A DNA stretch of 64,000 nt, from the NCBI RefSeq assembly GCF_017569225.1, contig NZ_CP071868.1, positions 2,108,001 to 2,172,000 of the forward strand. The letters are read 5' to 3'. Below the pieces are notes generated by a model. It worked only from the letters and a program-made list of their open reading frames with translations. It was not told where the DNA came from and searched no databases. The stretch is from Pengzhenrongella sicca. GTDB taxonomy: Bacteria; Actinomycetota; Actinomycetes; Actinomycetales; Cellulomonadaceae. Position 1 is the stretch's first letter. Each line of letters opens with the position of its first letter. This document shows, in pieces, positions 1-64,000 of this stretch. Both the position numbers and the translations under genes were made by a program.

Positions 1-1
1 C

Positions 2-3000
2 GGCGGCGCCTCGGGCGATCGGGACGCAGCGAACCCCTTGCGGGCCGGGGCCCGCGCGAGCGCGCCGCGCACGCTGGTCGACATCTTCGCCGTCACCGCG
101 GCCCGCCACCCCGACGCCGTCGCGATCGACGACGGCGACGAGGTCCTCACCTACGCGGCCCTGGCGGAGGCGGTGCGCCTGCGGGCCGACCTCCTCGCCG
201 CGGCCGGCGTCCGCCGCGGCGACCGGGTCGGGGTGCGCGCCACCTCCGGGACGGTCGGCCTGTACCTGTCGGTCCTGGCCGTGCTGCGGGCCGGGGCCGC
301 CTACGTGCCCGTGGACGCCGACGACCCGGACGACCGCGCGCGGCGCGTGTTCGCGGAGGCGGGCGTCGTCGCCGTGCTGGGCGACGGCCCCGACGTCACG
401 CGGCCGGACGGCTCCGTCGCGCCGGCCGTCCCGGACCGGGAGCCCGCCGACGATCCGCGGCCCGCCGACCAGCCGCGGTCTTCCGACGAGCCGCGGCCTT
501 CCGACGACGCGTGGATCATCTTCACGTCCGGCTCGACCGGGCGCCCCAAGGGCGTGGCCGTCACGCATCGCAGCGCGGCCGCCTTTGTCGACGCGGAGGC
601 GGGCCTGTTCCTGCGGCACGCGCCCATCCGCCCCGGCGACCGGGTCCTCGCCGGCCTGTCCGTCGCGTTCGACGCCTCGTGCGAGGAGATGTGGCTCGCC
701 TGGCGGCACGGGGCCACGCTCGTGCCCGCGCCCCGTGCGCTCGTGCGGGCCGGGCTCGAGCTCGGACCGTGGCTCGTCGAGCGCGAGATCAGCGTCGTCT
801 CCACGGTCCCGACCCTGGCGGGCCTGTGGCCCGTGGACAGCCTCGACGGCGTCCGGCTGTTGATCTTCGGCGGCGAGGCGGTCCCGCCCGAGCTCGCCGA
901 GCGACTGGCCCGCGAGGGCCGCGAGCTGTGGAACACGTACGGCCCGACGGAGACCACGGTCGTCGCCTGCGCCGCGCAGCTGCATCCCGGTGAGCCCGTG
1001 CGGATCGGGCTCCCGCTGGACGGGTGGGACCTCGCGGTGGTCGGGTCGGACGGCGCCGAGGTGCCGGCCGGGGCGACGGGCGAGCTCGTCGTCGGCGGGG
1101 TGGGCCTGGCGCGGTACCTCGACCCCGAGCTCGACGCCGCAAAGTTCGCCCCGATGCCGGCGCTCGGCTGGGACCGGGCCTACCGCACGGGCGACCTCGT
1201 CGTCCGCGACGACGCGGGCCTCGTGTTCGGGGGCCGGGCCGACGACCAGGTGAAGGTCAACGGGCACCGGATCGAGCTCGCCGAGGTGGACGCCGCCCTG
1301 CAGGCCCTGCCGGGCGTGGCGGGCGCCGCGGCAGCGGTGCGGCGCTCCCCGTCGGGTGCCGCGCTCCTGGTGGGCTACGTGGTGCCCGCAGGCCCGGACG
1401 CCCTGGCCACCGCCGAGCTCACCGCCCGGCTGCGCGCCGCCCTGCCCGGGTCGATGGTGCCGCTGCTCGCCGTCGTCGGCGACATCCCCTCGCGCACCTC
1501 GGGCAAGGTCGACCGCGACGCGCTGCCCTGGCCCGTCGCGGGCCTCGACGCCGCCGGCGCGGGCTCGACCCTGCGCGGCACCGCGCAGTGGGTCGGGCAG
1601 CAGTGGGTCGCCGTGATCGGGGTCTCCCCGAGCGACGAGGAGGACGACTTCTTCGCGCGCGGGGGCAGCTCCCTGACCGCCGCCCAGCTCGTCTCCGCGC
1701 TCCGGGCCCGGTACCCCGAGGCCACCGTCGCCGACGTGTACGACCACCCCCAGGTCGGCGACCTCGCCGCCTCCCTGCAGTCCCGGTGGCCCGGGCGCGA
1801 CGCCGACGCCGCCGACGCCGACCCCCGCCTCGTTCGACCGGTGCCCGCCCGCAGCCAGGCGGTCCAGCTCCTCGCGCTGCTGCCGCTACGCGGGCTGGTC
1901 GCGCTGCGCTGGCTCACCGTGCTGGCCGCGCTCAACCTCGTGCTCGACGCCGCCTGGTCCGTCCCATGGGCGGTCCCCGTGTCCGGGTGGTGGCTCGCCA
2001 CCGGGTGGCTCGCGACCGTGAGCCCGCTCGGGCGGCTGGGGGTCAGCGCGCTCGGCGCGCGGCTGCTGCTGGCCGGGGTGGCCCCCGGCGACCACCCCCG
2101 CGGCGGGTCGGTGCACCTGCGGCTGTGGGCCGCCGAGCGGCTGACCGAAGGGTTCGGCGCGATCACGCCGGCCAGCGCGCCCTGGATCGGGCTGTACGCC
2201 CGCGCGCTCGGGGCCCGGATCGGCCACGGCGTCGACCTGCACACCGTCCCGCCGGTCACCGGCATGCTCCGGCTCGGCGACGAGTGCGCGGTCGAGCCCG
2301 AGGTGGACCTTTCCGGGTACTGGGTCGACGGCGACGTCCTGCACCTCGGCCGCGTCGTCGTCGGCGCCCGGGCGACCGTGGGCGCGCGCAGCGTGCTCTA
2401 CCCCGGGGCGCGGGTCGGCGAGGGCACCGACGTGGCCGCGGGCTCCGCGGTGCACGGTGCGACCGGCTCCGGCGAGTACTGGGTCGGGTCGCCCGCCACC
2501 AAGGCGCACGAGGCGCGGCACCCGTGGCCGCCGCAGCGACCCGCGCGGTCGCGCCGGTCGCGGTGGTGGACGCTCGCGTACGGGGCGACGGGCGCGGTCA
2601 TCGCCTCGCTCGGGCCGGTCGCCGTCGGCCTGGGTCTGGTCCTGGTCGGCCGGGCGGTCCGCGCGACGGCGTCGCTGTCGAGCGCGGTCGGCCCGGCGAT
2701 CCTGGCCGGGCTCGGCGCCACCGCCGTCGTCGTCGTCGCCTACGCGCTGCTCGTGCTCGGCGCCGTGCGGCTGTTCGGGTCGGGCCTGACCGAGGGCTAC
2801 CACCCGGTGTCCTCGCGCGGCGGCCTGCAGGCGTGGGCCGTGCAGCGGCTGATGGACGCCGCCCGCGCCGGACTGTTCCCGCTGTACTCCTCGAGCCTGA
2901 CCCCGCACTGGCTGCGGCTGCTCGGGGCGAAGGTGGGCCGCGACACCGAGATCTCCACGGTCATCGGCCTGCCCACCATGATGCGGCTGAAGGACGGCGC

Positions 3001-3961
3001 CTTCCTCGCCGACGACACGATGGTCGCGCCGTACGAGCTCGGCGGCGGGTGGGTCCGGGTCGCCAAGGCCAAGGTCGGGCGCCGGGCGTTCGTGGGCAAC
3101 TCGGGGATGACCGCGCCCGGCCGGACGGTCCCGAAGAACGGGCTCGTCGCGGTGCTCTCCGCGACGCCGAACCGCACCCGCGCCGGCTCGAGCTACCTCG
3201 GCAGCCCGCCGGTGCTGCTGCCGCGGGCGGCGACCCTCGACGACCCCGGCCGCACGTACGAGCCGCCGACCCGCCTGCGCTGGGCGCGGGCCGCCGTCGA
3301 GGCCTGCCGCGCCGTCCCCACGCTCGCCGCGGGCGCCCTCGCGCTCGGCACCCTGCTCGCCCTCCAGGCGCTCGTGCTCGCCGGCGGCTGGTGGCTCGCC
3401 GCGGCCCTCGGCGGCCCGGTGCTGCTCGCCGCCGGCGCGCACGCCGCGGCGGTGACGATCGCGGCCAAGTGGCTGCTCGTCGGCCGGTTCCGGGCCGGCG
3501 ACCACCCGCTGTGGAGCGGCGCGGTGTGGCGCGGCGAGCTCGCGGACACGTTCACCGAGGTGCTCGCGGCCCCGTTCTACGTCAACGCCGCGAACGGCAC
3601 CGTCGCGATGGTGTGGTGGCTGCGCGGCATGGGCGCGCGGATCGGCCGCGGGGTGTGGTGCCAGTCGTACTGGCTGCCGGAGGCCGACCTGGTCCGGCTC
3701 GGCGACGGCGCGACGGTCGGGCCCGGGTGCATCGTCCAGACCCACCTGTTCCACGATCGCGTGATGAGCCTCGACACCGTGGTTCTCGCGGCCGGGGCGA
3801 CCCTCGGCCCGCACGGCGTGATCCTGCCCGCCGCCGAGCTCGGCGCGGGCACGACGGTCGGCCCGGCGTCGCTGGTGCTGCGCGGCGAGCGCGTCCCGGC
3901 CGGCACGCGCTGGGCCGGCAACCCGATCGCGCCGTGGCGCGCGGGCGGGGGGTCGCAGTGA
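2..3961 (+). CDS. Pls/PosA-type non-ribosomal peptide synthetase (poly-amino acid synthetase), 5' partial
   Basis: Single-module synthetase of the epsilon-poly-lysine synthetase type: it should adenylate an amino acid, hold it on its carrier domain and polymerise it at the membrane. Numbering from the TTG at 38, the adenylation domain carries FTSGSTGRPKG (about 160), NTYGPTETTV (about 299), YRTGDLV (about 381), GRADDQVKVNGHRIE (about 398) and GKVDRDALP (about 489). A carrier domain with the GGSS phosphopantetheine serine follows (about 548). The last ~700 residues alternate hydrophobic segments with three hexapeptide/left-handed beta-helix-like blocks, the C-terminal layout typical of Pls. 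The frame is open to the window edge, and Pls proteins have an N-terminal extension before the RTLVDIF-like stretch, so the true start is probably upstream; TTG 38 is a weak alternative. The 4-bp overlap with the peptidase gene indicates co-transcription. The amino acid used cannot be read reliably by eye. Confidence 0.85.
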   Translation, partial: GGASGDRDAANPLRAGARASAPRTLVDIFAVTAARHPDAVAIDDGDEVLTYAALAEAVRLRADLLAAAGVRRGDRVGVRATSGTVGLYLSVLAVLRAGAAYVPVDADDPDDRARRVFAEAGVVAVLGDGPDVTRPDGSVAPAVPDREPADDPRPADQPRSSDEPRPSDDAWIIFTSGSTGRPKGVAVTHRSAAAFVDAEAGLFLRHAPIRPGDRVLAGLSVAFDASCEEMWLAWRHGATLVPAPRALVRAGLELGPWLVEREISVVSTVPTLAGLWPVDSLDGVRLLIFGGEAVPPELAERLAREGRELWNTYGPTETTVVACAAQLHPGEPVRIGLPLDGWDLAVVGSDGAEVPAGATGELVVGGVGLARYLDPELDAAKFAPMPALGWDRAYRTGDLVVRDDAGLVFGGRADDQVKVNGHRIELAEVDAALQALPGVAGAAAAVRRSPSGAALLVGYVVPAGPDALATAELTARLRAALPGSMVPLLAVVGDIPSRTSGKVDRDALPWPVAGLDAAGAGSTLRGTAQWVGQQWVAVIGVSPSDEEDDFFARGGSSLTAAQLVSALRARYPEATVADVYDHPQVGDLAASLQSRWPGRDADAADADPRLVRPVPARSQAVQLLALLPLRGLVALRWLTVLAALNLVLDAAWSVPWAVPVSGWWLATGWLATVSPLGRLGVSALGARLLLAGVAPGDHPRGGSVHLRLWAAERLTEGFGAITPASAPWIGLYARALGARIGHGVDLHTVPPVTGMLRLGDECAVEPEVDLSGYWVDGDVLHLGRVVVGARATVGARSVLYPGARVGEGTDVAAGSAVHGATGSGEYWVGSPATKAHEARHPWPPQRPARSRRSRWWTLAYGATGAVIASLGPVAVGLGLVLVGRAVRATASLSSAVGPAILAGLGATAVVVVAYALLVLGAVRLFGSGLTEGYHPVSSRGGLQAWAVQRLMDAARAGLFPLYSSSLTPHWLRLLGAKVGRDTEISTVIGLPTMMRLKDGAFLADDTMVAPYELGGGWVRVAKAKVGRRAFVGNSGMTAPGRTVPKNGLVAVLSATPNRTRAGSSYLGSPPVLLPRAATLDDPGRTYEPPTRLRWARAAVEACRAVPTLAAGALALGTLLALQALVLAGGWWLAAALGGPVLLAAGAHAAAVTIAAKWLLVGRFRAGDHPLWSGAVWRGELADTFTEVLAAPFYVNAANGTVAMVWWLRGMGARIGRGVWCQSYWLPEADLVRLGDGATVGPGCIVQTHLFHDRVMSLDTVVLAAGATLGPHGVILPAAELGAGTTVGPASLVLRGERVPAGTRWAGNPIAPWRAGGGSQ

Positions 3962-5325
3962 CGGCTGGCGGCACGAAGGGCGGCCGAGCCCGGGACCCGT
4001 ACGCGCTGCAGCACGGCAGCACGGACTTCCACGTCGAGCACTACGACCTCGACCTGACCTACCGGGTCCGCACGAACCGCCTCGCCGGCGTCGCGACGCT
4101 GCGGATCCGCGCCCTCGCGCCGCTCACCGAGCTCCGGCTCGACCTGGTGGGCCTGGCCGTCTCGAAGGTCGGCGTCGTCGGTGCGAAGCTCGCCCGGCAC
4201 GAGCACCGCGGCGGGCGGCTGGCGCTCCGGCTGACCGCCGAGGTCGCCGCCGGGACGATCCTCACCGTCACCGTGCGCTACGGCGGCCGCCCCGGCCCGA
4301 CCCCCAGCCTCTGGGGCCCGGTCGGGTGGGAGGAGCTCGACGACGGCGTCGTCGTCGCCAGCCAGCCGACCGGCGCGCCGACCTGGTTCCCCTGCAACGA
4401 CCGCCCGGGCGACAAGGCGACGTACCGCACCACCGTGAACGTGGAGAACCCCTACCGCGTGCTCGCGCACGGAGTCCTGGCCGACCGAAAGCTCCGCTCG
4501 AGCAGCACGACGTGGGTGTTCGACCAGGCGCACCCGACGGCGAGCTACCTCGCGACGGTGCAGATCGGGCGGTACGACGAGCTCACCCTCGCCGCGGCGC
4601 CCGTCCCGCAGACGGCGATGCTGCCCGCGGCCCTCGTGCCGCTGGCCCGCCGGAGCCTCGCCGCGCACGGCGCGATGATGGAGCTGTTCGGCAGGCTCTT
4701 CGGCCCGTACCCCTTCCCGGCCTACACCGTGGTGGTCACCGCGGACGAGCTCGAGATCCCGCTCGAGGCGCAGGGCCTGTCCATCTTCGGGGCCAACCAC
4801 CTCGCGCCGACCCGCGGCGAGGAGCGCCTGATCCCGCACGAGCTGGCGCACCAGTGGTTCGGCAACTCGCTCTCGGTGGCGTCCTGGCAGCACCTGTGGC
4901 TCAACGAGGGCTTCGCCTGCTACGCGGAGTGGCTGTGGTCGCAGGCGTCCGGCGGCAAGAGCGCCGACGCGTTGGCCCGGCAGTGGCACACCCGGCTGGC
5001 CGCGCGCCCCCAGGACCTCGTGCTGGCCGACCCCGGCCCGGCGCTCGTCTTCGACGACCGGGTCTACAAGCGAGGCGCCCTCACCCTGCACGCCCTGCGG
5101 GGGGCGTTCGGCGACGACGCGTTTTTCGCCCTGGTGCGCGCGTGGACCGCCGAGCGCGCCGACGCGTCGGTGACCACGGCCGACTTCCGCGCACACTGCG
5201 CGAGGCACGCGACCGCCGTCGGCGGCCCGGCGCTGGCCCTGGCCGTCGCGGCGCTCCTAGCCGCGTGGCTCGACAGCCCCCGTCTTCCGGCGCCGACGAG
5301 CCTGCCCGCCCGGCGCGGCCGGTAA
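3958..5325 (+). CDS. M1 family zinc aminopeptidase
   Basis: Gluzincin aminopeptidase of 455 residues, the short form of the M1 family. The zinc motif is HELAH (His294, Glu295, His298), with the third ligand in WLNEGFA (Glu317) at the usual spacing. The substrate-side motif is LEAQG rather than the common GAMEN. No signal peptide is evident. The GTG start at 3958 overlaps the synthetase stop (GTGA), so translation is probably coupled; the long upstream extension of this frame runs antisense-like through the synthetase and is not coding. In Streptomyces the epsilon-poly-lysine-degrading enzyme is a zinc aminopeptidase of this general kind, so trimming or degradation of the neighbouring synthetase's product, or self-protection from it, is a reasonable inference. 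A general peptidase role is the alternative. Confidence 0.9.
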   Translation: MTAGGTKGGRARDPYALQHGSTDFHVEHYDLDLTYRVRTNRLAGVATLRIRALAPLTELRLDLVGLAVSKVGVVGAKLARHEHRGGRLALRLTAEVAAGTILTVTVRYGGRPGPTPSLWGPVGWEELDDGVVVASQPTGAPTWFPCNDRPGDKATYRTTVNVENPYRVLAHGVLADRKLRSSSTTWVFDQAHPTASYLATVQIGRYDELTLAAAPVPQTAMLPAALVPLARRSLAAHGAMMELFGRLFGPYPFPAYTVVVTADELEIPLEAQGLSIFGANHLAPTRGEERLIPHELAHQWFGNSLSVASWQHLWLNEGFACYAEWLWSQASGGKSADALARQWHTRLAARPQDLVLADPGPALVFDDRVYKRGALTLHALRGAFGDDAFFALVRAWTAERADASVTTADFRAHCARHATAVGGPALALAVAALLAAWLDSPRLPAPTSLPARRGR

Positions 5326-5354
5326 GTCAAGCCGGATCGCTCAGCGCGAGTCGT

Positions 5355-6158
5355 TCAGCGCGGGTGGTTCGCTCGGTGCGGGTCGATCGCTGAGCGCAGG
5401 TCGCCGTCGTGCAGGACGACCGTGAGCCGACGGCGGCCGCCGCGCAGCTCGGGCCAGCCCCGGGCGCGAGGCGCGCGCTGCAGGGCGACCGCACCGACCG
5501 CGCCGGGGCCGAGCCGGAGGTCGGCGAGCTCGACCGGGCTGCCCGCGGTGCCCGCGGGCAGGCGCGCCGTCCGGCCGCGCGTGTCGACCAGGGCCGGGTC
5601 GATCCGCAGCCCGGTCCCGAGCGCCTTGAGGGTCGCCTCCGTGCGCACCCAGGTGCGCGCGAGCGCCGTCGCCTGGTCGGCGGACGGGCGGCCGGCGTGC
5701 GCGGCCGCCTCACCGGGGGAGAGCGCGACGTCCGCGAGCCGGGCGGCGGCCACGGCCGCGGGCGACTCGACGTCGACCCCGACCCGGCCCGCGTCGCTCA
5801 CCGCGACCGCGATCAGGGGTCCGGCCCGGGTCAGGCTCACGTGCGGCGCGGGGGCGCCGGCGTCGCGCACGACGACCTCGACCTGCCCGTGCGGACCGCC
5901 GCAGGCCGCGCAGCGCGCCCGCACGACGACCTCGCCCGCGGGGCAGCCGAGTCGGGCGCCCACGACCTCGCGCAGCAGCGCCCGCGCGAACACGAACCGG
6001 CTCGCCTGGTCGGTCGGCAGGGCCGCGGCCCGGGCCCGCTCGACGGCGTCGAGCGTGGCGAGCAGCGGCTCGGGGTCCGCAGCGCCGGGCGCGACCACCC
6101 ACACGTCCACTGTCGGGGTCGCGTGCCGAGGTGCGCCGTCCCGCGGTGCGCCGGGCAT
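5355..6158 (-). CDS. 4'-phosphopantetheinyl transferase (Sfp type)
   Basis: Transfers phosphopantetheine from CoA to the serine of carrier domains. The 267-residue protein shows the two-lobed Sfp signature: VGVDVE (residues 126-131, Mg-binding Asp/Glu) and WVRTEATLK (170-178), a form of WxxKEAxxK in which the first Lys is replaced by Thr, Glu174 and Lys178 remaining. A CAACGGPHG stretch near residue 83 matches the usual C-G-PHG region of the family. ATG at 6158 has GAGGAA about 6 bases upstream and starts 11 bases after the helicase stop, so the two minus-strand genes are probably co-transcribed. It converges on the synthetase/peptidase pair with about 30 bp between stops. The likely client is the carrier domain of that synthetase. 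Confidence 0.85.
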   Translation of the reverse strand: MPGAPRDGAPRHATPTVDVWVVAPGAADPEPLLATLDAVERARAAALPTDQASRFVFARALLREVVGARLGCPAGEVVVRARCAACGGPHGQVEVVVRDAGAPAPHVSLTRAGPLIAVAVSDAGRVGVDVESPAAVAAARLADVALSPGEAAAHAGRPSADQATALARTWVRTEATLKALGTGLRIDPALVDTRGRTARLPAGTAGSPVELADLRLGPGAVGAVALQRAPRARGWPELRGGRRRLTVVLHDGDLRSAIDPHRANHPR

Positions 6159-6169
6159 GAGCGGGTTCC

Positions 6170-8317
6170 TCAGGCCACGCCCTCGGCGGTGAGCGCGTCG
6201 GTGAGCAGCCCGATCAGGGTCTCGAGCTGCACGGTGGTGGACGAGGAGAGGTCCTCCTCCGCCGCGCCGTCGAGCGCCCGGGCCGCGAGGCCCGACTTGC
6301 TGTCGATCAGCTTGGCGATCTTCGAGTCGACGGTCTGCGCGGCGATGATCCGCCACGCGGTGACCGGCTCGGTCTGGCCGATCCGGTGGATCCGGTCGAT
6401 CGCCTGGGTCTGCTCGGCGTCGGTCCAGGACAGCTCGGCCAGCACCAGGTTGGACGCTACCTGGAGGTTCAGCCCGACGCCCGCGGCCATCAGGGAGCAC
6501 ACCACGATGGACACCTCGGGGTCGTGCACGAACGCGGCGAGGTTCTTCTCCCGCGCCTTGGGGGTCTGGTCGCCCCGGATCGAGGCGTAGCGGATGCCGC
6601 GCTGGGCGAACGTCTGCTCGGCCTGATCCATCACGTCGATGTGCTTGGCGAAGAACACCACCTTGCCGACGTTGCGGGCGAGCTGCGCGGCGTAGTCGGC
6701 AGCGAGCCCGGCCTTGGCCTGGCCGATCCGGCGGACCATCGTGAACACGTTCTCGCCGCCCGTGCGGGTGCTCGAGTCCTTGAGCTCCGCGGCCGCCACC
6801 TTGCGCACGAGCTCGTGGTCGATGCCGTCCGGGACGCCCTCGGCGCTGCGCTGGTCCATGGCGGCGCGGTAGCGACCGAGCATCCCGCGGGCGAGCGCGG
6901 CCTCGGCGGCGCGGATCGACCGGCCGACGGCGCCGTCGAGCTCGACCGGCAGGTCCGCCACCCGACGGGCGGGGATGTCGGCGACGACGTCGACCTTGCG
7001 GCGGCGCACGATGCCCAGGTCGATCACGCTGGCGCGCGCGCCGGCGTAGAACCCCGGGTCGGCCGGGGTGAGCCCGATCTCCTCGAGGGCCGCCTGCAGC
7101 GTGCCGAGCGGCTTGGTGTCGTCGATCCAGCCGAGGAACTGCCAGATCGCCCGGAAGTCCTCGATGTCGTTGATCAGCGGGGTGCCGGTCAGCGCCATCA
7201 GCAGCGGCCGGGCGGTACGGGCGCGGATCCGCTCCGAGAGCGCGAGGACGTGCTGGGAGCGCTGGGAGGTCTTGTTCTTGATGAAGTGCGCCTCGTCGAC
7301 GACCATGCCGCGGAAGCCGAGGTCGCCGAGCCAGCCGACATGCCGGTCGAGGAGCTCGTAGTTCACGATCACGATGTCCGCGAAGCCGTCGACCCGGTCG
7401 CCGTCGCCGTTGACGACCGTGGACCGGCGCGACGGGGTCCACAGCCGGACCTCGTTCGCCCAGTTCGTCTTCACGACGTTGGGCACGACGACGAGCAGCG
7501 GGTAGGCGTTCGCGGCCTGGGCGGCGAGCAGCGCCTGGGCGGTCTTGCCGAGCCCGGGCTCGTCGGCGAGCAAGAACGTGCGATGGCCGCCGGCCGTGGC
7601 CGCCACGACCCGGGACTGGTGCGGCATCAGCTCGCGGCCCAGGGGAGTGGACACCGGGCGGGGCGCGGGCAGCGCCATGCAGGCGGGCGCGCCGGTCGCG
7701 GCCCGCTCGAACGACTGGAACAGGGGCTCGAGCAGCTCCCAGCCGGCCAGCCGGCGGGCGCGGGTCTCGACCCGCGCGGCCGCGGCCGCGTAGTCCGGCG
7801 CGAGGAACGGGTTCGCGAGCTGACGCGAGATCACGGACCGGGGCACCACTTGGGTCTCGGCGCCGCGCACCGGCGCGGGCGGCGCGACGGGCGCCGGCTC
7901 CTCGGGCGGCTCCAGCCCGCCGGCCCGCAGGACGCTCGCCGTGAAGGCGCGCGCGGCGTCGGAGACGCGGGCGTCCTCGGCGAGCAGCTCGAGCAGCGAG
8001 GTGTCCCGGGCCGCGGTCTTCGCCAGCATCGTCGCGACCGCGTCGAGCCGCTTGAGCTGCTTGGTGCGCGCGGACTCGGACGCGTCGCCGTCGGCGAGCA
8101 CCCTGGCCCGCTCCTGGCGCATCAGCAGCGCCACGACCTGGAACTTCGTGCGCACCGCCGGGCGCGTGGGGGGACGCTGGACGGCATTGTCGACCTCGCG
8201 GGCGACCTCGGCGAGCACCGGGACGAGCCCCTGTTCGGCGGGACGCGCGGCGCGGCGGCGCGTGGTGCCCGGCTCCGTGCGCGCTCCACCGGAGCGGCGT
8301 TGGCGTGGTCGTGCCAC
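6170..8317 (-). CDS. SNF2-family DEAD/DEAH-box helicase
   Basis: ATP-driven DNA translocase of the SNF2/Rad54 superfamily, 715 residues. Motifs in order: LADEPGLGKT (Walker A), VVVPNVVKTNW (motif Ia), DEAHFIKN (Walker B, with the Lys-Asn common in SNF2 proteins), ALTGTPLIND (motif III), then the second RecA-like lobe with GLNLQVASNLV and QAIDRIHRIGQ (motifs V and VI). The N-terminal ~200 residues are basic and unassigned. I chose GTG at 8317 because AAGGAGG lies 4-5 bases upstream; the frame stays open to a GTG at 8341. There is no nuclease domain and no methyltransferase or defence gene beside it, so a role in remodelling or repair is more likely than phage defence. Substrate unknown. Confidence 0.85.
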   Translation of the reverse strand: MARPRQRRSGGARTEPGTTRRRAARPAEQGLVPVLAEVAREVDNAVQRPPTRPAVRTKFQVVALLMRQERARVLADGDASESARTKQLKRLDAVATMLAKTAARDTSLLELLAEDARVSDAARAFTASVLRAGGLEPPEEPAPVAPPAPVRGAETQVVPRSVISRQLANPFLAPDYAAAAARVETRARRLAGWELLEPLFQSFERAATGAPACMALPAPRPVSTPLGRELMPHQSRVVAATAGGHRTFLLADEPGLGKTAQALLAAQAANAYPLLVVVPNVVKTNWANEVRLWTPSRRSTVVNGDGDRVDGFADIVIVNYELLDRHVGWLGDLGFRGMVVDEAHFIKNKTSQRSQHVLALSERIRARTARPLLMALTGTPLINDIEDFRAIWQFLGWIDDTKPLGTLQAALEEIGLTPADPGFYAGARASVIDLGIVRRRKVDVVADIPARRVADLPVELDGAVGRSIRAAEAALARGMLGRYRAAMDQRSAEGVPDGIDHELVRKVAAAELKDSSTRTGGENVFTMVRRIGQAKAGLAADYAAQLARNVGKVVFFAKHIDVMDQAEQTFAQRGIRYASIRGDQTPKAREKNLAAFVHDPEVSIVVCSLMAAGVGLNLQVASNLVLAELSWTDAEQTQAIDRIHRIGQTEPVTAWRIIAAQTVDSKIAKLIDSKSGLAARALDGAAEEDLSSSTTVQLETLIGLLTDALTAEGVA

Positions 8318-8685
8318 ATCTCCTCCTTCTCGCACCTGCACCGCGACTGCGGCGCAGTGCGACGTGCTGCGCTCGACCGAGACCGGTCGTGCGTGGGACC
8401 CAGCGCCCCGGATCGCGGGGATCCGGGCCAGGGCGCACCTGTTGCGGCGCGAGTCACCGCAGGCGCGAAGTCACCGCGCAGCAGTACTGCCTGCGCCGCG
8501 CGTCGGCCCGTGGGCTCGATCGCCGGACAACCGGGAGCGACCCACCGGGCGCCGCGGCCAAGCCTGGCCGGACACCGATCGCGCGTGACGTCCCGAGTGA
8601 TGCCGCTAGCCGCTACAACGGCCGACCGTTCACACGGTCCTGCCGCGTCTGAAGTGTAGACGGGCCGGGCGGGTGCTCGACCACG
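8318..8685. other. Intergenic region without a recognisable gene
   Basis: This 368-bp stretch separates two minus-strand genes. It contains the ribosome binding site of the helicase (AAGGAGG near 8320-8328) and presumably its promoter. A near-direct repeat of GCGCGAGTCACCGC / GCGCGAAGTCACCGC lies around 8450-8480. No short coding frame with a convincing start was found on either strand and no strong terminator hairpin was seen. Confidence 0.5.
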
Positions 8686-9480
8686 TTACGCGCCCGGGTC
8701 CCACTCGATGAGGCGCTCGAACACGCGCCGGTCTCCCATGAGCGCGAGGGCGTCCAGCGGGAGCCGGCCGTAGAAGTGCAGGAGTAGCTCGCTGGCCGTG
8801 CCTCGGGCGTCGGCGTCGGCCGCGTCCAGGCCCCGGTCGGCCGCGGCCGACGGCGAGCCGGGGGCCGGGAGGCGGGCGACCCGTGCGCCGTCGGCGGACA
8901 GCCACACACGCCAGGAGCGGCCCTCACTGGCGCGGTAGTCGACGACGGCGGGCTCGTGCGGCCAGGGAGCCGTCGTCGCGCAGCAGGTGAACAGGAACTC
9001 CTCGACGCCGTCGAGCGCGACCTCCGCCGGCACCGGCCGCGGCTCGCCGGCCGTGAGCTGGGCGTCGTAGGTGTGCACGGCGATCTCGTGCAGCTGGTGG
9101 CGAGCGACCGCACCGCAGGTCCGCGGGGACTGCGACCGGCTCCACCACGTCCAGCACCCGCGATCCGGACCGGCCCCAGCCAGCGCGTCCACCATCTCCC
9201 GGGTGGACGCCGCCAACCAGGCCGACAGGGCCGCGCGCTCCCGGGTCGCCGGGGCGCCCGCCGGCGGCGACTTGGCCGTCGCGTCGGGGCCTGCGGCGAT
9301 GGTCGCGGCCCACGAGCGTCGCCCCGTTCCGAGGTGGTGCACGAGGTCCAGCAGCGTCCAATCGGGGCAGGTCGGCACCTGCGCGTCGAGGCTGGGCGCC
9401 GCCTCAACCGCGTCCCGGAAGGCGCTCGATCGTTCGTCGATGAGCCGCAGCAGAGCGGGAAACTCCAGGGTCTCGGGCAC
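8686..9480 (-). CDS. Maleylpyruvate isomerase family / mycothiol-dependent (DinB-like) protein
   Basis: A 264-residue member of the actinobacterial DinB-fold group often annotated as mycothiol-dependent maleylpyruvate isomerase. The N-terminal helical bundle has CPDWTLLDLVHHLG (about 38-51) and a later RHQLHEIAVHTYDAQ, the histidine-bearing helix of the metal site; the C-terminal half resembles the family's second domain (ELLLHFYGRLPLDAL). Such proteins use mycothiol, the actinobacterial thiol, for isomerisation, conjugation or detoxification, but substrates are known for very few. It is divergent from the glucose-6-phosphate-dehydrogenase-like gene with 104 bp between starts. The assignment is to a broad family, not to a particular reaction. 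Confidence 0.8.
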   Translation of the reverse strand: MPETLEFPALLRLIDERSSAFRDAVEAAPSLDAQVPTCPDWTLLDLVHHLGTGRRSWAATIAAGPDATAKSPPAGAPATRERAALSAWLAASTREMVDALAGAGPDRGCWTWWSRSQSPRTCGAVARHQLHEIAVHTYDAQLTAGEPRPVPAEVALDGVEEFLFTCCATTAPWPHEPAVVDYRASEGRSWRVWLSADGARVARLPAPGSPSAAADRGLDAADADARGTASELLLHFYGRLPLDALALMGDRRVFERLIEWDPGA

Positions 9481-9584
9481 GCAGGTTGTCTATCACCGGG
9501 CGCCGACCCCCGGCGAGCGATTTTTGGCGAGGCAGGGCGGCGCAGTCGGACCTACGGTGAGCGCATGACGGGGAAGGACGGCAC

Positions 9585-10991
9585 GTGATCACTCGACTGG
9601 CACTGCTCGGGGCGACGGGTGACCTCGCGGGTCGGTTCTTGCTCCCGGCATTGGCGCACCTGATGGCCGCGGAACGGGTTCCGCTCGCGCTGCAGGTGGT
9701 CGGCGGCGGGCAGCAGGACTGGACCGGCCAGCAGTTCCGGGACCACGTGGACTCCCGGCTGCGCGAGCACGCCGGGCGGGTCCCGGACCGGGCCCGCCAG
9801 GCGTTGCTGGCGGGGCTGCGCTACCGCCAGGTCGACCTGGATGACCCGCAGACCGTGGTGCGGGTCGTCCGCGCCGCCGACCCGACGCACGCCCTGCCGG
9901 TCGTGGTCTACCTCGCGCTGCCGGCGCGCACGTTCGGCGGGGCGCTGCGGGGCCTGATCGCCGCCGACCTGCCCGCGGGCAGCCGCGTCGCCGTCGAGAA
10001 GCCGTTCGGCGACGACCTGGCCGGCGCCGCCGCGCTCAACGCCTTGCTCGCCCGCATCGGGTCGGGCGATGCGGCAGCCGGCTACCGGGTCGATCACATC
10101 CTCGCGATGCCAGCGGTCCGCGAGCTTGCCCGGCTGCGCGGGGCGGGCGGGGCCCTCGAGCCCGTGTGGTCCGCGGCGCACATCGATCGCATCGAGATCG
10201 TCTGGGAGGAGACGTTGGGACTCGAGGCGCGGGCGGCGTTCTACGACACGACCGGCGCCGTCAAGGACGTCATGCAGAACCACCTGCTCCAGATCCTCGT
10301 GCTCGCGGCGATGGAGCCGCCGGCGCGCGAGACGGAGGAGGACGCGCACGACGCCAAGCTGGCCCTGCTGCAGCGCGTGCGGGAGCCGTCGGCGGCCCAG
10401 CTGCCGTCCCGGTCCAGCCGGGCCCGGTACACCGCCGGGTCGCTGGTCGACAGCCACCTCCCGGGCGGCCGGCCCGTGCCGGGCTACGCGCTCGCCGACG
10501 GGGTGGAGCCGGGGCGCGGCACGGAGACCCACGCCCAGCTCATCCTGGAGATCGACACGCCGCGGTGGGCGGGCGTGCCGTTCGTGCTGCGCACCGGGAA
10601 GGCGATGGGCGCGCCGCACAAGGGCGTGGTGCTGCACTTCCGCGACGCCGTCCCCGCCGCGACCCCGCCGGGGGTCGACGTCGTCTCGCCCCGCGAGCTG
10701 TGGATCGAGCTCGACGGGCCGGGCGGCGCCGTGCACGCGCCCGGCGAGCTGTCCGCCTACCAGGAGGTCCTGGCCGACCTGCTCACCGGCGGCAGCCGGA
10801 CGTCGATCGGCGCGCTGGAGGCGGTCGAGGCCTGGCGGATCTTCGAGCCCGTGCTGCGCGGGTGGTCCGTGGGTGCTGTCCCGCTGGCCGAGTACGCGGC
10901 CGGCTCGTCCGGCCCCGAGCCGCTGCAGGCACCCTTGTTCGCCGCCGCCCGCGGCGGACAGCGTGGTCACAACGGGCCGCAGCACCACTAG
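9585..10991 (+). CDS. Glucose-6-phosphate dehydrogenase-like oxidoreductase
   Basis: Homologue of G6PDH (468 residues, family usual 460-510). The nucleotide-binding GATGDLAGRFLLPAL (9-23), EKPFG (138-142), DVMQNH with the histidine equivalent to the catalytic base, and the late RTGKAM motif are all present. The sugar-phosphate signature RIDHYLGKE, however, reads RVDHILAMP (168-176): Asp170 and His171 remain, while the Tyr and Lys that bind the phosphate are Ile and Met. The enzyme probably oxidises a sugar or sugar derivative with NAD(P)+, but glucose 6-phosphate as substrate is doubtful. GTG 9585 is supported by GGGGAAGGA upstream. No 6-phosphogluconolactonase or transaldolase gene is nearby, so this is not the canonical pentose-phosphate locus. 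Confidence 0.8.
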   Translation: MITRLALLGATGDLAGRFLLPALAHLMAAERVPLALQVVGGGQQDWTGQQFRDHVDSRLREHAGRVPDRARQALLAGLRYRQVDLDDPQTVVRVVRAADPTHALPVVVYLALPARTFGGALRGLIAADLPAGSRVAVEKPFGDDLAGAAALNALLARIGSGDAAAGYRVDHILAMPAVRELARLRGAGGALEPVWSAAHIDRIEIVWEETLGLEARAAFYDTTGAVKDVMQNHLLQILVLAAMEPPARETEEDAHDAKLALLQRVREPSAAQLPSRSSRARYTAGSLVDSHLPGGRPVPGYALADGVEPGRGTETHAQLILEIDTPRWAGVPFVLRTGKAMGAPHKGVVLHFRDAVPAATPPGVDVVSPRELWIELDGPGGAVHAPGELSAYQEVLADLLTGGSRTSIGALEAVEAWRIFEPVLRGWSVGAVPLAEYAAGSSGPEPLQAPLFAAARGGQRGHNGPQHH

Positions 10992-11046
10992 GGTCCATCC
11001 CAGCCTCCCTGCGGAGGGTCATGACGGCGCCGTCGGGGGGTTTTCC

Positions 11047-14000
11047 GTGTCCTGGTCCGTGCGGATGATGCTGCGGCGCGCGGTCGCGCAGCGCACCATC
11101 CTTGCGACCGTCCTGGCCGTCGCCATCCTCGGCAGCACGTTGCTCGGCACCTTCGCCCTGCTGCTGACGTCGAGCCAGGAGCGCGCCCTCACCGTCACGC
11201 TGATCCGGTCGCCCCCGGCCGCCACCGAGATCGAGACCGGACTCGCGATCGGACGCAACGAACCCAACGCCGCGATCGAGGCGGCGCACGCGGCGCTCGC
11301 CGAGGTCATCGGTGACGTGCCGGCCACGAGCACCGAGTGGATCGCCTCGCCGGCCTACCGGCTGCCGGGCGACGCCGGGATCACCGCCCCGCTCGGCTAC
11401 GTCGGGGCGGTCCCGGAGGTCTCGACGATCGCGACGCTGCGGTCGGGCGCGTGGCCCGCGACCGCGGCGGACGCGGCCGGTCGGGTCCAGCTCGCGGTGC
11501 CCGCCGTCGCCGCCGAGCACTTCGCCTGGTCCGTCGGGGCCGAGGTCCCGCTCGTGAGCACGTCGACGCGCGCGACGGTGAGCGCCGTCGTCGTCGGCGT
11601 CTACGACGTCACGGGCGACCGGGCGCTGTGGGACCGGGACCTGCTGGACGGCGCCGGCGTCGACCCCGACTTCCCCGTGCCGGGCACCTTCGGCCAGATC
11701 GTGACGACGGCGTACGGGCCGTTCGTCACGACGCCCGACGTGCTGCACGGCGGCGCCGTCGAGGTCACCAGCGCGACGATCGTGACCCAGCCCCAGCTCG
11801 GCGAGGCCTCCGCGGGCTCGCTCGCGAGCCTGCGCACGCGCCTGGACTCGGCCAACCGCGACGTCGCCGCCGCCGTCGCCCCGACCGTGACGAGCTCGAC
11901 GTTCCGGTCCCGGCTCGCCGCCACGATCGACTCCGCGCAGGGCCAGCTGGCGGTGACGCGGGTGAGCGTCGTCGTCGTCGGGCTGATGCTCGCGGTCCTC
12001 GCAATCACGGTGCTGCTGCTCGCCGCGCGCCTGCTCGCGGAACGGCGCGGCACCGAGCAGTCGCTGATGGCCTCGCGCGGCGCGACCGGCCGGCAGGTGC
12101 TCACCCTCGCCGCGCTCGAGGCCGTGCTCGTCGCCGCCCTGGCCACGGCGGTCGCGCCGGCGCTCGCCCGGCTGCTGTACCGGCTGACGACGGCGCAGGG
12201 CCTGTTCCGGCGCGCCGGCCTCGACGTCGACCCGCACCTGCCGGCCACGCTCTGGGTGACCTGCGCCGGCGCCTCGCTCCTGTTCGCCGCAGTGCTGCTC
12301 GGCCCGCTCCTGCGGCGCTCGACGAGCGTGGCCGACGCCGAGCAGCAGCAGGTGCGCCAGGACCGGCGCGGCGCGCTGACCCGATCCGGGCTCGACGTCG
12401 CGCTCGTGGTGGTCGCGGCCGTCGCCTACTGGCAGCTGCGCCAGTACCAGTCGCCGGTCCTCGCGAGCGGCGGCATCGACGCAGTGCTCGTGGCCGGACC
12501 GGCGCTCTTCCTGCTCGCGGGCGCCGCCGTCGCGCTGCGCCTGCTGCCGCTCGCCGCGAGCGGCGCCGAGAGCCTCGCGGCCCGCAGCCGGCGGCTCGTG
12601 CTGCCGCTCGCCGCCTGGGAGGTCGGGCGCCGGCCCGGGCGGGCGTCCGGCGCCGTCCTGCTGCTCACGCTCGCCGTCGCGGTCGGCGTGTTCTCCCAAT
12701 CGTTCCTGGCGACCTGGCGCGCTTCGCAGCTCGACCAGGCGGACGTGCAGGTCGGCACCGACCTGCGGATCGACGGGCTCGCCGCGGCGCCGCTGGAGCA
12801 GTCGGCGTCGATCGCCGCGCTGGTGGGGGACACGTCGCTGTCGGCGGTCGCGGCGCGCTCGGTCGACCTCGGCGCGGCGCCCGCCGCGGGGATGCTCCCG
12901 ACCGTCTCGACGCGGGTCTCGATGGTGGCGATCGATACCAGGCCAGCGGTCGACGTCGTCCGTGGGAGCGCTCCCACGGGCGCGGATGGCGGGGACGGGG
13001 GCGCCGACGGCGACGACGCCGGCTGGGCGTCGACGCTCGCCACCGTCGCCCCGGCGGACGTTGGCACCGGCCCGGAGCTGGCCGGAACGCCGGACTCGCT
13101 GCGGCTCACGGTGTCGGCGGTCTCCGATCCGGCCGTCCCGACCGCGCGGCTCCTCGGGAGCGTCGTGGTGCAGGACGCCCGCGGGCTGCGCGTGACGTTC
13201 CGGTTCCCCGCCGTCGAGGTGGACGGCGCCGCGCACGCGGTGACCATCCCGCTCACGGCCGCGTCGGATGCGTCGGATGCGTCCGATGAATCGGCCGCCG
13301 CGCTCGTCGGCCCGCTGTCCGTCGTCGGTCTGGGGTCGCAGCTCATCGAGCAGGGCGAGGTCAGCGACGCCGCGGCGAGCGCGCTGCCCGCCCGCTTCGA
13401 GCTCAGCGTCACGATCGCCGACCTGCGCGCCGTGCAGGGCGACGTCGAGAGCCCCGCGCCGCTGGACCCGGCCGCGTGGCAGGCGCAGTCCCTGCCGGAC
13501 CGGTTCGACCCCGCCGTCCCAGTGAAGGTCACGAGCGACGACGGCGCGGCGCTGACCACGCGCTCTACGATGACCGGCGCGGGCGTCGGGGCCGGCGCTG
13601 CGGGGTTCACGATGACGACGCTCGAGCCCGTCGCCGTCCTGCCCGTCATCGCGAGCGATGCGCTCCTCGACGAGCTCGGCCTCGCGATCGGCGACGGGCT
13701 GCTCGTCGACGTCGGCCGCACGGTCAGCGCGCAGATCGTAGCGAGCGCGCCGTACCTGCCGTCGGTCCCGCGCGGCCCTGGGTTCCTGGTCGACCGCGAC
13801 CTGCTCACCCGCACGCTCGTCGCCGCCGGGGGGACCGACCCGATGCTCGACGAGTGGTGGGTCGAGGCCGACGCCGCCGCGGCGGCCGCGCTGGCCAGCG
13901 CCGCCCCCGTCGAGCTGGACGCGAGCGCGACGAGCCGGTACGAGCGCAGGGCGTCGCTCACGGACGGCCCGCTGCCGATCGGGGTGCAGGCGGCCCTGTG

Positions 14001-14409
14001 GACCGTGGGGGGCGCGGCGCTCCTGCTCGCCGTCGCCGGGTTCGCCATGAGCTCGACCGTGTCGGTCCGGCTGCGGCGCCTGGAGTTCGCGCGGCTCGAG
14101 GCGCTCGGGGCGTCCCGGCCGGGGCTCCTGCGTGCGGTGCTCGCCGAGCACGCGCTGCTCGGCGTGCTCGGTCTGGTCGCCGGGGCCGTGCTCGGCGGGC
14201 TCCTGGGCCGGCTCGTCGTCCCGCTGCTGACGGTCGCGGCCGACGGCGCGCGGCCCGTGCCGGCGGTCGTCGTGCACTGGCCGTGGGCCGCGGAGGCGAC
14301 GCTCCTGGCGCTCATGGTCGCGCTCATCAGCCTCGCCGTCACCGTCACGACCGTGGCGCTCCTGCGGCCGACGACGTCGTCCCTGCTACGCCTGGGCGAC
14401 GACCGATGA
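11047..14409 (+). CDS. FtsX-like ABC transporter permease (large)
   Basis: First permease of a four-gene ABC operon, about 1120 residues. A first membrane span (about 17-40) follows a basic N-terminus and precedes a large external domain. A cluster of spans begins near residue 300 (VVVVGLMLAVLAITVLLLAARLL), a second large external domain follows, and three spans close the protein (about 988-1010, 1035-1060, 1085-1108), the FtsX-type arrangement. A short tandem DNA repeat near 13261 encodes ASDASDASDE in a loop. The start is uncertain: GTG 11047 or 11059, or ATG 11065, all place the basic stretch before span 1. It overlaps the next permease by ATGA. Exported substrate unknown; lipids, peptides or cell-wall components are possible for this class. 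Confidence 0.8.
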   Translation: MSWSVRMMLRRAVAQRTILATVLAVAILGSTLLGTFALLLTSSQERALTVTLIRSPPAATEIETGLAIGRNEPNAAIEAAHAALAEVIGDVPATSTEWIASPAYRLPGDAGITAPLGYVGAVPEVSTIATLRSGAWPATAADAAGRVQLAVPAVAAEHFAWSVGAEVPLVSTSTRATVSAVVVGVYDVTGDRALWDRDLLDGAGVDPDFPVPGTFGQIVTTAYGPFVTTPDVLHGGAVEVTSATIVTQPQLGEASAGSLASLRTRLDSANRDVAAAVAPTVTSSTFRSRLAATIDSAQGQLAVTRVSVVVVGLMLAVLAITVLLLAARLLAERRGTEQSLMASRGATGRQVLTLAALEAVLVAALATAVAPALARLLYRLTTAQGLFRRAGLDVDPHLPATLWVTCAGASLLFAAVLLGPLLRRSTSVADAEQQQVRQDRRGALTRSGLDVALVVVAAVAYWQLRQYQSPVLASGGIDAVLVAGPALFLLAGAAVALRLLPLAASGAESLAARSRRLVLPLAAWEVGRRPGRASGAVLLLTLAVAVGVFSQSFLATWRASQLDQADVQVGTDLRIDGLAAAPLEQSASIAALVGDTSLSAVAARSVDLGAAPAAGMLPTVSTRVSMVAIDTRPAVDVVRGSAPTGADGGDGGADGDDAGWASTLATVAPADVGTGPELAGTPDSLRLTVSAVSDPAVPTARLLGSVVVQDARGLRVTFRFPAVEVDGAAHAVTIPLTAASDASDASDESAAALVGPLSVVGLGSQLIEQGEVSDAAASALPARFELSVTIADLRAVQGDVESPAPLDPAAWQAQSLPDRFDPAVPVKVTSDDGAALTTRSTMTGAGVGAGAAGFTMTTLEPVAVLPVIASDALLDELGLAIGDGLLVDVGRTVSAQIVASAPYLPSVPRGPGFLVDRDLLTRTLVAAGGTDPMLDEWWVEADAAAAAALASAAPVELDASATSRYERRASLTDGPLPIGVQAALWTVGGAALLLAVAGFAMSSTVSVRLRRLEFARLEALGASRPGLLRAVLAEHALLGVLGLVAGAVLGGLLGRLVVPLLTVAADGARPVPAVVVHWPWAAEATLLALMVALISLAVTVTTVALLRPTTSSLLRLGDDR

Positions 14410-17252
14410 GCGGGCCGACGAGCCGGCCGACGGCGGGCCGACCGACGACGCGCCGCGCGATGAACCGCCGGGCGATGGGTCCCCGCCGGATCAGCCCCCG
14501 AGCGCTCGTCGCCGGCTCGGCGCGCGTCGCGTGGCGCCGCTCGGTGACCGACCGCGGCCTCCTGCTCGGCGTGCTCGCGTTGGTAACGATCACCGCGTTC
14601 CTCGGCCTGACAGGCCCTCGGCTGATTGACTCGGCGGCCGACGACGCGGCGCGCAGCGCGGTCCTCGACGCGGGCAGCCGGGCCGACGTCGTCGCGAACC
14701 TGGGCTGGACCGTTGGCTCGGCCGCCGACGGGGAACGCGACGAGGAGGTCGTCACCAGGCTCCAGGACGCCGCGGCCGCCGTCCAGGGGAAGCTCCCGCC
14801 GGAGGTCGGCGCCGTCACCGGCGACCCGTCGGCCGCGCTGCTGAGCGGGCGGATCACGGTCCGGTCCGCCCCGGGCGGGGTTCCGGGCGGGGCGGTCGGC
14901 CGGTTCGTGTGGCTGTGGCGCGCCGACGCCGTCGGGGTCACCTGGGTCGAGGGCGAGGCCCCGCGCGCCTCGGTTCCGGTCGTCGAGCCGGAGGACACGG
15001 TTGGCGAGATCGCTGAGGACGCGCCGCAGCCGGTGCACCTGGTCGAGATCGGGCTCACCCGCGCCGGCGCCGACGCGCTCGGCGCGCGGGTGGGGGACCA
15101 CCTGCGGATCGTCGGGGCGACGCGCGGCCTGGCCGACGCCGTCGTGCGCGGGATCTACGCCCCGGTCGACGCCGCCGACCCGCTGTGGACGACGGTGCCC
15201 GGGCTGCTCGGGCCCGCCGTCGGCCTCGCGGGCGCCTCGGTGCCCAGCCTCGGCCTGCTGCTCAGCGACGCCTCGCTGCCCGACCTCGACCTGGCCCTGC
15301 AGCGCGGCGCGATCACGGCGCAGTACCGGTTCCCGGCCGACGGCTCCGCGCTGCGGGCGCAGGACGTCGAGCCGCTGCGGGCGAGGGTCAGCGCCCTCGC
15401 CGCGAACCCGGCCGTCCTGGCGCTGGCCGGCGGCTCGGCGCCCGCCGTCGTGACCGAGCTCGACGCCGTCCTGAGCGAGCATCAGACGCGCCTGCGGGGA
15501 GCCCAGGCGCAGGCGTCGGTGCTGCTCGTCGGCCTCGTCACGGCGGGAACCCTCACGCTGCTGCTCGCCGCCCGCCTCGTCGTCGCGCGGCGGCGGACGC
15601 TGCTCGCCGGCGAGCGCGCCCGGGGTGCGTCCGTCGCGTCCGTGGCGCTGCGCCTGGCGCTGGAGTCGGTGCCGCTCGCGGCGGTCGGCCTCGGCCTCGG
15701 CGCGCTCGCGTCGTGGCTGGTCGACCGCGCGGCGCCGTGGACGTGGTGGCCCGGGATCGCGATCGCGGTCGTGACGGCGCTCGCCGTACCCGCCGGGGGA
15801 GCGCGCCTGGTGTCGACCGCGTGGACCGGGCTGCGCACGCCGGCCAACCGCAAGGACCGCGACCGGCTGCGCGGCCGGCGTCGCGCGCGGCGGACGGTCG
15901 TCGAGCTGACCGTCGTGGCCCTCGCGCTGGCCGCCGCGTCGGCCGCGCGCGGCCGGGGGCTGCAGCAGACCCAGACCGAGGGCGTTGATCTCCTGCTCGC
16001 CGCGACGCCCGTACTGCTCGCGGGTGCCGCGACCGTCGTCGTGCTGCGCGCGTTCCCCGTCGTGCTGCGGTCCCTGGGGCGCGTCGCCGCGCGCCGCCGG
16101 GGCCTCGTGCCGCTCGTGGCGACCGCCCGCGCCGCCCGCACGGGCAGCCTCGGCCTGCCGCTGCTCGCGCTGACCATCACGACCGCGCTCCTCGTGTTCG
16201 CCGGGGTCACAGTCGCGAGCACCGAGCGCGGCCAGGAGCTCGCCTCGATCGAGGTGGTCGGCGCGGACCTGCGCCTGGACGGCGAGGTCGCGCCCGATGT
16301 GCTGGCCCAGCTGCGGGCGGCCGACGGCGTGACCTCGCTCGCCGAGGGCGCCCGGCTCGACGGGCGCACCTTCAACGGCGACCCGAGTTTCAAGGCGACC
16401 GTGCTCGTCGTCGACGCGGCGGCCTACGGTGACATCTCGGCCGCGCACGACCCGCGCTACGCGGGCGAGCTCGCCCTGCTCGGCGGCGCGGGGGCGGAGG
16501 GGGACCGGCCCCGCGCCGTCGTCAGCCCGGCGCTCGTCGACGAGGTCGCGGCGCGCGGCGCGACCGTGCTCGTCGGCGGCTCGACGGTCGAGCTCGACGT
16601 CGTCGGCACCACCGACCTCGGCGCCCCCGGGGAGGCGTTCGTGATCGTCGACCGCGCCGCGCTGGCCCCGCTGATCACCCAGCCGGTGGAGCCGGACCGG
16701 ACCTGGGTCGACGGCCCCGGCGCGGCGGCGGCGGTCGCGGCGGCAGGCCCCGACCTCGCGGTCACGGGCGTCACCGTCACGGACCGGGCGCAGTGGCTCG
16801 CGAACCAGCGGGACACGCCCCTGGTCCGGTCGGTCGTCGCCCTGATCACCGTCGTCGCCCTCGTGCTCGCGCTGTACGCGGCGGTCGCGCTGGTGCTGAC
16901 GGTCGTGGCGTCGTCGGCCGAACGCGGCCGCACTTTCTCGGCGCTGCGCACGCTCGGCCTCGCGCGGAACGCCACGTGGCGCATCACCGTCGGAGAACTG
17001 GCGCCGCTCACGGCCGCCGGGGTCCTCGCGGGAGCCGCGATCGGCGTCGGCGTCCCGCTGGCCCTGGCGGGGGCGCTCGGGCTCAACCGCCTGACGGGCG
17101 AGGCCGGGCCCAGCGCCACCGCGATCACCGCCGGGCCGTTCCTGCTCGCCGCGGGGGCCAGCGTCGTCGCGCTGGTCGCCAGCGTGGTGGTGGAGGCGGC
17201 CGCGCGGCGGCGCGACAACCTCGGCCAGGTGCTGCGGGTGGGGGAGCGATGA
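14406..17252 (+). CDS. FtsX-like ABC transporter permease (second)
   Basis: Second permease, 948 residues. It begins with an unusually Arg/Pro-rich cytoplasmic leader (about 40 residues), then a membrane span (LLLGVLALVTITAFLGLTG, about 58-76) and a large external domain. Hydrophobic clusters lie at about residues 375-475 and 500-600, with a second external domain (about 605-790) and FtsX-type C-terminal spans from about 800 to the end. The ATG sits in an ATGA overlap with the upstream permease, and its own stop overlaps the start of the first ATPase gene. It resembles its neighbour in layout but is shorter, so the pair probably forms a heterodimeric permease. Confidence 0.85.
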   Translation: MSGPTSRPTAGRPTTRRAMNRRAMGPRRISPRALVAGSARVAWRRSVTDRGLLLGVLALVTITAFLGLTGPRLIDSAADDAARSAVLDAGSRADVVANLGWTVGSAADGERDEEVVTRLQDAAAAVQGKLPPEVGAVTGDPSAALLSGRITVRSAPGGVPGGAVGRFVWLWRADAVGVTWVEGEAPRASVPVVEPEDTVGEIAEDAPQPVHLVEIGLTRAGADALGARVGDHLRIVGATRGLADAVVRGIYAPVDAADPLWTTVPGLLGPAVGLAGASVPSLGLLLSDASLPDLDLALQRGAITAQYRFPADGSALRAQDVEPLRARVSALAANPAVLALAGGSAPAVVTELDAVLSEHQTRLRGAQAQASVLLVGLVTAGTLTLLLAARLVVARRRTLLAGERARGASVASVALRLALESVPLAAVGLGLGALASWLVDRAAPWTWWPGIAIAVVTALAVPAGGARLVSTAWTGLRTPANRKDRDRLRGRRRARRTVVELTVVALALAAASAARGRGLQQTQTEGVDLLLAATPVLLAGAATVVVLRAFPVVLRSLGRVAARRRGLVPLVATARAARTGSLGLPLLALTITTALLVFAGVTVASTERGQELASIEVVGADLRLDGEVAPDVLAQLRAADGVTSLAEGARLDGRTFNGDPSFKATVLVVDAAAYGDISAAHDPRYAGELALLGGAGAEGDRPRAVVSPALVDEVAARGATVLVGGSTVELDVVGTTDLGAPGEAFVIVDRAALAPLITQPVEPDRTWVDGPGAAAAVAAAGPDLAVTGVTVTDRAQWLANQRDTPLVRSVVALITVVALVLALYAAVALVLTVVASSAERGRTFSALRTLGLARNATWRITVGELAPLTAAGVLAGAAIGVGVPLALAGALGLNRLTGEAGPSATAITAGPFLLAAGASVVALVASVVVEAAARRRDNLGQVLRVGER

Positions 17253-18340
17253 CCGGGGCCGAGCCCCGCGCCTCGAGCTCGGGGCGCTCTAGACCCGTGG
17301 CCAGCACCGAGCAGCGCACGCGACCGGCACGAACGGACGGAGACCCGACCATGACGAGCACCCAGACCGCGGATCGCGCGGCCCTCGACTCGCTGGAGAG
17401 CCGCGCCCGGGCGCGTCCGGGCGACTACGGCGCGAACGCCCTGATCGCCTGCGAGAGCCTCGTGCGCATCTACCAGGCGGAGGGCATCGAGGTGCAGGCG
17501 CTCCAGGGCCTCGACCTGCTCATCGACCCGGGCGAGCTGGTGGCGATCGTCGGCGCCTCGGGTTCCGGCAAGTCGACGCTGCTGTCCGTGCTGTCCGGGC
17601 TCGACGTCCCCACGGCCGGTCGGGTGCGGGTGGGCGAGTGGGACCTCATGGCGATGACCGCGCGTGAGCGCGTGACCTACCGCCGCACGATGGTCGGCTT
17701 CGTGTGGCAGCAGACGGCCCGCAACCTCGTGCCGTACCTGACGGCCGCGGAGAACATCGCGTTCCCGCAGGCCCTCGCGGGCGTGCGCGGCGCGGCCCGC
17801 AAGCGCCGGTCGGCCGAACTGCTCGAGGCACTCGGCATCGGCTACTGCGCCGACCGGCGGCCCGCGCAGATGTCCGGCGGCGAGCAGCAACGCGTCGCGA
17901 TCGCCGTCGCCCTGTCCAACTCCCCGCAGGTCGTCTTCGCCGACGAGCCGACGGGCGAGCTCGACTCGGCGTCCTCCGACCAGGTGCTGGACGCGCTGCG
18001 CGCCGCGAACCGCGAGCTCGGCGCGACGGTCGTGATCGTCACGCACGACTCGGGGGTCAGCGAGCACGTCGAGCGCACGGTGGCGATCCGCGACGGGCGC
18101 ACGAGCTCGGAGGTCCGGCGTCGGACGCACACGGACGAGCACGGGGCGGAGCAGGTCATCGCGCAGGAGTACGCGATGCTCGACCGCGCCGGCCGCGTCC
18201 AGCTGCCCCGGGACTACCGCGAGGTGTTGGAGCTGTCCGACCGGGTCCGGCTGGCGCTGGAGGAGAGCCATATCGCGGTGTGGCCGGATCGGCCGTCTGG
18301 CGCTGGTGCCGCTGGTGCAGGTTCGGGGGAGTCGACGTGA
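17249..18340 (+). CDS. ABC transporter ATP-binding protein with AbrB-like C-terminal segment
   Basis: ATPase of the LolD/MacB group. Walker A GASGSGKST, the Q-loop region FVWQQT, signature MSGGEQQRVAIA and Walker B VVFADEPTGELD are intact, with the H-loop His in VIVTHD. After the ATPase core (ending near residue 290) there is an extra ~60-residue segment reading YAMLDRAGRVQLPRDY followed by RVRLALEESHIAVWPD, which looks like a SpoVT/AbrB swapped-hairpin unit, and then a Gly/Ala tail. Two starts are plausible: ATG 17249, overlapping the permease stop, or ATG 17351, which has GGAG eight bases upstream and removes a low-complexity leader. The next gene's GTG overlaps its stop. Confidence 0.85.
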   Translation: MTGAEPRASSSGRSRPVASTEQRTRPARTDGDPTMTSTQTADRAALDSLESRARARPGDYGANALIACESLVRIYQAEGIEVQALQGLDLLIDPGELVAIVGASGSGKSTLLSVLSGLDVPTAGRVRVGEWDLMAMTARERVTYRRTMVGFVWQQTARNLVPYLTAAENIAFPQALAGVRGAARKRRSAELLEALGIGYCADRRPAQMSGGEQQRVAIAVALSNSPQVVFADEPTGELDSASSDQVLDALRAANRELGATVVIVTHDSGVSEHVERTVAIRDGRTSSEVRRRTHTDEHGAEQVIAQEYAMLDRAGRVQLPRDYREVLELSDRVRLALEESHIAVWPDRPSGAGAAGAGSGEST

Positions 18341-19092
18341 GCTCGGGACGGCACCTGGCCGAGCCCCATGCCGACGTCGACGCCGACGGCGCCGTCGATG
18401 TCCGCGAGGTGAGCGGGCCGCCGATGGTGGTCGTCGAGCGCGTCGCCAAGACCTACGGGACCGGGGCGGCGGCGGTGCACGCCGTGCAGGACGTCTCGTT
18501 CACGATCCAGCCGGGTGAGCTCGTCGCGCTCGTCGGCCGCTCGGGGTCGGGCAAGACCACGCTGCTCAACATGATCGGCGGACTCGACCGACCCGACTCC
18601 GGCGCGGTGACGGTTGATGGTCACGCGGTCTCGACGCTGTCCGAGAAGGGGCTCGTCGCGCTCCGCCGGGACGTCGTCTCGTTCGTGTTCCAGACCTTCG
18701 GCCTCGTGCCGGTGCTGTCCGCCACCGAGAACGTGGGCATCCCGCTGCGGCTGCGCGCGCTGCCCACGCCGGCCCGCGAGGCCCGCGTGGCGCTGCTGCT
18801 CGAGCTCGTCGGGCTCACCGCCCACGCCCGCCAGCGGCCCGGCGAGATGTCCGGCGGGCAGCAGCAGCGCGTCGCGATCGCCCGTGCCCTGGCCAACTCG
18901 CCCCGGTTGCTCATCGCGGACGAGCCGACGGGCCAGCTCGACACCGAGACCGGTGTGGCGATTATGGCGCTGCTGCGCGCGGTGGTGCAGGCCGAGGGCA
19001 TGACGGCGCTCGTCTCGACTCACGACCCGCTGATGATCAAGCTGGCTGACCGGGTGGTGCGGCTGGCTGATGGGCGGTTGATCCAGGAGTGA
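18337..19092 (+). CDS. ABC transporter ATP-binding protein (MacB/LolD-like)
   Basis: Second ATPase of the operon, 251 residues, without the AbrB-like tail. Walker A GRSGSGKTT, signature MSGGQQQRVAIA, Walker B LLIADEPTGQLD and the H-loop in LVSTHD are all intact. The core starts after a ~40-residue Asp/Val-rich leader. GTG 18337 overlaps the previous stop (GTGA) and has GGGGGAG five bases upstream. Two permeases with two ATPases suggest a transporter with non-identical ATPase subunits; the alternative is two exporters sharing an operon. A different codon style and lower GC begin directly after this gene. Confidence 0.88.
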   Translation: MSSGRHLAEPHADVDADGAVDVREVSGPPMVVVERVAKTYGTGAAAVHAVQDVSFTIQPGELVALVGRSGSGKTTLLNMIGGLDRPDSGAVTVDGHAVSTLSEKGLVALRRDVVSFVFQTFGLVPVLSATENVGIPLRLRALPTPAREARVALLLELVGLTAHARQRPGEMSGGQQQRVAIARALANSPRLLIADEPTGQLDTETGVAIMALLRAVVQAEGMTALVSTHDPLMIKLADRVVRLADGRLIQE

Positions 19093-19601
19093 TCTAGCGG
19101 GAATCGGGGAGCGTGGCCCAACGCACTATAGGTGGCAGTAGGTGCTGCTGGCTCTGACGAAGAGTCGTTAACCGTTTCAGTCCTCAACAGGGCCATCAAG
19201 GGTCTTGGCTCGCACATTCGCCGGGTCGAAGTTGACCGAAATCCGATCAGGTTGGCGCCGAGTTGGCTGCTCGCCTGGCGTGCTGGTTCGCCACTGCATC
19301 GGTGTGCGAGACACGCTTGGAGTCCGGCGCAGGGCGGCGCCAGGGCATGCCCAAAAGGCTCGTCGGGTCGAATCAATCGTGGATTCCCTATTCGTTGGGA
19401 CGAGCGAGCTTCGCCCCAATCAGCCGAAGTGGGTGCATTCGAGGTGATGTGCACGAGAGCGTGATGTTGGATCGGCTGATTTGTGGCGACTGTCAGGCTC
19501 GCCGGTCGAGACGCACGTCACATCTCGGCGGATGGGTTCATTTTGCTTGCTGGCGGCCGATTGAGAGGCGAAAGCCCTATCGACCTTCAAGGAGAATCGC
19601 C
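19093..19601. other. Intergenic region upstream of the chemoreceptor gene
   Basis: About 510 bp without a supported gene. Its GC content and codon-like structure are visibly lower than in the ABC operon before it. The last bases hold GGCGAAAGCC (a small GNRA-type hairpin, about 19567-19576) and the AAGGAGA ribosome binding site of the chemoreceptor. I looked for a c-di-GMP riboswitch here because of the downstream signalling genes and found no match to its conserved core. Confidence 0.45.
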
Positions 19602-21227
19602 ATGAGCTCGACCATCTCCGAACGCCCCGCCGGTTCGCGAGGAAGTCTTTACGCTCGAATGTCGGTCCGGCTGAAGATCTACGCGCTCGTGGCGGTCTTT
19701 TCGATTCTCGCAGCGAGTCTCGGAACCTTTGCGGCGATGAGGATGACGGCGATTGCGGATGATACCGATGCCGCAGCGACGCAGGGTGCTGTGGGTACCG
19801 CACTGGGAGAGCTCAAGGCGGCGGTAGTCGGGTTGCGCCTCAGCGTTCTGGCGGTCGCCACTGCGGCTCCCGCCGACAAGCAGCAGACCTTTACGGACCT
19901 GCAATCCGCCTACGAGACGATGGACACGGCCAAGGCGTCCTATGCGGATATCTACAAGGCGGCCAACGGGGTTCTGCCGTCGAACCTGGAGAAGTTCACC
20001 ACCTCGCTAGCGCAATACCGCGCCATTATCGACGCGAAGGTAATCCCGGCGGCAATGATCGACGACCACGAGGCGTTCGCTGTCGAGATCGTCCCGGCAA
20101 GGAATATCGTCGTCGGCATGCTCGAGGATGTGGCTCTCATCGAGCGGGAGATCGCGGCGGAAATGACAACCCTCGCGCAGAGCTCAGCGGACCAGGCGCG
20201 CACGTCGATCATCACGACGGTAGCGCTGCTGCTCATCTCGATAGTCGTGGGGATCGCGTTCGGCACGGTGATCGCGAACGGAATTCGGCGCGCAGTGTTG
20301 GTTGTGAAGAAGTCGGTCGACGCGATGGCTACGGGTGACCTGACGGTGCGACCCGACGTCAGCGCACGCGATGAGATCGGGCAGATGGCAACGGCCCTGA
20401 TCGTCGCGCAAGACTCTCTGCGCGCAGTGATCTCGGGCGTGGTCGAGACGGCGGGGACCGTCGCCGCCGCAGCTGAAGAGCTGTCGGCAGCGAACACCCA
20501 GGTCGCGGCCGGATCGGAAGAGACGAGCGTCCAGGCAGGAGTCGTTGCCGCGGCAGCGGAGCAGGTCAGCCGCAACGTGCAGACGGTGGCCGCTGGCGCG
20601 GAGCAGATGGGTGCCTCGATCCGCGAGATCGCCCAGAATGCAAACGAGGCCGCAAAGGTTGCGAGCAAGGCGACCGGGGTCGCGGCAACGACGAACGACA
20701 CCGTCACGAAGCTCGGCGTCAGCAGCCAGGAAATCGGCAACGTGGTCAAGACGATCACTTCGATCGCGGAGCAGACGAACTTGCTGGCATTGAACGCGAC
20801 GATAGAGGCCGCGCGGGCCGGGGAGGCAGGCAAGGGGTTTGCCGTCGTGGCGGGGGAGGTCAAGGATCTCGCGCGAGAGACCGCGCGAGCGACTGAGGAG
20901 ATCACCCGACGGGTCGAAGCCATCCAGGCCGACACCGCTGGCGCAGTCGTCGGAATCGGAGAGATCGCCTCGATCATCGCCTCGATCAATGACTACCAAC
21001 TCACCATCGCCTCCGCGGTCGAGGAGCAGACCGCGACGACGAACGAGATGTCCCGCTCCGTGACAGAGGCCGCCACAGGTTCCGGAGAGATCGCCTCAAA
21101 CATCTCTGGCGTCGCCTCGGGCGCAGCGACCTCGAGCGAGGTCCTCGTGCAAATGGGTTCGTCTGTGAATGAGCTCGCCAGGATGTCCGCTGACATGCGC
21201 GAACGCGTCGCGGCCTTCATCTACTAG
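19602..21227 (+). CDS. Methyl-accepting chemotaxis protein
   Basis: Chemoreceptor of 541 residues. Transmembrane helix 1 spans about 24-46 and a four-helix-bundle-type ligand domain about 47-200. Helix 2 (IITTVALLLISIVVGIAFG) lies about 203-222, a HAMP domain about 224-280, and the rest is the long coiled coil that signals to CheA. The hairpin tip EQTNLLALNATIEAARAGEAGKG is intact (about 390-412), so it should interact with CheA/CheW; no C-terminal NWETF-type tether for methylation enzymes is present. ATG 19602 has AAGGAGA seven bases upstream; the frame is open further upstream but without a ribosome site. No che or flagellar genes are in the window, so it is an orphan receptor. Ligand unknown. 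Confidence 0.92.
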   Translation: MSSTISERPAGSRGSLYARMSVRLKIYALVAVFSILAASLGTFAAMRMTAIADDTDAAATQGAVGTALGELKAAVVGLRLSVLAVATAAPADKQQTFTDLQSAYETMDTAKASYADIYKAANGVLPSNLEKFTTSLAQYRAIIDAKVIPAAMIDDHEAFAVEIVPARNIVVGMLEDVALIEREIAAEMTTLAQSSADQARTSIITTVALLLISIVVGIAFGTVIANGIRRAVLVVKKSVDAMATGDLTVRPDVSARDEIGQMATALIVAQDSLRAVISGVVETAGTVAAAAEELSAANTQVAAGSEETSVQAGVVAAAAEQVSRNVQTVAAGAEQMGASIREIAQNANEAAKVASKATGVAATTNDTVTKLGVSSQEIGNVVKTITSIAEQTNLLALNATIEAARAGEAGKGFAVVAGEVKDLARETARATEEITRRVEAIQADTAGAVVGIGEIASIIASINDYQLTIASAVEEQTATTNEMSRSVTEAATGSGEIASNISGVASGAATSSEVLVQMGSSVNELARMSADMRERVAAFIY

Positions 21228-22096
21228 CCCCAATCTGTCACGGGCTGCCGGTCGTGACGGAGCGGTGGCCGTCTGCGCGGTCTGACTCTCGCTTCGGATG
21301 TGACAGGGACCCTCGTCGTTCCGGGGAGACGCCGGTTCCATGGGCCGGGCGTCGCGCGGGTTCGTCCGGCCGATGAGTCGGGGTTCGGCCGAGAATGGCC
21401 AGAGCGCGGTGGCGGCCGATGGCAGCGAGGGCGAGTCCGGCCAAGGCGCTCTGGCGCCGACACGCAGCAGGACGCGCCGGCCGGTGCGGGCCACGGCTGC
21501 CGGGACTGTGAGGAGGCGTACCTGCGGCTGGTTCGGTTGGCAGAGGCGCGGGCGCGCCCGCACGGTCGGAGCCGACCTGATCTACACCGCGGTCGCCACC
21601 AGGACCGGCGATGACTTGATCACTGCGCGTGCAGCGAATGGGCGACCGCTGCCGGTTCATCTTCCACCGCGCTAAGGGCAGAGGCACCTCACGGGTCCGC
21701 CGCGACTACGCCGAGCCGCACGACGCGGACGGGCTCCTGCAGACGTTCATCGGCATCCGCTGCTGAATCATCGGAGGCGACGACTGGATGCGGAGAACTC
21801 CGGCGAACGCGAGTGACGTCGTGTGGTCGCCGCTGTCAGACATTGTCCTGTGCCGGGGCACCGCCCTTGGCCAGCGGATCACCACGCGAGTGCACCGCCG
21901 GGATCGCCAGGGTCTGCCTTCTTGACGGATCGTCACGGCGCGATGACTCTTGGGAGTGGGCGTCGCGGCCTTGAGGTTGTGCGCGCCCATCCGCAGCGCA
22001 TTGGAGGGCGACCATCGTCGACGCGGAGCCAGCTCAGAACCCGTTGAGTCTGCTTGCGGTGTCAAACTACGGCCAGCCGCGTGAGGCGGAGCCGTG
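21228..22096. other. Long intergenic region, possible decayed coding remnants
   Basis: About 870 bp between the chemoreceptor and the first c-di-GMP gene. The strand-plus frames contain short open stretches (for example 21340-21675, and a piece ending RDYAEPHDADGLLQTFIGIRC near 21767), but they lack ribosome sites, switch frame and match no family I recognise. A hairpin with GTCACG/CGTGAC arms sits at about 21236-21257, just after the chemoreceptor stop, and could be a weak terminator. The promoter of the downstream operon is presumably in the last 100 bp. Confidence 0.4.
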
Positions 22097-24352
22097 ATGC
22101 TTGACGCTGGTAGCCGCACGGTCGGGGTCGGTGCGGTGGACGCTCACGAGGAGCGGCGGCGTCGGCAATTCGCGACGTTGCTGGAGCACTCGCCGGATGC
22201 CATTGTGATCGTGGACTCAGAGGGCCGGATCAGTGAGTGGAACCCGGCCGCCGAGGCACTGGTGGGTCGGACGCGGGTGAACGCCATCGGTGTGCTCGTC
22301 GCGGAAATTGTCCCTAGCGAGTACCGGGCGGGATTTGACGCGTTGTGGGCTCGTTTGCTCGACGGTGTTCCGTCCTCAGCGCCAGCCGACGTGTGGCTCG
22401 ACCGGCGAGGGGTCCGGGTTTCCGTCAGGGTGCATATCGCGTCGGTGACCGCGGCCGGACAGTTTGCGGGGGCGGTGGTCATTCTCCGAATTGCTCGCAC
22501 GTGGGACGTCGCATTGGTTTCTGCGGGCCAGGAGGCAAGCAGTGCCGCGGTCGTCGCGGGGGTCGCAGACCAGCTCGTCGGCACAGAAGGCGCCGTCGAC
22601 CTCAGCGTCTTAGAGCTCGACGACTTGACGGGTCTACCCGGGCGGCGTCGGCTTCAGCGTCGCCTGGCGGAGCCGATACCGCCGGGCATGGAGCGAGGTG
22701 TCGCGGTCCTGGACGTGGACGCGTTCGCGCTGGTCAACGAATCACTTGGCCCGGATGCGGGTGACCTCGTGCTCGCTGAGCTCGGCCGAAGGCTCCTGGA
22801 GAGCACAGCCGCCCACGGGTTGGGTCGTTGGCAGGCCGACTCGTTCATGTGGGTGGTGGACGGGGAAGACCCGAGCCCGGCATTGGAGGCGCTCAGCTTG
22901 CAGGTTGCGGTCGCGCTCGACCGTCCGTTCGAGGTGGGCGGGGAGCGTTTGCGCCTGACCGTGAGCATGGGGCTGGTCACCGGCGCTCTCGCACGGGAGC
23001 GCGATCTCGTTGCTGCCGCGATGGATGCGCTACGAACTGCGAAGGAGGCAGGCCGAGACCGGGCGGTCTGGTACGACCGGACGATCGAGCCCAGCACGAC
23101 GCGCGGGCTGCGGTTGGCGAACGATCTACATCGCGGCATCCAGAACGATGAGCTGCGGCTGCACTATCAGCCGATCATGGACCTCGCCTCGAACGACATC
23201 GTCGGCATGGAGGCCTTGGTGCGGTGGGAGCGCCCCGGTGTGGGGCTGCTGAACCCGGTCTCGTTCATCGATGTGGCTGAGCGCACGGGCCAGATCGTCC
23301 AGCTCGGGACCTGGGTTGCGCGCCACGCGTGCGAGATCGCTGCGGGATTGGCGCCGCGCCCCGCCGGGCCGCGCACCGTCAGCATCAACGTCTCGGCGAG
23401 GCAATTGAGCGATCCAGGCCTCGTGGAGATGCTCACCACCGCGTTGCGTGAAACTGGCTGCCCGCCGTCGGCGCTGGTGGTCGAGGTGACCGAGACCGCA
23501 TTGATGGACGACCTGGCCACCGCAGCCACCACCTTGGACACCATCAAAGAGCTCGGCGTCGGCCTCGACCTCGACGACTTCGGCACCGGGTACTCGTCGC
23601 TGCTGTACCTCAAGCACTTCCCGGTGGATCGAATCAAGATCGACCAGTCGTTCGTCGCCGGACTCGGATCCAACTGGGCCGATACCGCGATCGTCGCCTC
23701 GACGATCGCACTCGCCCACAGCATCGGGATCCTCGCCGTGGCTGAGGGCGTCGAGACGCCGCATCAACTCGAGCAGCTGCGCGCGATGGGCTGTGACTTT
23801 GCGCAAGGATTTCTGCTCAGCCGCCCGATCCCGCCCGAAGCCCTCACCGACTGGTTGAACGAATGGGTACCCGAATCGATCAGGCGGGCCCCGCTGCCGA
23901 AACCAGAAGCTCTGCAGGGGTCGGTCGAGCGCGACGACGCCGCAGACGCACGCGACCGGGTGGCCAACCTGCGAGACGCGGTGGCTGACGAGCGCGATCT
24001 GAGTGGCGATGAGCGAGACGACGCCGCCGACGCCCGCGACACACAAGCGGATGCACGCGACGAGCTTGCCGACGCGCGGGATGCCGCCGGCTCTCAGCTC
24101 GAAGCCGGAAAACAGCGCGGGCCGGAGCGATCCGCACCGCTCATCGGCACGGGGGAAACTGCGCCGCGCTCCCCAGTAGAGCTCCACGCTCGCCAGCTGG
24201 ACCTGCGTCGGGACGCTACATCGAGCAGGACGGACGCCGCCCAAGACCGAACCAACAAGGCTGCCGAGCGCGAACAAGCTGAGCGAGACCGAAGTGCGGC
24301 GGACCTTTCCCGCGAGACTGATGCGAGCGGAGGTGGAACTGATGGTCGCTGA
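22097..24352 (+). CDS. PAS-GGDEF(degenerate)-EAL c-di-GMP phosphodiesterase with RD-rich tail
   Basis: Soluble c-di-GMP protein of 751 residues: PAS (about 25-130), GGDEF (about 170-310), EAL (about 345-595), then a charged tail. The GGDEF signature reads WQADSF (245-250), lacking both glycines and the catalytic Glu, so cyclase activity is unlikely. The EAL site is complete: Glu372 (EAL), Asn431, Glu463, Asp493-Asp494 (DDFGTG), Lys514, Glu550 (AEGVET) and Gln570. The tail (about 611-751) repeats short units around RDxxADxRD, predicted highly helical and charged. ATG 22097 has GGAG five bases upstream; GTG 22094 is equivalent. It overlaps the next gene by 11 bp. Prediction: a c-di-GMP hydrolase, with PAS and GGDEF as sensory inputs. 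Confidence 0.88.
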   Translation: MLDAGSRTVGVGAVDAHEERRRRQFATLLEHSPDAIVIVDSEGRISEWNPAAEALVGRTRVNAIGVLVAEIVPSEYRAGFDALWARLLDGVPSSAPADVWLDRRGVRVSVRVHIASVTAAGQFAGAVVILRIARTWDVALVSAGQEASSAAVVAGVADQLVGTEGAVDLSVLELDDLTGLPGRRRLQRRLAEPIPPGMERGVAVLDVDAFALVNESLGPDAGDLVLAELGRRLLESTAAHGLGRWQADSFMWVVDGEDPSPALEALSLQVAVALDRPFEVGGERLRLTVSMGLVTGALARERDLVAAAMDALRTAKEAGRDRAVWYDRTIEPSTTRGLRLANDLHRGIQNDELRLHYQPIMDLASNDIVGMEALVRWERPGVGLLNPVSFIDVAERTGQIVQLGTWVARHACEIAAGLAPRPAGPRTVSINVSARQLSDPGLVEMLTTALRETGCPPSALVVEVTETALMDDLATAATTLDTIKELGVGLDLDDFGTGYSSLLYLKHFPVDRIKIDQSFVAGLGSNWADTAIVASTIALAHSIGILAVAEGVETPHQLEQLRAMGCDFAQGFLLSRPIPPEALTDWLNEWVPESIRRAPLPKPEALQGSVERDDAADARDRVANLRDAVADERDLSGDERDDAADARDTQADARDELADARDAAGSQLEAGKQRGPERSAPLIGTGETAPRSPVELHARQLDLRRDATSSRTDAAQDRTNKAAEREQAERDRSAADLSRETDASGGGTDGR

Positions 24353-26156
24353 TGACAGCCTCGCACTGGTCCTGCGGGACTTTGCGCGCACGATGCTGAC
24401 GGACTTCCCGATCCAGAAGATTCTCGACCATCTGGTGGAGCGCATCGTCGCGATCCTCCCGGTGAGCGCCGCCGGGGTCACCCTGATCGAGCCGGGCCAG
24501 CGCCCGCGATACGTCGCGGCCTCCGACGAGAACGCGTTGCGGTTCGAGCAGCTGCAGTCCAGCCTCGGCGAGGGACCGTGCCTCACAGCCGCCGAGTCAG
24601 GTGAGCCCGTGCTCGTTCCGGACCTGCGTGGGGAGCACCCGTACGCGCGGTTCGGACCGGCCGCGATCGCGGCGGGGATGGCGGCGGTGTTCACCTTTCC
24701 GCTGCGGCACGACAACGGTTGGCTCGGCGCGCTCGACCTGTACCGAGACGAAGTCGGTCCCATCAGCGACAGCGCGCAGCTCGCAGCCCAGACTCTCGCC
24801 GACGTCGCCGCCGCCTACATCATCAACGCCCAGGCCCGCGAAGAGTCCGCGATGCTCGCCGGCTGGCTGCACGACCAGTCGTTACACGACCTGCTGACCG
24901 GCCTGCCGAACCGGGCGCTCCTGCGTCAGCGGCTCCAGCACGCCTCCGAACGCGCGCGCCTCTCCCGCAGCGCCGCGGCCGTCGTGTTCCTCGACCTCGA
25001 CCACTTCACGCGCGTCAACGAAGCGTTCGGGCACGACGTCGGGGACCAGGCGCTCGTGGCCGTGGCCCAACGCCTGTCCGCCCTGACCCACCCGGGGGAC
25101 ACTCTCGCTCGAGTCTCCGGCGACGAGTTCGTATTCCTCGTCGAGGACCTCGCCGACGCCACTGAGGTCGACGACCTCTTGGACCGGATCGATGCAGCGT
25201 TCGCCCAGGAGTACGAGCTGTCCGGGGTCCGCCTCTCGCTGAGTGCCAGCGCCGGCGTGGCGTACTCCCGGCCCGGGGCCGATATCACGGACGATCTCGT
25301 GATCGCCGCCGGCTCGGCGATGGATCAAGCGAAGAACGGGGGCCGGACCGCCGGCACCGGAATCGATTTCGGTGCTGCGCGGCAGACCCATGACCTCAAC
25401 CGGCTCGAGCGTGACCTGACCGCTGCATTTGCTGCAGGGGACCTGCACCTTCGATACCAGCCGAGGGTGCGCGCGCGAGGCGGTGAGTTCACGGGCGTCG
25501 AGGCGCTGCTCTACTGGACCCATCCAACTCTCGGGCACATCCCCGCGCCTATCGCGGTCGCCGCCGCCGAGCGCGGCGGCACGAGCGATCGTCTGAACAC
25601 GTGGGTTCTCGAACGCAGCTGTCGCGACTGGCTCCGGTGGTCCGCCGGTCGCCAGCCGGGGTCTGTCGACCTCTCCGTCAACGTCTCGGCGCGCCAGCTC
25701 ATGAGCCCGGGTTTCCCGAACGCCGTGAGCCAGAGGCTCACGCAGGCAGGCATGAGCGCCCCCGGGCTCATCCTGGAAGTCACCGAGACCATCCTCATCG
25801 AGGACGGCACCCGCGCCCTGCGGACGCTGCAGGAACTGAAGGCACTCGGCATCCGGATCGCGCTCGACAACTTCGGATCCGGTCTCGGTGCGTTCAACTG
25901 CCTGCGCCGCTACCCGCTCGACTTCGTTAAGATCGATCGTTCCCTCGTGAGCAACATGGCCTCCGACCCCAGCTCCGCCTCCATGGTCGCGGCAATCACG
26001 GATCTGTCCCACACCCTCAACATGACGGTCGTCGCAGCAGGCGTCGAAACGACCGAACAGCGAAAGAACGTCGTCAACGCTGGCTGCGACCTCGCCCAGG
26101 GCTATCTCTTCGCTCAACCCATGTCCGCCGCCGCACTCTCGGCCGCGCTCAACTAG
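24342..26156 (+). CDS. GAF-GGDEF-EAL(degenerate) protein, probable diguanylate cyclase
   Basis: Partner of the preceding gene, 604 residues: GAF (about 20-150), GGDEF (about 180-340), EAL (about 355-600). The cyclase signature is RVSGDEF (Ser259 to Phe263), an allowed variant with the catalytic Asp/Glu present. The EAL domain keeps Glu387, Asn447, Glu479, Asp509, Lys530 and Gln586, but the second Asp of DDFG is Asn510 and the Glu of AEGVET is Ala566, both normally needed for metal binding and catalysis. It therefore probably makes rather than breaks c-di-GMP. ATG 24342 has GGAGGTGG about six bases upstream and overlaps the end of the first gene; ATG 24321 is an alternative. Both should be soluble and produced together. 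Confidence 0.87.
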   Translation: MVADDSLALVLRDFARTMLTDFPIQKILDHLVERIVAILPVSAAGVTLIEPGQRPRYVAASDENALRFEQLQSSLGEGPCLTAAESGEPVLVPDLRGEHPYARFGPAAIAAGMAAVFTFPLRHDNGWLGALDLYRDEVGPISDSAQLAAQTLADVAAAYIINAQAREESAMLAGWLHDQSLHDLLTGLPNRALLRQRLQHASERARLSRSAAAVVFLDLDHFTRVNEAFGHDVGDQALVAVAQRLSALTHPGDTLARVSGDEFVFLVEDLADATEVDDLLDRIDAAFAQEYELSGVRLSLSASAGVAYSRPGADITDDLVIAAGSAMDQAKNGGRTAGTGIDFGAARQTHDLNRLERDLTAAFAAGDLHLRYQPRVRARGGEFTGVEALLYWTHPTLGHIPAPIAVAAAERGGTSDRLNTWVLERSCRDWLRWSAGRQPGSVDLSVNVSARQLMSPGFPNAVSQRLTQAGMSAPGLILEVTETILIEDGTRALRTLQELKALGIRIALDNFGSGLGAFNCLRRYPLDFVKIDRSLVSNMASDPSSASMVAAITDLSHTLNMTVVAAGVETTEQRKNVVNAGCDLAQGYLFAQPMSAAALSAALN

Positions 26157-26632
26157 CTCAGCCGGGAGTTGGTGAGACCTGGTTCGCGGGCGGCGGACGC
26201 CGAGAGCCGCTTGGATGTTCGTGTGGCAGGTCGCCCGTGTTCGCCGAGTGTTTGCGTTGCGATCCTCGGTCGCCACGGCCACGCTGAGAACACGGCGCGA
26301 TGGAATCATGACGATTCGCTCCGCCCGATGTCCGCGCGCCGGGAGCTCGAGCCGGCCGCCTCGCCGCTGACGACAGTGTCCTCCACTTCCGAGGCCTCGA
26401 TTCCCGCTCGGAGACTGGCATGACAGCTGGCCGCCGTGCTCCGCGGGATCGAAGGACTCATGCGAAAGAACGACCTTCGCCGCCTTGGCGACTCGGTCGA
26501 TCACCTTGGCGCGCCGTTCGTCGTCCCACCGAGCCCATTGAAGAGCCCTTCAAGGGCGTTCCTCGTGGCTCGTCACTCGCGCTCGTGACGTTCCGTCGAT
26601 GCCGCTCGCAGCGGCTCAGCCGGCCCGGCGGG
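26157..26632. other. Intergenic region between convergent genes
   Basis: About 475 bp between the c-di-GMP gene (plus) and the hydrolase gene (minus). On the minus strand, roughly 26425-26540, a short frame reads ARWDDERRAKVIDRVAKAAK and is closed by a stop just upstream. It could be the relic of a longer gene but matches nothing I can name. No terminator hairpin with a T-run was seen. Confidence 0.35.
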
Positions 26633-27466
26633 TCAAGCGAAGAACTCGGCGAGCACCGGCGCGATCAGGTGGGGGCGGCCGTGCTCGGCCGTATTCGAGG
26701 TGACGCCGTGCCACTGGCCGGCCAGTTCGACGTGCCGCGCACCGGGCACGGCGGCTGCGAGTGCCGCGACAGCCGCACGCAGGTAGGGCCTCGTGGCCGT
26801 TCCGTCGATGAGCAGCGTCTGCGCGGCGAGGTCGGCGAAGTCCGCGATCTTGTCGGCGTTGTCACGCACGACAGCGAGGTCCGCGCCGAGCCCGGACGCC
26901 ACCGACCTCATTCCCGGCGACCGCAACCGCGCTCGCGAGAACGCAGCCAGGACGGGCACCGGTAGGCGGAACATCCATGCCGGTCCCATCTCCGCGACCT
27001 TCATGCCGAGTGCCATGGCCGTGGGCAGGTCGCCCCGCGCGATGGCGTCGTCGACGCGCGTCGTGAGCTCGAGGGGCACCGACCCGTCGATCGACAGCGG
27101 TGGCTCGAAGAGCGCCAACCGGCGGATGCGGGCGTCGGCCAGCGCCGCGCGCGCGGCGATGATCGCTCCGGAGCTCACGCCGAAGACCCGCGTGGCACCG
27201 GTCGCGTCGAGCACCGCGCGGACGTCGCGGACCTCGTCGCCGCTGCCGTGCACCGGATCACCTCCGCTCGACCCGCGGCCGCGGCGGTCCATCAGATGCA
27301 CCCGCAGCCCGTCGCTGAGCAGACCGGCAAGGTCCGAGTGGCTCAGCCCGGTCTGCATCGCCCCGTGGACGACCACGACGTCGGGGCCTGAGCCGATCGA
27401 GTGGAGCCCGATCGCGGTGCCGTCGGGGCAGTCGACCGTCGTGGTGAAGGACTCGAGCGCCGTCAT
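26633..27466 (-). CDS. Alpha/beta hydrolase
   Basis: A 277-residue alpha/beta-hydrolase-fold protein. After a short beta sheet start the oxyanion-hole region reads VVVHGAMQTG, followed by MDRRGRGSSGG. The nucleophile elbow is GVSSGA (canonical GxSxG). A late Asp candidate is in LLIDGTATRP, and the catalytic His candidate is in AGQWHGVTSN near the end. No signal peptide, so cytoplasmic. ATG 27466 faces the MarR gene and the palindrome at 27471-27493 lies directly in front of it, so the MarR protein probably represses it. The natural substrate (ester, lactone or similar) cannot be told from sequence; MarR control suggests a response to a toxic or aromatic compound. Confidence 0.85.
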   Translation of the reverse strand: MTALESFTTTVDCPDGTAIGLHSIGSGPDVVVVHGAMQTGLSHSDLAGLLSDGLRVHLMDRRGRGSSGGDPVHGSGDEVRDVRAVLDATGATRVFGVSSGAIIAARAALADARIRRLALFEPPLSIDGSVPLELTTRVDDAIARGDLPTAMALGMKVAEMGPAWMFRLPVPVLAAFSRARLRSPGMRSVASGLGADLAVVRDNADKIADFADLAAQTLLIDGTATRPYLRAAVAALAAAVPGARHVELAGQWHGVTSNTAEHGRPHLIAPVLAEFFA

Positions 27467-27470
27467 GGCA

Positions 27471-27493
27471 GTTATCTTAGTGACTAAGATAAC
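27471..27493. promoter_or_regulatory. Palindromic operator in the hydrolase/MarR divergent promoter
   Basis: Perfect inverted repeat: GTTATCTTAGT, one central G, ACTAAGATAAC. It starts 5 bp before the hydrolase ATG and ends 19 bp before the MarR ATG, so a bound MarR dimer would block both. The AT-rich arms stand out in this GC-rich genome, and size and symmetry fit MarR-family sites. Binding is inferred. Confidence 0.75.
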
Positions 27494-27512
27494 TGGGTGA
27501 CAAGATGGCGCC

Positions 27513-27980
27513 ATGGGTGAGCGTGACGAGCTGGTGCGCGAGCTGCGCCTGCTCAGCGAGCTGGACTCCACGCAGACCGCAGTGTTCCAGCAGGCCGCCG
27601 CGGCGCAGTACGGTCTCGGCGTCACCGACATGAAGGCGCTCGGCATCGTGTTGCGCGAGGGGCCCAGGTCGGCGGGCGAGCTGATGTCAGACCTGCACCT
27701 GACCTCCGGCGCAGTGACGGGTGTCATCGGCAGGCTCGTCACGGCCGGCGTCGCACGGCGCGAGAGTGATCCTGCCGACGGGCGGAAGGTGATCGTGACC
27801 GTCGACGTGGCCGGACTCGCGGCACGGGAGAACGTCTACCTGCCGATCGGCGACGCCTTTGACGAGCTCTATGCCGAGTACACGGTTGAGCAGCTGCGTT
27901 TCCTTGCCGCCCATCTGGTGCGCTCGACGGAGATCACCCGTGAGCAGACCGCCGCCCTTCATCGGGGTCTGGGCAGCTGA
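27513..27980 (+). CDS. MarR family transcriptional regulator
   Basis: A 155-residue winged-helix regulator. Helical dimer segments flank a reader head: AGELMSDLHLTSGAVTGVIGRLVTAGVARRE (about 51-81) is the helix-turn-helix and DPADGRKVIVTV the wing with the family's conserved Asp-Arg. It should act as a dimeric repressor that releases DNA on binding a small phenolic-like ligand or on oxidation; there is no cysteine, so thiol oxidation is ruled out. It is divergent from the alpha/beta hydrolase and shares a perfect palindrome with it, predicting autorepression and control of the hydrolase. ATG 27513 was chosen; an ATG at 27505 is out of frame. Confidence 0.9.
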   Translation: MGERDELVRELRLLSELDSTQTAVFQQAAAAQYGLGVTDMKALGIVLREGPRSAGELMSDLHLTSGAVTGVIGRLVTAGVARRESDPADGRKVIVTVDVAGLAARENVYLPIGDAFDELYAEYTVEQLRFLAAHLVRSTEITREQTAALHRGLGS

Positions 27981-28026
27981 CCGGGTCAGGCGTGGTGTCC
28001 GGCACCTTCGACCGTCGAGTCCGGGA

Positions 28027-28392
28027 TCAGGCTGTGGGCGAGACGCGGATGAGGTTGCCGTCGGGATCGGTGATGACGAAGGTGCGTCCGAAGACGTCGT
28101 CATGGGGTTCCTCGACGACGGTCACGTTCTTGGCGGCCCAGGTGGCGTAGAGGTCGTCGACGGCGGCTCCCGATCCGGGCACCATGAGGCCGACCTCGAA
28201 CGTGCGCGGCAGCTCGGGTGCGACGCGGTCGCTGCGGCCGTTCCAGAGCGCGAACAGCACGCCGGGGGCGACCTGGAAGGGCACGTAGCGGGGCGTGAGC
28301 ATGACCGGTTCGATCTCGAACAGCTCACGGTAGAACGCTGTCGAGCGCTCGATGTCGGTGACGTAGACGAGGAAGAGGTTGGGAGCGGACAT
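28027..28392 (-). CDS. VOC (glyoxalase/bleomycin-resistance fold) family protein
   Basis: A 121-residue single VOC domain pair (beta-alpha-beta-beta-beta twice). It begins LFLVYVTDIERSTAFYRELF, typical of the fold, and ends GRTFVITDPDGNLIRVSPT. The positions that usually give metal ligands are not His/Glu at the first strand, so enzymatic metal chemistry is doubtful; ligand sequestration is possible. It is divergent from the WYL regulator gene about 100 bp away, an arrangement in which the regulator commonly controls its neighbour. The MarR gene ends convergently 46 bp away. Confidence 0.85.
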   Translation of the reverse strand: MSAPNLFLVYVTDIERSTAFYRELFEIEPVMLTPRYVPFQVAPGVLFALWNGRSDRVAPELPRTFEVGLMVPGSGAAVDDLYATWAAKNVTVVEEPHDDVFGRTFVITDPDGNLIRVSPTA

Positions 28393-28492
28393 CGGGTCTC
28401 CTTCGGATGCGCAGGCGAGGATCGCCGGCAGAGCGCGACGATGCCGCGATAATCAGACAAGACCTGTCATGTTCACCTTGGAAAGTGGGGCC

Positions 28493-29455
28493 ATGAGCCG
28501 ACCGCAGCGGGTCATCGCCATCCTCACCGCGCTCCAGGTGCGGCGGCACACGACCGCGGACGTGCTTGCAGCGGAGTTTGGCGTGTCGACCCGGACGATC
28601 CTGCGCGACGTCCAATCGCTGGTGGACGCCGACATCCCGGTCCTGACCGAACGCGGGAGGTACGGCGGCATCAGCCTTCTGCCCGGTGATCAGGTCGATC
28701 TGACCAGGCTGACCGCGTCGGAAGCCGACGTCTTCCGGGCGGTAGGTCTCGACCTGAACCGGGCCCGCCAGCTCGGGGCGGAGAGCGCAGCACGAGGAGC
28801 CCTCAGCAAACTGACGACCCGGCGCCGGACACCGCAAGCGCAACGCGATGTCATGGCGTTGTCCCTGGCCGAGGTCGTCACGGTCGACAACCGCGGCTGG
28901 TTCGGCAGTGAGGAGTCGATCGACGTTGCCGCGGTGGCGCGTGACCTTCGGCGAGCCCGGCAGCTGCGTATCCACTACCGGCGAAGCGACGCTCCCCAAT
29001 CGCGGGCGCTGGTCGTCGACCCGTACGGGTTGCTGCTTCGAGCCGACCGTTGGTACCTCATCGCCGACGTCGACGCCGCGCCGCGAATGTTCGCCCTCAC
29101 CCGTCTTGAACGCTGGACCGTGCTCGACGAGCCGCGCCGACTACGCGCCGGCGCCACGCTGGGCCAGGTCGCCCACGACCTGGCCCACGCACTCGAAGGG
29201 CGCACCGAGGTCACGATCACCGCACTCCTCGACGCGAACCGGATCGATCTCGCCACCCGGGTCCTCGGCGCCAGGCTGCGGTCGATCGATCGATCAGCGC
29301 GCTCACCACGGGTGACCATCACGATCGGCTACGACCAGATCGACGGCGTGAGGCAGCTTCTCCAGTTCGCTGACCACCTTGAGGTGACCGCACCACCTGC
29401 CGCCCGCGAGCTCGTGCAACGCCTCGCGCAAGAGGTAGCTCTCGCCCACAGCTGA
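28493..29455 (+). CDS. WYL-domain transcriptional regulator (HTH, DeoR-like)
   Basis: A 320-residue YafY-type regulator. The N-terminal HTH (about 5-58) has RHTTADVLAAEFGVSTRTILRDVQSL. The WYL domain (about 135-215) contains LRIHYRR and VDPYGLLLRADRWYLIADVD, and a WCX-type C-terminal domain follows. WYL domains sense small ligands or nucleic acid; members act as activators or repressors of adjacent genes. ATG 28493 follows a GGGG stretch; an in-frame ATG 24 bases upstream (28469) is an alternative. The intergenic region toward the VOC gene contains GACAAGACCTGTC, a possible half-palindromic site. The 3' end shares a hairpin with the convergent MFS gene. Confidence 0.88.
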   Translation: MSRPQRVIAILTALQVRRHTTADVLAAEFGVSTRTILRDVQSLVDADIPVLTERGRYGGISLLPGDQVDLTRLTASEADVFRAVGLDLNRARQLGAESAARGALSKLTTRRRTPQAQRDVMALSLAEVVTVDNRGWFGSEESIDVAAVARDLRRARQLRIHYRRSDAPQSRALVVDPYGLLLRADRWYLIADVDAAPRMFALTRLERWTVLDEPRRLRAGATLGQVAHDLAHALEGRTEVTITALLDANRIDLATRVLGARLRSIDRSARSPRVTITIGYDQIDGVRQLLQFADHLEVTAPPAARELVQRLAQEVALAHS

Positions 29456-29472
29456 CCGCGCAGACGGTCAGC
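29451..29472. terminator. Hairpin shared by convergent WYL and MFS gene ends
   Basis: GCTGACCG and CGGTCAGC form a perfect 8-bp stem with a 6-base loop. The hairpin covers both stop codons of the convergent genes, which end only 12 bp apart. There is no T-run, so intrinsic termination is uncertain; it may act as a bidirectional transcript end or mRNA-stabilising structure. Confidence 0.45.
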
Positions 29473-30748
29473 GCACCGAACGAATCGCGGACACCAGCAC
29501 GGCACCCACGATCGCCATCACCGCTGCGGCCGGGAAGATCGCTTGGTAGCCGACTGCGGAGATGGCGGCGGCGGCCACGATGGGTCCGACGATCTGCCCG
29601 CCCGTGTTCGCCAGGTTCAGAATCCCCAGGTCCTTGGCCGCGGTCTTCTGGTCGGGAAGCACCTCGACGTTCAGCGCCTGGTCCACCGCGTTGAACGCGC
29701 CCATGCCGATGCCCGCGATGACGGCGTAGACGATCATCGCCCACGGCGACGGGGCCACGAACGGGAAGAAGACACCGACGGCGATGAAGACCGCGGCGAA
29801 GATGACCGGGAGCTTCCGGGTCCCGAGCTTGTCGGAGATCGGGCCCGCTACCGCCGCCATCGTCAGCGCCGTGATCATCAGGATCGTCGAGATCAGGGTG
29901 ACGTTCTGCGCGGTGGCGGCGTCGTCGAGGCGGAGGTAGTCGGTGAAGATGTACAGCTGGTAGCCCGAGACCGCGAAGGTTCCGCCCATGATGAGGAACT
30001 TGCCGAAGAGCGCCAGGTAGTAGTCCCGGGCGTGCTTGCGGGGGAACGAGAAGTTGTCGAGCAGCATCCGCCGGCTCACATGCGTGGTCGGCATGCTGCG
30101 GCTGGAGGCCTCGCGCATGAGCACGACGGCGACCGGGCCGGACAGCAACGTGAGCGCGGCGAAGAGGAAGAAGCCCGCGTTGATGCTGCCCAGGAACTGC
30201 GCCCCGACGATCTGGCCACCGTACAGACCTGCGGAGTAGCCGAACGCGTAGATGGACGAGATGGTGCCGCGGTGCCGCGGGGCGATCCGATCGGCGATCA
30301 CGGCAAGCAGGGGCGCCACGATGGCGTTGAGGAACACCTGGTACAGCGACCACATCACGATGAGCTCAGTGACGGTGGTGGCCTGTGCGATGGCGACCAG
30401 CATCACTGCGGTACCCAAGGATCCGACGATCAGGTACGGCGTTCTGCGACCCCACCGCGAGCGGGTCAGGTCGGAGAACGCGCCGATCACGATGTTCGCG
30501 ACCGTCGCCACGATCATGGCCACGACCGAGAGCAGCGCGATCACGCCGGCCTTGTCGTCGGGAGCGATGGTCGCCACGCGCGCCGGAAGCAGGACCCCGA
30601 CGACGCCGAGGTACGGCCCGAGCCAGAGCACGGCGCCGAAGGCCAGGGCGAGGCCCAACCGCAGGGGAGTCTTGGGTTGCTCCCCATCCGACGGTGGTCG
30701 AACCGAGGTGGAGACGGGTGTTGCCGGGGACGTACCCGTGATAGCCAT
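29468..30748 (-). CDS. MFS transporter (sugar/cation symporter-like)
   Basis: Major facilitator with 12 predicted spans in 426 residues. Between spans 2 and 3 it has DLTRSRWGRRTPYLIVG, the variant loop seen in GPH and SLC45-like sugar carriers, and between spans 8 and 9 DKLGTRKLPVI. AAGGAGAG stands just before the ATG at 30748. It lies 143 bp downstream of the GH3 gene on the same strand, so the two probably form an operon that imports a beta-glycoside or the sugar it releases. Drug export is the alternative reading; the GH3 and TetR context favours sugar uptake. Confidence 0.8.
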   Translation of the reverse strand: MAITGTSPATPVSTSVRPPSDGEQPKTPLRLGLALAFGAVLWLGPYLGVVGVLLPARVATIAPDDKAGVIALLSVVAMIVATVANIVIGAFSDLTRSRWGRRTPYLIVGSLGTAVMLVAIAQATTVTELIVMWSLYQVFLNAIVAPLLAVIADRIAPRHRGTISSIYAFGYSAGLYGGQIVGAQFLGSINAGFFLFAALTLLSGPVAVVLMREASSRSMPTTHVSRRMLLDNFSFPRKHARDYYLALFGKFLIMGGTFAVSGYQLYIFTDYLRLDDAATAQNVTLISTILMITALTMAAVAGPISDKLGTRKLPVIFAAVFIAVGVFFPFVAPSPWAMIVYAVIAGIGMGAFNAVDQALNVEVLPDQKTAAKDLGILNLANTGGQIVGPIVAAAAISAVGYQAIFPAAAVMAIVGAVLVSAIRSVR

Positions 30749-30891
30749 GACTCTCCTTCATTGGAGCTTCGACGCGGCAGTTCGACTCAGGCACGACGCG
30801 CCTGGGCGATGGGGGTGGGTCCACTCAGGCAACGCCGCCTGGTGGATGGATGCTGCGCACTGCTGCGGGGGCAGTTCCCGGGACTGCCGAC

Positions 30892-33114
30892 CTACAGCGT
30901 GATCTGGGTGGATGCGGACAACGGATCGCCCGCGTACGACGCGGCCTCGAGGACCACGCCACCCTCGATCGGGTCGAACGCCGTGGTCGCGGGGTTCCAG
31001 CGCTTGAGCGATTGCAGCGGCGCCGTCACCACAAGGCTGACCGTCTCGCCGGCGGCAACCTGCGCGACGGCGAAGCCGAGCAGCTCCCGCTCGCCGCTTC
31101 GGTCGCCCTGGGCGCGGGTGCCGTAGATCTGGACGACGTGCCGTCCGTCGACGGCTCCGGCGTTGGACACCGCGACCCGGAGGTCGACGGCGTCGGCGCT
31201 CGAGGCGAGGACGTCCAACGCGTCCACCGTGTAGGTCGTGTAGGACAACCCGAATCCCAGCGGGTAGCTGGCGGCCTTCCCGTCGTGGTCGAGGAGCCGC
31301 TGACCGAACCAGCGGTCGTAGGTGATCTCGGTGGCGTCGATGTCGAGCTCGGCGGTGTCCGCCACGGACGCGGGGATCGCGTACGGCAGGCGCCCGGACG
31401 GGTTGGTCCGGCCGAGCAGCACGTCAGCGAGGGCGTTGCCACCCTCCATGCCCGAGTACCACATCATCACCAGTCCGGCGACGTCCTTGTCCCACTCGGA
31501 CATGACCACGGCGCCGGCCGCGACGACGGCGACGATCGTCCTCGGGTTGGCTGCGCTCACCGCCTTGATGAGCTCCACGTCGTCGCGACCGAGCCGCAGG
31601 TCGCGACGATCGCCGCCGGCCGAGCCGGAGCCCACGACGCTCGTCCCGCTACCGGCCGAGGCGTACAGCGATTCGCGGCTGGCCTGGTCGGCCCCGGTGG
31701 CCGCCTCGGGATACAGCGCCAGCAGGTCGGGTCGCGAGAACACCGAACCGTCCACGAACTCGCCCTCGTCGGCCGCGGTGTAGCCGACGACGACGACCGC
31801 CGCGTCGCTGCCAGCGGCCAGGGCGGCGGCCGCGGCCACGCCCTCGCCGCTGTGACGAATCTCGACGCCGGGCAGCTGGGAGGTCAATCCCTTCAGGGCG
31901 GTGACCACATACGGGGCGCGGACGTCCGACGAGCCGTTGTCCCCAGTGTTCGGGACATCGGCGAGGCGTCCGACGACGGCCAGGGAGCGGAGGGTCGTGG
32001 GGTCCAGCGGCAGCACCGGCACCCCCTGCACGCTCTCGTTGCGCAGCAGCACCATCGAGCGCGCCGCCGCCTCGCGCGCGAGCGCGATGTGGGCGGGCGA
32101 GACGACGACGTCGGCCTCGGGCTCGGCCTGGTCGCGCCGGGCGTAGAAGCGCAGCTGGGTGGACAGGATGCGCAGGCCCGAGCGTCGCACCGACTCCCAG
32201 GACGTGGTGCCCTCGTCGATCGCGCCCTGCAGGTGTGCAGCGCGCTGCTGGGCGAACGGGGCCTCGATGTCGAGGCCCGCCTCGAGCGACGCAGCCGGGT
32301 CGCGCAGGCCCCAGATGAAGTCGCTCATCACGGCGCCCTCGAAGCCCCACTCGTCGCGGAGGATCTCCGTGAGCAGGTGCGAGTTCTGCCCGGCCCAGTC
32401 GCCGTTCACCGAGTTGTACGAGCTCATGACGGCAAAGGCGCCCTGCTCGATGACTCGCTTGAAATGGGGCAGGAACACCTCGTGGAGGGTCCGCTCATCC
32501 ACCGTGACGTTGACCGAGAAGCGCGCCTGCTCCATGGAGTTCAGGGCGAAGTGCTTGACGCACGCCATCGCGTGCCGCTGGATTCCGCGCGTCAGCGCCG
32601 CACCCATCTCGCCCAACAGGGGCGGCTGGTCGGAGTAGGTCTCCTGCGCGCGTCCCCAGGCGGGATGACGCGGGAGATTGATGCACACGCCGCCGAAGAA
32701 GTTGCCGCCCTGCGCGCGCAGCTCCTCGCCGATCGCGCGGCCGATGCGCTCCTCGAGCTCCACGTCCCAGGTCGCGCCGCGCGCCATCGAGACGGGGAAG
32801 GCCGTCGAGGCACCGACGACGGCGCCGCGCGGGCCGTCGACAAAGCGGATTCCCGGAATGCCCAGACGGTGCACCGCACCCATCACGTAGGGGGTGATGT
32901 TGTAACCCACCTGCATCATCTCGGTCAGACCGGGCCAGAACGGTTCGTCGCCGTCCAGGAGGCCGAGCCGCTCCGGCGGGGTGAGCGCTTCGTAGAGTCG
33001 CGTGGCGAGCTCGTCCGGGTTGCTGCCGGCACGCACGGCTTCCACCGCATCGGCGAACGACGTACCTAGCGGAGCATCGTCGGCGCGCGCTGCAACATCA
33101 CTGAAAACGGTCAT
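30892..33114 (-). CDS. GH3 family beta-glycosidase
   Basis: Cytoplasmic-looking GH3 enzyme of 740 residues with no signal peptide. The TIM-barrel domain has the GIRFVDGPRG region, CVKHFALNS and the nucleophile in VMSDFIWG (Asp265, Phe in place of the usual Trp). The alpha/beta sandwich domain follows, and a fibronectin-III-like C-terminus (PLGFGLSYTTYTVD onward) closes it. The family removes beta-linked glucose, xylose or related sugars from non-reducing ends; a disaccharide or plant glycoside is likely. ATG 33114 has AAGGAGAG eight bases upstream, better than the in-frame start at 33147. The MFS gene follows, and a TetR gene is divergent. Confidence 0.9.
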   Translation of the reverse strand: MTVFSDVAARADDAPLGTSFADAVEAVRAGSNPDELATRLYEALTPPERLGLLDGDEPFWPGLTEMMQVGYNITPYVMGAVHRLGIPGIRFVDGPRGAVVGASTAFPVSMARGATWDVELEERIGRAIGEELRAQGGNFFGGVCINLPRHPAWGRAQETYSDQPPLLGEMGAALTRGIQRHAMACVKHFALNSMEQARFSVNVTVDERTLHEVFLPHFKRVIEQGAFAVMSSYNSVNGDWAGQNSHLLTEILRDEWGFEGAVMSDFIWGLRDPAASLEAGLDIEAPFAQQRAAHLQGAIDEGTTSWESVRRSGLRILSTQLRFYARRDQAEPEADVVVSPAHIALAREAAARSMVLLRNESVQGVPVLPLDPTTLRSLAVVGRLADVPNTGDNGSSDVRAPYVVTALKGLTSQLPGVEIRHSGEGVAAAAALAAGSDAAVVVVGYTAADEGEFVDGSVFSRPDLLALYPEAATGADQASRESLYASAGSGTSVVGSGSAGGDRRDLRLGRDDVELIKAVSAANPRTIVAVVAAGAVVMSEWDKDVAGLVMMWYSGMEGGNALADVLLGRTNPSGRLPYAIPASVADTAELDIDATEITYDRWFGQRLLDHDGKAASYPLGFGLSYTTYTVDALDVLASSADAVDLRVAVSNAGAVDGRHVVQIYGTRAQGDRSGERELLGFAVAQVAAGETVSLVVTAPLQSLKRWNPATTAFDPIEGGVVLEAASYAGDPLSASTQITL

Positions 33115-33156
33115 GGGTTGCTCTCCTTGGCTCAACTCTGAGCTCACTACTTAGTG

Positions 33157-33174
33157 GGTACTAGGTACCGTACC
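33157..33174. promoter_or_regulatory. Overlapping palindromes in the GH3/TetR divergent promoter
   Basis: GGTACTAGGTACC (33157-33169) and GGTACCGTACC (33164-33174) are overlapping inverted repeats built on GGTAC/GTACC half-sites, preceded by the near-palindrome ACTACTTAGT (33147-33156). The cluster lies between the GH3 start and the TetR start and is the best candidate for the TetR operator. Inferred from position and symmetry only. Confidence 0.5.
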
Positions 33175-33242
33175 ATTGGTCCGCGACCTAGAATGTGCGG
33201 CCTGATCGGGGTCGCTCCACGGGGCCGAAAGCTGAGGTAGGC

Positions 33243-33893
33243 ATGGCATCGAGCACGAGAGATCGACCGGTGCGCGCACGCGAGCGGCGGCCCGCCGCGG
33301 AACGCGTGACTCAGATCATCGCCGCGGCGTCCGCGCTGATCTCAGAGCGCGGCTTCTGGGGCGTCTCGGTCCAGGACGTGGCGAACGCGTGCGGCATCAC
33401 CGACGCGGGCGTGCTGCACCACGTCGGCACCAAAGAGGGTCTCCTCGTCGCGGTCCTCGAACACCGCGACGACGCCGATCTGGCCGTCCTGTCGCAGATG
33501 TTGGGCATCCCGGTCTCCGCGCTCCGCGAAGGCGGCGAGCTCTCGACCTCGCTGCGGGACTTCTGCGCGGCTCTGGTCGCGCGCAACGCCCAGCAACCCG
33601 AGATCGTGCGGCTCTACTCGGTGCTCAACGCCGAATCGCTCGATCCCCAGCACCCCGCGCACGCGTACTTCGTGGCGCGCGAGAAGTGGGCGACAGAATT
33701 GTTCGCGTCGGCGGCCGCGGGCACCTCCGACCCGGCACGGGTCGCACGCCAGATCTTCGCAGGAATGGACGGCCTGCAGCTGCACTGGCTGCGCACCATG
33801 GATTTCGACCTCGTGCACGAATGGGCGGCGCTGGCCGAGAGCATCATTCGTCCGTTCGAGGTCTCGACCTCGACGAATGGTCACTCCGCCTGA
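33243..33893 (+). CDS. TetR/AcrR family transcriptional regulator
   Basis: A 216-residue regulator. The HTH is RVTQIIAAASALISERGFWG followed by SVQDVANACGITDAGVLHHVGTKEGLLVAVLEHRD (about 20-75); the remaining helices form the ligand and dimer domain. TetR proteins repress until a small molecule binds. It is divergent from the GH3-MFS operon, with palindromes between, so sugar- or glycoside-induced derepression of that operon is the likely role. ATG 33243 has GAGG about seven bases upstream; the frame is open to a start at 33195. It ends just before a strong terminator. Confidence 0.88.
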   Translation: MASSTRDRPVRARERRPAAERVTQIIAAASALISERGFWGVSVQDVANACGITDAGVLHHVGTKEGLLVAVLEHRDDADLAVLSQMLGIPVSALREGGELSTSLRDFCAALVARNAQQPEIVRLYSVLNAESLDPQHPAHAYFVAREKWATELFASAAAGTSDPARVARQIFAGMDGLQLHWLRTMDFDLVHEWAALAESIIRPFEVSTSTNGHSA

Positions 33894-33917
33894 GTGGCAG
33901 CTGTCCGACGACGCACG

Positions 33918-33955
33918 AAAGCCCAGGTCAGAATTGCTTCTGACCTGGGCTTTTT
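33918..33955. terminator. Bidirectional rho-independent terminator
   Basis: AAAGCCCAGGTCAGAA and TTCTGACCTGGGCTTT make a perfect 16-bp stem around the loop TTGC, followed on the plus strand by a T-run (33951-33955); the opposite strand has only the three Ts of the stem base. It sits between the end of the TetR gene and the 3' end of the minus-strand tRNA, so it can terminate both transcripts. Confidence 0.9.
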
Positions 33956-33956
33956 G

Positions 33957-34030
33957 TCGGGCTGACAGGATTTGAACCTGCGACCCCCTGACCCCCAGTC
34001 AGGTGCGCTACCAAGCTGCGCTACAGCCCG
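33957..34030 (-). tRNA. tRNA-Pro (anticodon GGG)
   Basis: On the minus strand a full cloverleaf is present: acceptor CGGGCTG pairing with CAGCCCG, D-arm GCGCAGCTTGGTAGCGC, anticodon stem CCTGA/TCAGG with loop CTGGGGG (anticodon GGG), and T-arm with GGTTCAAATCC. A discriminator A follows; CCA is not encoded. The anticodon reads CCC and CCU proline codons. No integrase or repeated tRNA fragment flanks it, so there is no sign that it serves as an attachment site. Confidence 0.95.
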
Positions 34031-34240
34031 CCGGCCCCGGAGGGCCGTCCAGAAGACTACCGCACCGCGGGGGGCGCTCGACCGGTCCGAACCCGCGCGC
34101 CGGCGTCGGCCCCCGACCGCGCCCGGCGCGCCGACCAGCAGCTCGGGTCGCGCGACCGTGCTACCCGGCGCACGATGCACAGCGAGACCAGCCGCCGCGG
34201 CGATCGCCCGCCGATCCCGCCAAGACCATGAGGAGCACAG

Positions 34241-35833
34241 ATGCGCACGGTCGACGCCGTCGTCATCGGGTCGGGGCCGAACGGCCTCGTCGCCGCGAAC
34301 GCGCTGGCCGACGCCGGGTGGGACGTGCTGGTGCTCGAGGCGCAGGACACGATCGGCGGCGCGGTGCGCACGGCCGAGGTCACGGCGCCCGGGTTCCGCA
34401 CCGACCTGTTCAGCGCGTTCTACCCGCTCGCCGCCGCTTCCCCGCTGATGCGCGGCCTGCACCTGGAGGACCACGGCCTGCGGTGGGTGCGCGCCCCCGA
34501 CGTGCTCGCCCACGCGCTCGACGACGGCCGCACGGCAGTCCTGCGCGCGGACGCGACGGACACCGCCGCGGGCCTGGACGCGTTCGCGCCCGGCGACGGC
34601 GACGCCTGGCTCCGGATGGTCGAGACCTGGCGCCGGATCCGGGACCCGCTGCTCGACGCGCTCTTCACGCCGTTCCCGCCGCTGCGCTCGGTGGCGCGCC
34701 TGCTCCGCCGGGTGGGCGTCGCGGGCGGGCTCGACCTCGCGCGGCTCGCCGTCGAGCCGGTGCGCCGGCTCGCGGACGAGACCTTCGCAGGGGAGGGCGC
34801 GGGCCTGCTCCTGACGGGCAACGCGATGCACGCCGATATCCCGCCTGACGCCGCCGGCAGCGGGGCGTTCGGCTGGCTGCTCGCGATGCTCGGCCAGGAC
34901 GTCGGGTTCCCGGTGCCCGAGCGGGGCGCAGGCTCGCTCGCCGACGCGCTGGCGGCGCGCCTGCGGGCCAGCGGCGGTCAGATCGAGACGGGCGCGCGGG
35001 TCGATGCGGTCGAGATCTCCGGCGGACGCGCGATCGGCGTCCGCACCCACGACGGCGCGCACCTGCGCGTGCGGCGCGCCGTGCTCGCGGACGTGCCCGC
35101 GCCGTCGCTCTACCTCGACCTGGTCGGCGCGGCGCACCTGCCCGCCCGGCTGCGGCGCGACCTGGGCCGGTTCCAGTGGGACCACCCGACGTTCAAGGTC
35201 AACTGGGCGCTCGGCTCGCCCATCCCGTGGGCGTCGGCCGACGCCGCGGGCGCCGGCACCGTGCACCTCGGCGTCGACCAGCCGGGCTTCGTCGACGCCG
35301 CCGCGAGCCTGTCCGTGGGCCGGATCCCCGACCGGCCGTTCCTGCTGTGCGGGCAGATGACGACCGCCGACCCGACGCGCTCGCCCGCGGGCACCGAGTC
35401 GGCGTGGGCCTACACGCACGTCCCGCACGGCGTGACCTGGACCGCGGCGCAGGTCGAGGCCCAGGTCGAGCGGATGGAGGCCGCACTCGAGCGGACCGCG
35501 CCGGGGTTCGGTGCCGCGATCCTCGCGCGGCACGTGCAGAGCCCCGTCGACCTCGAGGCGGCGAACGCCAACCTCGTCGGCGGCGCCGTCAACGGCGGCA
35601 CGTCGGCGCTGCACCAGCAGCTGTTCTTCCGCCCGACCCCGGGCCTGGGCCGGTCCGAGACCCCCCTCGCCGGGCTGTACCTCGCGTCCGCGTCCGCGCA
35701 CCCGGGAGGCGGGGTGCACGGCGCGTGCGGCTGGAACGCCGCCCGCGCGGCGCTGGCGGGCGCGGGCGGCCTGGGCCGGGCGCGGCAGGCGCTCGTCCAC
35801 TCGGCGTGGGATCGGGTGCTGCGCGACGGGTGA
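34241..35833 (+). CDS. NAD(P)/FAD-dependent oxidoreductase (phytoene-desaturase/PYROXD2-like)
   Basis: A 530-residue flavoprotein. The N-terminal dinucleotide fold is VVIGSGPNGLVAANALADAG with LVLEAQDTIGGAVRTAE after it, and the C-terminal FAD-contacting segment is LYLASASAHPGGGVHGACG. This places it in the carotenoid-isomerase/desaturase-like group whose members are widespread in actinobacteria but mostly of unknown substrate. There are no other carotenoid genes nearby, so pigment synthesis is not supported. ATG 34241 has GAGGAG five bases upstream. It is followed after about 140 bp by the membrane c-di-GMP gene; co-transcription is possible but not shown. Confidence 0.82.
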   Translation: MRTVDAVVIGSGPNGLVAANALADAGWDVLVLEAQDTIGGAVRTAEVTAPGFRTDLFSAFYPLAAASPLMRGLHLEDHGLRWVRAPDVLAHALDDGRTAVLRADATDTAAGLDAFAPGDGDAWLRMVETWRRIRDPLLDALFTPFPPLRSVARLLRRVGVAGGLDLARLAVEPVRRLADETFAGEGAGLLLTGNAMHADIPPDAAGSGAFGWLLAMLGQDVGFPVPERGAGSLADALAARLRASGGQIETGARVDAVEISGGRAIGVRTHDGAHLRVRRAVLADVPAPSLYLDLVGAAHLPARLRRDLGRFQWDHPTFKVNWALGSPIPWASADAAGAGTVHLGVDQPGFVDAAASLSVGRIPDRPFLLCGQMTTADPTRSPAGTESAWAYTHVPHGVTWTAAQVEAQVERMEAALERTAPGFGAAILARHVQSPVDLEAANANLVGGAVNGGTSALHQQLFFRPTPGLGRSETPLAGLYLASASAHPGGGVHGACGWNAARAALAGAGGLGRARQALVHSAWDRVLRDG

Positions 35834-35972
35834 GCGGGCGCGAGCAGCCGGCTCGGCGCAAGCCCGAAGGAACCTGCTGCGCCTGCCGATAGGACACGGT
35901 GTCGGCACAGCACGCGCCCCGCCTCCGTGGTTCGGTCGCGCCGACGTCACCGCGAGCCGGGGAGGTCGAGCG

Positions 35973-38360
35973 ATGCACGGCAGCCGGTGGTCTCAGCTGT
36001 CGCGCCTGGCGCCCGTGTCGGTGATCACGCTCGCGTCGTCGGCCTGCTTCGTGCTCGGTGCGAACCGACCGGGGTCGGCGGCGCTCCTCGCGCAGCAGGC
36101 GGTGGCGATCGTGGTGCTCGCGGCGTCCGGCGCCGTCCTGTGGACGCGGGCGGGGTCGCGCGGCGACGACGAGGGCAGCGAGCGGGGGGTGTGGCGGGCG
36201 CTCGCCGCGGCCGTGTTCGTCGCGGCCGTCGGCGCGACGGCTCAGGCCGCCCTCGACTGGGCGCGGTTCCCGATCGGCGCCGATCAGTTCGCCGTCCGGT
36301 CGGCGGTCTTCGGCGCGTCGACCCTGGTCGCGTGCCCGCTGCTGTACCAGGCGCTGATCCGCTGGAACCGGGCCCGGGGGCTGGTCGGCGATCCGGACGA
36401 CTGGCTCAACGGGCTGAGCGCCGTGTTCGCCCTCGCCGCGATCGTCAATCTCGTCCTGTGGCACGGCGGCGGCGCGCTCGCGGACCTGCCCTGGTGGGTG
36501 GTCCAGGGATCGGTGTTCCGGCTCGGCGTGACGTTCGTGCTGCTCGGCACCACGGTGACGGTCAGCTTCATCGCGGGGCTGCACCGGGACGCCCGAATCT
36601 GGGGCATCGGCGCGGCGCTGGCCGTCATCCTTGGCTCCGAGGTGGCGGCGCTGCGGGACGTGGGCGCGGTCAGCCCCGACCGTCCGCTGCTGCTCGGCTG
36701 GGTCGCGGCGGCCGCCCTGCTCGCCTGGTGCACGGTGCTCTCGCCGACCCGCGTGCGGCCGCGGCCGGCGACGGCACGGGCCACGGCCGTCGGCGCCGTC
36801 GTCGTGCTCCTGGCGAGCGTCGCGGTGCTGATCATCCACGGCGAGGGCCTCGCGCGGTCGCCCGGGGCGCACGGGCACGGGTACCTCGTCCACGCGCCGA
36901 ACGTGCTCGCGGCGCTCGCCGTGCTGGGCATCACCGTCCGGCTCGTGCACCTGATTCGCGACATGGCCCTGCTCGCGCAGACCCGGCAGGAGGCGCGGAC
37001 CGATGCGCTGACCGGCGTCGCGAACCGGCGCGCGCTGATGGCCCGCCTGACGGAGTCCGGCGACCGCGGCGGCCCGCTGAGCCTGCTGGTGATCGACCTC
37101 GACCGGTTCAAGGACGTGAACGACCGGTATGGCCACCCGACCGGGGACGCGCTCCTGCGCTCGGCGGCGACCCGGTTCGCGGCGGTCGTGCCCGCCGGCG
37201 GGCTCCTCGCGCGCCTCGGCAGCGACGAGTTCGCCGTCCTGCTCCCGGGCGACGCCGCGACCGCCGAGGGTGTCGCGGCGGCCCTGTCGGACGAGGCGCG
37301 CGCCATCGCGGACATCGCCGGCCATCCGGTCCGCACCTCGGTGAGCATCGGCCTGGCCGCGGGCGCCCCGGACCTGGACGGCGAGGAGCTGCTCCGGCGC
37401 GCGGACGCCGCGATGTTCCTCGCCAAGTCGGGTGGCGGTGGCGGCGTCAGCCGGTACGACAGCGAGATCGACCGGGCGGACCGCGACCGTGGCACCCGGG
37501 TGGAGGAGCTGCGCGCGGCGCTCGACCTTGGCCGGCCCGACCCGGGCGAGCAGTTCGTCATCTACTACCAGCCGCAGGTGGACGTGCGCAGCCTCGCGGT
37601 GACCGGGGTCGAGGCGCTGGTGCGCTGGCAGCACCCAGGTCTCGGTCTGCTCGCGCCCGGGGAGTTCATCGACCTGGTCGAGAAGTACGGGCTGATGCCC
37701 GAGCTGACCGCGCGCGTGCTCGGCGAGGCCGCGGCGCAGGCCGCGCGCTGGCAGGCCGACGGCGTCCCGCTGCGCATGTCGGTCAACATCTCGACGAGCT
37801 TCCTGACGCACCCCGAGCTGCTCCCGCTGCTCGACACGGTGCTCGCCAGCACGGCACTGGATCCCGCGCTGCTCGTGCTGGAGGTCACCGAGACGACCCT
37901 GATGGCCGACGCCGTCCGCGGGCTCGAGGCGGCCCACGCCATCGCCGCCCGGGGCGTCGGGCTCAGCATCGACGACTACGGCACGGGCTACTCCTCCCTC
38001 GCCTACCTCAACGACCTGCCCGCGACGGAGCTCAAGCTCGACCAGTCGTTCGTCTCACGGCTCGTCGTCGACGACCGGACGGCCGCGATCGTCGCGGCCA
38101 CGATCGAGCTGGCGCACCGGCTCGGGCTGCGGTCCATCGCCGAGGGCGTCGAGGACGACGCGACCCTCGCCGTGCTGGAGACGTTGGGGTGCGACGAGTG
38201 CCAGGGCTACCTGCACAGCCGGCCGCGACCGATCGCGTCGCTCGAGCCGTGGCTGCGTGCCCGTCGCGCTCTCCTGGCGCGGCGTGGCGTGCTCGGCGCG
38301 TCGGCGACCGGCGAGTTCCAGCTGCCGAGGGAGCCGCCCGCGCCCAGAACCGGGCGGTGA
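35973..38360 (+). CDS. Membrane GGDEF-EAL c-di-GMP protein
   Basis: A 795-residue protein with about eight hydrophobic spans in the first ~330 residues, forming an unclassified membrane sensor module. GGDEF (about 340-495) and EAL (about 525-775) domains follow. The cyclase signature is GSDEF (Gly416 to Phe420), with Ser at the second Gly; the catalytic Glu is present but activity is uncertain. The EAL domain is complete: EAL at Glu547, NIST, EVTETT, DDYGTGYSS, KLDQSF, AEGVED and CQGYL. Phosphodiesterase activity is likely, with the GGDEF domain as GTP sensor or second activity. ATG 35973 has GGAGG seven bases upstream; the much longer upstream frame runs through the oxidoreductase gene out of phase. 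Confidence 0.88.
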   Translation: MHGSRWSQLSRLAPVSVITLASSACFVLGANRPGSAALLAQQAVAIVVLAASGAVLWTRAGSRGDDEGSERGVWRALAAAVFVAAVGATAQAALDWARFPIGADQFAVRSAVFGASTLVACPLLYQALIRWNRARGLVGDPDDWLNGLSAVFALAAIVNLVLWHGGGALADLPWWVVQGSVFRLGVTFVLLGTTVTVSFIAGLHRDARIWGIGAALAVILGSEVAALRDVGAVSPDRPLLLGWVAAAALLAWCTVLSPTRVRPRPATARATAVGAVVVLLASVAVLIIHGEGLARSPGAHGHGYLVHAPNVLAALAVLGITVRLVHLIRDMALLAQTRQEARTDALTGVANRRALMARLTESGDRGGPLSLLVIDLDRFKDVNDRYGHPTGDALLRSAATRFAAVVPAGGLLARLGSDEFAVLLPGDAATAEGVAAALSDEARAIADIAGHPVRTSVSIGLAAGAPDLDGEELLRRADAAMFLAKSGGGGGVSRYDSEIDRADRDRGTRVEELRAALDLGRPDPGEQFVIYYQPQVDVRSLAVTGVEALVRWQHPGLGLLAPGEFIDLVEKYGLMPELTARVLGEAAAQAARWQADGVPLRMSVNISTSFLTHPELLPLLDTVLASTALDPALLVLEVTETTLMADAVRGLEAAHAIAARGVGLSIDDYGTGYSSLAYLNDLPATELKLDQSFVSRLVVDDRTAAIVAATIELAHRLGLRSIAEGVEDDATLAVLETLGCDECQGYLHSRPRPIASLEPWLRARRALLARRGVLGASATGEFQLPREPPAPRTGR

Positions 38361-38383
38361 CGCGCCCGTTCCGGCGCGCGCCC

Positions 38384-39118
38384 TCAGCTCCCGGCGCCCG
38401 AGCCGGTCGAGCCGGCCGCGTCGCTCGGGGCGAGCGGCAGGGTCGCGCCGTCAAGCAGGAGCTGGCCGGCGCGGGCCTTGGTCTCGCTCAGGTCGCTGCT
38501 CCACAGCTCGGCGAGCTGCTCGAGGTCGTCGATGGTGTAGCCGGCGGCCCAGAGCGCGTCGTTCGGGGATTGGAGCTCGGTGGCCGGCGACGACGTCCCG
38601 GGGGTCACGGGGACGACCTCGCCATCGAGGATGAGTTGGCCCGCACGGGCCTTCGTCTCGGTCGCGTCGGTGGTCCACAACGCGCTCAGCTCGTCGACGT
38701 CGGCGGTCGTGAAGCCGGCGCCCCAGAACGCCTCGTACTGCTCGCGGGTGTAGCCGTCGGGCATGGCCGACCAGTCGATCCCCACAGCCTGGGCCACGCT
38801 CTCGACCGCGCGCGCGCCGCTGGAGTACGGGTTCGCGGCCGCGGCCGCCCCGGCGCCGTAGACCGCCAGCGCGGACAGCACGACGCCGGCCGCGACGGCC
38901 TTGGTGCCGCGGCGGGCCAGGGGAGTCACGCTCGCGGAGGACCCGGCGGGGAGCTCGGCCGGCCCGAGCGACGCGGACCGCGGGCCGCCGGGCGCCGCGG
39001 CGAGCCGGGCCTCCAGGCGGGCGGTGAGGTCCGCGACGTCGGCCGGCGTCGCCTCGCGCGAGCGCAGCGCTCGGGTGATCCGCCCGGCGAGCTCGTCGTC
39101 GCGGGGGTGCTCGTTCAT
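38384..39118 (-). CDS. Membrane-anchored LW-repeat protein, possible anti-sigma factor
   Basis: No family recognised. The 244-residue protein has a charged cytoplasmic N-terminus (1-71, helical; no zinc H-x3-C-x2-C motif), one membrane span (about 72-95) and an exported half. The latter contains two copies of a ~45-residue unit with FWxAGFT or LWAAGYT, a central LW pair and ETKARAGQL[IL]LDG (about 120-166 and 186-234). Residues 95-166 are nearly identical to a block of the secreted paralogue at the operon's other end. ATG 39118 overlaps the sigma-factor stop by 4 bp. The position directly after an ECF sigma gene plus the single-span topology make an anti-sigma role the best inference. It is the last gene of the four-gene operon. 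Confidence 0.75.
   Translation of the reverse strand: MNEHPRDDELAGRITRALRSREATPADVADLTARLEARLAAAPGGPRSASLGPAELPAGSSASVTPLARRGTKAVAAGVVLSALAVYGAGAAAAANPYSSGARAVESVAQAVGIDWSAMPDGYTREQYEAFWGAGFTTADVDELSALWTTDATETKARAGQLILDGEVVPVTPGTSSPATELQSPNDALWAAGYTIDDLEQLAELWSSDLSETKARAGQLLLDGATLPLAPSDAAGSTGSGAGS
38621..38836 (-). repeat. Duplicated 216-bp block, copy A
   Basis: Encodes 72 residues, from ANPYS to the first LLLDG-type end, of the membrane-anchored repeat protein. The matching block at 41075-41290 differs at only about six residues, and the DNA is also closely similar. Spacing inside the operon (about 2.2 kb between copies) and the near identity suggest recent duplication or gene conversion. 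Confidence 0.85.
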
Positions 39119-39687
39119 CGCTGCTCCAAGGGGGTCGTCGGGTCGGTGTGCCGCAGCGTCGCGAGCGCGCGGGAGGCGTGGGAGCGGACGGTCGCGGCGG
39201 AGGTGCCCAGGACGCTCGCGATCTCGGGGTCGCTCAGGCCCTCGTAGTAGCGCAGCACCAGGACCGCGCGCTGCCGCGGCGGCAGCTCCGCGAGCTGACG
39301 CCACATCGCGTCGTCCTCGACGACGTGCTGGGCGTGGTCGCGCTCGGGATCGAGGTGGACGGCGAGGGTCTCGTCGGTGACCGGGCGGATGTTCCGCACG
39401 TGCCAGCGCCGGCGCCAGGACAGGTGCTCGTTGGTGACCATCCGGCGCAGGTACAGGTCGGGCCGCGCGAGCATCCCGATCCGGGTCCAGCGCATGTGGG
39501 CGCGCAGCAGCACCTCCTGGACGAGGTCGGCCGCGGTGTGCGCGTCGCCCGTGAGCACCGTCGCGTACCGGAGCAGCCCGGGCAGGTGCACGCGCACGAC
39601 GTCGTCGATCGCCGCGGCCTCCCCGGCGGGCCGGACGCACGGGATCGCCGCGCTGTCCGAGCCGGCCTCGCCGAGCGTCGTGCTCAT
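39115..39687 (-). CDS. SigE-family ECF RNA polymerase sigma factor
   Basis: A 190-residue sigma-70 family factor with regions 2 and 4 only. Region 2 has LLRYATVLTGDAHTAADLVQEVLLRAH and the following WTRIGMLARPDLYLRRMVTNEHLSWRRR, typical of the actinobacterial SigE group. Region 4 has ELPPRQRAVLVLRYYEGLSDPEIASVLGTSAATVRSHASRAL. Such factors direct RNA polymerase to envelope-stress or niche-specific promoters and are usually held by a membrane anti-sigma factor. Its ATG overlaps the amidoligase stop by 4 bp, and its stop overlaps the next gene's ATG by 4 bp, so all three are translationally coupled. Confidence 0.9.
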   Translation of the reverse strand: MSTTLGEAGSDSAAIPCVRPAGEAAAIDDVVRVHLPGLLRYATVLTGDAHTAADLVQEVLLRAHMRWTRIGMLARPDLYLRRMVTNEHLSWRRRWHVRNIRPVTDETLAVHLDPERDHAQHVVEDDAMWRQLAELPPRQRAVLVLRYYEGLSDPEIASVLGTSAATVRSHASRALATLRHTDPTTPLEQR

Positions 39688-40763
39688 CGGCGCACCGCGA
39701 CGAGGTCGTCCAGCGCGACGCGCGGGTCGCGCGCCGCGCCGGCCGCGGGCCGCGGCAGCGGGCGCGCATCGAGGCACCGCGCGAGCAGCGCACCGACCAG
39801 GCCTGCGCGGCGCACGACGTCCCGGCCGTCGATCGAGCCCGGCAGGATCCGTACCTCGACGGTGTCGCGCACCGGGTGCGGACGCACCAGCTGCGTCAGG
39901 TTGACGTCGGCGTACTTGGTCAGCTCGACGGCCCGCGCCGCCTCCTGCAGGCGCGCCCAGCCGGACCCGTCGGCGGCGTCCTGCCAGTCGTGCTCCACGA
40001 GGGTGAGGAGGTCCGCGGGCAGCGGGGCCAGGCGCCGGCACGCCGGGTTGGTCTCGAGCGCGGCCCACAGCACCTCGCGCCAGTGCCCGAACAGCCGCAC
40101 CAGGTTGGCGAAGGCCGCGGGCTGGCGGAACGGCGCACCGTCGACGTGCAGGTGGACCGCAGCCTCCTGCGGGACGGTGAAGCCGAGCTCGCGCGCGGGG
40201 ATCAGCAGCCGCTCCAGCGCCTGCGCGTGCCCGGCGGTCAGCGGGGGAGTGATGACCTCGCAGGGCCGCTCGCGCCCGGCCGGCAGCGCCATGGCGACCG
40301 CGACGGTCGCGCCGCTCGCGTCGTTGACTCGCGCGGCCGCGCCGAACACGTCCACGCGCACCCCGAACAGCTCGGCGATCGGCTCCAGCACGGTCGCGAG
40401 CGGCGCACCCGGGTCGGCCTGCCGGTCGATCAGCCGAAGCAGGCGGCCGTCGTCGCACAGGACGCGGTACCAGCCGCGGTGCCCGGGCAGCCCGGGCGCC
40501 GCGGCCAGGTCCGCCGCGATCGTGAGGTCGTCCACCAGCCGCGCCACCGGCCGCCCGGGCCCGTCGACGACGTCGAACGCCGGGGACAGGGTGCGGAAGA
40601 CCCCGACGCCGGGCACCGCGGCCGGCTCGCTGTCGGTGTGGAACGACCGACCGACTCGCCCGTCGCAGCGCGCCGCGATCTCCCGCGCGAGCACCTCCCG
40701 GTCGGACCCGGGCGGCGCCAGCAGCTCGATCTCGAAGCCGGTGCGCAGTGTCAGCTCGTGCAC
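39684..40763 (-). CDS. Amidoligase (glutamine-synthetase-like fold) family enzyme
   Basis: A 359-residue protein matching the Amidoligase_2 pattern: GFEIEL (9-14), a central CEVITPPLT (168-176), HLHVDG (204-209), KYADVNL (263-269) and TVEVRILPGSID (281-292). These acidic and His residues correspond to metal/ATP-binding strands of the glutamine-synthetase/COOH-NH2 ligase fold. The family is predicted to form amide or isopeptide bonds for peptide tags, cell-wall decoration or small metabolites; few members have known products. The start is a GTG at 40763 with AGGAG twelve bases upstream, a little far. No glutamine amidotransferase or gamma-glutamylcyclotransferase, frequent partners, is nearby; the partners here are repeat proteins and an ECF sigma factor. 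Confidence 0.82.
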   Translation of the reverse strand: MHELTLRTGFEIELLAPPGSDREVLAREIAARCDGRVGRSFHTDSEPAAVPGVGVFRTLSPAFDVVDGPGRPVARLVDDLTIAADLAAAPGLPGHRGWYRVLCDDGRLLRLIDRQADPGAPLATVLEPIAELFGVRVDVFGAAARVNDASGATVAVAMALPAGRERPCEVITPPLTAGHAQALERLLIPARELGFTVPQEAAVHLHVDGAPFRQPAAFANLVRLFGHWREVLWAALETNPACRRLAPLPADLLTLVEHDWQDAADGSGWARLQEAARAVELTKYADVNLTQLVRPHPVRDTVEVRILPGSIDGRDVVRRAGLVGALLARCLDARPLPRPAAGAARDPRVALDDLVAVRR

Positions 40764-40816
40764 GTGGATGCTCGTCTCCTCGCGAAGCGGGTCGGCAGGA
40801 TGCCTGGCGGTACGGG

Positions 40817-41404
40817 TCAGGACGCGGCGCCGGTCGTGTCCTCGCCGCTGGGCGCCACCGGCGGGGTCTGCCCGTCGAGCAGGAGCTGGCCGGCGCGCGC
40901 CTTGGTCTCGGTGGCGTCACTGTTCCACAAGGTGGAGAGCTGCTGCAGGTCGTCCACGGTGTAGCCGGCGGCCCAGAACGCGTCGAGCTGGGCCTGCGCG
41001 TCCGCCGACGCGCCGTCGGCCCCGGACTCCGGCGCGAAGGTCTCGACGCTGCCGGGGGCGATGGGCACGTCCGCGCCGTCGAGCAGGAGCTGGCCGGCGC
41101 GGGCCTTGGTCTCGGTGGCGTCGGTGCTCCACAGCGCGCTCAGCTCGTCGACGTCGGCGGTCGTATAGCCGGCGTCCCAGAACGCCTCGTACTGCTCGCG
41201 GGTGTAGCCGTCGGGCATGGCCGACCAGTCGATGCCCACGGCCTGGGCCACGCTCTCGACGGCGCGCGCGGCGCCCGAGTACGGGTTGGCGGCGGCCGTC
41301 GCCGCGCCGGCGCCGACGGCGGACAGGCTCGCGGCGACGACGCCGACGGCGAGCAGACGACGGCGCCGCTGGCGGGCGGTGGCGGTGGTGGTGATCGGGT
41401 TCAT
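40817..41404 (-). CDS. Secreted or tethered LW-repeat protein, paralogue of the operon's last gene
   Basis: No family recognised. The 195-residue protein has a basic start (RQRRRR) and a hydrophobic stretch (about 17-39) ending near an ATAAAN signal-peptidase-like site, so it is probably exported; the mature part has two LW/KARAGQLLLDG units (about 64-110 and 131-178) and an acidic tail. Residues 39-110 are almost identical to the membrane protein encoded 2.2 kb downstream, but the cytoplasmic 71 residues of that protein are missing. ATG 41404 has AGGAGG six bases upstream. First gene of the operon, 53 bp before the amidoligase. It could be substrate, ligand-binding partner or competitor of the membrane paralogue. 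Confidence 0.75.
   Translation of the reverse strand: MNPITTTATARQRRRRLLAVGVVAASLSAVGAGAATAAANPYSGAARAVESVAQAVGIDWSAMPDGYTREQYEAFWDAGYTTADVDELSALWSTDATETKARAGQLLLDGADVPIAPGSVETFAPESGADGASADAQAQLDAFWAAGYTVDDLQQLSTLWNSDATETKARAGQLLLDGQTPPVAPSGEDTTGAAS
41075..41290 (-). repeat. Duplicated 216-bp block, copy B
   Basis: Counterpart of the block at 38621-38836, here encoding residues 39-110 of the secreted paralogue. Each protein also carries a second, more divergent unit, so four related KARAGQLLLDG-encoding units occur within 2.7 kb. Confidence 0.85.
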
Positions 41405-41489
41405 CGGGTCCTCCTGGGGCGCTGCGGATGTGCGTGCCCTCTTAAGACGCCGCCCGACGCCGATCTGTGCAGTCCCGCGGGCGACCCGC

Positions 41490-43517
41490 TCAGATCCTCC
41501 CGACGAGCTCGGGGTGCGACCCGTCGCGGGCGAACACCGGGATGACGGCGAGCGGAGCGTCGACGACGACTGTGCCCCCGCCCGCGAGCACCGCGCCGGA
41601 GTGCAGGTCGGTCCAGGTCGCGCCGGCGGGGAGGTACACCTCGCGGGACGTGGCCCCGGGCACGATGACGGGCGCGACGAGCAGGTCGGGGCCGTACATG
41701 TACTGGTCGGCGAGGTCCCAGCACGGCGCCTGGTCGGGGAACTCGTGGAACATGCCGCGCATGACCGGCTGCCCGGACTCGTGCGCGGCGGCCATGAGCT
41801 CCCGCGTGTAGGGCCGCATCGCCTCGCGCAGGTGGACGTAGCCGGCGAGGATCTCGTACACGTCGTCGCCGAAGCTCCACAGCTCGTTGCCGCCGCCGCT
41901 GGCGAGCCGCGGCGAGCCGTCGGCGGCCTGCACGGGTTCGCCGGGCAAGCGGTCGCCGTGCAGGCGCATCACGGGGCAGAACGTGCCGAACTGGAACCAG
42001 CGGATGAGCAGCTCGCGGAACCCCGGATCCGTGATGTCGCCGTCGTGGAAGCCGCCGATGTCGGTCGTGAACCAGGGGATGCCCGCGACGCCCATGTGGA
42101 TGCCGGCGGTGATCTGCCGGCGGTAGTCCTCGAAGGTGGAATGGATGTCGCCCGACCACACGAGCGCCCCGTAGCGCTGGCTGCCCGCCCAGGCGCACCG
42201 GACCAGGTTGACGATGTCCTCCTGGCCGGCCGAGCGCTGGCCCTCGTAGAGCGCGCGCGAGAAGGCCTGCGGGTAGATGTTGCCGACCTGGACGTTCGTG
42301 CCGAGGTGGTAGCGGAAGTTGTCGAAGTCGTACACGCCGTACTCGGGCTCGGCCTCGTCGAGCCAAAAGGTCTTGATGCCGAGGTCGAAGTAGTTCCTCT
42401 TCAGGGTCGCCCACAGGAACTCGCGGGTCGCGGGGTTGGTCGGGTCGAGGAAGACGCTCGGGCCCTCGAACTGCATCTGCATGTCGATGCCGCGCTCGGA
42501 GCGCACCAGCAGGTTGTTCTTCTTCATGGCCGCGAAGTTCTCCGACCGGATGGACACCTGGGGCCAGACGGAGACCATGAGCTCGACCCCCAGCCCGCGC
42601 AGCTCGTCCACCATCGCCTGCGGGTCCGGCCAGAACTCGGCGTCGAACCGGAAGTCGCCCATCTGCGGCCAGTGGAAGAAGTCCGCGACGATCACGTCCA
42701 GCGGCAGGCCGCGGCGCGTGTGCTCGCGCGCCACCTCGAGCAGCTGCTCCTGGTTCCAGTAGCGCAGCTTGCACTGCCAGAAGCCGAGCCCGTGCTCGGG
42801 CATCATCGGCGCGTGCCCGGTCGCGTCCGCGTAGGCCGCAGTGATCGCGGCCGGCGTGTCGCCCGCCGTCACCCAGTAGTCGAGCTGCTTGGACGACTCG
42901 GCGACCCACTCGGTGCGGTTCAGCGCGAAGTTCGCGCGCCCGATCGCCGGGTTGTGCCACAGGAACCCGTAGCCCGCGCTGGACAGCACGAACGGCACGC
43001 TGGCCTGCGAGTTGCGGTGCGCGAGCTCGAACGCGCTGCCCTTGATGTCGAGGATGTGCTGCTGGTACTGGCCCATCCCGTAGAGCTTCTCGGCCGGGTC
43101 GGCCTCGAACGCGGCCGTGATCCGGAAGTCCCCGCCCAGGTGCGGGCGCAGGTCGCGCGCCTTGAGGTGCAGCGAGCCGCCCGGGTCCAGCTCCTTGAAC
43201 AGGAGCGTCCCGTGCTGGTTGTAGAAGGCCAGCTCGCACCGGTGCACGCGGTACCCGACCAGGTCGGAGTGGAACGACCGGGCCGTCAGGACGGCCGTGA
43301 GGTTGCCGTTCGTCAGGCGCGCGACGTCGCCGTCGACGTCGATGCTCGCGTCGGTCGCGGGCTGCGGCAGCAGGGCGAAGCCCGACTCCACCACGTCCGC
43401 CATGACCGCCGACCGGACGCGCACGCTGTCGGCGCCCCACGGCTCGACCCGCACCGTCTCGCCGTCGCCGCGCCACACCAGTGCGGTGCCGTCCAGCTCG
43501 AACACGTCTGCCGTCAT
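41490..43517 (-). CDS. GH31 family alpha-glycosidase
   Basis: A 675-residue GH31 enzyme without signal peptide, so intracellular. After an N-terminal beta-sandwich (galactose-mutarotase-like) the barrel has the nucleophile in FWLDEAEPE (Asp387) and the acid/base in VWSGDIHST (Asp457); the C-terminal beta-domains follow (GPDLLVAPVIVPGATSREVYLPAGATW). GH31 includes alpha-xylosidases, alpha-glucosidases and some alpha-galactosidases; the sequence alone does not settle which. ATG 43517 has AAGGA upstream. It follows the GH127 gene by 26 bp and is the last gene of the LacI-controlled glycan operon, suggesting it removes an alpha-linked side sugar from the imported oligosaccharide. Confidence 0.88.
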   Translation of the reverse strand: MTADVFELDGTALVWRGDGETVRVEPWGADSVRVRSAVMADVVESGFALLPQPATDASIDVDGDVARLTNGNLTAVLTARSFHSDLVGYRVHRCELAFYNQHGTLLFKELDPGGSLHLKARDLRPHLGGDFRITAAFEADPAEKLYGMGQYQQHILDIKGSAFELAHRNSQASVPFVLSSAGYGFLWHNPAIGRANFALNRTEWVAESSKQLDYWVTAGDTPAAITAAYADATGHAPMMPEHGLGFWQCKLRYWNQEQLLEVAREHTRRGLPLDVIVADFFHWPQMGDFRFDAEFWPDPQAMVDELRGLGVELMVSVWPQVSIRSENFAAMKKNNLLVRSERGIDMQMQFEGPSVFLDPTNPATREFLWATLKRNYFDLGIKTFWLDEAEPEYGVYDFDNFRYHLGTNVQVGNIYPQAFSRALYEGQRSAGQEDIVNLVRCAWAGSQRYGALVWSGDIHSTFEDYRRQITAGIHMGVAGIPWFTTDIGGFHDGDITDPGFRELLIRWFQFGTFCPVMRLHGDRLPGEPVQAADGSPRLASGGGNELWSFGDDVYEILAGYVHLREAMRPYTRELMAAAHESGQPVMRGMFHEFPDQAPCWDLADQYMYGPDLLVAPVIVPGATSREVYLPAGATWTDLHSGAVLAGGGTVVVDAPLAVIPVFARDGSHPELVGRI

Positions 43518-43543
43518 TTCCTTGCCTGTCCTTCGGTCGTGAC

Positions 43544-45526
43544 TCACGTGGTCGGGAGGAACACTCGCATCGTGGACGGCCCGCGCTGGGCCCACGAGTG
43601 GTAAGGCACCAGGCGCACGGCCAGCGGCGGGGCGTCGTCGGCCGACGACGCCGCGTCGAGGCCCGGCGGGACGTCCCGGTAGGGCAGGCCCTCGCCGGCG
43701 TCCTCCGGCCGGTCCGCGCGGCGGACCTGCACGAACGCGCCGGGTTCGGCGTCCGTGGGGGGCCGCGTCGGGTCCACGCGCAGGTCGTCGAGCGGGCCGG
43801 CGTCGTCCAGGTCGGCGGACTCCAGGCAGAGCACGACCGGCCCGCGCTCGACGGCGACGCACCCGCGCACGGCGTCAATGCGCCGATCTGGCGTCGAGAA
43901 CCGGGGCGCGACGGGCAGGTCGAGCTCGAGCCGCTCGCCGGCCGCGAACGTGCGGTGCACGTCCGCGAACCCGGGCGGGGCCTCGATGCGGCGGCCGTCC
44001 TCGTGCAGCACGGCGCCGGTCGCCCAGCTCGGGATCCGGAAGCGCAGGAGCACGGGGCTATCCGGCGCGGTCACGACGCGGACGACGACCCGCCCGGAGG
44101 CGGGGTAGTCGGTCTCGACCTCGAGGCCCAGGGCGGCGCCGTCGGGCAGGGTGAGCCGGAGCGAGCCCGACGCGTACTGCAGGAGGCTCACCGCGCCGTC
44201 GTCGCCCACGGTCGCGGTGTAGGTCTGCCACGTCGCCAGGGTGCGGGCGACGTTCGTGGGGCAGCAGGACACGTCGAACCACGGTGCCCGCGCCGCCCCC
44301 TCGGCTCGCAGGTTGACGGCGTCGGGCGACGTGGGCTCGCCCGGCGTGCGCTGCTGGAGCGGGTTCGCGTAGAAGAACGCGCGCCCGTCGGGGCCGGGCG
44401 AGGTCGCGATGACGTTGTAGAACGTGCGCTCCATGAGGTCCGCGTAGCGCACGTCGCCGGTCGCGAGGAACAGGCGCCACGACACCATGACCGACGCGAT
44501 CCCGGCGCACGTCTCGCAGTAGGCCCGGTCGGGCGGCAGCTCCCAGTCCTCGCCGAAGCCCTCGTCCTGGTGCCGGGAGCCCATCCCGCCGGTGAGATAG
44601 GTGCGGCGCGAGACCGTGGCGGTCCACTGCCGCTCGAGCGACGCGAGGAGGTCGTCGTCGCCGGTGTCGACCGCGACGTCGACGGCCGCGGCGCTCAGGT
44701 AGAGCGCGCGGACCGCGTGGCCCCGCAGGACCGCGGCGTCCCGCACGGGCACGTCGTCCTGGAAGTAGGACGGCGACAGGAGCGGGATCGGCCGCAGGAG
44801 GCCGCGACCCCGGCGCTCGACGAAGAGGCGGGCCTGTTCGGTGTACCGCGGCTCCGCCAGCGCGCGGCCCAGCTCCGCCAGGCCGAGCTCGATCTCGGGG
44901 TGCCCGCAGATCGCCTCCCGCCGTCCCGGGCCGAACTCGCGACACACCTGGTCCGCGGTTCGGCGCGCGACGTCCACCAGGGCGTCGGCGCCGGTGGTCC
45001 GCAGCCGCGCGACGGCGGCCTGCAGCAGGTGCCCGACGCAGTACAGCTCGTGGCCCATCTCGAGGTCGACGTACCGGCCGCGCTGGCCGGCGTGCCCGAA
45101 GTAGGTGTTGAGGTACCCGTCGTCGTCCTGCGCGCGCGCGATGCGTGCCGTGAGCGCGCGCAGGGTGCGGTCGGTGCCGGGGTCGCCGGTTCGGCCGTAG
45201 TCCCAGGCCAGCGCCTCCATGAGCTTGTAGACCTCGGAGTCGGAGAACTGCCAGCCGGGGCGGCCCGGCCCCGTGGCGCCGTCGGCCACCCGGTCGAAGT
45301 TCGCCAGCCAGCCGAGCCGGTCCATCCACCGCTCGCAGTGCGCGAGCGTCGCGGTGGTGTTGGTCTGCTGCCGGGCCGCCCAGAAGCCGTCCGTCAGCCG
45401 GACCTCCGCGACGCCGACGCCGCGGCGCGAGCCCCGGCGGGGCACGACCGGCCGCCCGCCGGTCGGGTCCAGGCCCGGGTCCGACTGCGGGGAGGTCGCG
45501 GGCGTGGGGGAGTGCGTGATGGTCAT
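43544..45526 (-). CDS. GH127 family glycosidase (beta-L-arabinofuranosidase type)
   Basis: A 660-residue (alpha/alpha)6-barrel enzyme. The zinc-thiolate catalytic site of GH127 is complete: Glu338 and Cys340 in CETCAG, and Cys421-Cys422 in SCCPTN, one of which is the nucleophile. The characterised founder of the family releases L-arabinose from beta-1,2-linked arabinofuranosides such as those of hydroxyproline-rich plant glycoproteins; other specificities exist. No signal peptide, so it acts on imported oligosaccharide. ATG 45526 has AAGGAA five bases upstream; the longer frame to 45586 would overlap the permease. With the CUT1 transporter and GH31 it forms a plant-arabinoside or similar utilisation operon. 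Confidence 0.9.
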   Translation of the reverse strand: MTITHSPTPATSPQSDPGLDPTGGRPVVPRRGSRRGVGVAEVRLTDGFWAARQQTNTTATLAHCERWMDRLGWLANFDRVADGATGPGRPGWQFSDSEVYKLMEALAWDYGRTGDPGTDRTLRALTARIARAQDDDGYLNTYFGHAGQRGRYVDLEMGHELYCVGHLLQAAVARLRTTGADALVDVARRTADQVCREFGPGRREAICGHPEIELGLAELGRALAEPRYTEQARLFVERRGRGLLRPIPLLSPSYFQDDVPVRDAAVLRGHAVRALYLSAAAVDVAVDTGDDDLLASLERQWTATVSRRTYLTGGMGSRHQDEGFGEDWELPPDRAYCETCAGIASVMVSWRLFLATGDVRYADLMERTFYNVIATSPGPDGRAFFYANPLQQRTPGEPTSPDAVNLRAEGAARAPWFDVSCCPTNVARTLATWQTYTATVGDDGAVSLLQYASGSLRLTLPDGAALGLEVETDYPASGRVVVRVVTAPDSPVLLRFRIPSWATGAVLHEDGRRIEAPPGFADVHRTFAAGERLELDLPVAPRFSTPDRRIDAVRGCVAVERGPVVLCLESADLDDAGPLDDLRVDPTRPPTDAEPGAFVQVRRADRPEDAGEGLPYRDVPPGLDAASSADDAPPLAVRLVPYHSWAQRGPSTMRVFLPTT

Positions 45527-45569
45527 GCGGTTCCTTGACGCTAGGGACGGACGGGCGGTGGCTGCGTGG

Positions 45570-46388
45570 TCAGTCCTTGACGGCACCGGCTGTCACTCCC
45601 GCGGCGACGTAGCGCTGTGCGATGACGAGCAGGACCGCCGCGGGGATCGACGCGACCGCCGCCGTGGCCATGATCGAGTTCCACTGCGTGGTGTTGTTGC
45701 CGATGTACGTGTAGATCCCCAGCGTGATCGGGATGAGGTCGCCGTTGCGGTTCAGCGTGGACGCGAAGATGAAGTCCGACCAGGCCCACAGGAACGCGAA
45801 CAGCGAGACGGTGATGAGCGAGTTGCGGCTGATCGGGAGCACGATCGACCGGAAGGTTCGCCACGGGCCCGCGCCGTCGATCGTCGCCGCCTGGAGCAGC
45901 TCCTTCTGGATCCCCGCCATGAACGTCGTCAGGAGCAGGACGCCGAAGGGCACCGCGACGGTCGAGTCGGCGATCACGAGCCCCCAGATGCTGTTCAGCC
46001 AGCCGAGGCGGATGTACATCGAGTAGAAACCCATCGCCATGATCACGCCGGGGATCATCTGCGCGACCAGGAGCACGAAGTTCAGCGTCCCCGCGCCGCG
46101 CAGGTGCAGCTGCGCGAGCGCGTAGGCGGCGGGCGCGGCGATCAGCAGGGTCAGCGCGACCGTGCCCAGCGCGATCAGCAGGCTCGTGCCGAGGTTCGGC
46201 AGCTGCTCGCTGAACACGGCGGTGTAACCCTCGAGCGTCGGGTCCCACGGGAACCAGTGCGGCGGATCGGCGCGCATGTCGCTCGTCTTGGTGAGCGACA
46301 CGTTGACCATCCAGTACACGGGGAAGAGCATCAGCGCGGTGAACACCACGCCGAGCGCCGTCTTCCACCACTCGCGCGGGCCGGTCAT
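45570..46388 (-). CDS. Carbohydrate ABC transporter permease (MalG type)
   Basis: A 272-residue inner-membrane subunit with six predicted spans. The cytoplasmic EAA loop reads LLQAATIDGAGPWRTFRSIVLP, where the ATPase docks, and the C-terminus RYVAAGVTAGAVKD is typical of MalG-like CUT1 proteins. ATG 46388 overlaps the stop of the MalF-type gene by 4 bp. It pairs with that subunit and the lipoprotein to import an oligosaccharide; no ATPase gene is in the operon. Confidence 0.92.
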   Translation of the reverse strand: MTGPREWWKTALGVVFTALMLFPVYWMVNVSLTKTSDMRADPPHWFPWDPTLEGYTAVFSEQLPNLGTSLLIALGTVALTLLIAAPAAYALAQLHLRGAGTLNFVLLVAQMIPGVIMAMGFYSMYIRLGWLNSIWGLVIADSTVAVPFGVLLLTTFMAGIQKELLQAATIDGAGPWRTFRSIVLPISRNSLITVSLFAFLWAWSDFIFASTLNRNGDLIPITLGIYTYIGNNTTQWNSIMATAAVASIPAAVLLVIAQRYVAAGVTAGAVKD

Positions 46389-47380
46389 GATTCCTCCTGG
46401 TGACGCTGCATGCGCAGGTAGACGAACCCGAACACCAGGGCGATCAGGATCAGCAGGTTGCCGACCGCCGCTGCGGGGGAGAAGTCGGGCTGGCCGGTGC
46501 CGAAGGCCTCGCGGTAGGACCACACGGCCAGGGTCGTGGACGCGTCGCCCGGGCCGCCGGTGGTCATGATCCAGATGACGTCGACGACCTTCAGGGTGTA
46601 GATCAGCCCGAGCAGGATCGTGATGCCGGAGACGGGCCGCAGCAGCGGGAACGTGATCAGGCGGAACTTCTGCCAGCCGGACGCGCCGTCCAGGGACGCC
46701 GCCTCGTACACGTCGACCGGGATGTTCTGCAGCCCGGAGTACAGGATGACGAGGTTGAACGGGATCCCCAGCCAGATGTTGGCGATGATGACGGACGCGA
46801 GGGCGGTGTCCGGCGACGTGAGCCAGTTGATCTGCCCGATGTGGAACGCCTGCAGCACGGAGTTCACGATGCCGCTGTCGCTGTTGAGCATCCAGGACCA
46901 GGTCGACGCCGAGACGATCATCGGCAGCAGCCACGGGATCAGGAACATCCCGCGCAGCAGGCCGGACAGGCGGAAGTTCTGGCGGAAGAAGACGGCCAGG
47001 CCGAGGCCGATCGAGTACTGGAACAGGATCGAGACGGCGACGAACAGGCCCGTGTTGACCAGCGCCGTGGTGAACGTGTCGGATCGGATGACGTCGACGT
47101 AGTTCGCCAGCCCGACGTACTCGGCGTTGCCCTGCACGAAGGCACGCGTGGTGTAGTCGTGCACGCTCAGCTCGATGTTGCGGTACAGGGGGATCGCGTA
47201 GAACGCGACGAGGTACGCCAGCAGCGGTGCGGCGAAGCCGGCGGCCGCCCATCTCGTCGCGCGTTCGCGCCGGGAGCCGGAGCCCCTGCGCGGCCCGCGC
47301 GCCGGGGGGACGGACGCCGTGGCGGCCGTCCCCCCGGCGGGTGAGCCGTCCCCGACCGTCACGGTCTGGGTCGTTTTCAT
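46385..47380 (-). CDS. Carbohydrate ABC transporter permease (MalF type)
   Basis: A 331-residue CUT1 permease. A Gly/Arg-rich cytoplasmic leader (about 45 residues) precedes six spans, the first PLLAYLVAFYAIPLY. The EAA loop is VYEAASLDGASGWQKFRLITFPLLRP, followed by the usual GGPGDAS segment. It lies 62 bp downstream of the binding-protein gene and overlaps the MalG-type gene by 4 bp. It forms the translocation pore with that subunit. Substrate is inferred from the GH127/GH31 genes as an arabinose- or xylose-containing oligosaccharide. Confidence 0.92.
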   Translation of the reverse strand: MKTTQTVTVGDGSPAGGTAATASVPPARGPRRGSGSRRERATRWAAAGFAAPLLAYLVAFYAIPLYRNIELSVHDYTTRAFVQGNAEYVGLANYVDVIRSDTFTTALVNTGLFVAVSILFQYSIGLGLAVFFRQNFRLSGLLRGMFLIPWLLPMIVSASTWSWMLNSDSGIVNSVLQAFHIGQINWLTSPDTALASVIIANIWLGIPFNLVILYSGLQNIPVDVYEAASLDGASGWQKFRLITFPLLRPVSGITILLGLIYTLKVVDVIWIMTTGGPGDASTTLAVWSYREAFGTGQPDFSPAAAVGNLLILIALVFGFVYLRMQRHQEES

Positions 47381-47442
47381 GGGTGTACGTCCTCGTGTCG
47401 TCGGTTCTCGCAGCGGTCAGTCGGGACTGTCGGTCGCGGCGG

Positions 47443-48711
47443 TCAGCTCAGCGCGCTCTCGGCCGCCTCCTGCGCCTTCGTGAGCGCGTCGGCCGGAGTC
47501 GCCGAGCCGCTCAGCGCCTCCTGGATCGCGGTCCACAGCTGCTCGGAGATCTTCGGGTAGTCGGTGCCGAGGTCGTCGGAGGTGCGGCCCTTGGCCGCGG
47601 CGACGGCGTCGACCCAGGTCGCGAGCTCGGGGTGCTCGGCGAGGATCTGCTCCTGGCCCGCCACCGTCGGCGGGATGTAGAAGGCGAAGGTGTTGCCGGT
47701 CTCGACGAAGCCGTCGGTCGTGGTCATGCAGTCGACGATCTTCTTGGTCGTCTCGTAGCGGGCCTCGTCCTTCTGGACGGGGGCGGTGATGAACTCCCCG
47801 CCGGTCGGGGCCGGGGCGGCGCCGCCGTCCATGGCCGGGATGGTGATGACGCCCGTGGCGAAGCCGGCCTCGGCGGCCGAGTTGATCTGCCAGGTGCCGT
47901 TGACCGCAAAGCCGAAGTCCCCGGTGAGGAACTCCTCCCACGTCGTGTTCTGGGAGTTGCTGATCACCGAGTTGGGCGCCAGGCCGTCCGTGACCCAGTC
48001 GGTCCACAGCGTGAGGGCGGACACGGCCTCGGGGGAGTCGAGCTCGGCCAGGTCGGCGCCGGCGCCCCAGAACCAGGGCAGGAACTGGAACGAGCCCTCC
48101 TCGGTGCCGATCCCGGCGAACGTGATGCCCTTGTTGCCCGCGGCGGTGACCGTCTCCAGCGCCGCCGTCAGGTCCGCCCAGTCGCTGATCGAGGCCGGAT
48201 CGACCCCCGCGGCGTCCAGCACGTCCTTGTTGTAGTAGAGAGCGAGCGTGTTGGCCCCGATGGGGACGCCGTAGGTGTCGTCCCCGAGCTGGCCGGCCGC
48301 GATGAGGTTCGCGTCGATGTCGGAGATGTCGAGGCCCAGCTCGTCCGTGGTGGTGAGCATCCCGGTGTCCGAGAGCGTGGAGACCGCCGGGTTGTCGAGC
48401 AGGATGATGTCCGGCGCGGTGCCCTCCTGCGCCGAGAGCAGGGCCTGGTTCGTCAGGGCCGTGGTGTCGTAGGCGGTGCGCTCGAGCGTCACGCCGGCGT
48501 CCGTCCCGCAGGCCGCCACGCGCTTGCCCCAGTCGGAGCCGTCGTCGTGCTGCGGGTACGGATCCCACCAGGTGTAGGTGCCCCCGTCTGCGGCCGCGGC
48601 GTCGCCGTCGCCCCCGCTCGAGTCCGAGGAGCAGCCGGCCAGGCCTGCGGCCGCCAGGGCGAGCGCCCCGACGAGGCCGAGGGTGCGAGTCGTCGTCGAT
48701 GTCTTGATCAC
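47443..48711 (-). CDS. Sugar ABC transporter substrate-binding lipoprotein
   Basis: A 422-residue extracytoplasmic binding protein. The signal peptide ends in a lipobox LAGC (lipidated Cys27), followed by a Ser/Gly/Asp-rich tether. The rest is a two-lobed CUT1-type fold with aromatic residues (TWWDPYP, FLPWFWGAG) that may stack on sugar rings. I chose GTG 48711 because AAGGAGG lies about seven bases upstream, giving a normal signal peptide; the upstream extension does not. It is the first structural gene after lacI (100 bp gap) and should deliver the oligosaccharide to the two downstream permeases. Confidence 0.92.
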   Translation of the reverse strand: MIKTSTTTRTLGLVGALALAAAGLAGCSSDSSGGDGDAAAADGGTYTWWDPYPQHDDGSDWGKRVAACGTDAGVTLERTAYDTTALTNQALLSAQEGTAPDIILLDNPAVSTLSDTGMLTTTDELGLDISDIDANLIAAGQLGDDTYGVPIGANTLALYYNKDVLDAAGVDPASISDWADLTAALETVTAAGNKGITFAGIGTEEGSFQFLPWFWGAGADLAELDSPEAVSALTLWTDWVTDGLAPNSVISNSQNTTWEEFLTGDFGFAVNGTWQINSAAEAGFATGVITIPAMDGGAAPAPTGGEFITAPVQKDEARYETTKKIVDCMTTTDGFVETGNTFAFYIPPTVAGQEQILAEHPELATWVDAVAAAKGRTSDDLGTDYPKISEQLWTAIQEALSGSATPADALTKAQEAAESALS

Positions 48712-48811
48712 GTGATTCCTCCTTGAACGCGGTGATGTGCTGGACCACAGGGATGAGGGCATTCCTGTGCCGTGGAGCGGGGTGTGGGAGCGGGCACGGG
48801 TGCCCGCCCGG

Positions 48812-49831
48812 TCACCTCGAGCGGGCCTGCGCGGTGCTTGCGCGGTCGACCAGCTCGGGGGGGATGAAGCGCACGACGTGGGGCTCGTGCAGGCCCGGGT
48901 TCTCGATCCGTCGGACGACCTGCCGCACCGCCATCCGGCCGAGGCGGTCCGGGGCGCTGTCGATCGACGAGTACGGCAGCGAGAACGTCCGGGCGAACTC
49001 GTCGGAGTACCTGCCGATGACCGACAGGTCGGCGGGGGAGGTGAGGCCGCGGGCCTGCAGCACCGCGGGTAGCGCCACGGCGGCGGCCTCGTTGTGGACG
49101 AGCAGCCCGGTCGAGGTCGGGAACCGGTCGAGCACGTCGTTCAGGCACCGGCCGACGGCGGGCTGCTGGGCCTCGCCGTAGACCGCGTGCAGGAGCACGC
49201 CGCGCGCAGCCGCCTGGGCGAGCGCCGCGTCGCGCAGCCGCCACACGTACGCGCCGCCGCGTTCGACGACGTGCTCGGGCTGGGAGATGAGGACGACTTC
49301 GCGGTGGCCCAGGTCGGCGAGGTGATCCACCATCACGCGCCCGGCCTCGGCGAAGTCGAGGTCGAAGACGTCCAGGCCCGTGCAGTCGGCGGGGAGCCCG
49401 ACCAGCGCGCTCGGCTGCGACGCGGTGCGCAGGACCGGCAGGCGAAGGTCGTCGTCCGCGACGTTGAGCAGGATGACGCCGTCGACCATCCGGGAGTCGG
49501 TGATCCGCTCGAGCGACCCGGCGCCGTCGGGGTCGGTGACCATGAGGATGTCGTAGCCCAGCTCGCGGGCCACGTTGGACACCCCGAGCATGTACTGGAG
49601 CATCGCGGGCGCGAACTCGTCCTCGAGGAACTGCACGAGCAGCCCCAGGACGTGCGTCTGCGCCGTCGCGAGCGCACGGGCACCGGCGTTGGGCGTGTAC
49701 CCGAGCTCCCGCACCGCCTCGTCGACCCGCTGGCGGACCTCGAGCGAGATCGCTCGCTTGCCCGACAGCGCGTACGACGCGGTGCTCCGCGATACGCCAG
49801 CCACCCGGGCCACATCACCGATCGTCGCCAT
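48812..49831 (-). CDS. LacI family transcriptional regulator
   Basis: A 339-residue LacI/GalR repressor. The DNA-binding head is TIGDVARVAGVSRSTASYALSGKR (about 3-26) with the hinge region YTPNAGARALATAQT, followed by a periplasmic-binding-protein-like effector domain (LLVQFLEDEFAPAML onward). ATG 49831 is preceded by a perfect 22-bp palindrome at 49846-49867 and an imperfect copy at 49914-49929, predicting autoregulation. As the first gene of the minus-strand operon it should control the binding protein, permeases, GH127 and GH31 through the same sites, relieved by the imported sugar or a product. Confidence 0.93.
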   Translation of the reverse strand: MATIGDVARVAGVSRSTASYALSGKRAISLEVRQRVDEAVRELGYTPNAGARALATAQTHVLGLLVQFLEDEFAPAMLQYMLGVSNVARELGYDILMVTDPDGAGSLERITDSRMVDGVILLNVADDDLRLPVLRTASQPSALVGLPADCTGLDVFDLDFAEAGRVMVDHLADLGHREVVLISQPEHVVERGGAYVWRLRDAALAQAAARGVLLHAVYGEAQQPAVGRCLNDVLDRFPTSTGLLVHNEAAAVALPAVLQARGLTSPADLSVIGRYSDEFARTFSLPYSSIDSAPDRLGRMAVRQVVRRIENPGLHEPHVVRFIPPELVDRASTAQARSR

Positions 49832-49845
49832 TGCTTCTCCTGTTC

Positions 49846-49867
49846 ATCGTCGAACCGGTTCGACGAT
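49846..49867. promoter_or_regulatory. LacI-type operator, perfect palindrome
   Basis: ATCGTCGAACC and GGTTCGACGAT form a perfect 22-bp palindrome with the central CG expected of LacI-family sites. It lies 15 bp upstream of the lacI start codon, so a bound repressor would block initiation or elongation of the whole operon. Confidence 0.85.
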
Positions 49868-49913
49868 ACGCCCACTTTTCCCCACAGCGCAAGCCATTCA
49901 GGTCGTCAATCGA

Positions 49914-49929
49914 GTCGAACCGGTACGAC
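49914..49929. promoter_or_regulatory. Second LacI-type operator, one mismatch
   Basis: GTCGAACCGGTACGAC matches the inner part of the perfect site at 49846-49867 except for one base (A for T). The centres are 65 bp apart, about six helical turns, so cooperative binding or looping by a tetramer or two dimers is possible. Confidence 0.7.
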
Positions 49930-50307
49930 AGTCCCGCCGGGGGCAGCCCTGGCGTCGTCGAAGCGACGCGGGCCTCGCGCGGCCCACCGGGCTGGCCGGT
50001 CACTGTCCGCGCGGAGCGTGGTGCGGAAGGGACGGGAGTGCCGCGATCCGGGGCGTTCCCGTACCTCCCGTCACTCGCGTCACATGCTCCGCGCGGATGG
50101 TCGGATCAGGCCGTGGGAGCTCCCGCGCGGACGGTCAGGATCGGGTACGCGAACCGCAGCGACGCGCGAGTGACGCCTGGTGCTTCTGAGGCCGGCGTGA
50201 AAGCACACGGGCCCCACCCGTCCCATCCGTCACACGTGCGTCGCTGCGGTCCGGGTTGCGGTCCGGGTCCTGGTCCCCAGCCACGGAAAGCGCTCGCCAC
50301 GGCCGAC
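49930..50307. other. Long structured intergenic region between lacI and the MATE gene
   Basis: No gene is supported here. The region holds several inverted repeats: a 23-bp arm at 50153-50175 recurs inverted at 50228-50250 with two mismatches, GACGGGAG (50031-50038) pairs with CTCCCGTC (50065-50072), and the palindrome TCCGCGCGGA occurs near 50006 and 50089 with a related CCCGCGCGGA near 50123. Part of it must contain promoters for the divergent genes; the rest is unexplained. Confidence 0.5.
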
Positions 50308-50321
50308 TCGAAACGATACGA
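50308..50321. promoter_or_regulatory. Possible LacI-type operator upstream of the MATE gene
   Basis: TCGAAACGATACGA resembles the core of the two lacI-proximal operators (TCGAACCGGTACGA) at 12 of 14 positions and keeps the central CG. It is 75 bp before the chosen MATE start. It may place the exporter under the same LacI protein or a related regulator; weak evidence. Confidence 0.4.
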
Positions 50322-50395
50322 TTTACATGCGCAGGACCGGTCGAGCCAGCCCCACGCCGACCCTGTCCGCTCCCGCCCGAGGACCCGCACCGCTC

Positions 50396-51901
50396 ATGAT
50401 CAAGGTTCTGACCACCGGCCGTCCGTGGCGCGTCATCCTCGTGTTCGCCGTGCCGCTGCTGGTGGGCAACGTCGTGCAGCAGCTGTACCAGTTCGTCGAC
50501 GCGATCGTGGTGGGCCGGGTGCTCGGCGTCGACGCGCTCGCCGCGGTCGGCGCGACCGGCAGCCTGCTCTTCCTGCTGCTCGGCTTCGCGTGGGGCATGA
50601 CGGCCGGGTTCGCGATCCCGACGGCGCAGGCGTTCGGCGCGGGCGACGCCGCGGCCGTGCGCCGCTCGGTGGCCACGGGCGCGCTGCTCACCGCTGCGGC
50701 GAGCATCGTCCTCACGGTGGCGGCGCCCCTGCTCACGGGGCCGGCGCTGCGCCTGCTGCGCACCCCGGACGAGCTGATCGGGCAGGCGACGACGTTCGCC
50801 GTCGTGAGCTTCCTCGGCGCGAGCACTGTGATGGCGTTCAACTTCCTCGCGTCGATCATCCGGGCGATCGGGGACTCCCGGACCCCGCTCCTCTTCCTGA
50901 CGCTGAGCTGCGTCGTCAACATCGGGCTGGTCGTCGCGTTCGTCGCCGGCCTCGGCCTGGGGGTCGGGGGAGCGGCCCTCGCGACGGTCGTCTCGCAGGC
51001 GGTGTCCGTGCTGCTCTGCCTGGGCTACGTGCGCCGGTGGGTCCCGGTCTTGCACCTGCGGCGCGACGACTGGCGCGTCACCCGAGCGGACGTCGGCCGG
51101 CACCTGCGGCTCGGCCTGCCCATGGGGTTCCAGATGTCGATCATCGCGATCGGCGCGCTGGCCGTGCAGGTCCGGCTGAACGGCCTCGGCGCCGACGCCG
51201 TCGCCGCGTACACCACGGCCGCGCGGGTCGACGGGCTCGCGATCGCGCTGCTCCAGTCGCTCGGCCTGGCGGTCTCGACGTTCGTCGCGCAGAACCACGG
51301 CGCGCGGCGGCCCGACCGGATCCGGCAGGGCGTCAAGGAGAGCCTGTGGCTGTGCGTCGCCGGATCGGCGGTGCTCGGAGCCGTGCTGATCACTGCGGGT
51401 AGCGCGATCATCGAGCTGTTCGTCGGGCCCGGGCAGGAGCCCATCGTCGAGATGGCCTCCTACCTGCTCTACGTGAACGGCTCGTGCTACGCGCTGCTCG
51501 GCGTGCTCTTCGTGCTGCGCGGGGCCCTCCAGGGCCTCGGCTACACCGTGGTGCCGACCGTGACCGGGACCATCGAGCTGGTCATGCGGGTCGGCGCCGC
51601 GATCGTCCTGGGCGCGGCCTTCGGCTTCAGCGGCGTCGTCTGGGGCAACCCGCTGGCGTGGGTCGGCGCGGTGCTCGTCCTCGTGCCCGCGTACGTCCGC
51701 GCGCAGCGGCGGCTCGTGGCCCCGCTGCGCCCGCGGCCGGGCGACGTCCCGGACCTGCTCATCCTCGAGGGGCCGATCGAGGCCCCGGTCGCTGTCGAAC
51801 AGCTCGCGGCGGGCGCCGACACGCACGGCCCGCACAGCGATCACGCGGGACCAAGTACCCAGATCGCAACACCCACTACATCTAGTGTGACAACTATGTA
51901 G
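50396..51901 (+). CDS. MATE family efflux transporter
   Basis: A 501-residue multidrug-and-toxin-extrusion protein with 12 predicted spans. It opens LTTGRPWRVILVFAVPLLVGNVVQQLYQFVD, the family's usual first segment, which supports ATG 50396 over the in-frame ATG 50327 (that would add a Pro-rich leader). A second half begins near HLRLGLPMGFQMSI, showing the internal two-fold repeat. It uses a Na+ or H+ gradient to export cationic or other small compounds; substrate unknown. The last ~25 residues are Thr/Ser-rich and unlike the rest; their DNA contains an NrdR box for the downstream gene, so the C-terminus may be shaped by the regulatory site. Confidence 0.88.
   Translation: MIKVLTTGRPWRVILVFAVPLLVGNVVQQLYQFVDAIVVGRVLGVDALAAVGATGSLLFLLLGFAWGMTAGFAIPTAQAFGAGDAAAVRRSVATGALLTAAASIVLTVAAPLLTGPALRLLRTPDELIGQATTFAVVSFLGASTVMAFNFLASIIRAIGDSRTPLLFLTLSCVVNIGLVVAFVAGLGLGVGGAALATVVSQAVSVLLCLGYVRRWVPVLHLRRDDWRVTRADVGRHLRLGLPMGFQMSIIAIGALAVQVRLNGLGADAVAAYTTAARVDGLAIALLQSLGLAVSTFVAQNHGARRPDRIRQGVKESLWLCVAGSAVLGAVLITAGSAIIELFVGPGQEPIVEMASYLLYVNGSCYALLGVLFVLRGALQGLGYTVVPTVTGTIELVMRVGAAIVLGAAFGFSGVVWGNPLAWVGAVLVLVPAYVRAQRRLVAPLRPRPGDVPDLLILEGPIEAPVAVEQLAAGADTHGPHSDHAGPSTQIATPTTSSVTTM
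51873..51888. promoter_or_regulatory. NrdR box 1
   Basis: CCACTACATCTAGTGT fits the NrdR consensus (acaCwAtATaTwGtgt). It lies inside the final codons of the MATE gene. Its centre is 32 bp, about three helical turns, from box 2, which is the usual spacing for paired NrdR boxes. Confidence 0.85.
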
Positions 51902-51903
51902 TT

Positions 51904-51921
51904 CACACAAGATCTTGTGTG
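51904..51921. promoter_or_regulatory. NrdR box 2
   Basis: CACACAAGATCTTGTGTG is a perfect 18-bp palindrome whose inner 16 bp fit the NrdR consensus. It begins 3 bp after the MATE stop codon and ends 28 bp before the nrdD start. The pair of boxes predicts repression of nrdDG by NrdR when dATP is abundant. Confidence 0.88.
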
Positions 51922-51948
51922 AGAAGGCGTCTGGATCGAGGAGCTGTC

Positions 51949-54186
51949 GTGACCGCTGTAGAGCTTGACCACGTGACATCTGGTGCTGAGCCGGCCGTCG
52001 GCCGGCGCGAGATGACCGTCCTCAAGCGCGACGGCCGCCGCCTGCCGTTCGACCACGCGCGCATCCGCGCGGCGCTCGCGAAGGCCTTCGTCGAGGTGCA
52101 CGGCTCCATGACCCCGATGGCGGACTTCACGCTCGCGGACCTGGTCGAGCGCATCGAGCAGGAGCTCGGCGAGCGGTTCACGGACGCGGTCAAGATCTAC
52201 GAGATCCAGAACGTCGTCGAGCACATCCTGCTAGAGAGCCACGAGTACGAGGTCGCGGAGCGCTACATCAGCTACCGCGTCCAACGCGACTTCGCCCGGA
52301 GCAAGACCACGGACATCAACCACTCGATCGTGCAGCTGATCGACAAAGAGTCCGCGGTCGTGCACGAGAACGCCAACAAGGACAGCGACGTCTTCAACAC
52401 CCAGCGCGACCTGACGGCCGGCGCCGTCGGCAAGGCGATCGGCCTGCGGATGCTGCCGCCGCACGTCGCGAACGCCCACCAGAAGGGCGACATCCACTAC
52501 CACGACCTCGACTACCACCCCTACTCGCCGATGACGAACTGCTGCCTGATCGACTTCGGCACGATGCTCGCCGAGGGCTTCCGGATCGGCAACGCCCAGG
52601 TCGACCCGCCGCGCTCGATCCAGACGGCGACCGCGCAGATCTCGCAGATCATCGCGAACGTCTCCTCGAGCCAGTACGGCGGCTGCTCGGCCAACCGCAT
52701 CGACGAGCTGCTCGCGCCCTACGCCGCGAAGAACTTCGAGAAGCACCTGGCCGAGGCCCAGGAGTGGATCGCCGAGGAGTCGCGCTGGCACCCGTATGCG
52801 CAGGAGAAGACGCGCAAGGACATCTACGACGCGATGCAGAGCCTCGAGTACGAGATCAACACGCTGTTCACGTCCAACGGGCAGACGCCGTTCACCACCC
52901 TCGGCTTCGGGCTCGGCACGAGCTGGCTCGAGCGCGAGATCCAGCGCGCCATCCTCCAGATCCGCATCGGCGGCCTCGGGGGAGAGCGGCGCACCGCGAT
53001 CTTCCCGAAGCTCATCTTCACGATCCGCCGCGGCCTGAACCTCGAGCCGGGCGACCCGAACTACGACCTCAAGCAGCTCGCGGTGGAGTGCGCGACCAAG
53101 CGCATGTACCCCGACGTCCTCAACTACGACAAGATCGTCGAGCTGACCGGCAGCTTCAAGGTGCCGATGGGCTGCCGTTCGTTCCTGCAGGGCTGGACGG
53201 ACGAGGACGGCAAGGACGTCGCCGAGGGCCGGATGAACCTCGGCGTGGTCACGCTCAACCTCCCGCGCATCGCCCTCGAGGCCCGCGGCAGCCAGGAGGC
53301 GTTCTGGGCGCTGCTCGAGGAGCGGCTGAGCACGGTGCACGACGCCCTGGTGTACCGGATCGAGCGGTGCACGCAGGCCGTGCCCGGCAACGCGCCGATC
53401 CTGTACGTGCACGGCGCGTTCGGCAAGCGCCTGAGCCCCGACGACGACGTCGACAGCCTGTTCAAGGGCGGGCGCGCCACGGTTTCGCTCGGCTACATCG
53501 GGCTGTACGAGGTGGCGGCAGCGTTCTACGGCGGCGAGTGGGAGGGCGACCCGGCGGCGAAGGCGTTCACGCTGGCGATCCTGGAGTCGCTGCACTCCCA
53601 CGCGGGCGACTGGACGGCCGAGCACGGCTACCAGTTCAGCGTCTACTCGACCCCGAGCGAGTCCCTGACCGACCGCTTCTGCCGGCTCGACAAGGCGAAG
53701 TTCGGCTCGGTCCCGGACATCACCGACAAGGACTACTACACCAACAGCTTCCACTACGACGTGCGCAAGAGCCCGACGCCGTTCGAGAAGCTGGACTTCG
53801 AGAAGGACTACCCGGCGTTCACCTCGGGCGGGTTCATCCACTACTGCGAGTACCCCGTGCTGCAGCAGAACCCGAAGGCCCTCGAGGCGGTCTGGGACTA
53901 CTCCTACGACCGGATCGGCTACCTCGGCACGAACACGCCGATCGACCACTGCTACGCGTGCGGCTTCACCGGCGACTTCGAGCCGACGGCGCGCGGGTTC
54001 GCCTGCCCGGGCTGCGGCAACGCCGACCCGCGCACGTGCGACGTCGTCAAGCGCACCTGCGGCTACCTCGGCAACCCGCAGGCGCGCCCGATGGTGCACG
54101 GTCGGCACTCCGAGATCACCGCGCGCGTCAAGCACATGGTCGGCGGCGCCGACCCCCTGGGCGCGCCGGCGCCCGACGTCGCCTGA
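51949..54186 (+). CDS. nrdD: Anaerobic (class III) ribonucleoside-triphosphate reductase
   Basis: Reduces ribonucleoside triphosphates to deoxy forms in the absence of oxygen, using a glycyl radical. The 745-residue protein has an N-terminal ATP-cone (VLKRDGRRLPFDHARIRAAL, about 20-40 onward) for allosteric control and the ten-stranded barrel. The zinc-binding cysteines are Cys668/Cys671 (CYACGF) and Cys686/Cys689 (CPGC), and the radical glycine is in RTCGYLG (Gly705). GTG 51949 has GAGGAG five bases upstream. The activase gene nrdG follows after 9 bp. Two NrdR boxes precede it. Its presence implies growth or survival without oxygen. Confidence 0.97.
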   Translation: MTAVELDHVTSGAEPAVGRREMTVLKRDGRRLPFDHARIRAALAKAFVEVHGSMTPMADFTLADLVERIEQELGERFTDAVKIYEIQNVVEHILLESHEYEVAERYISYRVQRDFARSKTTDINHSIVQLIDKESAVVHENANKDSDVFNTQRDLTAGAVGKAIGLRMLPPHVANAHQKGDIHYHDLDYHPYSPMTNCCLIDFGTMLAEGFRIGNAQVDPPRSIQTATAQISQIIANVSSSQYGGCSANRIDELLAPYAAKNFEKHLAEAQEWIAEESRWHPYAQEKTRKDIYDAMQSLEYEINTLFTSNGQTPFTTLGFGLGTSWLEREIQRAILQIRIGGLGGERRTAIFPKLIFTIRRGLNLEPGDPNYDLKQLAVECATKRMYPDVLNYDKIVELTGSFKVPMGCRSFLQGWTDEDGKDVAEGRMNLGVVTLNLPRIALEARGSQEAFWALLEERLSTVHDALVYRIERCTQAVPGNAPILYVHGAFGKRLSPDDDVDSLFKGGRATVSLGYIGLYEVAAAFYGGEWEGDPAAKAFTLAILESLHSHAGDWTAEHGYQFSVYSTPSESLTDRFCRLDKAKFGSVPDITDKDYYTNSFHYDVRKSPTPFEKLDFEKDYPAFTSGGFIHYCEYPVLQQNPKALEAVWDYSYDRIGYLGTNTPIDHCYACGFTGDFEPTARGFACPGCGNADPRTCDVVKRTCGYLGNPQARPMVHGRHSEITARVKHMVGGADPLGAPAPDVA

Positions 54187-54195
54187 GGGCGCCGC

Positions 54196-54825
54196 GTGCG
54201 CATCCCCGAGCCGGGGCAGTGGCAGGCGGAGAAGGTCAGCCAGGGGTACGTCGCCGACTACAAGCCGTTCGAGTTCGTCGACGGCGAGGGCGTGCGCTGC
54301 AGCCTGTACGTCAGCGGGTGCCTGTTCGCGTGCGAGGGCTGCTTCAACGAGCGGACCTGGAACTTTCGGTACGGGCAGCCCTACACCGACGAGCTCGAGC
54401 AGCGGGTGCTCGCCGACCTCGCGCACGAGTCGGTGCAGGGGCTGACCCTGCTTGGCGGCGAGCCCTTCCTCAACACCCAGGTGTGCCTGCGGCTGGCGCG
54501 CCGCGTGCGTGCGGAGTTCGGCGCGGGCAAGGACATCTGGTGCTGGAGCGGCTACACGTTCGAGCAGCTGCTGGCCGAGACGCCCGACAAGGTCGAGCTG
54601 CTCGGGCAGCTCGACGTGCTGGTCGACGGCCCGTTCGAGATCGCGCTGCGGGACCTGACGCTGCAGTTCCGGGGCAGCAGCAACCAGCGGGTGCTGGATG
54701 TGCCGGCGTCGCTGGCCGCGGGCGAGGCCGTGCCGTGGGCGCGGGGCGCCGACGCGACGCAGCGCTACGAGCAGGTGGCCCACCGGCCGCTCGACCAGCA
54801 CGAGCGCACCCGGAGCCCCCGCTAG
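54196..54825 (+). CDS. nrdG: Anaerobic ribonucleotide reductase activating protein (radical SAM)
   Basis: Generates the glycyl radical on NrdD with S-adenosylmethionine and a 4Fe-4S cluster. The 209-residue protein has the cluster motif CLFACEGC (Cys42, Cys46, Cys49) and the SAM-contacting GGEPF (about 87-91). GTG 54196 has GAGG about eight bases upstream and is only 9 bp after the nrdD stop, so the genes form one operon. The length is slightly above the usual 150-200 because of a C-terminal polar extension. Confidence 0.95.
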   Translation: MRIPEPGQWQAEKVSQGYVADYKPFEFVDGEGVRCSLYVSGCLFACEGCFNERTWNFRYGQPYTDELEQRVLADLAHESVQGLTLLGGEPFLNTQVCLRLARRVRAEFGAGKDIWCWSGYTFEQLLAETPDKVELLGQLDVLVDGPFEIALRDLTLQFRGSSNQRVLDVPASLAAGEAVPWARGADATQRYEQVAHRPLDQHERTRSPR

Positions 54826-54833
54826 CCTGCTAA

Positions 54834-54847
54834 CATCTGCACAGATG
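54834..54847. promoter_or_regulatory. Likely ArsR/SmtB-type operator
   Basis: CATCTG, two bases CA, CAGATG form an imperfectly spaced palindrome in the short gap between nrdG and the ArsR-type gene, 18 bp before its ATG. Location and symmetry make it the best candidate for autoregulation by the metal sensor. Confidence 0.55.
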
Positions 54848-54865
54848 CGCATACGTGGAGGTGTC

Positions 54866-55243
54866 ATGGCTCAGGTTCTCCCGCTGGACTCGTGCGAGGT
54901 CGTCGCGGTCGACCCGGACAAGGTCGCGCTCGCCCGCGAGAGCACGCCCGGCCTGGACGAGGCCGCCGCCCTCGCGCAGCTGTTCAAGCTGCTCGGCGAT
55001 CCCACCCGCACGCGCATCCTGTACGCGCTGCTCGGGGCGGGGGAGCTGTGCGTGTGCGACCTCGCGGCCGTCGTCGGGGTGCCGGAGACGACCGTCTCCC
55101 AGGCGCTGCGGCTGCTGCGGACCGCGGGAGCCGTCGACAACCGGCGCGCGGGCCGGATGGTGTTCTACCGGTTGGCCGACGCGCACGTGCGGATGCTGCT
55201 GGACCTGTCCCGCGAGCACACGCGCCACGACGGGGCACGCTGA
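54866..55243 (+). CDS. ArsR/SmtB family metal-sensing repressor (CadC-like)
   Basis: A 125-residue winged-helix repressor. The N-terminal DSCEVVAVDPDKV resembles CadC, with Cys10 but not the second N-terminal cysteine. Helix 3 has ELCVCDL (Cys62, Cys64), the toxic-metal site. The alpha-5 site residues fall at Asp105, His107, His118 and His121 (CadC/SmtB have Glu at the last), so a zinc-type site is also plausible. Metal binding should release DNA. ATG 54866 has GGAGG four bases upstream. The CDF exporter gene overlaps its stop by one base, so they form an operon controlled by this protein. Cd, Pb or Zn are candidate inducers. Confidence 0.9.
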   Translation: MAQVLPLDSCEVVAVDPDKVALARESTPGLDEAAALAQLFKLLGDPTRTRILYALLGAGELCVCDLAAVVGVPETTVSQALRLLRTAGAVDNRRAGRMVFYRLADAHVRMLLDLSREHTRHDGAR

Positions 55244-56154
55244 TGGGCGCCGGGCACAGCCACGCGCGGCCCGCCGAGCACGCCGGCGGCCGGTTCCGCT
55301 CCCGGCTCGCGGCGGCCTTCGCGCTCACCGCGGCGTTCTTCGTCGTCGAGCTCGCCGTCGGCCTGGTCTCCGGCTCCCTCGCGCTGATCTCCGACGCCGG
55401 GCACATGGCGGCCGACGTCGTCGCCCTGGGCGCGAGCCTCGTCGCGACCCGCATCGCCACCCGCCCGGACAAGACGGGGCGGCGCACCTACGGGTCGTAC
55501 CGCGCCGAGGTCTTCGCCTCCGGCCTGACCGTGCTGATCATGCTCGGCGTCGGCGGCTACGTGCTCGTGGAGGGCCTGAGCCGGCTCGGGCAGGCGCCCG
55601 TGGTCGCGTCCGGGGCGATGCTCGTCGTCGGCGCGCTCGGCCTCGCGATCAACGTCGCGTCCATGGCGCTCCTGCGCAGCGGGTCGAAGGACAGCCTCAA
55701 CGTGCGCGGCGCGTACTTCGAGGTGATCGCCGACGCCGCCGGCTCGGTTGGGGTCATGGCGGCGGGCCTGCTCATCATCGTCACGGGACAGCAGGTCTGG
55801 GACGTGCTGGTCGCGGTCGCGATCGCCGTCTTCGTCCTGGTGCGGGCCTGCGTGCTCGGCCGGCAGGTGCTCGCTGTCCTCGGCCAGCACGCGCCCGAGG
55901 GCATCGATCCGGACGCCGTCGCGGCCAGCCTCGGCGCCGTCGGCGGCGTCGCGCAGGTGCACGACGTGCACGTGTGGGCGCTCACGTCGGGCATGAACGT
56001 GGCCACGGCGCACCTCGTCGCGGCGGAGCTCGCCGACCATCACGCCGTGCTGGACGCCGCGCGCGACGTGCTGCAGGACCGGTTCGGCATCGCCCACGCG
56101 ACGCTTCAGGTCGAGCCCGCGAGCCACCACGGCTGTCAGGATCTCGCCTGGTAG
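55243..56154 (+). CDS. Cation diffusion facilitator family metal exporter
   Basis: A 303-residue CDF protein with six spans and a C-terminal cytoplasmic domain. Span 2 has SDAGHMAAD (Asp51, His54, Asp58) and span 5 has NVRGAYFEVIAD, in which the usual HxxxD reads Glu160-x3-Asp164, a variant seen in actinobacterial members. A His-containing start (GHSH) and the C-terminal VHDVHVWALTSG and SHHGC motifs fit zinc/cadmium handling. It exports divalent metal in exchange for protons. ATG 55243 overlaps the ArsR-type stop (TGATG), so expression is coupled to the sensor. Confidence 0.92.
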   Translation: MGAGHSHARPAEHAGGRFRSRLAAAFALTAAFFVVELAVGLVSGSLALISDAGHMAADVVALGASLVATRIATRPDKTGRRTYGSYRAEVFASGLTVLIMLGVGGYVLVEGLSRLGQAPVVASGAMLVVGALGLAINVASMALLRSGSKDSLNVRGAYFEVIADAAGSVGVMAAGLLIIVTGQQVWDVLVAVAIAVFVLVRACVLGRQVLAVLGQHAPEGIDPDAVAASLGAVGGVAQVHDVHVWALTSGMNVATAHLVAAELADHHAVLDAARDVLQDRFGIAHATLQVEPASHHGCQDLAW

Positions 56155-56192
56155 CAGTGCCCCGATCGATGCGGTCCTGTGACCTGGGTCAC

Positions 56193-56208
56193 TTGACTAC
56201 GTAGACAA
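56193..56208. promoter_or_regulatory. LacI-type operator, upstream copy
   Basis: TTGACTACGTAGACAA is a 16-bp inverted repeat with one mismatched pair around CTACGTAG. A second copy lies 24 bp downstream, on nearly the same face (a little over two turns). Confidence 0.75.
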
Positions 56209-56216
56209 TGGTCCGC

Positions 56217-56232
56217 TTGACTACGTAGCCAA
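56217..56232. promoter_or_regulatory. LacI-type operator, downstream copy
   Basis: TTGACTACGTAGCCAA differs from the upstream copy at one base. Together they precede the lacI start at 56262 by 30-70 bp and differ clearly from the TCGAACCGG-type sites of the other LacI operon, predicting separate regulons. Confidence 0.75.
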
Positions 56233-56261
56233 TCGACATTGACGTCGAAAGGGGACGCGCC

Positions 56262-57299
56262 GTGGCCGGCGAGATCGTGACCCGCAAGGGCCGCCCCGTC
56301 GTTGCCATGGACGTGGCCCGGGCCGCCGGGGTGTCGCAGAAGACGGTCTCGCGTGTCATCAATGGCGACCCGCACGTGCGGCCCGCGGTGCGCGAGCGGG
56401 TCCAGCACGCGATCGTCGCGCTGGGGTACCGGCCCAACCGCGCGGCGCGCAACCTCGTGCTCGGGCGCAGCCTGACGATCGGCGTGCTGTCGGTCGGCTC
56501 GACCGACTACGGCCCGTCCTCGCTCATGGTCGCCGCCGAGCACGCGATCCGCAGCGCGCGGTACGCGATGTCGGTCATCAACACGTTCGAGGACGAGTCT
56601 GAGACGATCACCGGCGCGCTGCACGACCTCGTGGGCCAGGGCGTGGACGGGATCGTGGTCAACGAGCCGGTCGGGTCGTTCTCGCTCGACCGGGGCACCA
56701 TCGGCGACCTGCCGGTGCTGAGCCTGTCCGGGCCTTACGGGATCTCGACCAACGAGGTGGTCGCCGACGCCGACCAGGGCGCGGGCGCGCGGGGCGCGAC
56801 CGAGCACCTGCTCGGGCTCGGGCATCGCACGGTGCACCACCTCGCGGGCCCGGTCGGCTGGCGCTCGTCCGCGCTGCGGCTCGAGGGCTGGCGCGGCGCG
56901 CTCGCCGCGGCCGGCGCGGCGCAGCCGCCCGTGCAGCACGGGGACTGGACGGCCCAGTCCGGGTACGCGCTGGGCGCCCGCCTGGCGGCCGACCCCGCGG
57001 TCACGGCCGTCTTCGTCGCGAACGATCAGATGGCCATCGGCCTGCTGCGCGCGCTGGCGGAGGCAGGCCGGGACGTGCCGGGCGACGTGAGCGTCGTCGG
57101 CTTCGACGACGTCCCCGAGGCCGCGTACCTGTCGCGGGCCCTGACCACCGTCCGCCAGGACCTCGCGCACCTGGCCATGTTCGGGGTCGGCCTGCTCATC
57201 GACGCCATCTCGAACCCGCGGCGGCAGGACCGCCGCGAGAACGTCCCGGTCGAGCTCGTGGTCCGGGAGACGACGGCCGCAGCGCCACCCGGGCGCTGA
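56262..57299 (+). CDS. LacI family transcriptional regulator
   Basis: A 345-residue LacI/GalR repressor. The DNA-binding head is VAMDVARAAGVSQKTVSRVINGDPHV (about 14-39), with RPNRAARNLVLGRS as the hinge and an effector domain ending in the typical VSVVGFDDVPEAAYLSRALTTVRQD. GTG 56262 has AAAGGGGA about seven bases upstream. Two near-identical palindromes lie directly before it. The binding-protein gene follows after 71 bp without a separate operator, so repression of the promoter before lacI probably controls the whole operon, including the transporter and both GH42 genes. Confidence 0.93.
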   Translation: MAGEIVTRKGRPVVAMDVARAAGVSQKTVSRVINGDPHVRPAVRERVQHAIVALGYRPNRAARNLVLGRSLTIGVLSVGSTDYGPSSLMVAAEHAIRSARYAMSVINTFEDESETITGALHDLVGQGVDGIVVNEPVGSFSLDRGTIGDLPVLSLSGPYGISTNEVVADADQGAGARGATEHLLGLGHRTVHHLAGPVGWRSSALRLEGWRGALAAAGAAQPPVQHGDWTAQSGYALGARLAADPAVTAVFVANDQMAIGLLRALAEAGRDVPGDVSVVGFDDVPEAAYLSRALTTVRQDLAHLAMFGVGLLIDAISNPRRQDRRENVPVELVVRETTAAAPPGR

Positions 57300-57370
57300 C
57301 CGACACCCCACGAAGGCACGGCACCGCAACGCAGCGGACACCCAACGCAGGGCACACGAAGGAGTGGAGC

Positions 57371-58753
57371 ATGTCGCGAACGACGAACACGTGGCGTCGC
57401 AAGGCCACGGGACTCACCGCAGGGATGGCTGTGGCCGCCATGGCGCTCACGGCCTGCAGCGGCGGGGACTCGGGCGGGGACGCCGCCGAGACCACCACGA
57501 CGGTCAGCCAGGCGGACATCGACGAGGCGATGACGACGCCGACCAAGCTCACGTTCTGGACGTGGGTGCCGGACATCGAGAACCAGGTCCAGCTGTTCAT
57601 GGACGAGTACCCGGCGATCGAGGTCGAGGTGGTCAACGTCGGTCAGGGCGCCGACCACTACAAGAAGCTGCGCAGCGCGCTGCAGGCGGGCAAGGGTGCG
57701 CCAGACGTCGCGCAGCTCGAGTTCCAGCACGTGCAGTCGTTCGCACTCGGCGACAACCTGCTCGACCTGACGCCGTACATCCCCGCCGACACGGGCGAGG
57801 ACTACGTCGACTGGGTGTGGCAGCAGGTCCAGTCGACGGACGGCTCGAAGGTCTGGAGCATCCCGCAGGACGCGGGCCCGCTGGGCCAGCTCTACCGCGA
57901 GGACATCCTGACGGCGCACGGCATCGAGGTGCCGACCACCTGGGACGACTTCGCCGTCGCCGCGAAGACGCTGCACGAGGCGGACCCGAACGTCTACCTC
58001 ACCAACATGCCGGGCAACGACATGGGCCAGTTCGCGGGCATGCTCTGGCAGGCCGGGGCCCGGCCGTTCGGCTGGGACGGCGACCAGGAGGTCACGATCG
58101 ACGTCACCTCGGACGAGGCGACGAAGGTGGCGCAGTACTGGCAGGACCTGATCCAGGCCGACCTCGTCTCGGTCGACCCGGACTTCACCGACGGGTGGTA
58201 CCAGGGCCTGGCCAACGGCAAGTACGCCAGCTGGGCGCCCGCCGCCGCGTGGGGCCCGGTCTTCCTGCAGGGCACGGCCGCGAACACGTCGGGGCTGTGG
58301 CGCGCCGCCAACGTCCCGCAGTGGGACGCCTCCGGCGACCCGGTGTCGGCGAACTGGGGCGGCTCGTCCGACGCGGTGCTCGCGAGCAGCGAGAACCCGA
58401 TCGCCGCGGCCCAGCTCGCGCTCTGGATCAACCACGACCCGGTGTCGACCCTGAAGTTCGCGAACGAGCAGTTCCTGTTCCCCACGACCACGGACACGCT
58501 CGCCAACCCCGAGTTCACCGACCTCGAGCCGGAGTTCTACGGGGGTCAGCAGGTGAACAAGCTCTTCGCGGAGATCTCCGAGACGGTGCCCCAGGACTTC
58601 GGCTGGCTGCCGTTCATGGACTACGCCTACTCGGCCGGTCAGGAGACGGTGGGCAAGGCGATCGCCGACAAGGGCGACATCGTGGCCGCGCTCCAGGCGT
58701 GGCAGGACGACCTCGTCAGCTACGCCGAGCAGCAGGGTTTCACCGTCAAGTAG
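57371..58753 (+). CDS. Sugar ABC transporter substrate-binding lipoprotein
   Basis: A 460-residue extracytoplasmic binding protein. The signal peptide ends in LTAC (lipidated Cys29), followed by a Gly/Ser/Asp tether. The CUT1-type fold includes TFWTWVPDIE, a QDAGPLGQLY segment and several aromatic residues likely to contact sugar. ATG 57371 has AAGGAGTGGAG upstream. It is separated from the permease genes by a 44-nt perfect palindrome that probably raises its message level relative to theirs. The substrate is inferred from the downstream GH42 enzymes as a beta-galactoside-containing oligosaccharide. Confidence 0.93.
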   Translation: MSRTTNTWRRKATGLTAGMAVAAMALTACSGGDSGGDAAETTTTVSQADIDEAMTTPTKLTFWTWVPDIENQVQLFMDEYPAIEVEVVNVGQGADHYKKLRSALQAGKGAPDVAQLEFQHVQSFALGDNLLDLTPYIPADTGEDYVDWVWQQVQSTDGSKVWSIPQDAGPLGQLYREDILTAHGIEVPTTWDDFAVAAKTLHEADPNVYLTNMPGNDMGQFAGMLWQAGARPFGWDGDQEVTIDVTSDEATKVAQYWQDLIQADLVSVDPDFTDGWYQGLANGKYASWAPAAAWGPVFLQGTAANTSGLWRAANVPQWDASGDPVSANWGGSSDAVLASSENPIAAAQLALWINHDPVSTLKFANEQFLFPTTTDTLANPEFTDLEPEFYGGQQVNKLFAEISETVPQDFGWLPFMDYAYSAGQETVGKAIADKGDIVAALQAWQDDLVSYAEQQGFTVK

Positions 58754-58759
58754 GGACCT

Positions 58760-58803
58760 GCGCCGGCCCCGCCGCCCGCCCGGGCGGGCGGCGGGGCCGG
58801 CGC
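58760..58803. repeat. 44-nt perfect palindrome between binding-protein and permease genes
   Basis: The 22 bases 58760-58781 are the exact reverse complement of 58782-58803, all G or C, followed by a C-run. It begins 6 bp after the binding-protein stop and ends 33 bp before the permease start. In RNA it would fold into an extremely stable hairpin. There is no T-run, so a 3'-end stabiliser or partial attenuator is more likely than a full terminator. Confidence 0.85.
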
Positions 58804-58836
58804 CCCCCCGCTCGAGCCAAGGCCAAGGAGATCACC

Positions 58837-59796
58837 ATGACGTCAGTTGAGACCCGCCTGCCGGCGGGGCGGGCGCCGGCCGCCACCGCGCCGCCCAGGC
58901 GCCGGGGACCGTCGCCGATGCGCCGGCGCGAGAACGCCGCCGCCTACATCCTCATCACGCCCTTCGTGGTCGTGTTCGCGCTGCTCATCGTCGTTCCGAT
59001 CATCTACTCCGGCTACCTCAGCCTGTACCGCGAGCAACTGGTGGGCGGCAACACCTTCGTCGGCCTGGAGAACTACTCCCGGGCCTTGAGCGACTCGTCC
59101 TTCCTATCCGGCGTCGGGCGGATGGCCGTGTTCCTCGTCATCCAGGTGCCGATCATGCTGGGCCTGGCGCTGCTGTTCGCGCTGCTGCTCGACGCGGGCG
59201 TGCTCTACCTGGGCAAGTTCATCCGGCTCGGCATCTTCATCCCGTACGCCGTGCCCAGCGTGATCGCCGCCCTCATGTGGGGGTACCTGTACGGCACCGA
59301 CTTCGGCCCCGCCGCGCAGATCGCCGAGCGGCTCGGGATCTCGGCGCCGCCGTTCCTGTCGCAGGACTGGATGCTGTTCTCGATCATGAACATCGTCACG
59401 TGGTCGTTCATCGGCTACAACATGATCATCTTGTACGCGGCGCTGCGGTCCATCCCGTCCGAGCTGTTCGACGCGGCCGCGGTGGACGGCGCCGGGCGCA
59501 TCAGGACCGCCGTGAGCATCAAGATCCCCGCGATCCGCCCCGCGCTCATCCTCACCGCGATCTTCTCGGTGATCGGCACGTTCCAGCTCTTCACGGAGCC
59601 GAACCTGCTGCGCTCGCTCGCGCCCAACGTGATCGGCACCGACTACACGCCCAACATGTACGCCTACAACCTCGCGTTCATCAACCGGGACAGCAACTAC
59701 GCGGCGGCGATCGCCTTCATCCTGGGCGTCGTGATCATGATCGTGTCCTACACGGTCCAGCTGTCCACCCAGCGCAAGGAGCGTGCAGCCCGATGA
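58837..59796 (+). CDS. Carbohydrate ABC transporter permease (MalF type)
   Basis: A 319-residue CUT1 permease with six spans after a Pro/Arg-rich leader of about 35 residues. The first span is YILITPFVVVFALLIVVPII. The EAA loop reads LFDAAAVDGAGRIRTAVSIKIPAIRP. ATG 58837 has AAGGAG seven bases upstream; the longer upstream frame runs through the binding-protein gene out of phase. It overlaps the next permease by 4 bp and forms the pore with it. Confidence 0.92.
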   Translation: MTSVETRLPAGRAPAATAPPRRRGPSPMRRRENAAAYILITPFVVVFALLIVVPIIYSGYLSLYREQLVGGNTFVGLENYSRALSDSSFLSGVGRMAVFLVIQVPIMLGLALLFALLLDAGVLYLGKFIRLGIFIPYAVPSVIAALMWGYLYGTDFGPAAQIAERLGISAPPFLSQDWMLFSIMNIVTWSFIGYNMIILYAALRSIPSELFDAAAVDGAGRIRTAVSIKIPAIRPALILTAIFSVIGTFQLFTEPNLLRSLAPNVIGTDYTPNMYAYNLAFINRDSNYAAAIAFILGVVIMIVSYTVQLSTQRKERAAR

Positions 59797-60743
59797 CGAC
59801 TCGCACCGCAGCCGACGGCACCGCGCTGGCCGGCGTGCGCACCGACACCACCGTGCCGCCCGAGCGCCCGCGCTCGCGCCGGCGGTACTCCGCCGACAAG
59901 CCGCAGCGCAGCACGGCGCTCACCGTCATGATGGTCGCCGTTCTGCTCTACTTCCTCATCCCGTTGTGGTGGCTCCTGGTCGCCTCGACCAAGTCGAACG
60001 CGGACCTGTTCTCGACGTTCGGCCTGTGGTTCTCCGGGACCAACTCGCTGTGGGTCAACATCCAGGCGGTGTTCACGGCCGACGACGGCGTGTACCTGCT
60101 GTGGCTGCGCAACTCGCTCTTCTACGCAGTGGTCAGCGCGGTCGGGGCGGCGTTCCTGGCGACGATGGCGGGCTACGCGTTCGCCAAGTACCGGTTCCCG
60201 GGCGGCAACGCGATCTTCAGCGCGATCCTGGGGGCGGTCATGATCCCAATGACCGCGCTCACCATCCCCACGTACCTGCTGTTCGCCAACGCCGGCCTGA
60301 CCAACACGCCGTGGGCGATCATCCTGCCGTCCCTGGTCAGCCCGTTCGGGGTCTACCTCATGCGCGTGTACGCCGCCGACGCCGTCGACGAGACGCTGCT
60401 CGAGGCCGCCCGCGTGGACGGCGCCGGCGAGCTGCGGATCTTCTTCGGCGTCGCGTTCCGGCTGCTCGTGCCGGGCATGGTCACCGTGCTGCTGTTCGCG
60501 CTCGTGGCGACCTGGAACAACTACTTCCTGCCGCTGATCATGCTCAACAGCCCGCACCTGTACCCGCTGACGGTCGGCCTCGCGCAGTGGCAGGGCGCGG
60601 CGGCCGCGGGCGGCGGGTCGAAGGCGCTGTTCTCGTCCATCGTCACGGGCTCGTTCCTGTCGATCATCCCGCTCGTGATCGCCTTCCTGTTCCTGCAGCG
60701 GTACTGGCAGTCCGGGCTCGCCAGCGGCGCGGTCAAGGGCTGA
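59793..60743 (+). CDS. Carbohydrate ABC transporter permease (MalG type)
   Basis: A 316-residue CUT1 permease with six spans. After a ~40-residue basic leader comes MMVAVLLYFLIPLWWLLVAS. The EAA loop is LLEAARVDGAGELRIFFGVAFRLLVP, and the C-terminus RYWQSGLASGAVKG is typical of MalG proteins. ATG 59793 sits in an ATGA overlap with the MalF-type gene. No ATPase gene is found in this operon either, so an MsmX-like shared ATPase elsewhere is expected. Confidence 0.92.
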   Translation: MTTRTAADGTALAGVRTDTTVPPERPRSRRRYSADKPQRSTALTVMMVAVLLYFLIPLWWLLVASTKSNADLFSTFGLWFSGTNSLWVNIQAVFTADDGVYLLWLRNSLFYAVVSAVGAAFLATMAGYAFAKYRFPGGNAIFSAILGAVMIPMTALTIPTYLLFANAGLTNTPWAIILPSLVSPFGVYLMRVYAADAVDETLLEAARVDGAGELRIFFGVAFRLLVPGMVTVLLFALVATWNNYFLPLIMLNSPHLYPLTVGLAQWQGAAAAGGGSKALFSSIVTGSFLSIIPLVIAFLFLQRYWQSGLASGAVKG

Positions 60744-60805
60744 CGGGGCCCGCCAGCCCGCCCGCCCGCGCGCGTCCCTCACCCTTCGACGTGGAGAAGA
60801 CACCC

Positions 60806-62959
60806 ATGGCAGTCCAGCACGATCGCGTGCGCTTCGGCGCGGCCTACTACTACGAGTACGCCGGGCCCGGCCAGGACCCGAAGCCCGAGACGTTGGAGCG
60901 GGACCTCGACCTGATGCAGGCCGCGGGGTTCTCCGTGATCCGGGTCGGGGAGTCGGTCTGGTCCACGTGGGAACCCGACGAGGGCCGGTTCGAGCTCGAC
61001 TGGCTCGAGCCCGTCCTCGACGCCGCCCGCGCGCGCGGCATCGACGTCGTGATCGGCACCCCGACGTACGCGCTGCCCCCGTGGCTGGCCCGGCGTTACC
61101 CCGAGGTCGCAGGCGAGCTGCGCACAGGCAAGCCGATGGGCTGGGGCGCCCGGCAGGAGGCCGACTTCACGCACCCGGCCTTCCGCTTCCACGCCGAGCG
61201 AATCCTCACGCGAATCGTCCGGCGGTACGCCGCGCACCCGGCCGTGATCGGGTTCCAGGTGGACAACGAGCCCGGCCTGCACCTGCTGCACAACCGCGGC
61301 GTCTTCGAGCGCTTCGTCGACCACCTACGCCACACCTACGGGGACGTCGAGACCCTCAACCGGGAGTGGGGGCTCGTCTACTGGTCCCATCGCCTGTCCA
61401 CCTGGGCGGACCTGTGGACCCCGGACGGCAACGTCCAGCCCCAGTACGACCTCGCGTGGCGCCGGTTCCAGGCGTCCCTGACCACCGAGATGATCGACTG
61501 GCAGGCTCGCGCCGTCCGGGAGCTGGCCCGGCCCGACCAGTTCGTCACGACCTGCATCGCCTACGACCGGCCCGCGCTCGACGACGCCGACCTCGCCGGC
61601 GCGCTCGACGTCACCAGCGGCAACGCTTACTACGGGATGCAGGACGCGCTGGCCCACCCGGCCACGACGCACTCGGCGCAGTTCTGGACCGCGAACGGCA
61701 CGTGGGCGCTGTTCCAGGTGGGCGACGCGATGTTCTCGAGCCGCGGCGAGCCCTTCCTGGTCACCGAGACGAACGCGCAGTCGATCGGCGGCCCGAGCAC
61801 CAACAACCCGGCCTACCCGGGCCAGTGGCGCCAGTGCGCGTGGGCGCTCGTGGCCCGCGGCGCCCGCATGATCGAGTACTGGCACTGGCACACGCTGCAC
61901 TACGGCGCCGAGACGTACTGGGGCGGTGTGCTGCCGCACAGCGGGCTGCCCGGTCGGACCTACCGCGAGATCGCGCGGCTCGGCGCGGAGCTGGCCGAGG
62001 CCGGCGGCGCGATCGCCGGTGCGACTCCCGACGCCGACCTCGCCCTCCTCGTCTCCACACCGGCGCGGTTCGCGCTGGCGGCCCAGCCGCCGCTGCAGCT
62101 GGCCGACGGCACGGGCGACCCGACCAGCTACCCCCGGATCGTCAGCGCGTTCTACCGGGGCGCCTTCGACGCCGGTCTCCAGGTGCGGGTGGTCCGCCCG
62201 CAGCACGTCTTCGACCAGGCGCCCGAGGACGTCGCCGGCACCCATCCCGTGCTCGTCGCGGCCGGCTACTACCCGGCCTCCGACGCCGACCTCGACTGGC
62301 TCCTGCGGTACGCGGGCGCGGGCGGCCACCTCGTCGTCGGCCCCCGGACCGGGTACGCCGACCACGAGGCGCGGGCGCGCGCCGAGGTGCAGCCCGCCCG
62401 GCTGGCTGCGGCCGCGGGCGCCTGGTACGACGAGTTCAGCAACCTCGCCGAGCCCGTGCCGGTGCGGGGCGCGCTGGCGGGGGAGGCGACCGCGTGGGCG
62501 GAGTGCCTGGTCGCCGACGGCGCGGACGTGCTCGCACGGTACGAGGACCCCCACCTGGGGGCGTGGGCCGCGGTCACGACACGAGCGCACGGGGCCGGTC
62601 GGGTGACGATCGTCGGCACGGTGCCAGACGCCACCCTCGCCCGCTCGCTCGCCACCTGGCTCGTTCCGACGCCGCTCGCGGCATGGGCGGCGCTGCCGCC
62701 CAGCGTCACCGTCCACACGTCGACGCGCCCCGACGGCAAGCGCGTCCACATCATCCACAACTGGTCCTGGGAGGCCGCCACCGTGACTGCCCCGATCGAG
62801 CTCGACATCCTCGTCGCCGCCCGCGGCGACGCCCCCGCCGACCCGTCGCCGGGCGACGTCGCCCCCGGGCCACCCGAAACGAGCGCCGCCGGACCGTTGG
62901 GCGCCGGCGAGCACGTGACCCTCGGCTCGTGGGACGTCCTCGTGGCGGTGACCCGATGA
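60806..62959 (+). CDS. GH42 family beta-galactosidase
   Basis: A 717-residue GH42 enzyme, usual length for the family. The barrel begins RFGAAYYYEYAG; the acid/base is in QVDNEPG (Glu155) and the nucleophile in LVTETNAQS (Glu321). Trimerisation and C-terminal beta domains follow. The four-cysteine zinc cluster found in many GH42 proteins is absent. No signal peptide, so it cleaves imported oligosaccharides. ATG 60806 has GGAG about ten bases upstream. It overlaps the second GH42 gene by 4 bp. Having two GH42 enzymes side by side suggests galactan- or galacto-oligosaccharide use with different linkage preferences. Confidence 0.92.
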   Translation: MAVQHDRVRFGAAYYYEYAGPGQDPKPETLERDLDLMQAAGFSVIRVGESVWSTWEPDEGRFELDWLEPVLDAARARGIDVVIGTPTYALPPWLARRYPEVAGELRTGKPMGWGARQEADFTHPAFRFHAERILTRIVRRYAAHPAVIGFQVDNEPGLHLLHNRGVFERFVDHLRHTYGDVETLNREWGLVYWSHRLSTWADLWTPDGNVQPQYDLAWRRFQASLTTEMIDWQARAVRELARPDQFVTTCIAYDRPALDDADLAGALDVTSGNAYYGMQDALAHPATTHSAQFWTANGTWALFQVGDAMFSSRGEPFLVTETNAQSIGGPSTNNPAYPGQWRQCAWALVARGARMIEYWHWHTLHYGAETYWGGVLPHSGLPGRTYREIARLGAELAEAGGAIAGATPDADLALLVSTPARFALAAQPPLQLADGTGDPTSYPRIVSAFYRGAFDAGLQVRVVRPQHVFDQAPEDVAGTHPVLVAAGYYPASDADLDWLLRYAGAGGHLVVGPRTGYADHEARARAEVQPARLAAAAGAWYDEFSNLAEPVPVRGALAGEATAWAECLVADGADVLARYEDPHLGAWAAVTTRAHGAGRVTIVGTVPDATLARSLATWLVPTPLAAWAALPPSVTVHTSTRPDGKRVHIIHNWSWEAATVTAPIELDILVAARGDAPADPSPGDVAPGPPETSAAGPLGAGEHVTLGSWDVLVAVTR

Positions 62960-64000
62960 CCCGGTGGGCGGGCCCGTGGCCCACGGACGGCATCGCGTTC
63001 GGCGCCGACTACAACCCGGAGCAGTGGCCCGAGGAGGTCTGGGCCGACGACGTCGCGCTCATGCGGCAGGCGGGCGTCACCCTCGTCAGCGTCGGCATCT
63101 TCTCGTGGGGGCAGCTCGAGCCCGAGGAGGGCCGGTTCGAGTTCGGCTGGCTGGACCGCATCCTCGACCTGCTGCACGAGGCGGGGATCGGCGTCGACCT
63201 GGCCACCCCCAGCGCGGCGCCGCCGGTGTGGCTGCATTTGGCCCACCCCGAGATGCTGCCCGTCGGCGCCGACGGCCTGCGCCTGACGCAGGGCAGCCGC
63301 GAGACCTGGTGCGTGAGCTCCCCGATCATCCGGGCCCACGCGACGCGCATCGCGCGCGTGGTCGCCGAGCGCTACGGCCACCACCCCGCGGTCCGGATGT
63401 GGCACGTCTCCAACGAGCTGGCGTGCCACAACGGTCGCTGCTACTGCGACGTCTCCGCCGCCGCGTTCCGCGACTGGCTCGGCAAGGAGTACCCGGACGT
63501 CGACGCGCTCAACCTCGCCTGGGGCACCGCTTTCTGGGGGCAGCGGTACGCCTCGTTCGAGCAGATCCTGCCGCCGCGGCGCACCACGGCGATCACCAAC
63601 CCGGGCCAGCGGCTCGACTTCGACCGGTTCTCGTCCGACGCCTTCGTCGGGCACCTCGAGGCCGAGGCGGCCGTGCTGCGCGAGGTGACGCCGCACCTGC
63701 CGGTCACGACCAACTACATGGTGATGGGCGAGTTCAACCAGATCGACTACACGGCCACCACGCCGCTGGTCGACATCGTGTCCAACGACCACTACCTCTC
63801 GGCCGAGGACCCGAGGGGCTGGGCCGAGCTGGCGTTCAGTGCCGACCGGGTGCGTGGGCTGGCGGGCGGCGAGCCGTGGGTGCTCATGGAGCACTCGACC
63901 AGCGCGGTGAACTGGCAGCCGCGCAACCTGGCGAAGGAGCCCGGGCAGCTGCTGCGCAACTCCCTGCAGCACGTGGCCCGCGGCGCGGACGGCGTGCTGT
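62956..64000 (+). CDS. GH42 family beta-galactosidase, 3' partial
   Basis: Second GH42 enzyme, truncated by the window edge after about 348 residues. It opens IAFGADYNPEQWPEEVWADD, the classic GH42 start. The acid/base is in VSNELAC (Glu154) and the nucleophile in VLMEHSTS (Glu312). A zinc cluster is partly present: Cys119, Cys162 and Cys164 (in CYCDVS), but the position of the fourth cysteine is Ser167. ATG 62956 overlaps the previous stop (ATGA), so the two galactosidases are translated together. It differs from its neighbour enough to be an ancient paralogue, not a recent copy. Confidence 0.92.
   Translation, partial: MTRWAGPWPTDGIAFGADYNPEQWPEEVWADDVALMRQAGVTLVSVGIFSWGQLEPEEGRFEFGWLDRILDLLHEAGIGVDLATPSAAPPVWLHLAHPEMLPVGADGLRLTQGSRETWCVSSPIIRAHATRIARVVAERYGHHPAVRMWHVSNELACHNGRCYCDVSAAAFRDWLGKEYPDVDALNLAWGTAFWGQRYASFEQILPPRRTTAITNPGQRLDFDRFSSDAFVGHLEAEAAVLREVTPHLPVTTNYMVMGEFNQIDYTATTPLVDIVSNDHYLSAEDPRGWAELAFSADRVRGLAGGEPWVLMEHSTSAVNWQPRNLAKEPGQLLRNSLQHVARGADGVL

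Follow-up and report, generated by a model that had tools for sequence, protein, structure and literature searches.

A small, patchily spread bacterial gene set with a sigma switch, a probable membrane brake, an amidoligase and exported repeat proteins

To our knowledge, most Amidoligase_2 enzymes are without a known substrate; Iyer et al. reportedly surveyed amidoligases in 2009. Among other ligases, PafA has been proposed to be a glutamine synthetase (GS) derivative, and pupylation joins Pup to protein lysines (PMC3511204). On the regulatory side, ECF sigma factors possess only the sigma-2 and sigma-4 domains, separated by a linker of under 50 residues, and their promoters, with AAC in the -35 and CGT in the -10 element, are autoregulated (PMC8103513). 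A class I anti-sigma factor has an N-terminal domain of four helices, a three-helix bundle plus a fourth (PMC7406223).

The locus described here is a four-gene minus-strand cluster, SEC-AMI-SIG-MEM, at positions 38384-41404 of the window, by which we mean the whole 64,000-nucleotide stretch of Pengzhenrongella sicca DNA that was analysed. It represents a small, patchily spread bacterial gene set that combines a sigma switch, a probable membrane brake, an amidoligase and exported repeats. Its features are:

41443..41472, minus strand: candidate SIG promoter, CTSCACA-N15-SCGTYYTA, 0 mismatches
40817..41404, minus strand: SEC, predicted exported repeat protein, 195 aa, with an N-terminal hydrophobic segment, either cleaved or an anchor, and two repeats
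41054..41206, minus strand: SEC repeat 1 (residues 67-117), counted from the sequence with the repeat alignment
40850..40993, minus strand: SEC repeat 2 (residues 138-185), counted in the same way
39684..40763, minus strand: AMI, GS-fold amidoligase, 359 aa, GTG start, PF12224
39115..39687, minus strand: SIG, SigE-family ECF sigma factor, 190 aa, TIGR02983
38384..39118, minus strand: MEM, single-span repeat protein and probable anti-sigma factor, 244 aa, with a cytoplasmic N-terminus and two exported repeats
38600..38752, minus strand: MEM repeat 1 (residues about 123-173), three helices in the model, pLDDT block means 92-97 over 121-170
38426..38566, minus strand: MEM repeat 2 (residues about 185-231), three helices in the model, pLDDT block means 95-98 over 191-230 and 78 over 181-190

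These genes, their strand and their coordinates agree with an initial annotation of the same DNA, as do the 4-bp overlaps that it reported: AMI/SIG and SIG/MEM each share ATGA. A 53-base gap separates SEC from AMI. For each of the four genes dN/dS is below 1 (AMI 0.12-0.37 in 9 pairs, SIG 0.08-0.26 in 8, SEC 0.08-0.55 in 8 and MEM 0.11-0.65 in 7), and since the arrangement also recurs, the cluster is more than chance. The initial annotation named, as grounds for abandoning its proposal, no recurrence of the combination in other genomes together with no interaction between the sigma factor and the membrane protein. The combination of an amidoligase with a sigma factor of SigE type and exported proteins with repeats does recur, in several families and in three gene orders. 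The SEC-AMI-SIG-MEM order was found again in Cellulomonas, Promicromonospora, Sanguibacter and Kineococcus. In three distant loci the order is SIG-MEM-AMI; their MEM has four repeats, and a separate SEC is absent. One locus, from another class, has SEC-AMI alone, without SIG or MEM. A repeat gene directly precedes AMI in all three orders; the exception is genome G130, where the two are split by inserted genes.

At the class level, AMI was present in 5/394 genomes and the repeat protein in the same 5; at the family level, AMI was present in 24 and the repeat in 27 of 150 genomes, with all 24 within the 27, and neither set of counts is phylogenetically independent. Of the three family genomes with a repeat but no AMI, one has a remnant, one a fragment at a contig edge and one a recombinant. 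Locus L041 runs counter to the pairing: its AMI is open and conserved (dN/dS 0.25 against the window's AMI), but of SEC no more than 58 codons are left, and the promoter is missing. Wider searches gave 1/66 in the class of genome G428 and, phylum-wide, 2/296 with one sequence and 2/396 with a profile. Outside the operon, flanking genes are shared by at most 3 of the 20 loci taken as representatives. Because AMI and the repeat proteins are almost always found together, they probably work as one unit, and we regard a functional link between them as highly likely. Mobile carriage was considered and rejected, with no AMI in a plasmid collection and no MEM in phages; viral carriage was rejected as well, as none of 77 pattern stretches in viral contigs was confirmed. 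A defence system was also rejected, since SEC, AMI and MEM matched nothing in PADLOC up to E 1. SIG gave weak PADLOC matches to two CARF models.

SIG was initially called SigE-type, and it passes the TIGR02983 SigE-fam model (145.9 vs 141.55 bits). Pfam places Sigma70_r2 at residues 31-94 and Sigma70_r4_2 at 127-178, with a linker of 32 residues. Like other SigE-family ECF sigma factors that have a single-span partner, SIG has sigma-2 and sigma-4 only, a linker below 50 residues and a partner gene that overlaps by 4 bases. The conserved promoter-like motif ahead of SEC has CGT in its -10 half, as do ECF promoters in general (PMC8103513); unlike them, its -35 half lacks the usual AAC. The motif was found at three or fewer mismatches in 33/33 readable SEC genes that precede an AMI, a count that leaves out MEM-type rows, and it is missing at the sigma-less locus L063 and at two extra SEC genes. 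Counts of repeats, promoters, pairings and trees leave out L033 and also L072, L075, L076, L077 and L079, which duplicate other contigs. A scan of the genome found one exact copy, before SEC, none with one mismatch and 33 with two, compared with 65 sites at up to two mismatches for the motif written backwards. The single exact copy suggests that SIG probably drives its own operon alone. A wider regulon was rejected, given the single exact site and two-mismatch sites fewer than in the control.

As first annotated, MEM contains a single hydrophobic span, placed at about residues 73-91 by hydropathy and at helix 66-86 in the model. Its cytoplasmic part is short, is conserved in many alignment rows and has two predicted helices (5-20 and 25-41) in a low-confidence region of the model. 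This part matched no described anti-sigma family in Pfam or NCBIfam. With two predicted helices and not four, MEM would fall outside class I as defined in PMC7406223, and the predicted helix number fits another criterion drawn from that same paper. The position of MEM is that of the single-span partners beside other SigE-type sigma factors in this genome. Gene position and a short two-helix cytoplasmic part both fit a role as the anti-sigma factor for SIG, which MEM probably fills. Unlike ordinary SigE-family pairs, the cassette also encodes an amidoligase and one more exported protein with repeats, and the MEM ectodomain consists of a repeat that is absent from the libraries searched.

The assignment of AMI to the amidoligase family was upheld. 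Its Pfam match is Amidoligase_2 (PF12224; E 1.4e-14, 55 bits, gathering cut-off 22) and nothing else up to E 1. The AlphaFold2 model (pLDDT 87.3, pTM 0.83) has a GS-type fold, and the best solved match by Foldseek was YbdK (1tt4, E 7.5e-4, TM-score only 0.25), followed by glutamine synthetases. Bearing on ATP-dependent amide ligation, the activity expected of the family, 23 candidate active-site residues, which were chosen by us, are invariant in 37/37 sequences, a set that excludes L043, L049 and L078, where our script did not find the start motif. A simple hydropathy scan found no hydrophobic stretch for export, and AMI is presumably cytoplasmic. In score and fold AMI resembles Amidoligase_2; what sets it apart is its link to an exported repeat protein and, in most cases, to a sigma factor. 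Like PafA, it is a GS-related ligase, and a near-invariant lysine lies in each repeat of the cassette. Unlike PafA, its acceptor would be an exported protein, no tag protein was seen, and its three NCBIfam matches up to E 1 include no PafA/Dop family model. The structural match links it to YbdK-type carboxylate-amine ligases, yet it scores 12.5 bits on the NCBIfam YbdK model, for which the cut-off is 176.4. AMI matched Amidoligase_2 and GS-type structures instead of the ATP-grasp fold of graspetide-type RiPP maturases.

The repeats are confidently folded small helical domains, present in 1 to 4 copies across proteins. SEC came near no cut-off in Pfam, NCBIfam or PADLOC, and the repeat proteins, those of the window and distant ones, reached none in Pfam. 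Matches to PHROG were weak (best E 5.2e-4, for a protein of the distant locus L103); sequences of solved structures gave nothing below E 0.18, and solved folds nothing at E 0.001 or better (best 0.73). The repeat is therefore a helical unit outside the family libraries searched (Pfam, NCBIfam, PADLOC). Its lysine is kept in 127/129 repeats, where the search pattern permitted only K or T at that position, and the column of MEM K156 is invariant (31/31 rows).

Based on these observations, we propose, at slightly less than even confidence, a self-contained ECF sigma/anti-sigma cassette under positive autoregulation, with AMI and the exported helical-repeat proteins as its working parts. The autoregulated sigma/anti-sigma circuit itself is likely. 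The short cytoplasmic part of MEM would keep SIG at the membrane until an extracellular event at the MEM repeats frees it; SIG would then direct transcription from the single promoter before SEC, and SEC, AMI, SIG and MEM would rise together, as the sequence suggests. The operon may, as the initial annotation supposed, respond to a wall or peptide signal. The most likely task of AMI is either to modify the repeat proteins or to produce their ligand. Co-occurrence and adjacency lead us to favour, tentatively, action on the repeat protein itself. AMI would act while the repeat proteins are still in the cytoplasm and form an amide bond on them there, with the near-invariant lysine of each repeat as the prime candidate site, and through the common repeat MEM could report the state of the operon's own proteins. 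Against this substrate step, folded repeats would suit a binding role too, the lysine may be conserved for structural reasons, and AMI is presumably cytoplasmic while the repeats are finally outside the cell. Points against the proposal as a whole are the low-confidence model of the cytoplasmic part of MEM and its lack of an anti-sigma family match, the -35 half without AAC, and locus L041. The more specific possibility is doubtful: a previously undescribed actinobacterial protein-modification system, with an amide or isopeptide bond on the repeat lysine and an anti-sigma factor that carries the modified repeat as sensor. If true, the cell would gauge its own modification state across the membrane.

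The strongest alternative, a possible but not a favoured one, is that the product of AMI is a small amide, or an amidated component of the envelope such as a wall precursor. The repeats would bind the product, with SEC as its carrier or buffer and MEM as the sensor that releases SIG, in an autoinducing loop. The copy number of the folded repeats is as often seen in binding modules, the sequence bears signs of positive feedback, and YbdK, AMI's top structural match, acts on small molecules. However, no exporter or second biosynthetic gene is common to the loci, and the simplest partner for the enzyme of a one-enzyme operon is a co-encoded protein.

The relation of SEC to MEM bears on a less probable idea, already present in the initial annotation, that SEC, in soluble form, competes with MEM for a ligand or partner outside the cell and sets the threshold of the sigma switch. 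The two proteins have a common ectodomain, and their exported halves had been called nearly identical. This holds for repeat 1, which is close to identical; repeat 2 is less so, and overall identity is 72% in protein and 80% in DNA, a homogenisation local to the window. Across 32 operons the exported halves of same-genome pairs average only 54% identity, so that near-identity belongs to this genome and a few others and is not system-wide. Same-genome pairs are slightly more alike than mismatched ones (54% vs 48%; 0/20000 shufflings, relatedness uncorrected), but a SEC's own MEM was its top-ranked partner in just 5/32 genomes. On that count we dropped the idea that SEC and MEM generally evolve in concert. 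Competition is not supported as a general feature, because the three distant SIG-MEM-AMI loci have no SEC, and the SEC-AMI locus has no MEM.

It is similarly improbable that the A-rich boundary after the MEM span, GAGAAAAANPYS, is a signal-peptidase site, which would split MEM into a short stub left in the membrane and a soluble domain with the repeats; the ectodomain would then be a second secreted product and no lasting sensor. In the alignment this boundary is well conserved among MEM rows and lies opposite the signal-like segment of SEC, but the conservation of the cytoplasmic part argues against such cleavage. A chance neighbourhood, with an unrelated amidoligase beside a common sigma/anti-sigma pair, is hardly credible: pairs of a SigE-type sigma factor and a single-span partner are commonplace in this genome, but the spread over several families, the three gene orders and the near-exclusive co-occurrence of AMI with the repeat contradict it.

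Within four genes, an Amidoligase_2 enzyme here comes with a near-exclusive partner protein, a candidate site and a transcriptional switch of its own, so that what it acts on and what an ECF pathway senses could be studied side by side in Cellulomonas or Promicromonospora strains. We found no report of an operon with this make-up in the literature searched, which covered few subscription papers. A jumbo-phage review was the one paper in that literature to mention both amidoligase and anti-sigma.

Our studies have confirmed the place and strand of four minus-strand genes that the initial annotation had put at 38384-41404 of the window. The four genes are as follows:

40817-41404, minus strand: SEC, exported repeat protein gene
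39684-40763, minus strand: AMI, GS-fold amidoligase gene, passing Pfam Amidoligase_2
39115-39687, minus strand: SIG, ECF sigma factor gene, passing the SigE-family model TIGR02983
38384-39118, minus strand: MEM, single-span repeat protein gene

AMI overlaps SIG, and SIG overlaps MEM, by four bases, and 53 bases lie between SEC and AMI. Searches of SEC and MEM against Pfam, NCBIfam and PADLOC gave no match near a cut-off. The genome itself (G000; one contig, 4,395,128 bases) has a single PF12224 match and two MEM-like places, which are MEM itself and SEC. Directly upstream of the operon are GH31 and GH127 glycoside hydrolase genes (41490-43862 and 43544-45586, minus strand). A GGDEF-EAL protein gene (35511-38360, plus strand) is convergent with MEM, and similar proteins are encoded in two of the distant loci described below, adjoining AMI in L104 and several kb off in L102; since such genes are common, this recurrence may be due to chance.

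It had been proposed that an amidoligase, a sigma factor and repeat proteins form one system, and this combination does recur in the family, class and named-genome scans. Our literature searches turned up no earlier account of it. Comparison of sequences has shown recurrence, an almost exclusive association between AMI and the helical repeat that the exported parts of SEC and MEM have in common (hereafter the repeat), one common promoter-like motif and constraint on all parts. The usual gene order is SEC-AMI-SIG-MEM. Among 150 family genomes, 27 encode a repeat protein and 24 encode AMI, all 24 falling inside the 27. The remaining three are G053, with a short remnant, G142, with a fragment at a contig edge, and G132, whose locus (L034) keeps the promoter motif and SEC start, has a MEM-like end and is without AMI and SIG. 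This fusion-like gene (L034:7091-7681) is apparently the product of recombination between SEC and MEM. Repeat and AMI searches did not find the operon in the four other listed genomes of the window's genus. Named genomes of Cellulomonas, Promicromonospora, Sanguibacter and Kineococcus yielded 17 loci with AMI, 5 of them contigs already counted in the genome samples. In Kineococcus, SEC and MEM carry a single repeat each, and the AMI of this genus falls inside the Cellulomonas-Promicromonospora group of the tree, which is consistent with transfer. For all four genes, dN/dS was below 1 (0.08 to 0.65; up to 9 close pairs).

Further afield, profiles were built from 18 AMI rows and from 31 MEM and SEC rows. 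AMI was found in 5/394 class genomes, including the window's, and the repeat in the same five; in the other four, the repeat occurs only beside AMI. Three of these distant loci (L102, L103, L104) have the order SIG, four-repeat MEM, AMI and are without a separate SEC, while the L105 contig begins within repeats ahead of AMI, leaving the upstream genes outside the sequence. In another class, one of 66 genomes (G428) has the genes, as a four-repeat SEC followed by AMI; SIG and MEM were not found within 14 kb. Phylum-wide, AMI is rare (2 of 396 genomes by profile search).

The motif ahead of SEC reads CTSCACA-N15-16-SCGTYYTA. We scanned 44 SEC-type entries, 3 of which had too little upstream DNA. 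With up to 3 mismatches, the motif was present in 34 of the 41 readable entries, namely 33 SEC genes ahead of AMI and the recombinant L034; by comparison, 820 random 200-base windows from the same loci gave 41 matches at ≤3 mismatches and 10 at ≤2, true sites included. It begins 65-71 bases before the SEC start in 29/33; in L043, L059, L062 and L071 the distance is 165 or 190 bases, the script-chosen start being further downstream. The seven entries without it are L040 and L041 (remnants), L042 (lone paralogue), L044 (fragment), a second L043 entry (MEM remnant), L064 (an extra SEC) and L063 (a locus without a sigma gene); a wider upstream scan of six of these gave no match better than 4 mismatches. 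The L064 extra SEC (L064:8487-9068) lies directly after MEM, and the L042 copy (L042:6195-6914) is elsewhere in an AMI-bearing genome. The window's genome contains a single exact site and no site at one mismatch, so SIG probably serves its own operon only.

By analogy, we infer that MEM is an anti-sigma factor, because other SigE-type sigma genes of this genome precede similar proteins. Nine were examined; directly downstream of those at L120-L122, L124 and L125 is the gene of a protein that starts with a short cytoplasmic stretch and spans the membrane once. L120, L121 and L122 are nearly identical copies of sigma gene and partner (G000:C1 4212048, 1963955 and 3199220). The MEM model (pLDDT 75.7, pTM 0.45 overall) comprises one span, two weaker cytoplasmic helices and two units of three helices each, the pLDDT of these units being mostly 92-98. 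It had no match to solved structures at E 0.001 or better. In the number of its predicted cytoplasmic helices, two, MEM resembles class II and not class I anti-sigma factors as PMC7406223 describes them.

We predict that MEM holds SIG back, that an event outside the cell would release it, and that the operon would then raise its own expression through freed SIG. AMI would act on the repeat proteins ahead of export; the main rival explanation is that it makes or alters whatever the repeats bind. Among solved structures, the AMI model (pLDDT 87.3, pTM 0.83) best matched YbdK and glutamine synthetases at low TM-scores of about 0.25-0.32. Together with PF12224, these matches suffice for a GS-type fold, a closer assignment being beyond them. 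Twenty-three candidate active-site residues, picked by us from conservation and known GS motifs, were invariant in 37/37 homologues, a set that left out three further AMI sequences. As for the repeats, 129 were caught by a pattern admitting only W/R, K/T and D/E/N/S/Q at three sites, so the following counts are upper figures: all 129 have a tryptophan where helix 2 ends, 127 have a helix 3 lysine and 123 have an aspartate close to where helix 2 begins. In an unforced alignment, the repeat 1 lysine column (MEM K156) was invariant in 31/31 rows; the corresponding column for repeat 2 (K214) fell in the ≥90% conservation class. The earlier proposal that the secreted copy competes with the membrane copy is not general, because L102, L103 and L104 are without SEC.

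Mean SEC-MEM identity was 54% within genomes versus 48% between mismatched genomes. Relatedness explains much of this likeness, since SEC's own MEM ranked first in only 5/32 genomes. The pair looks homogenised in the window and in L045.

Several loci depart from the usual order. G098 (L041) has only AMI and a 58-codon SEC remnant. The operon of G064 and of G129 is divided over separate contigs, and the L074 contig stops after AMI. In G130 (L043), MEM is damaged and several kilobases part SEC from AMI; the intervening L043:8123-14088 carries EAD1-trypsin protein and AAA ATPase genes, an insert that we take to resemble a conflict system. Lastly, Promicromonospora-type AMI genes (L048, L051, L053-L055, L057, L058 and similar) are without ATG or GTG at the aligned start, and a possible start lies about 21 codons upstream of it.
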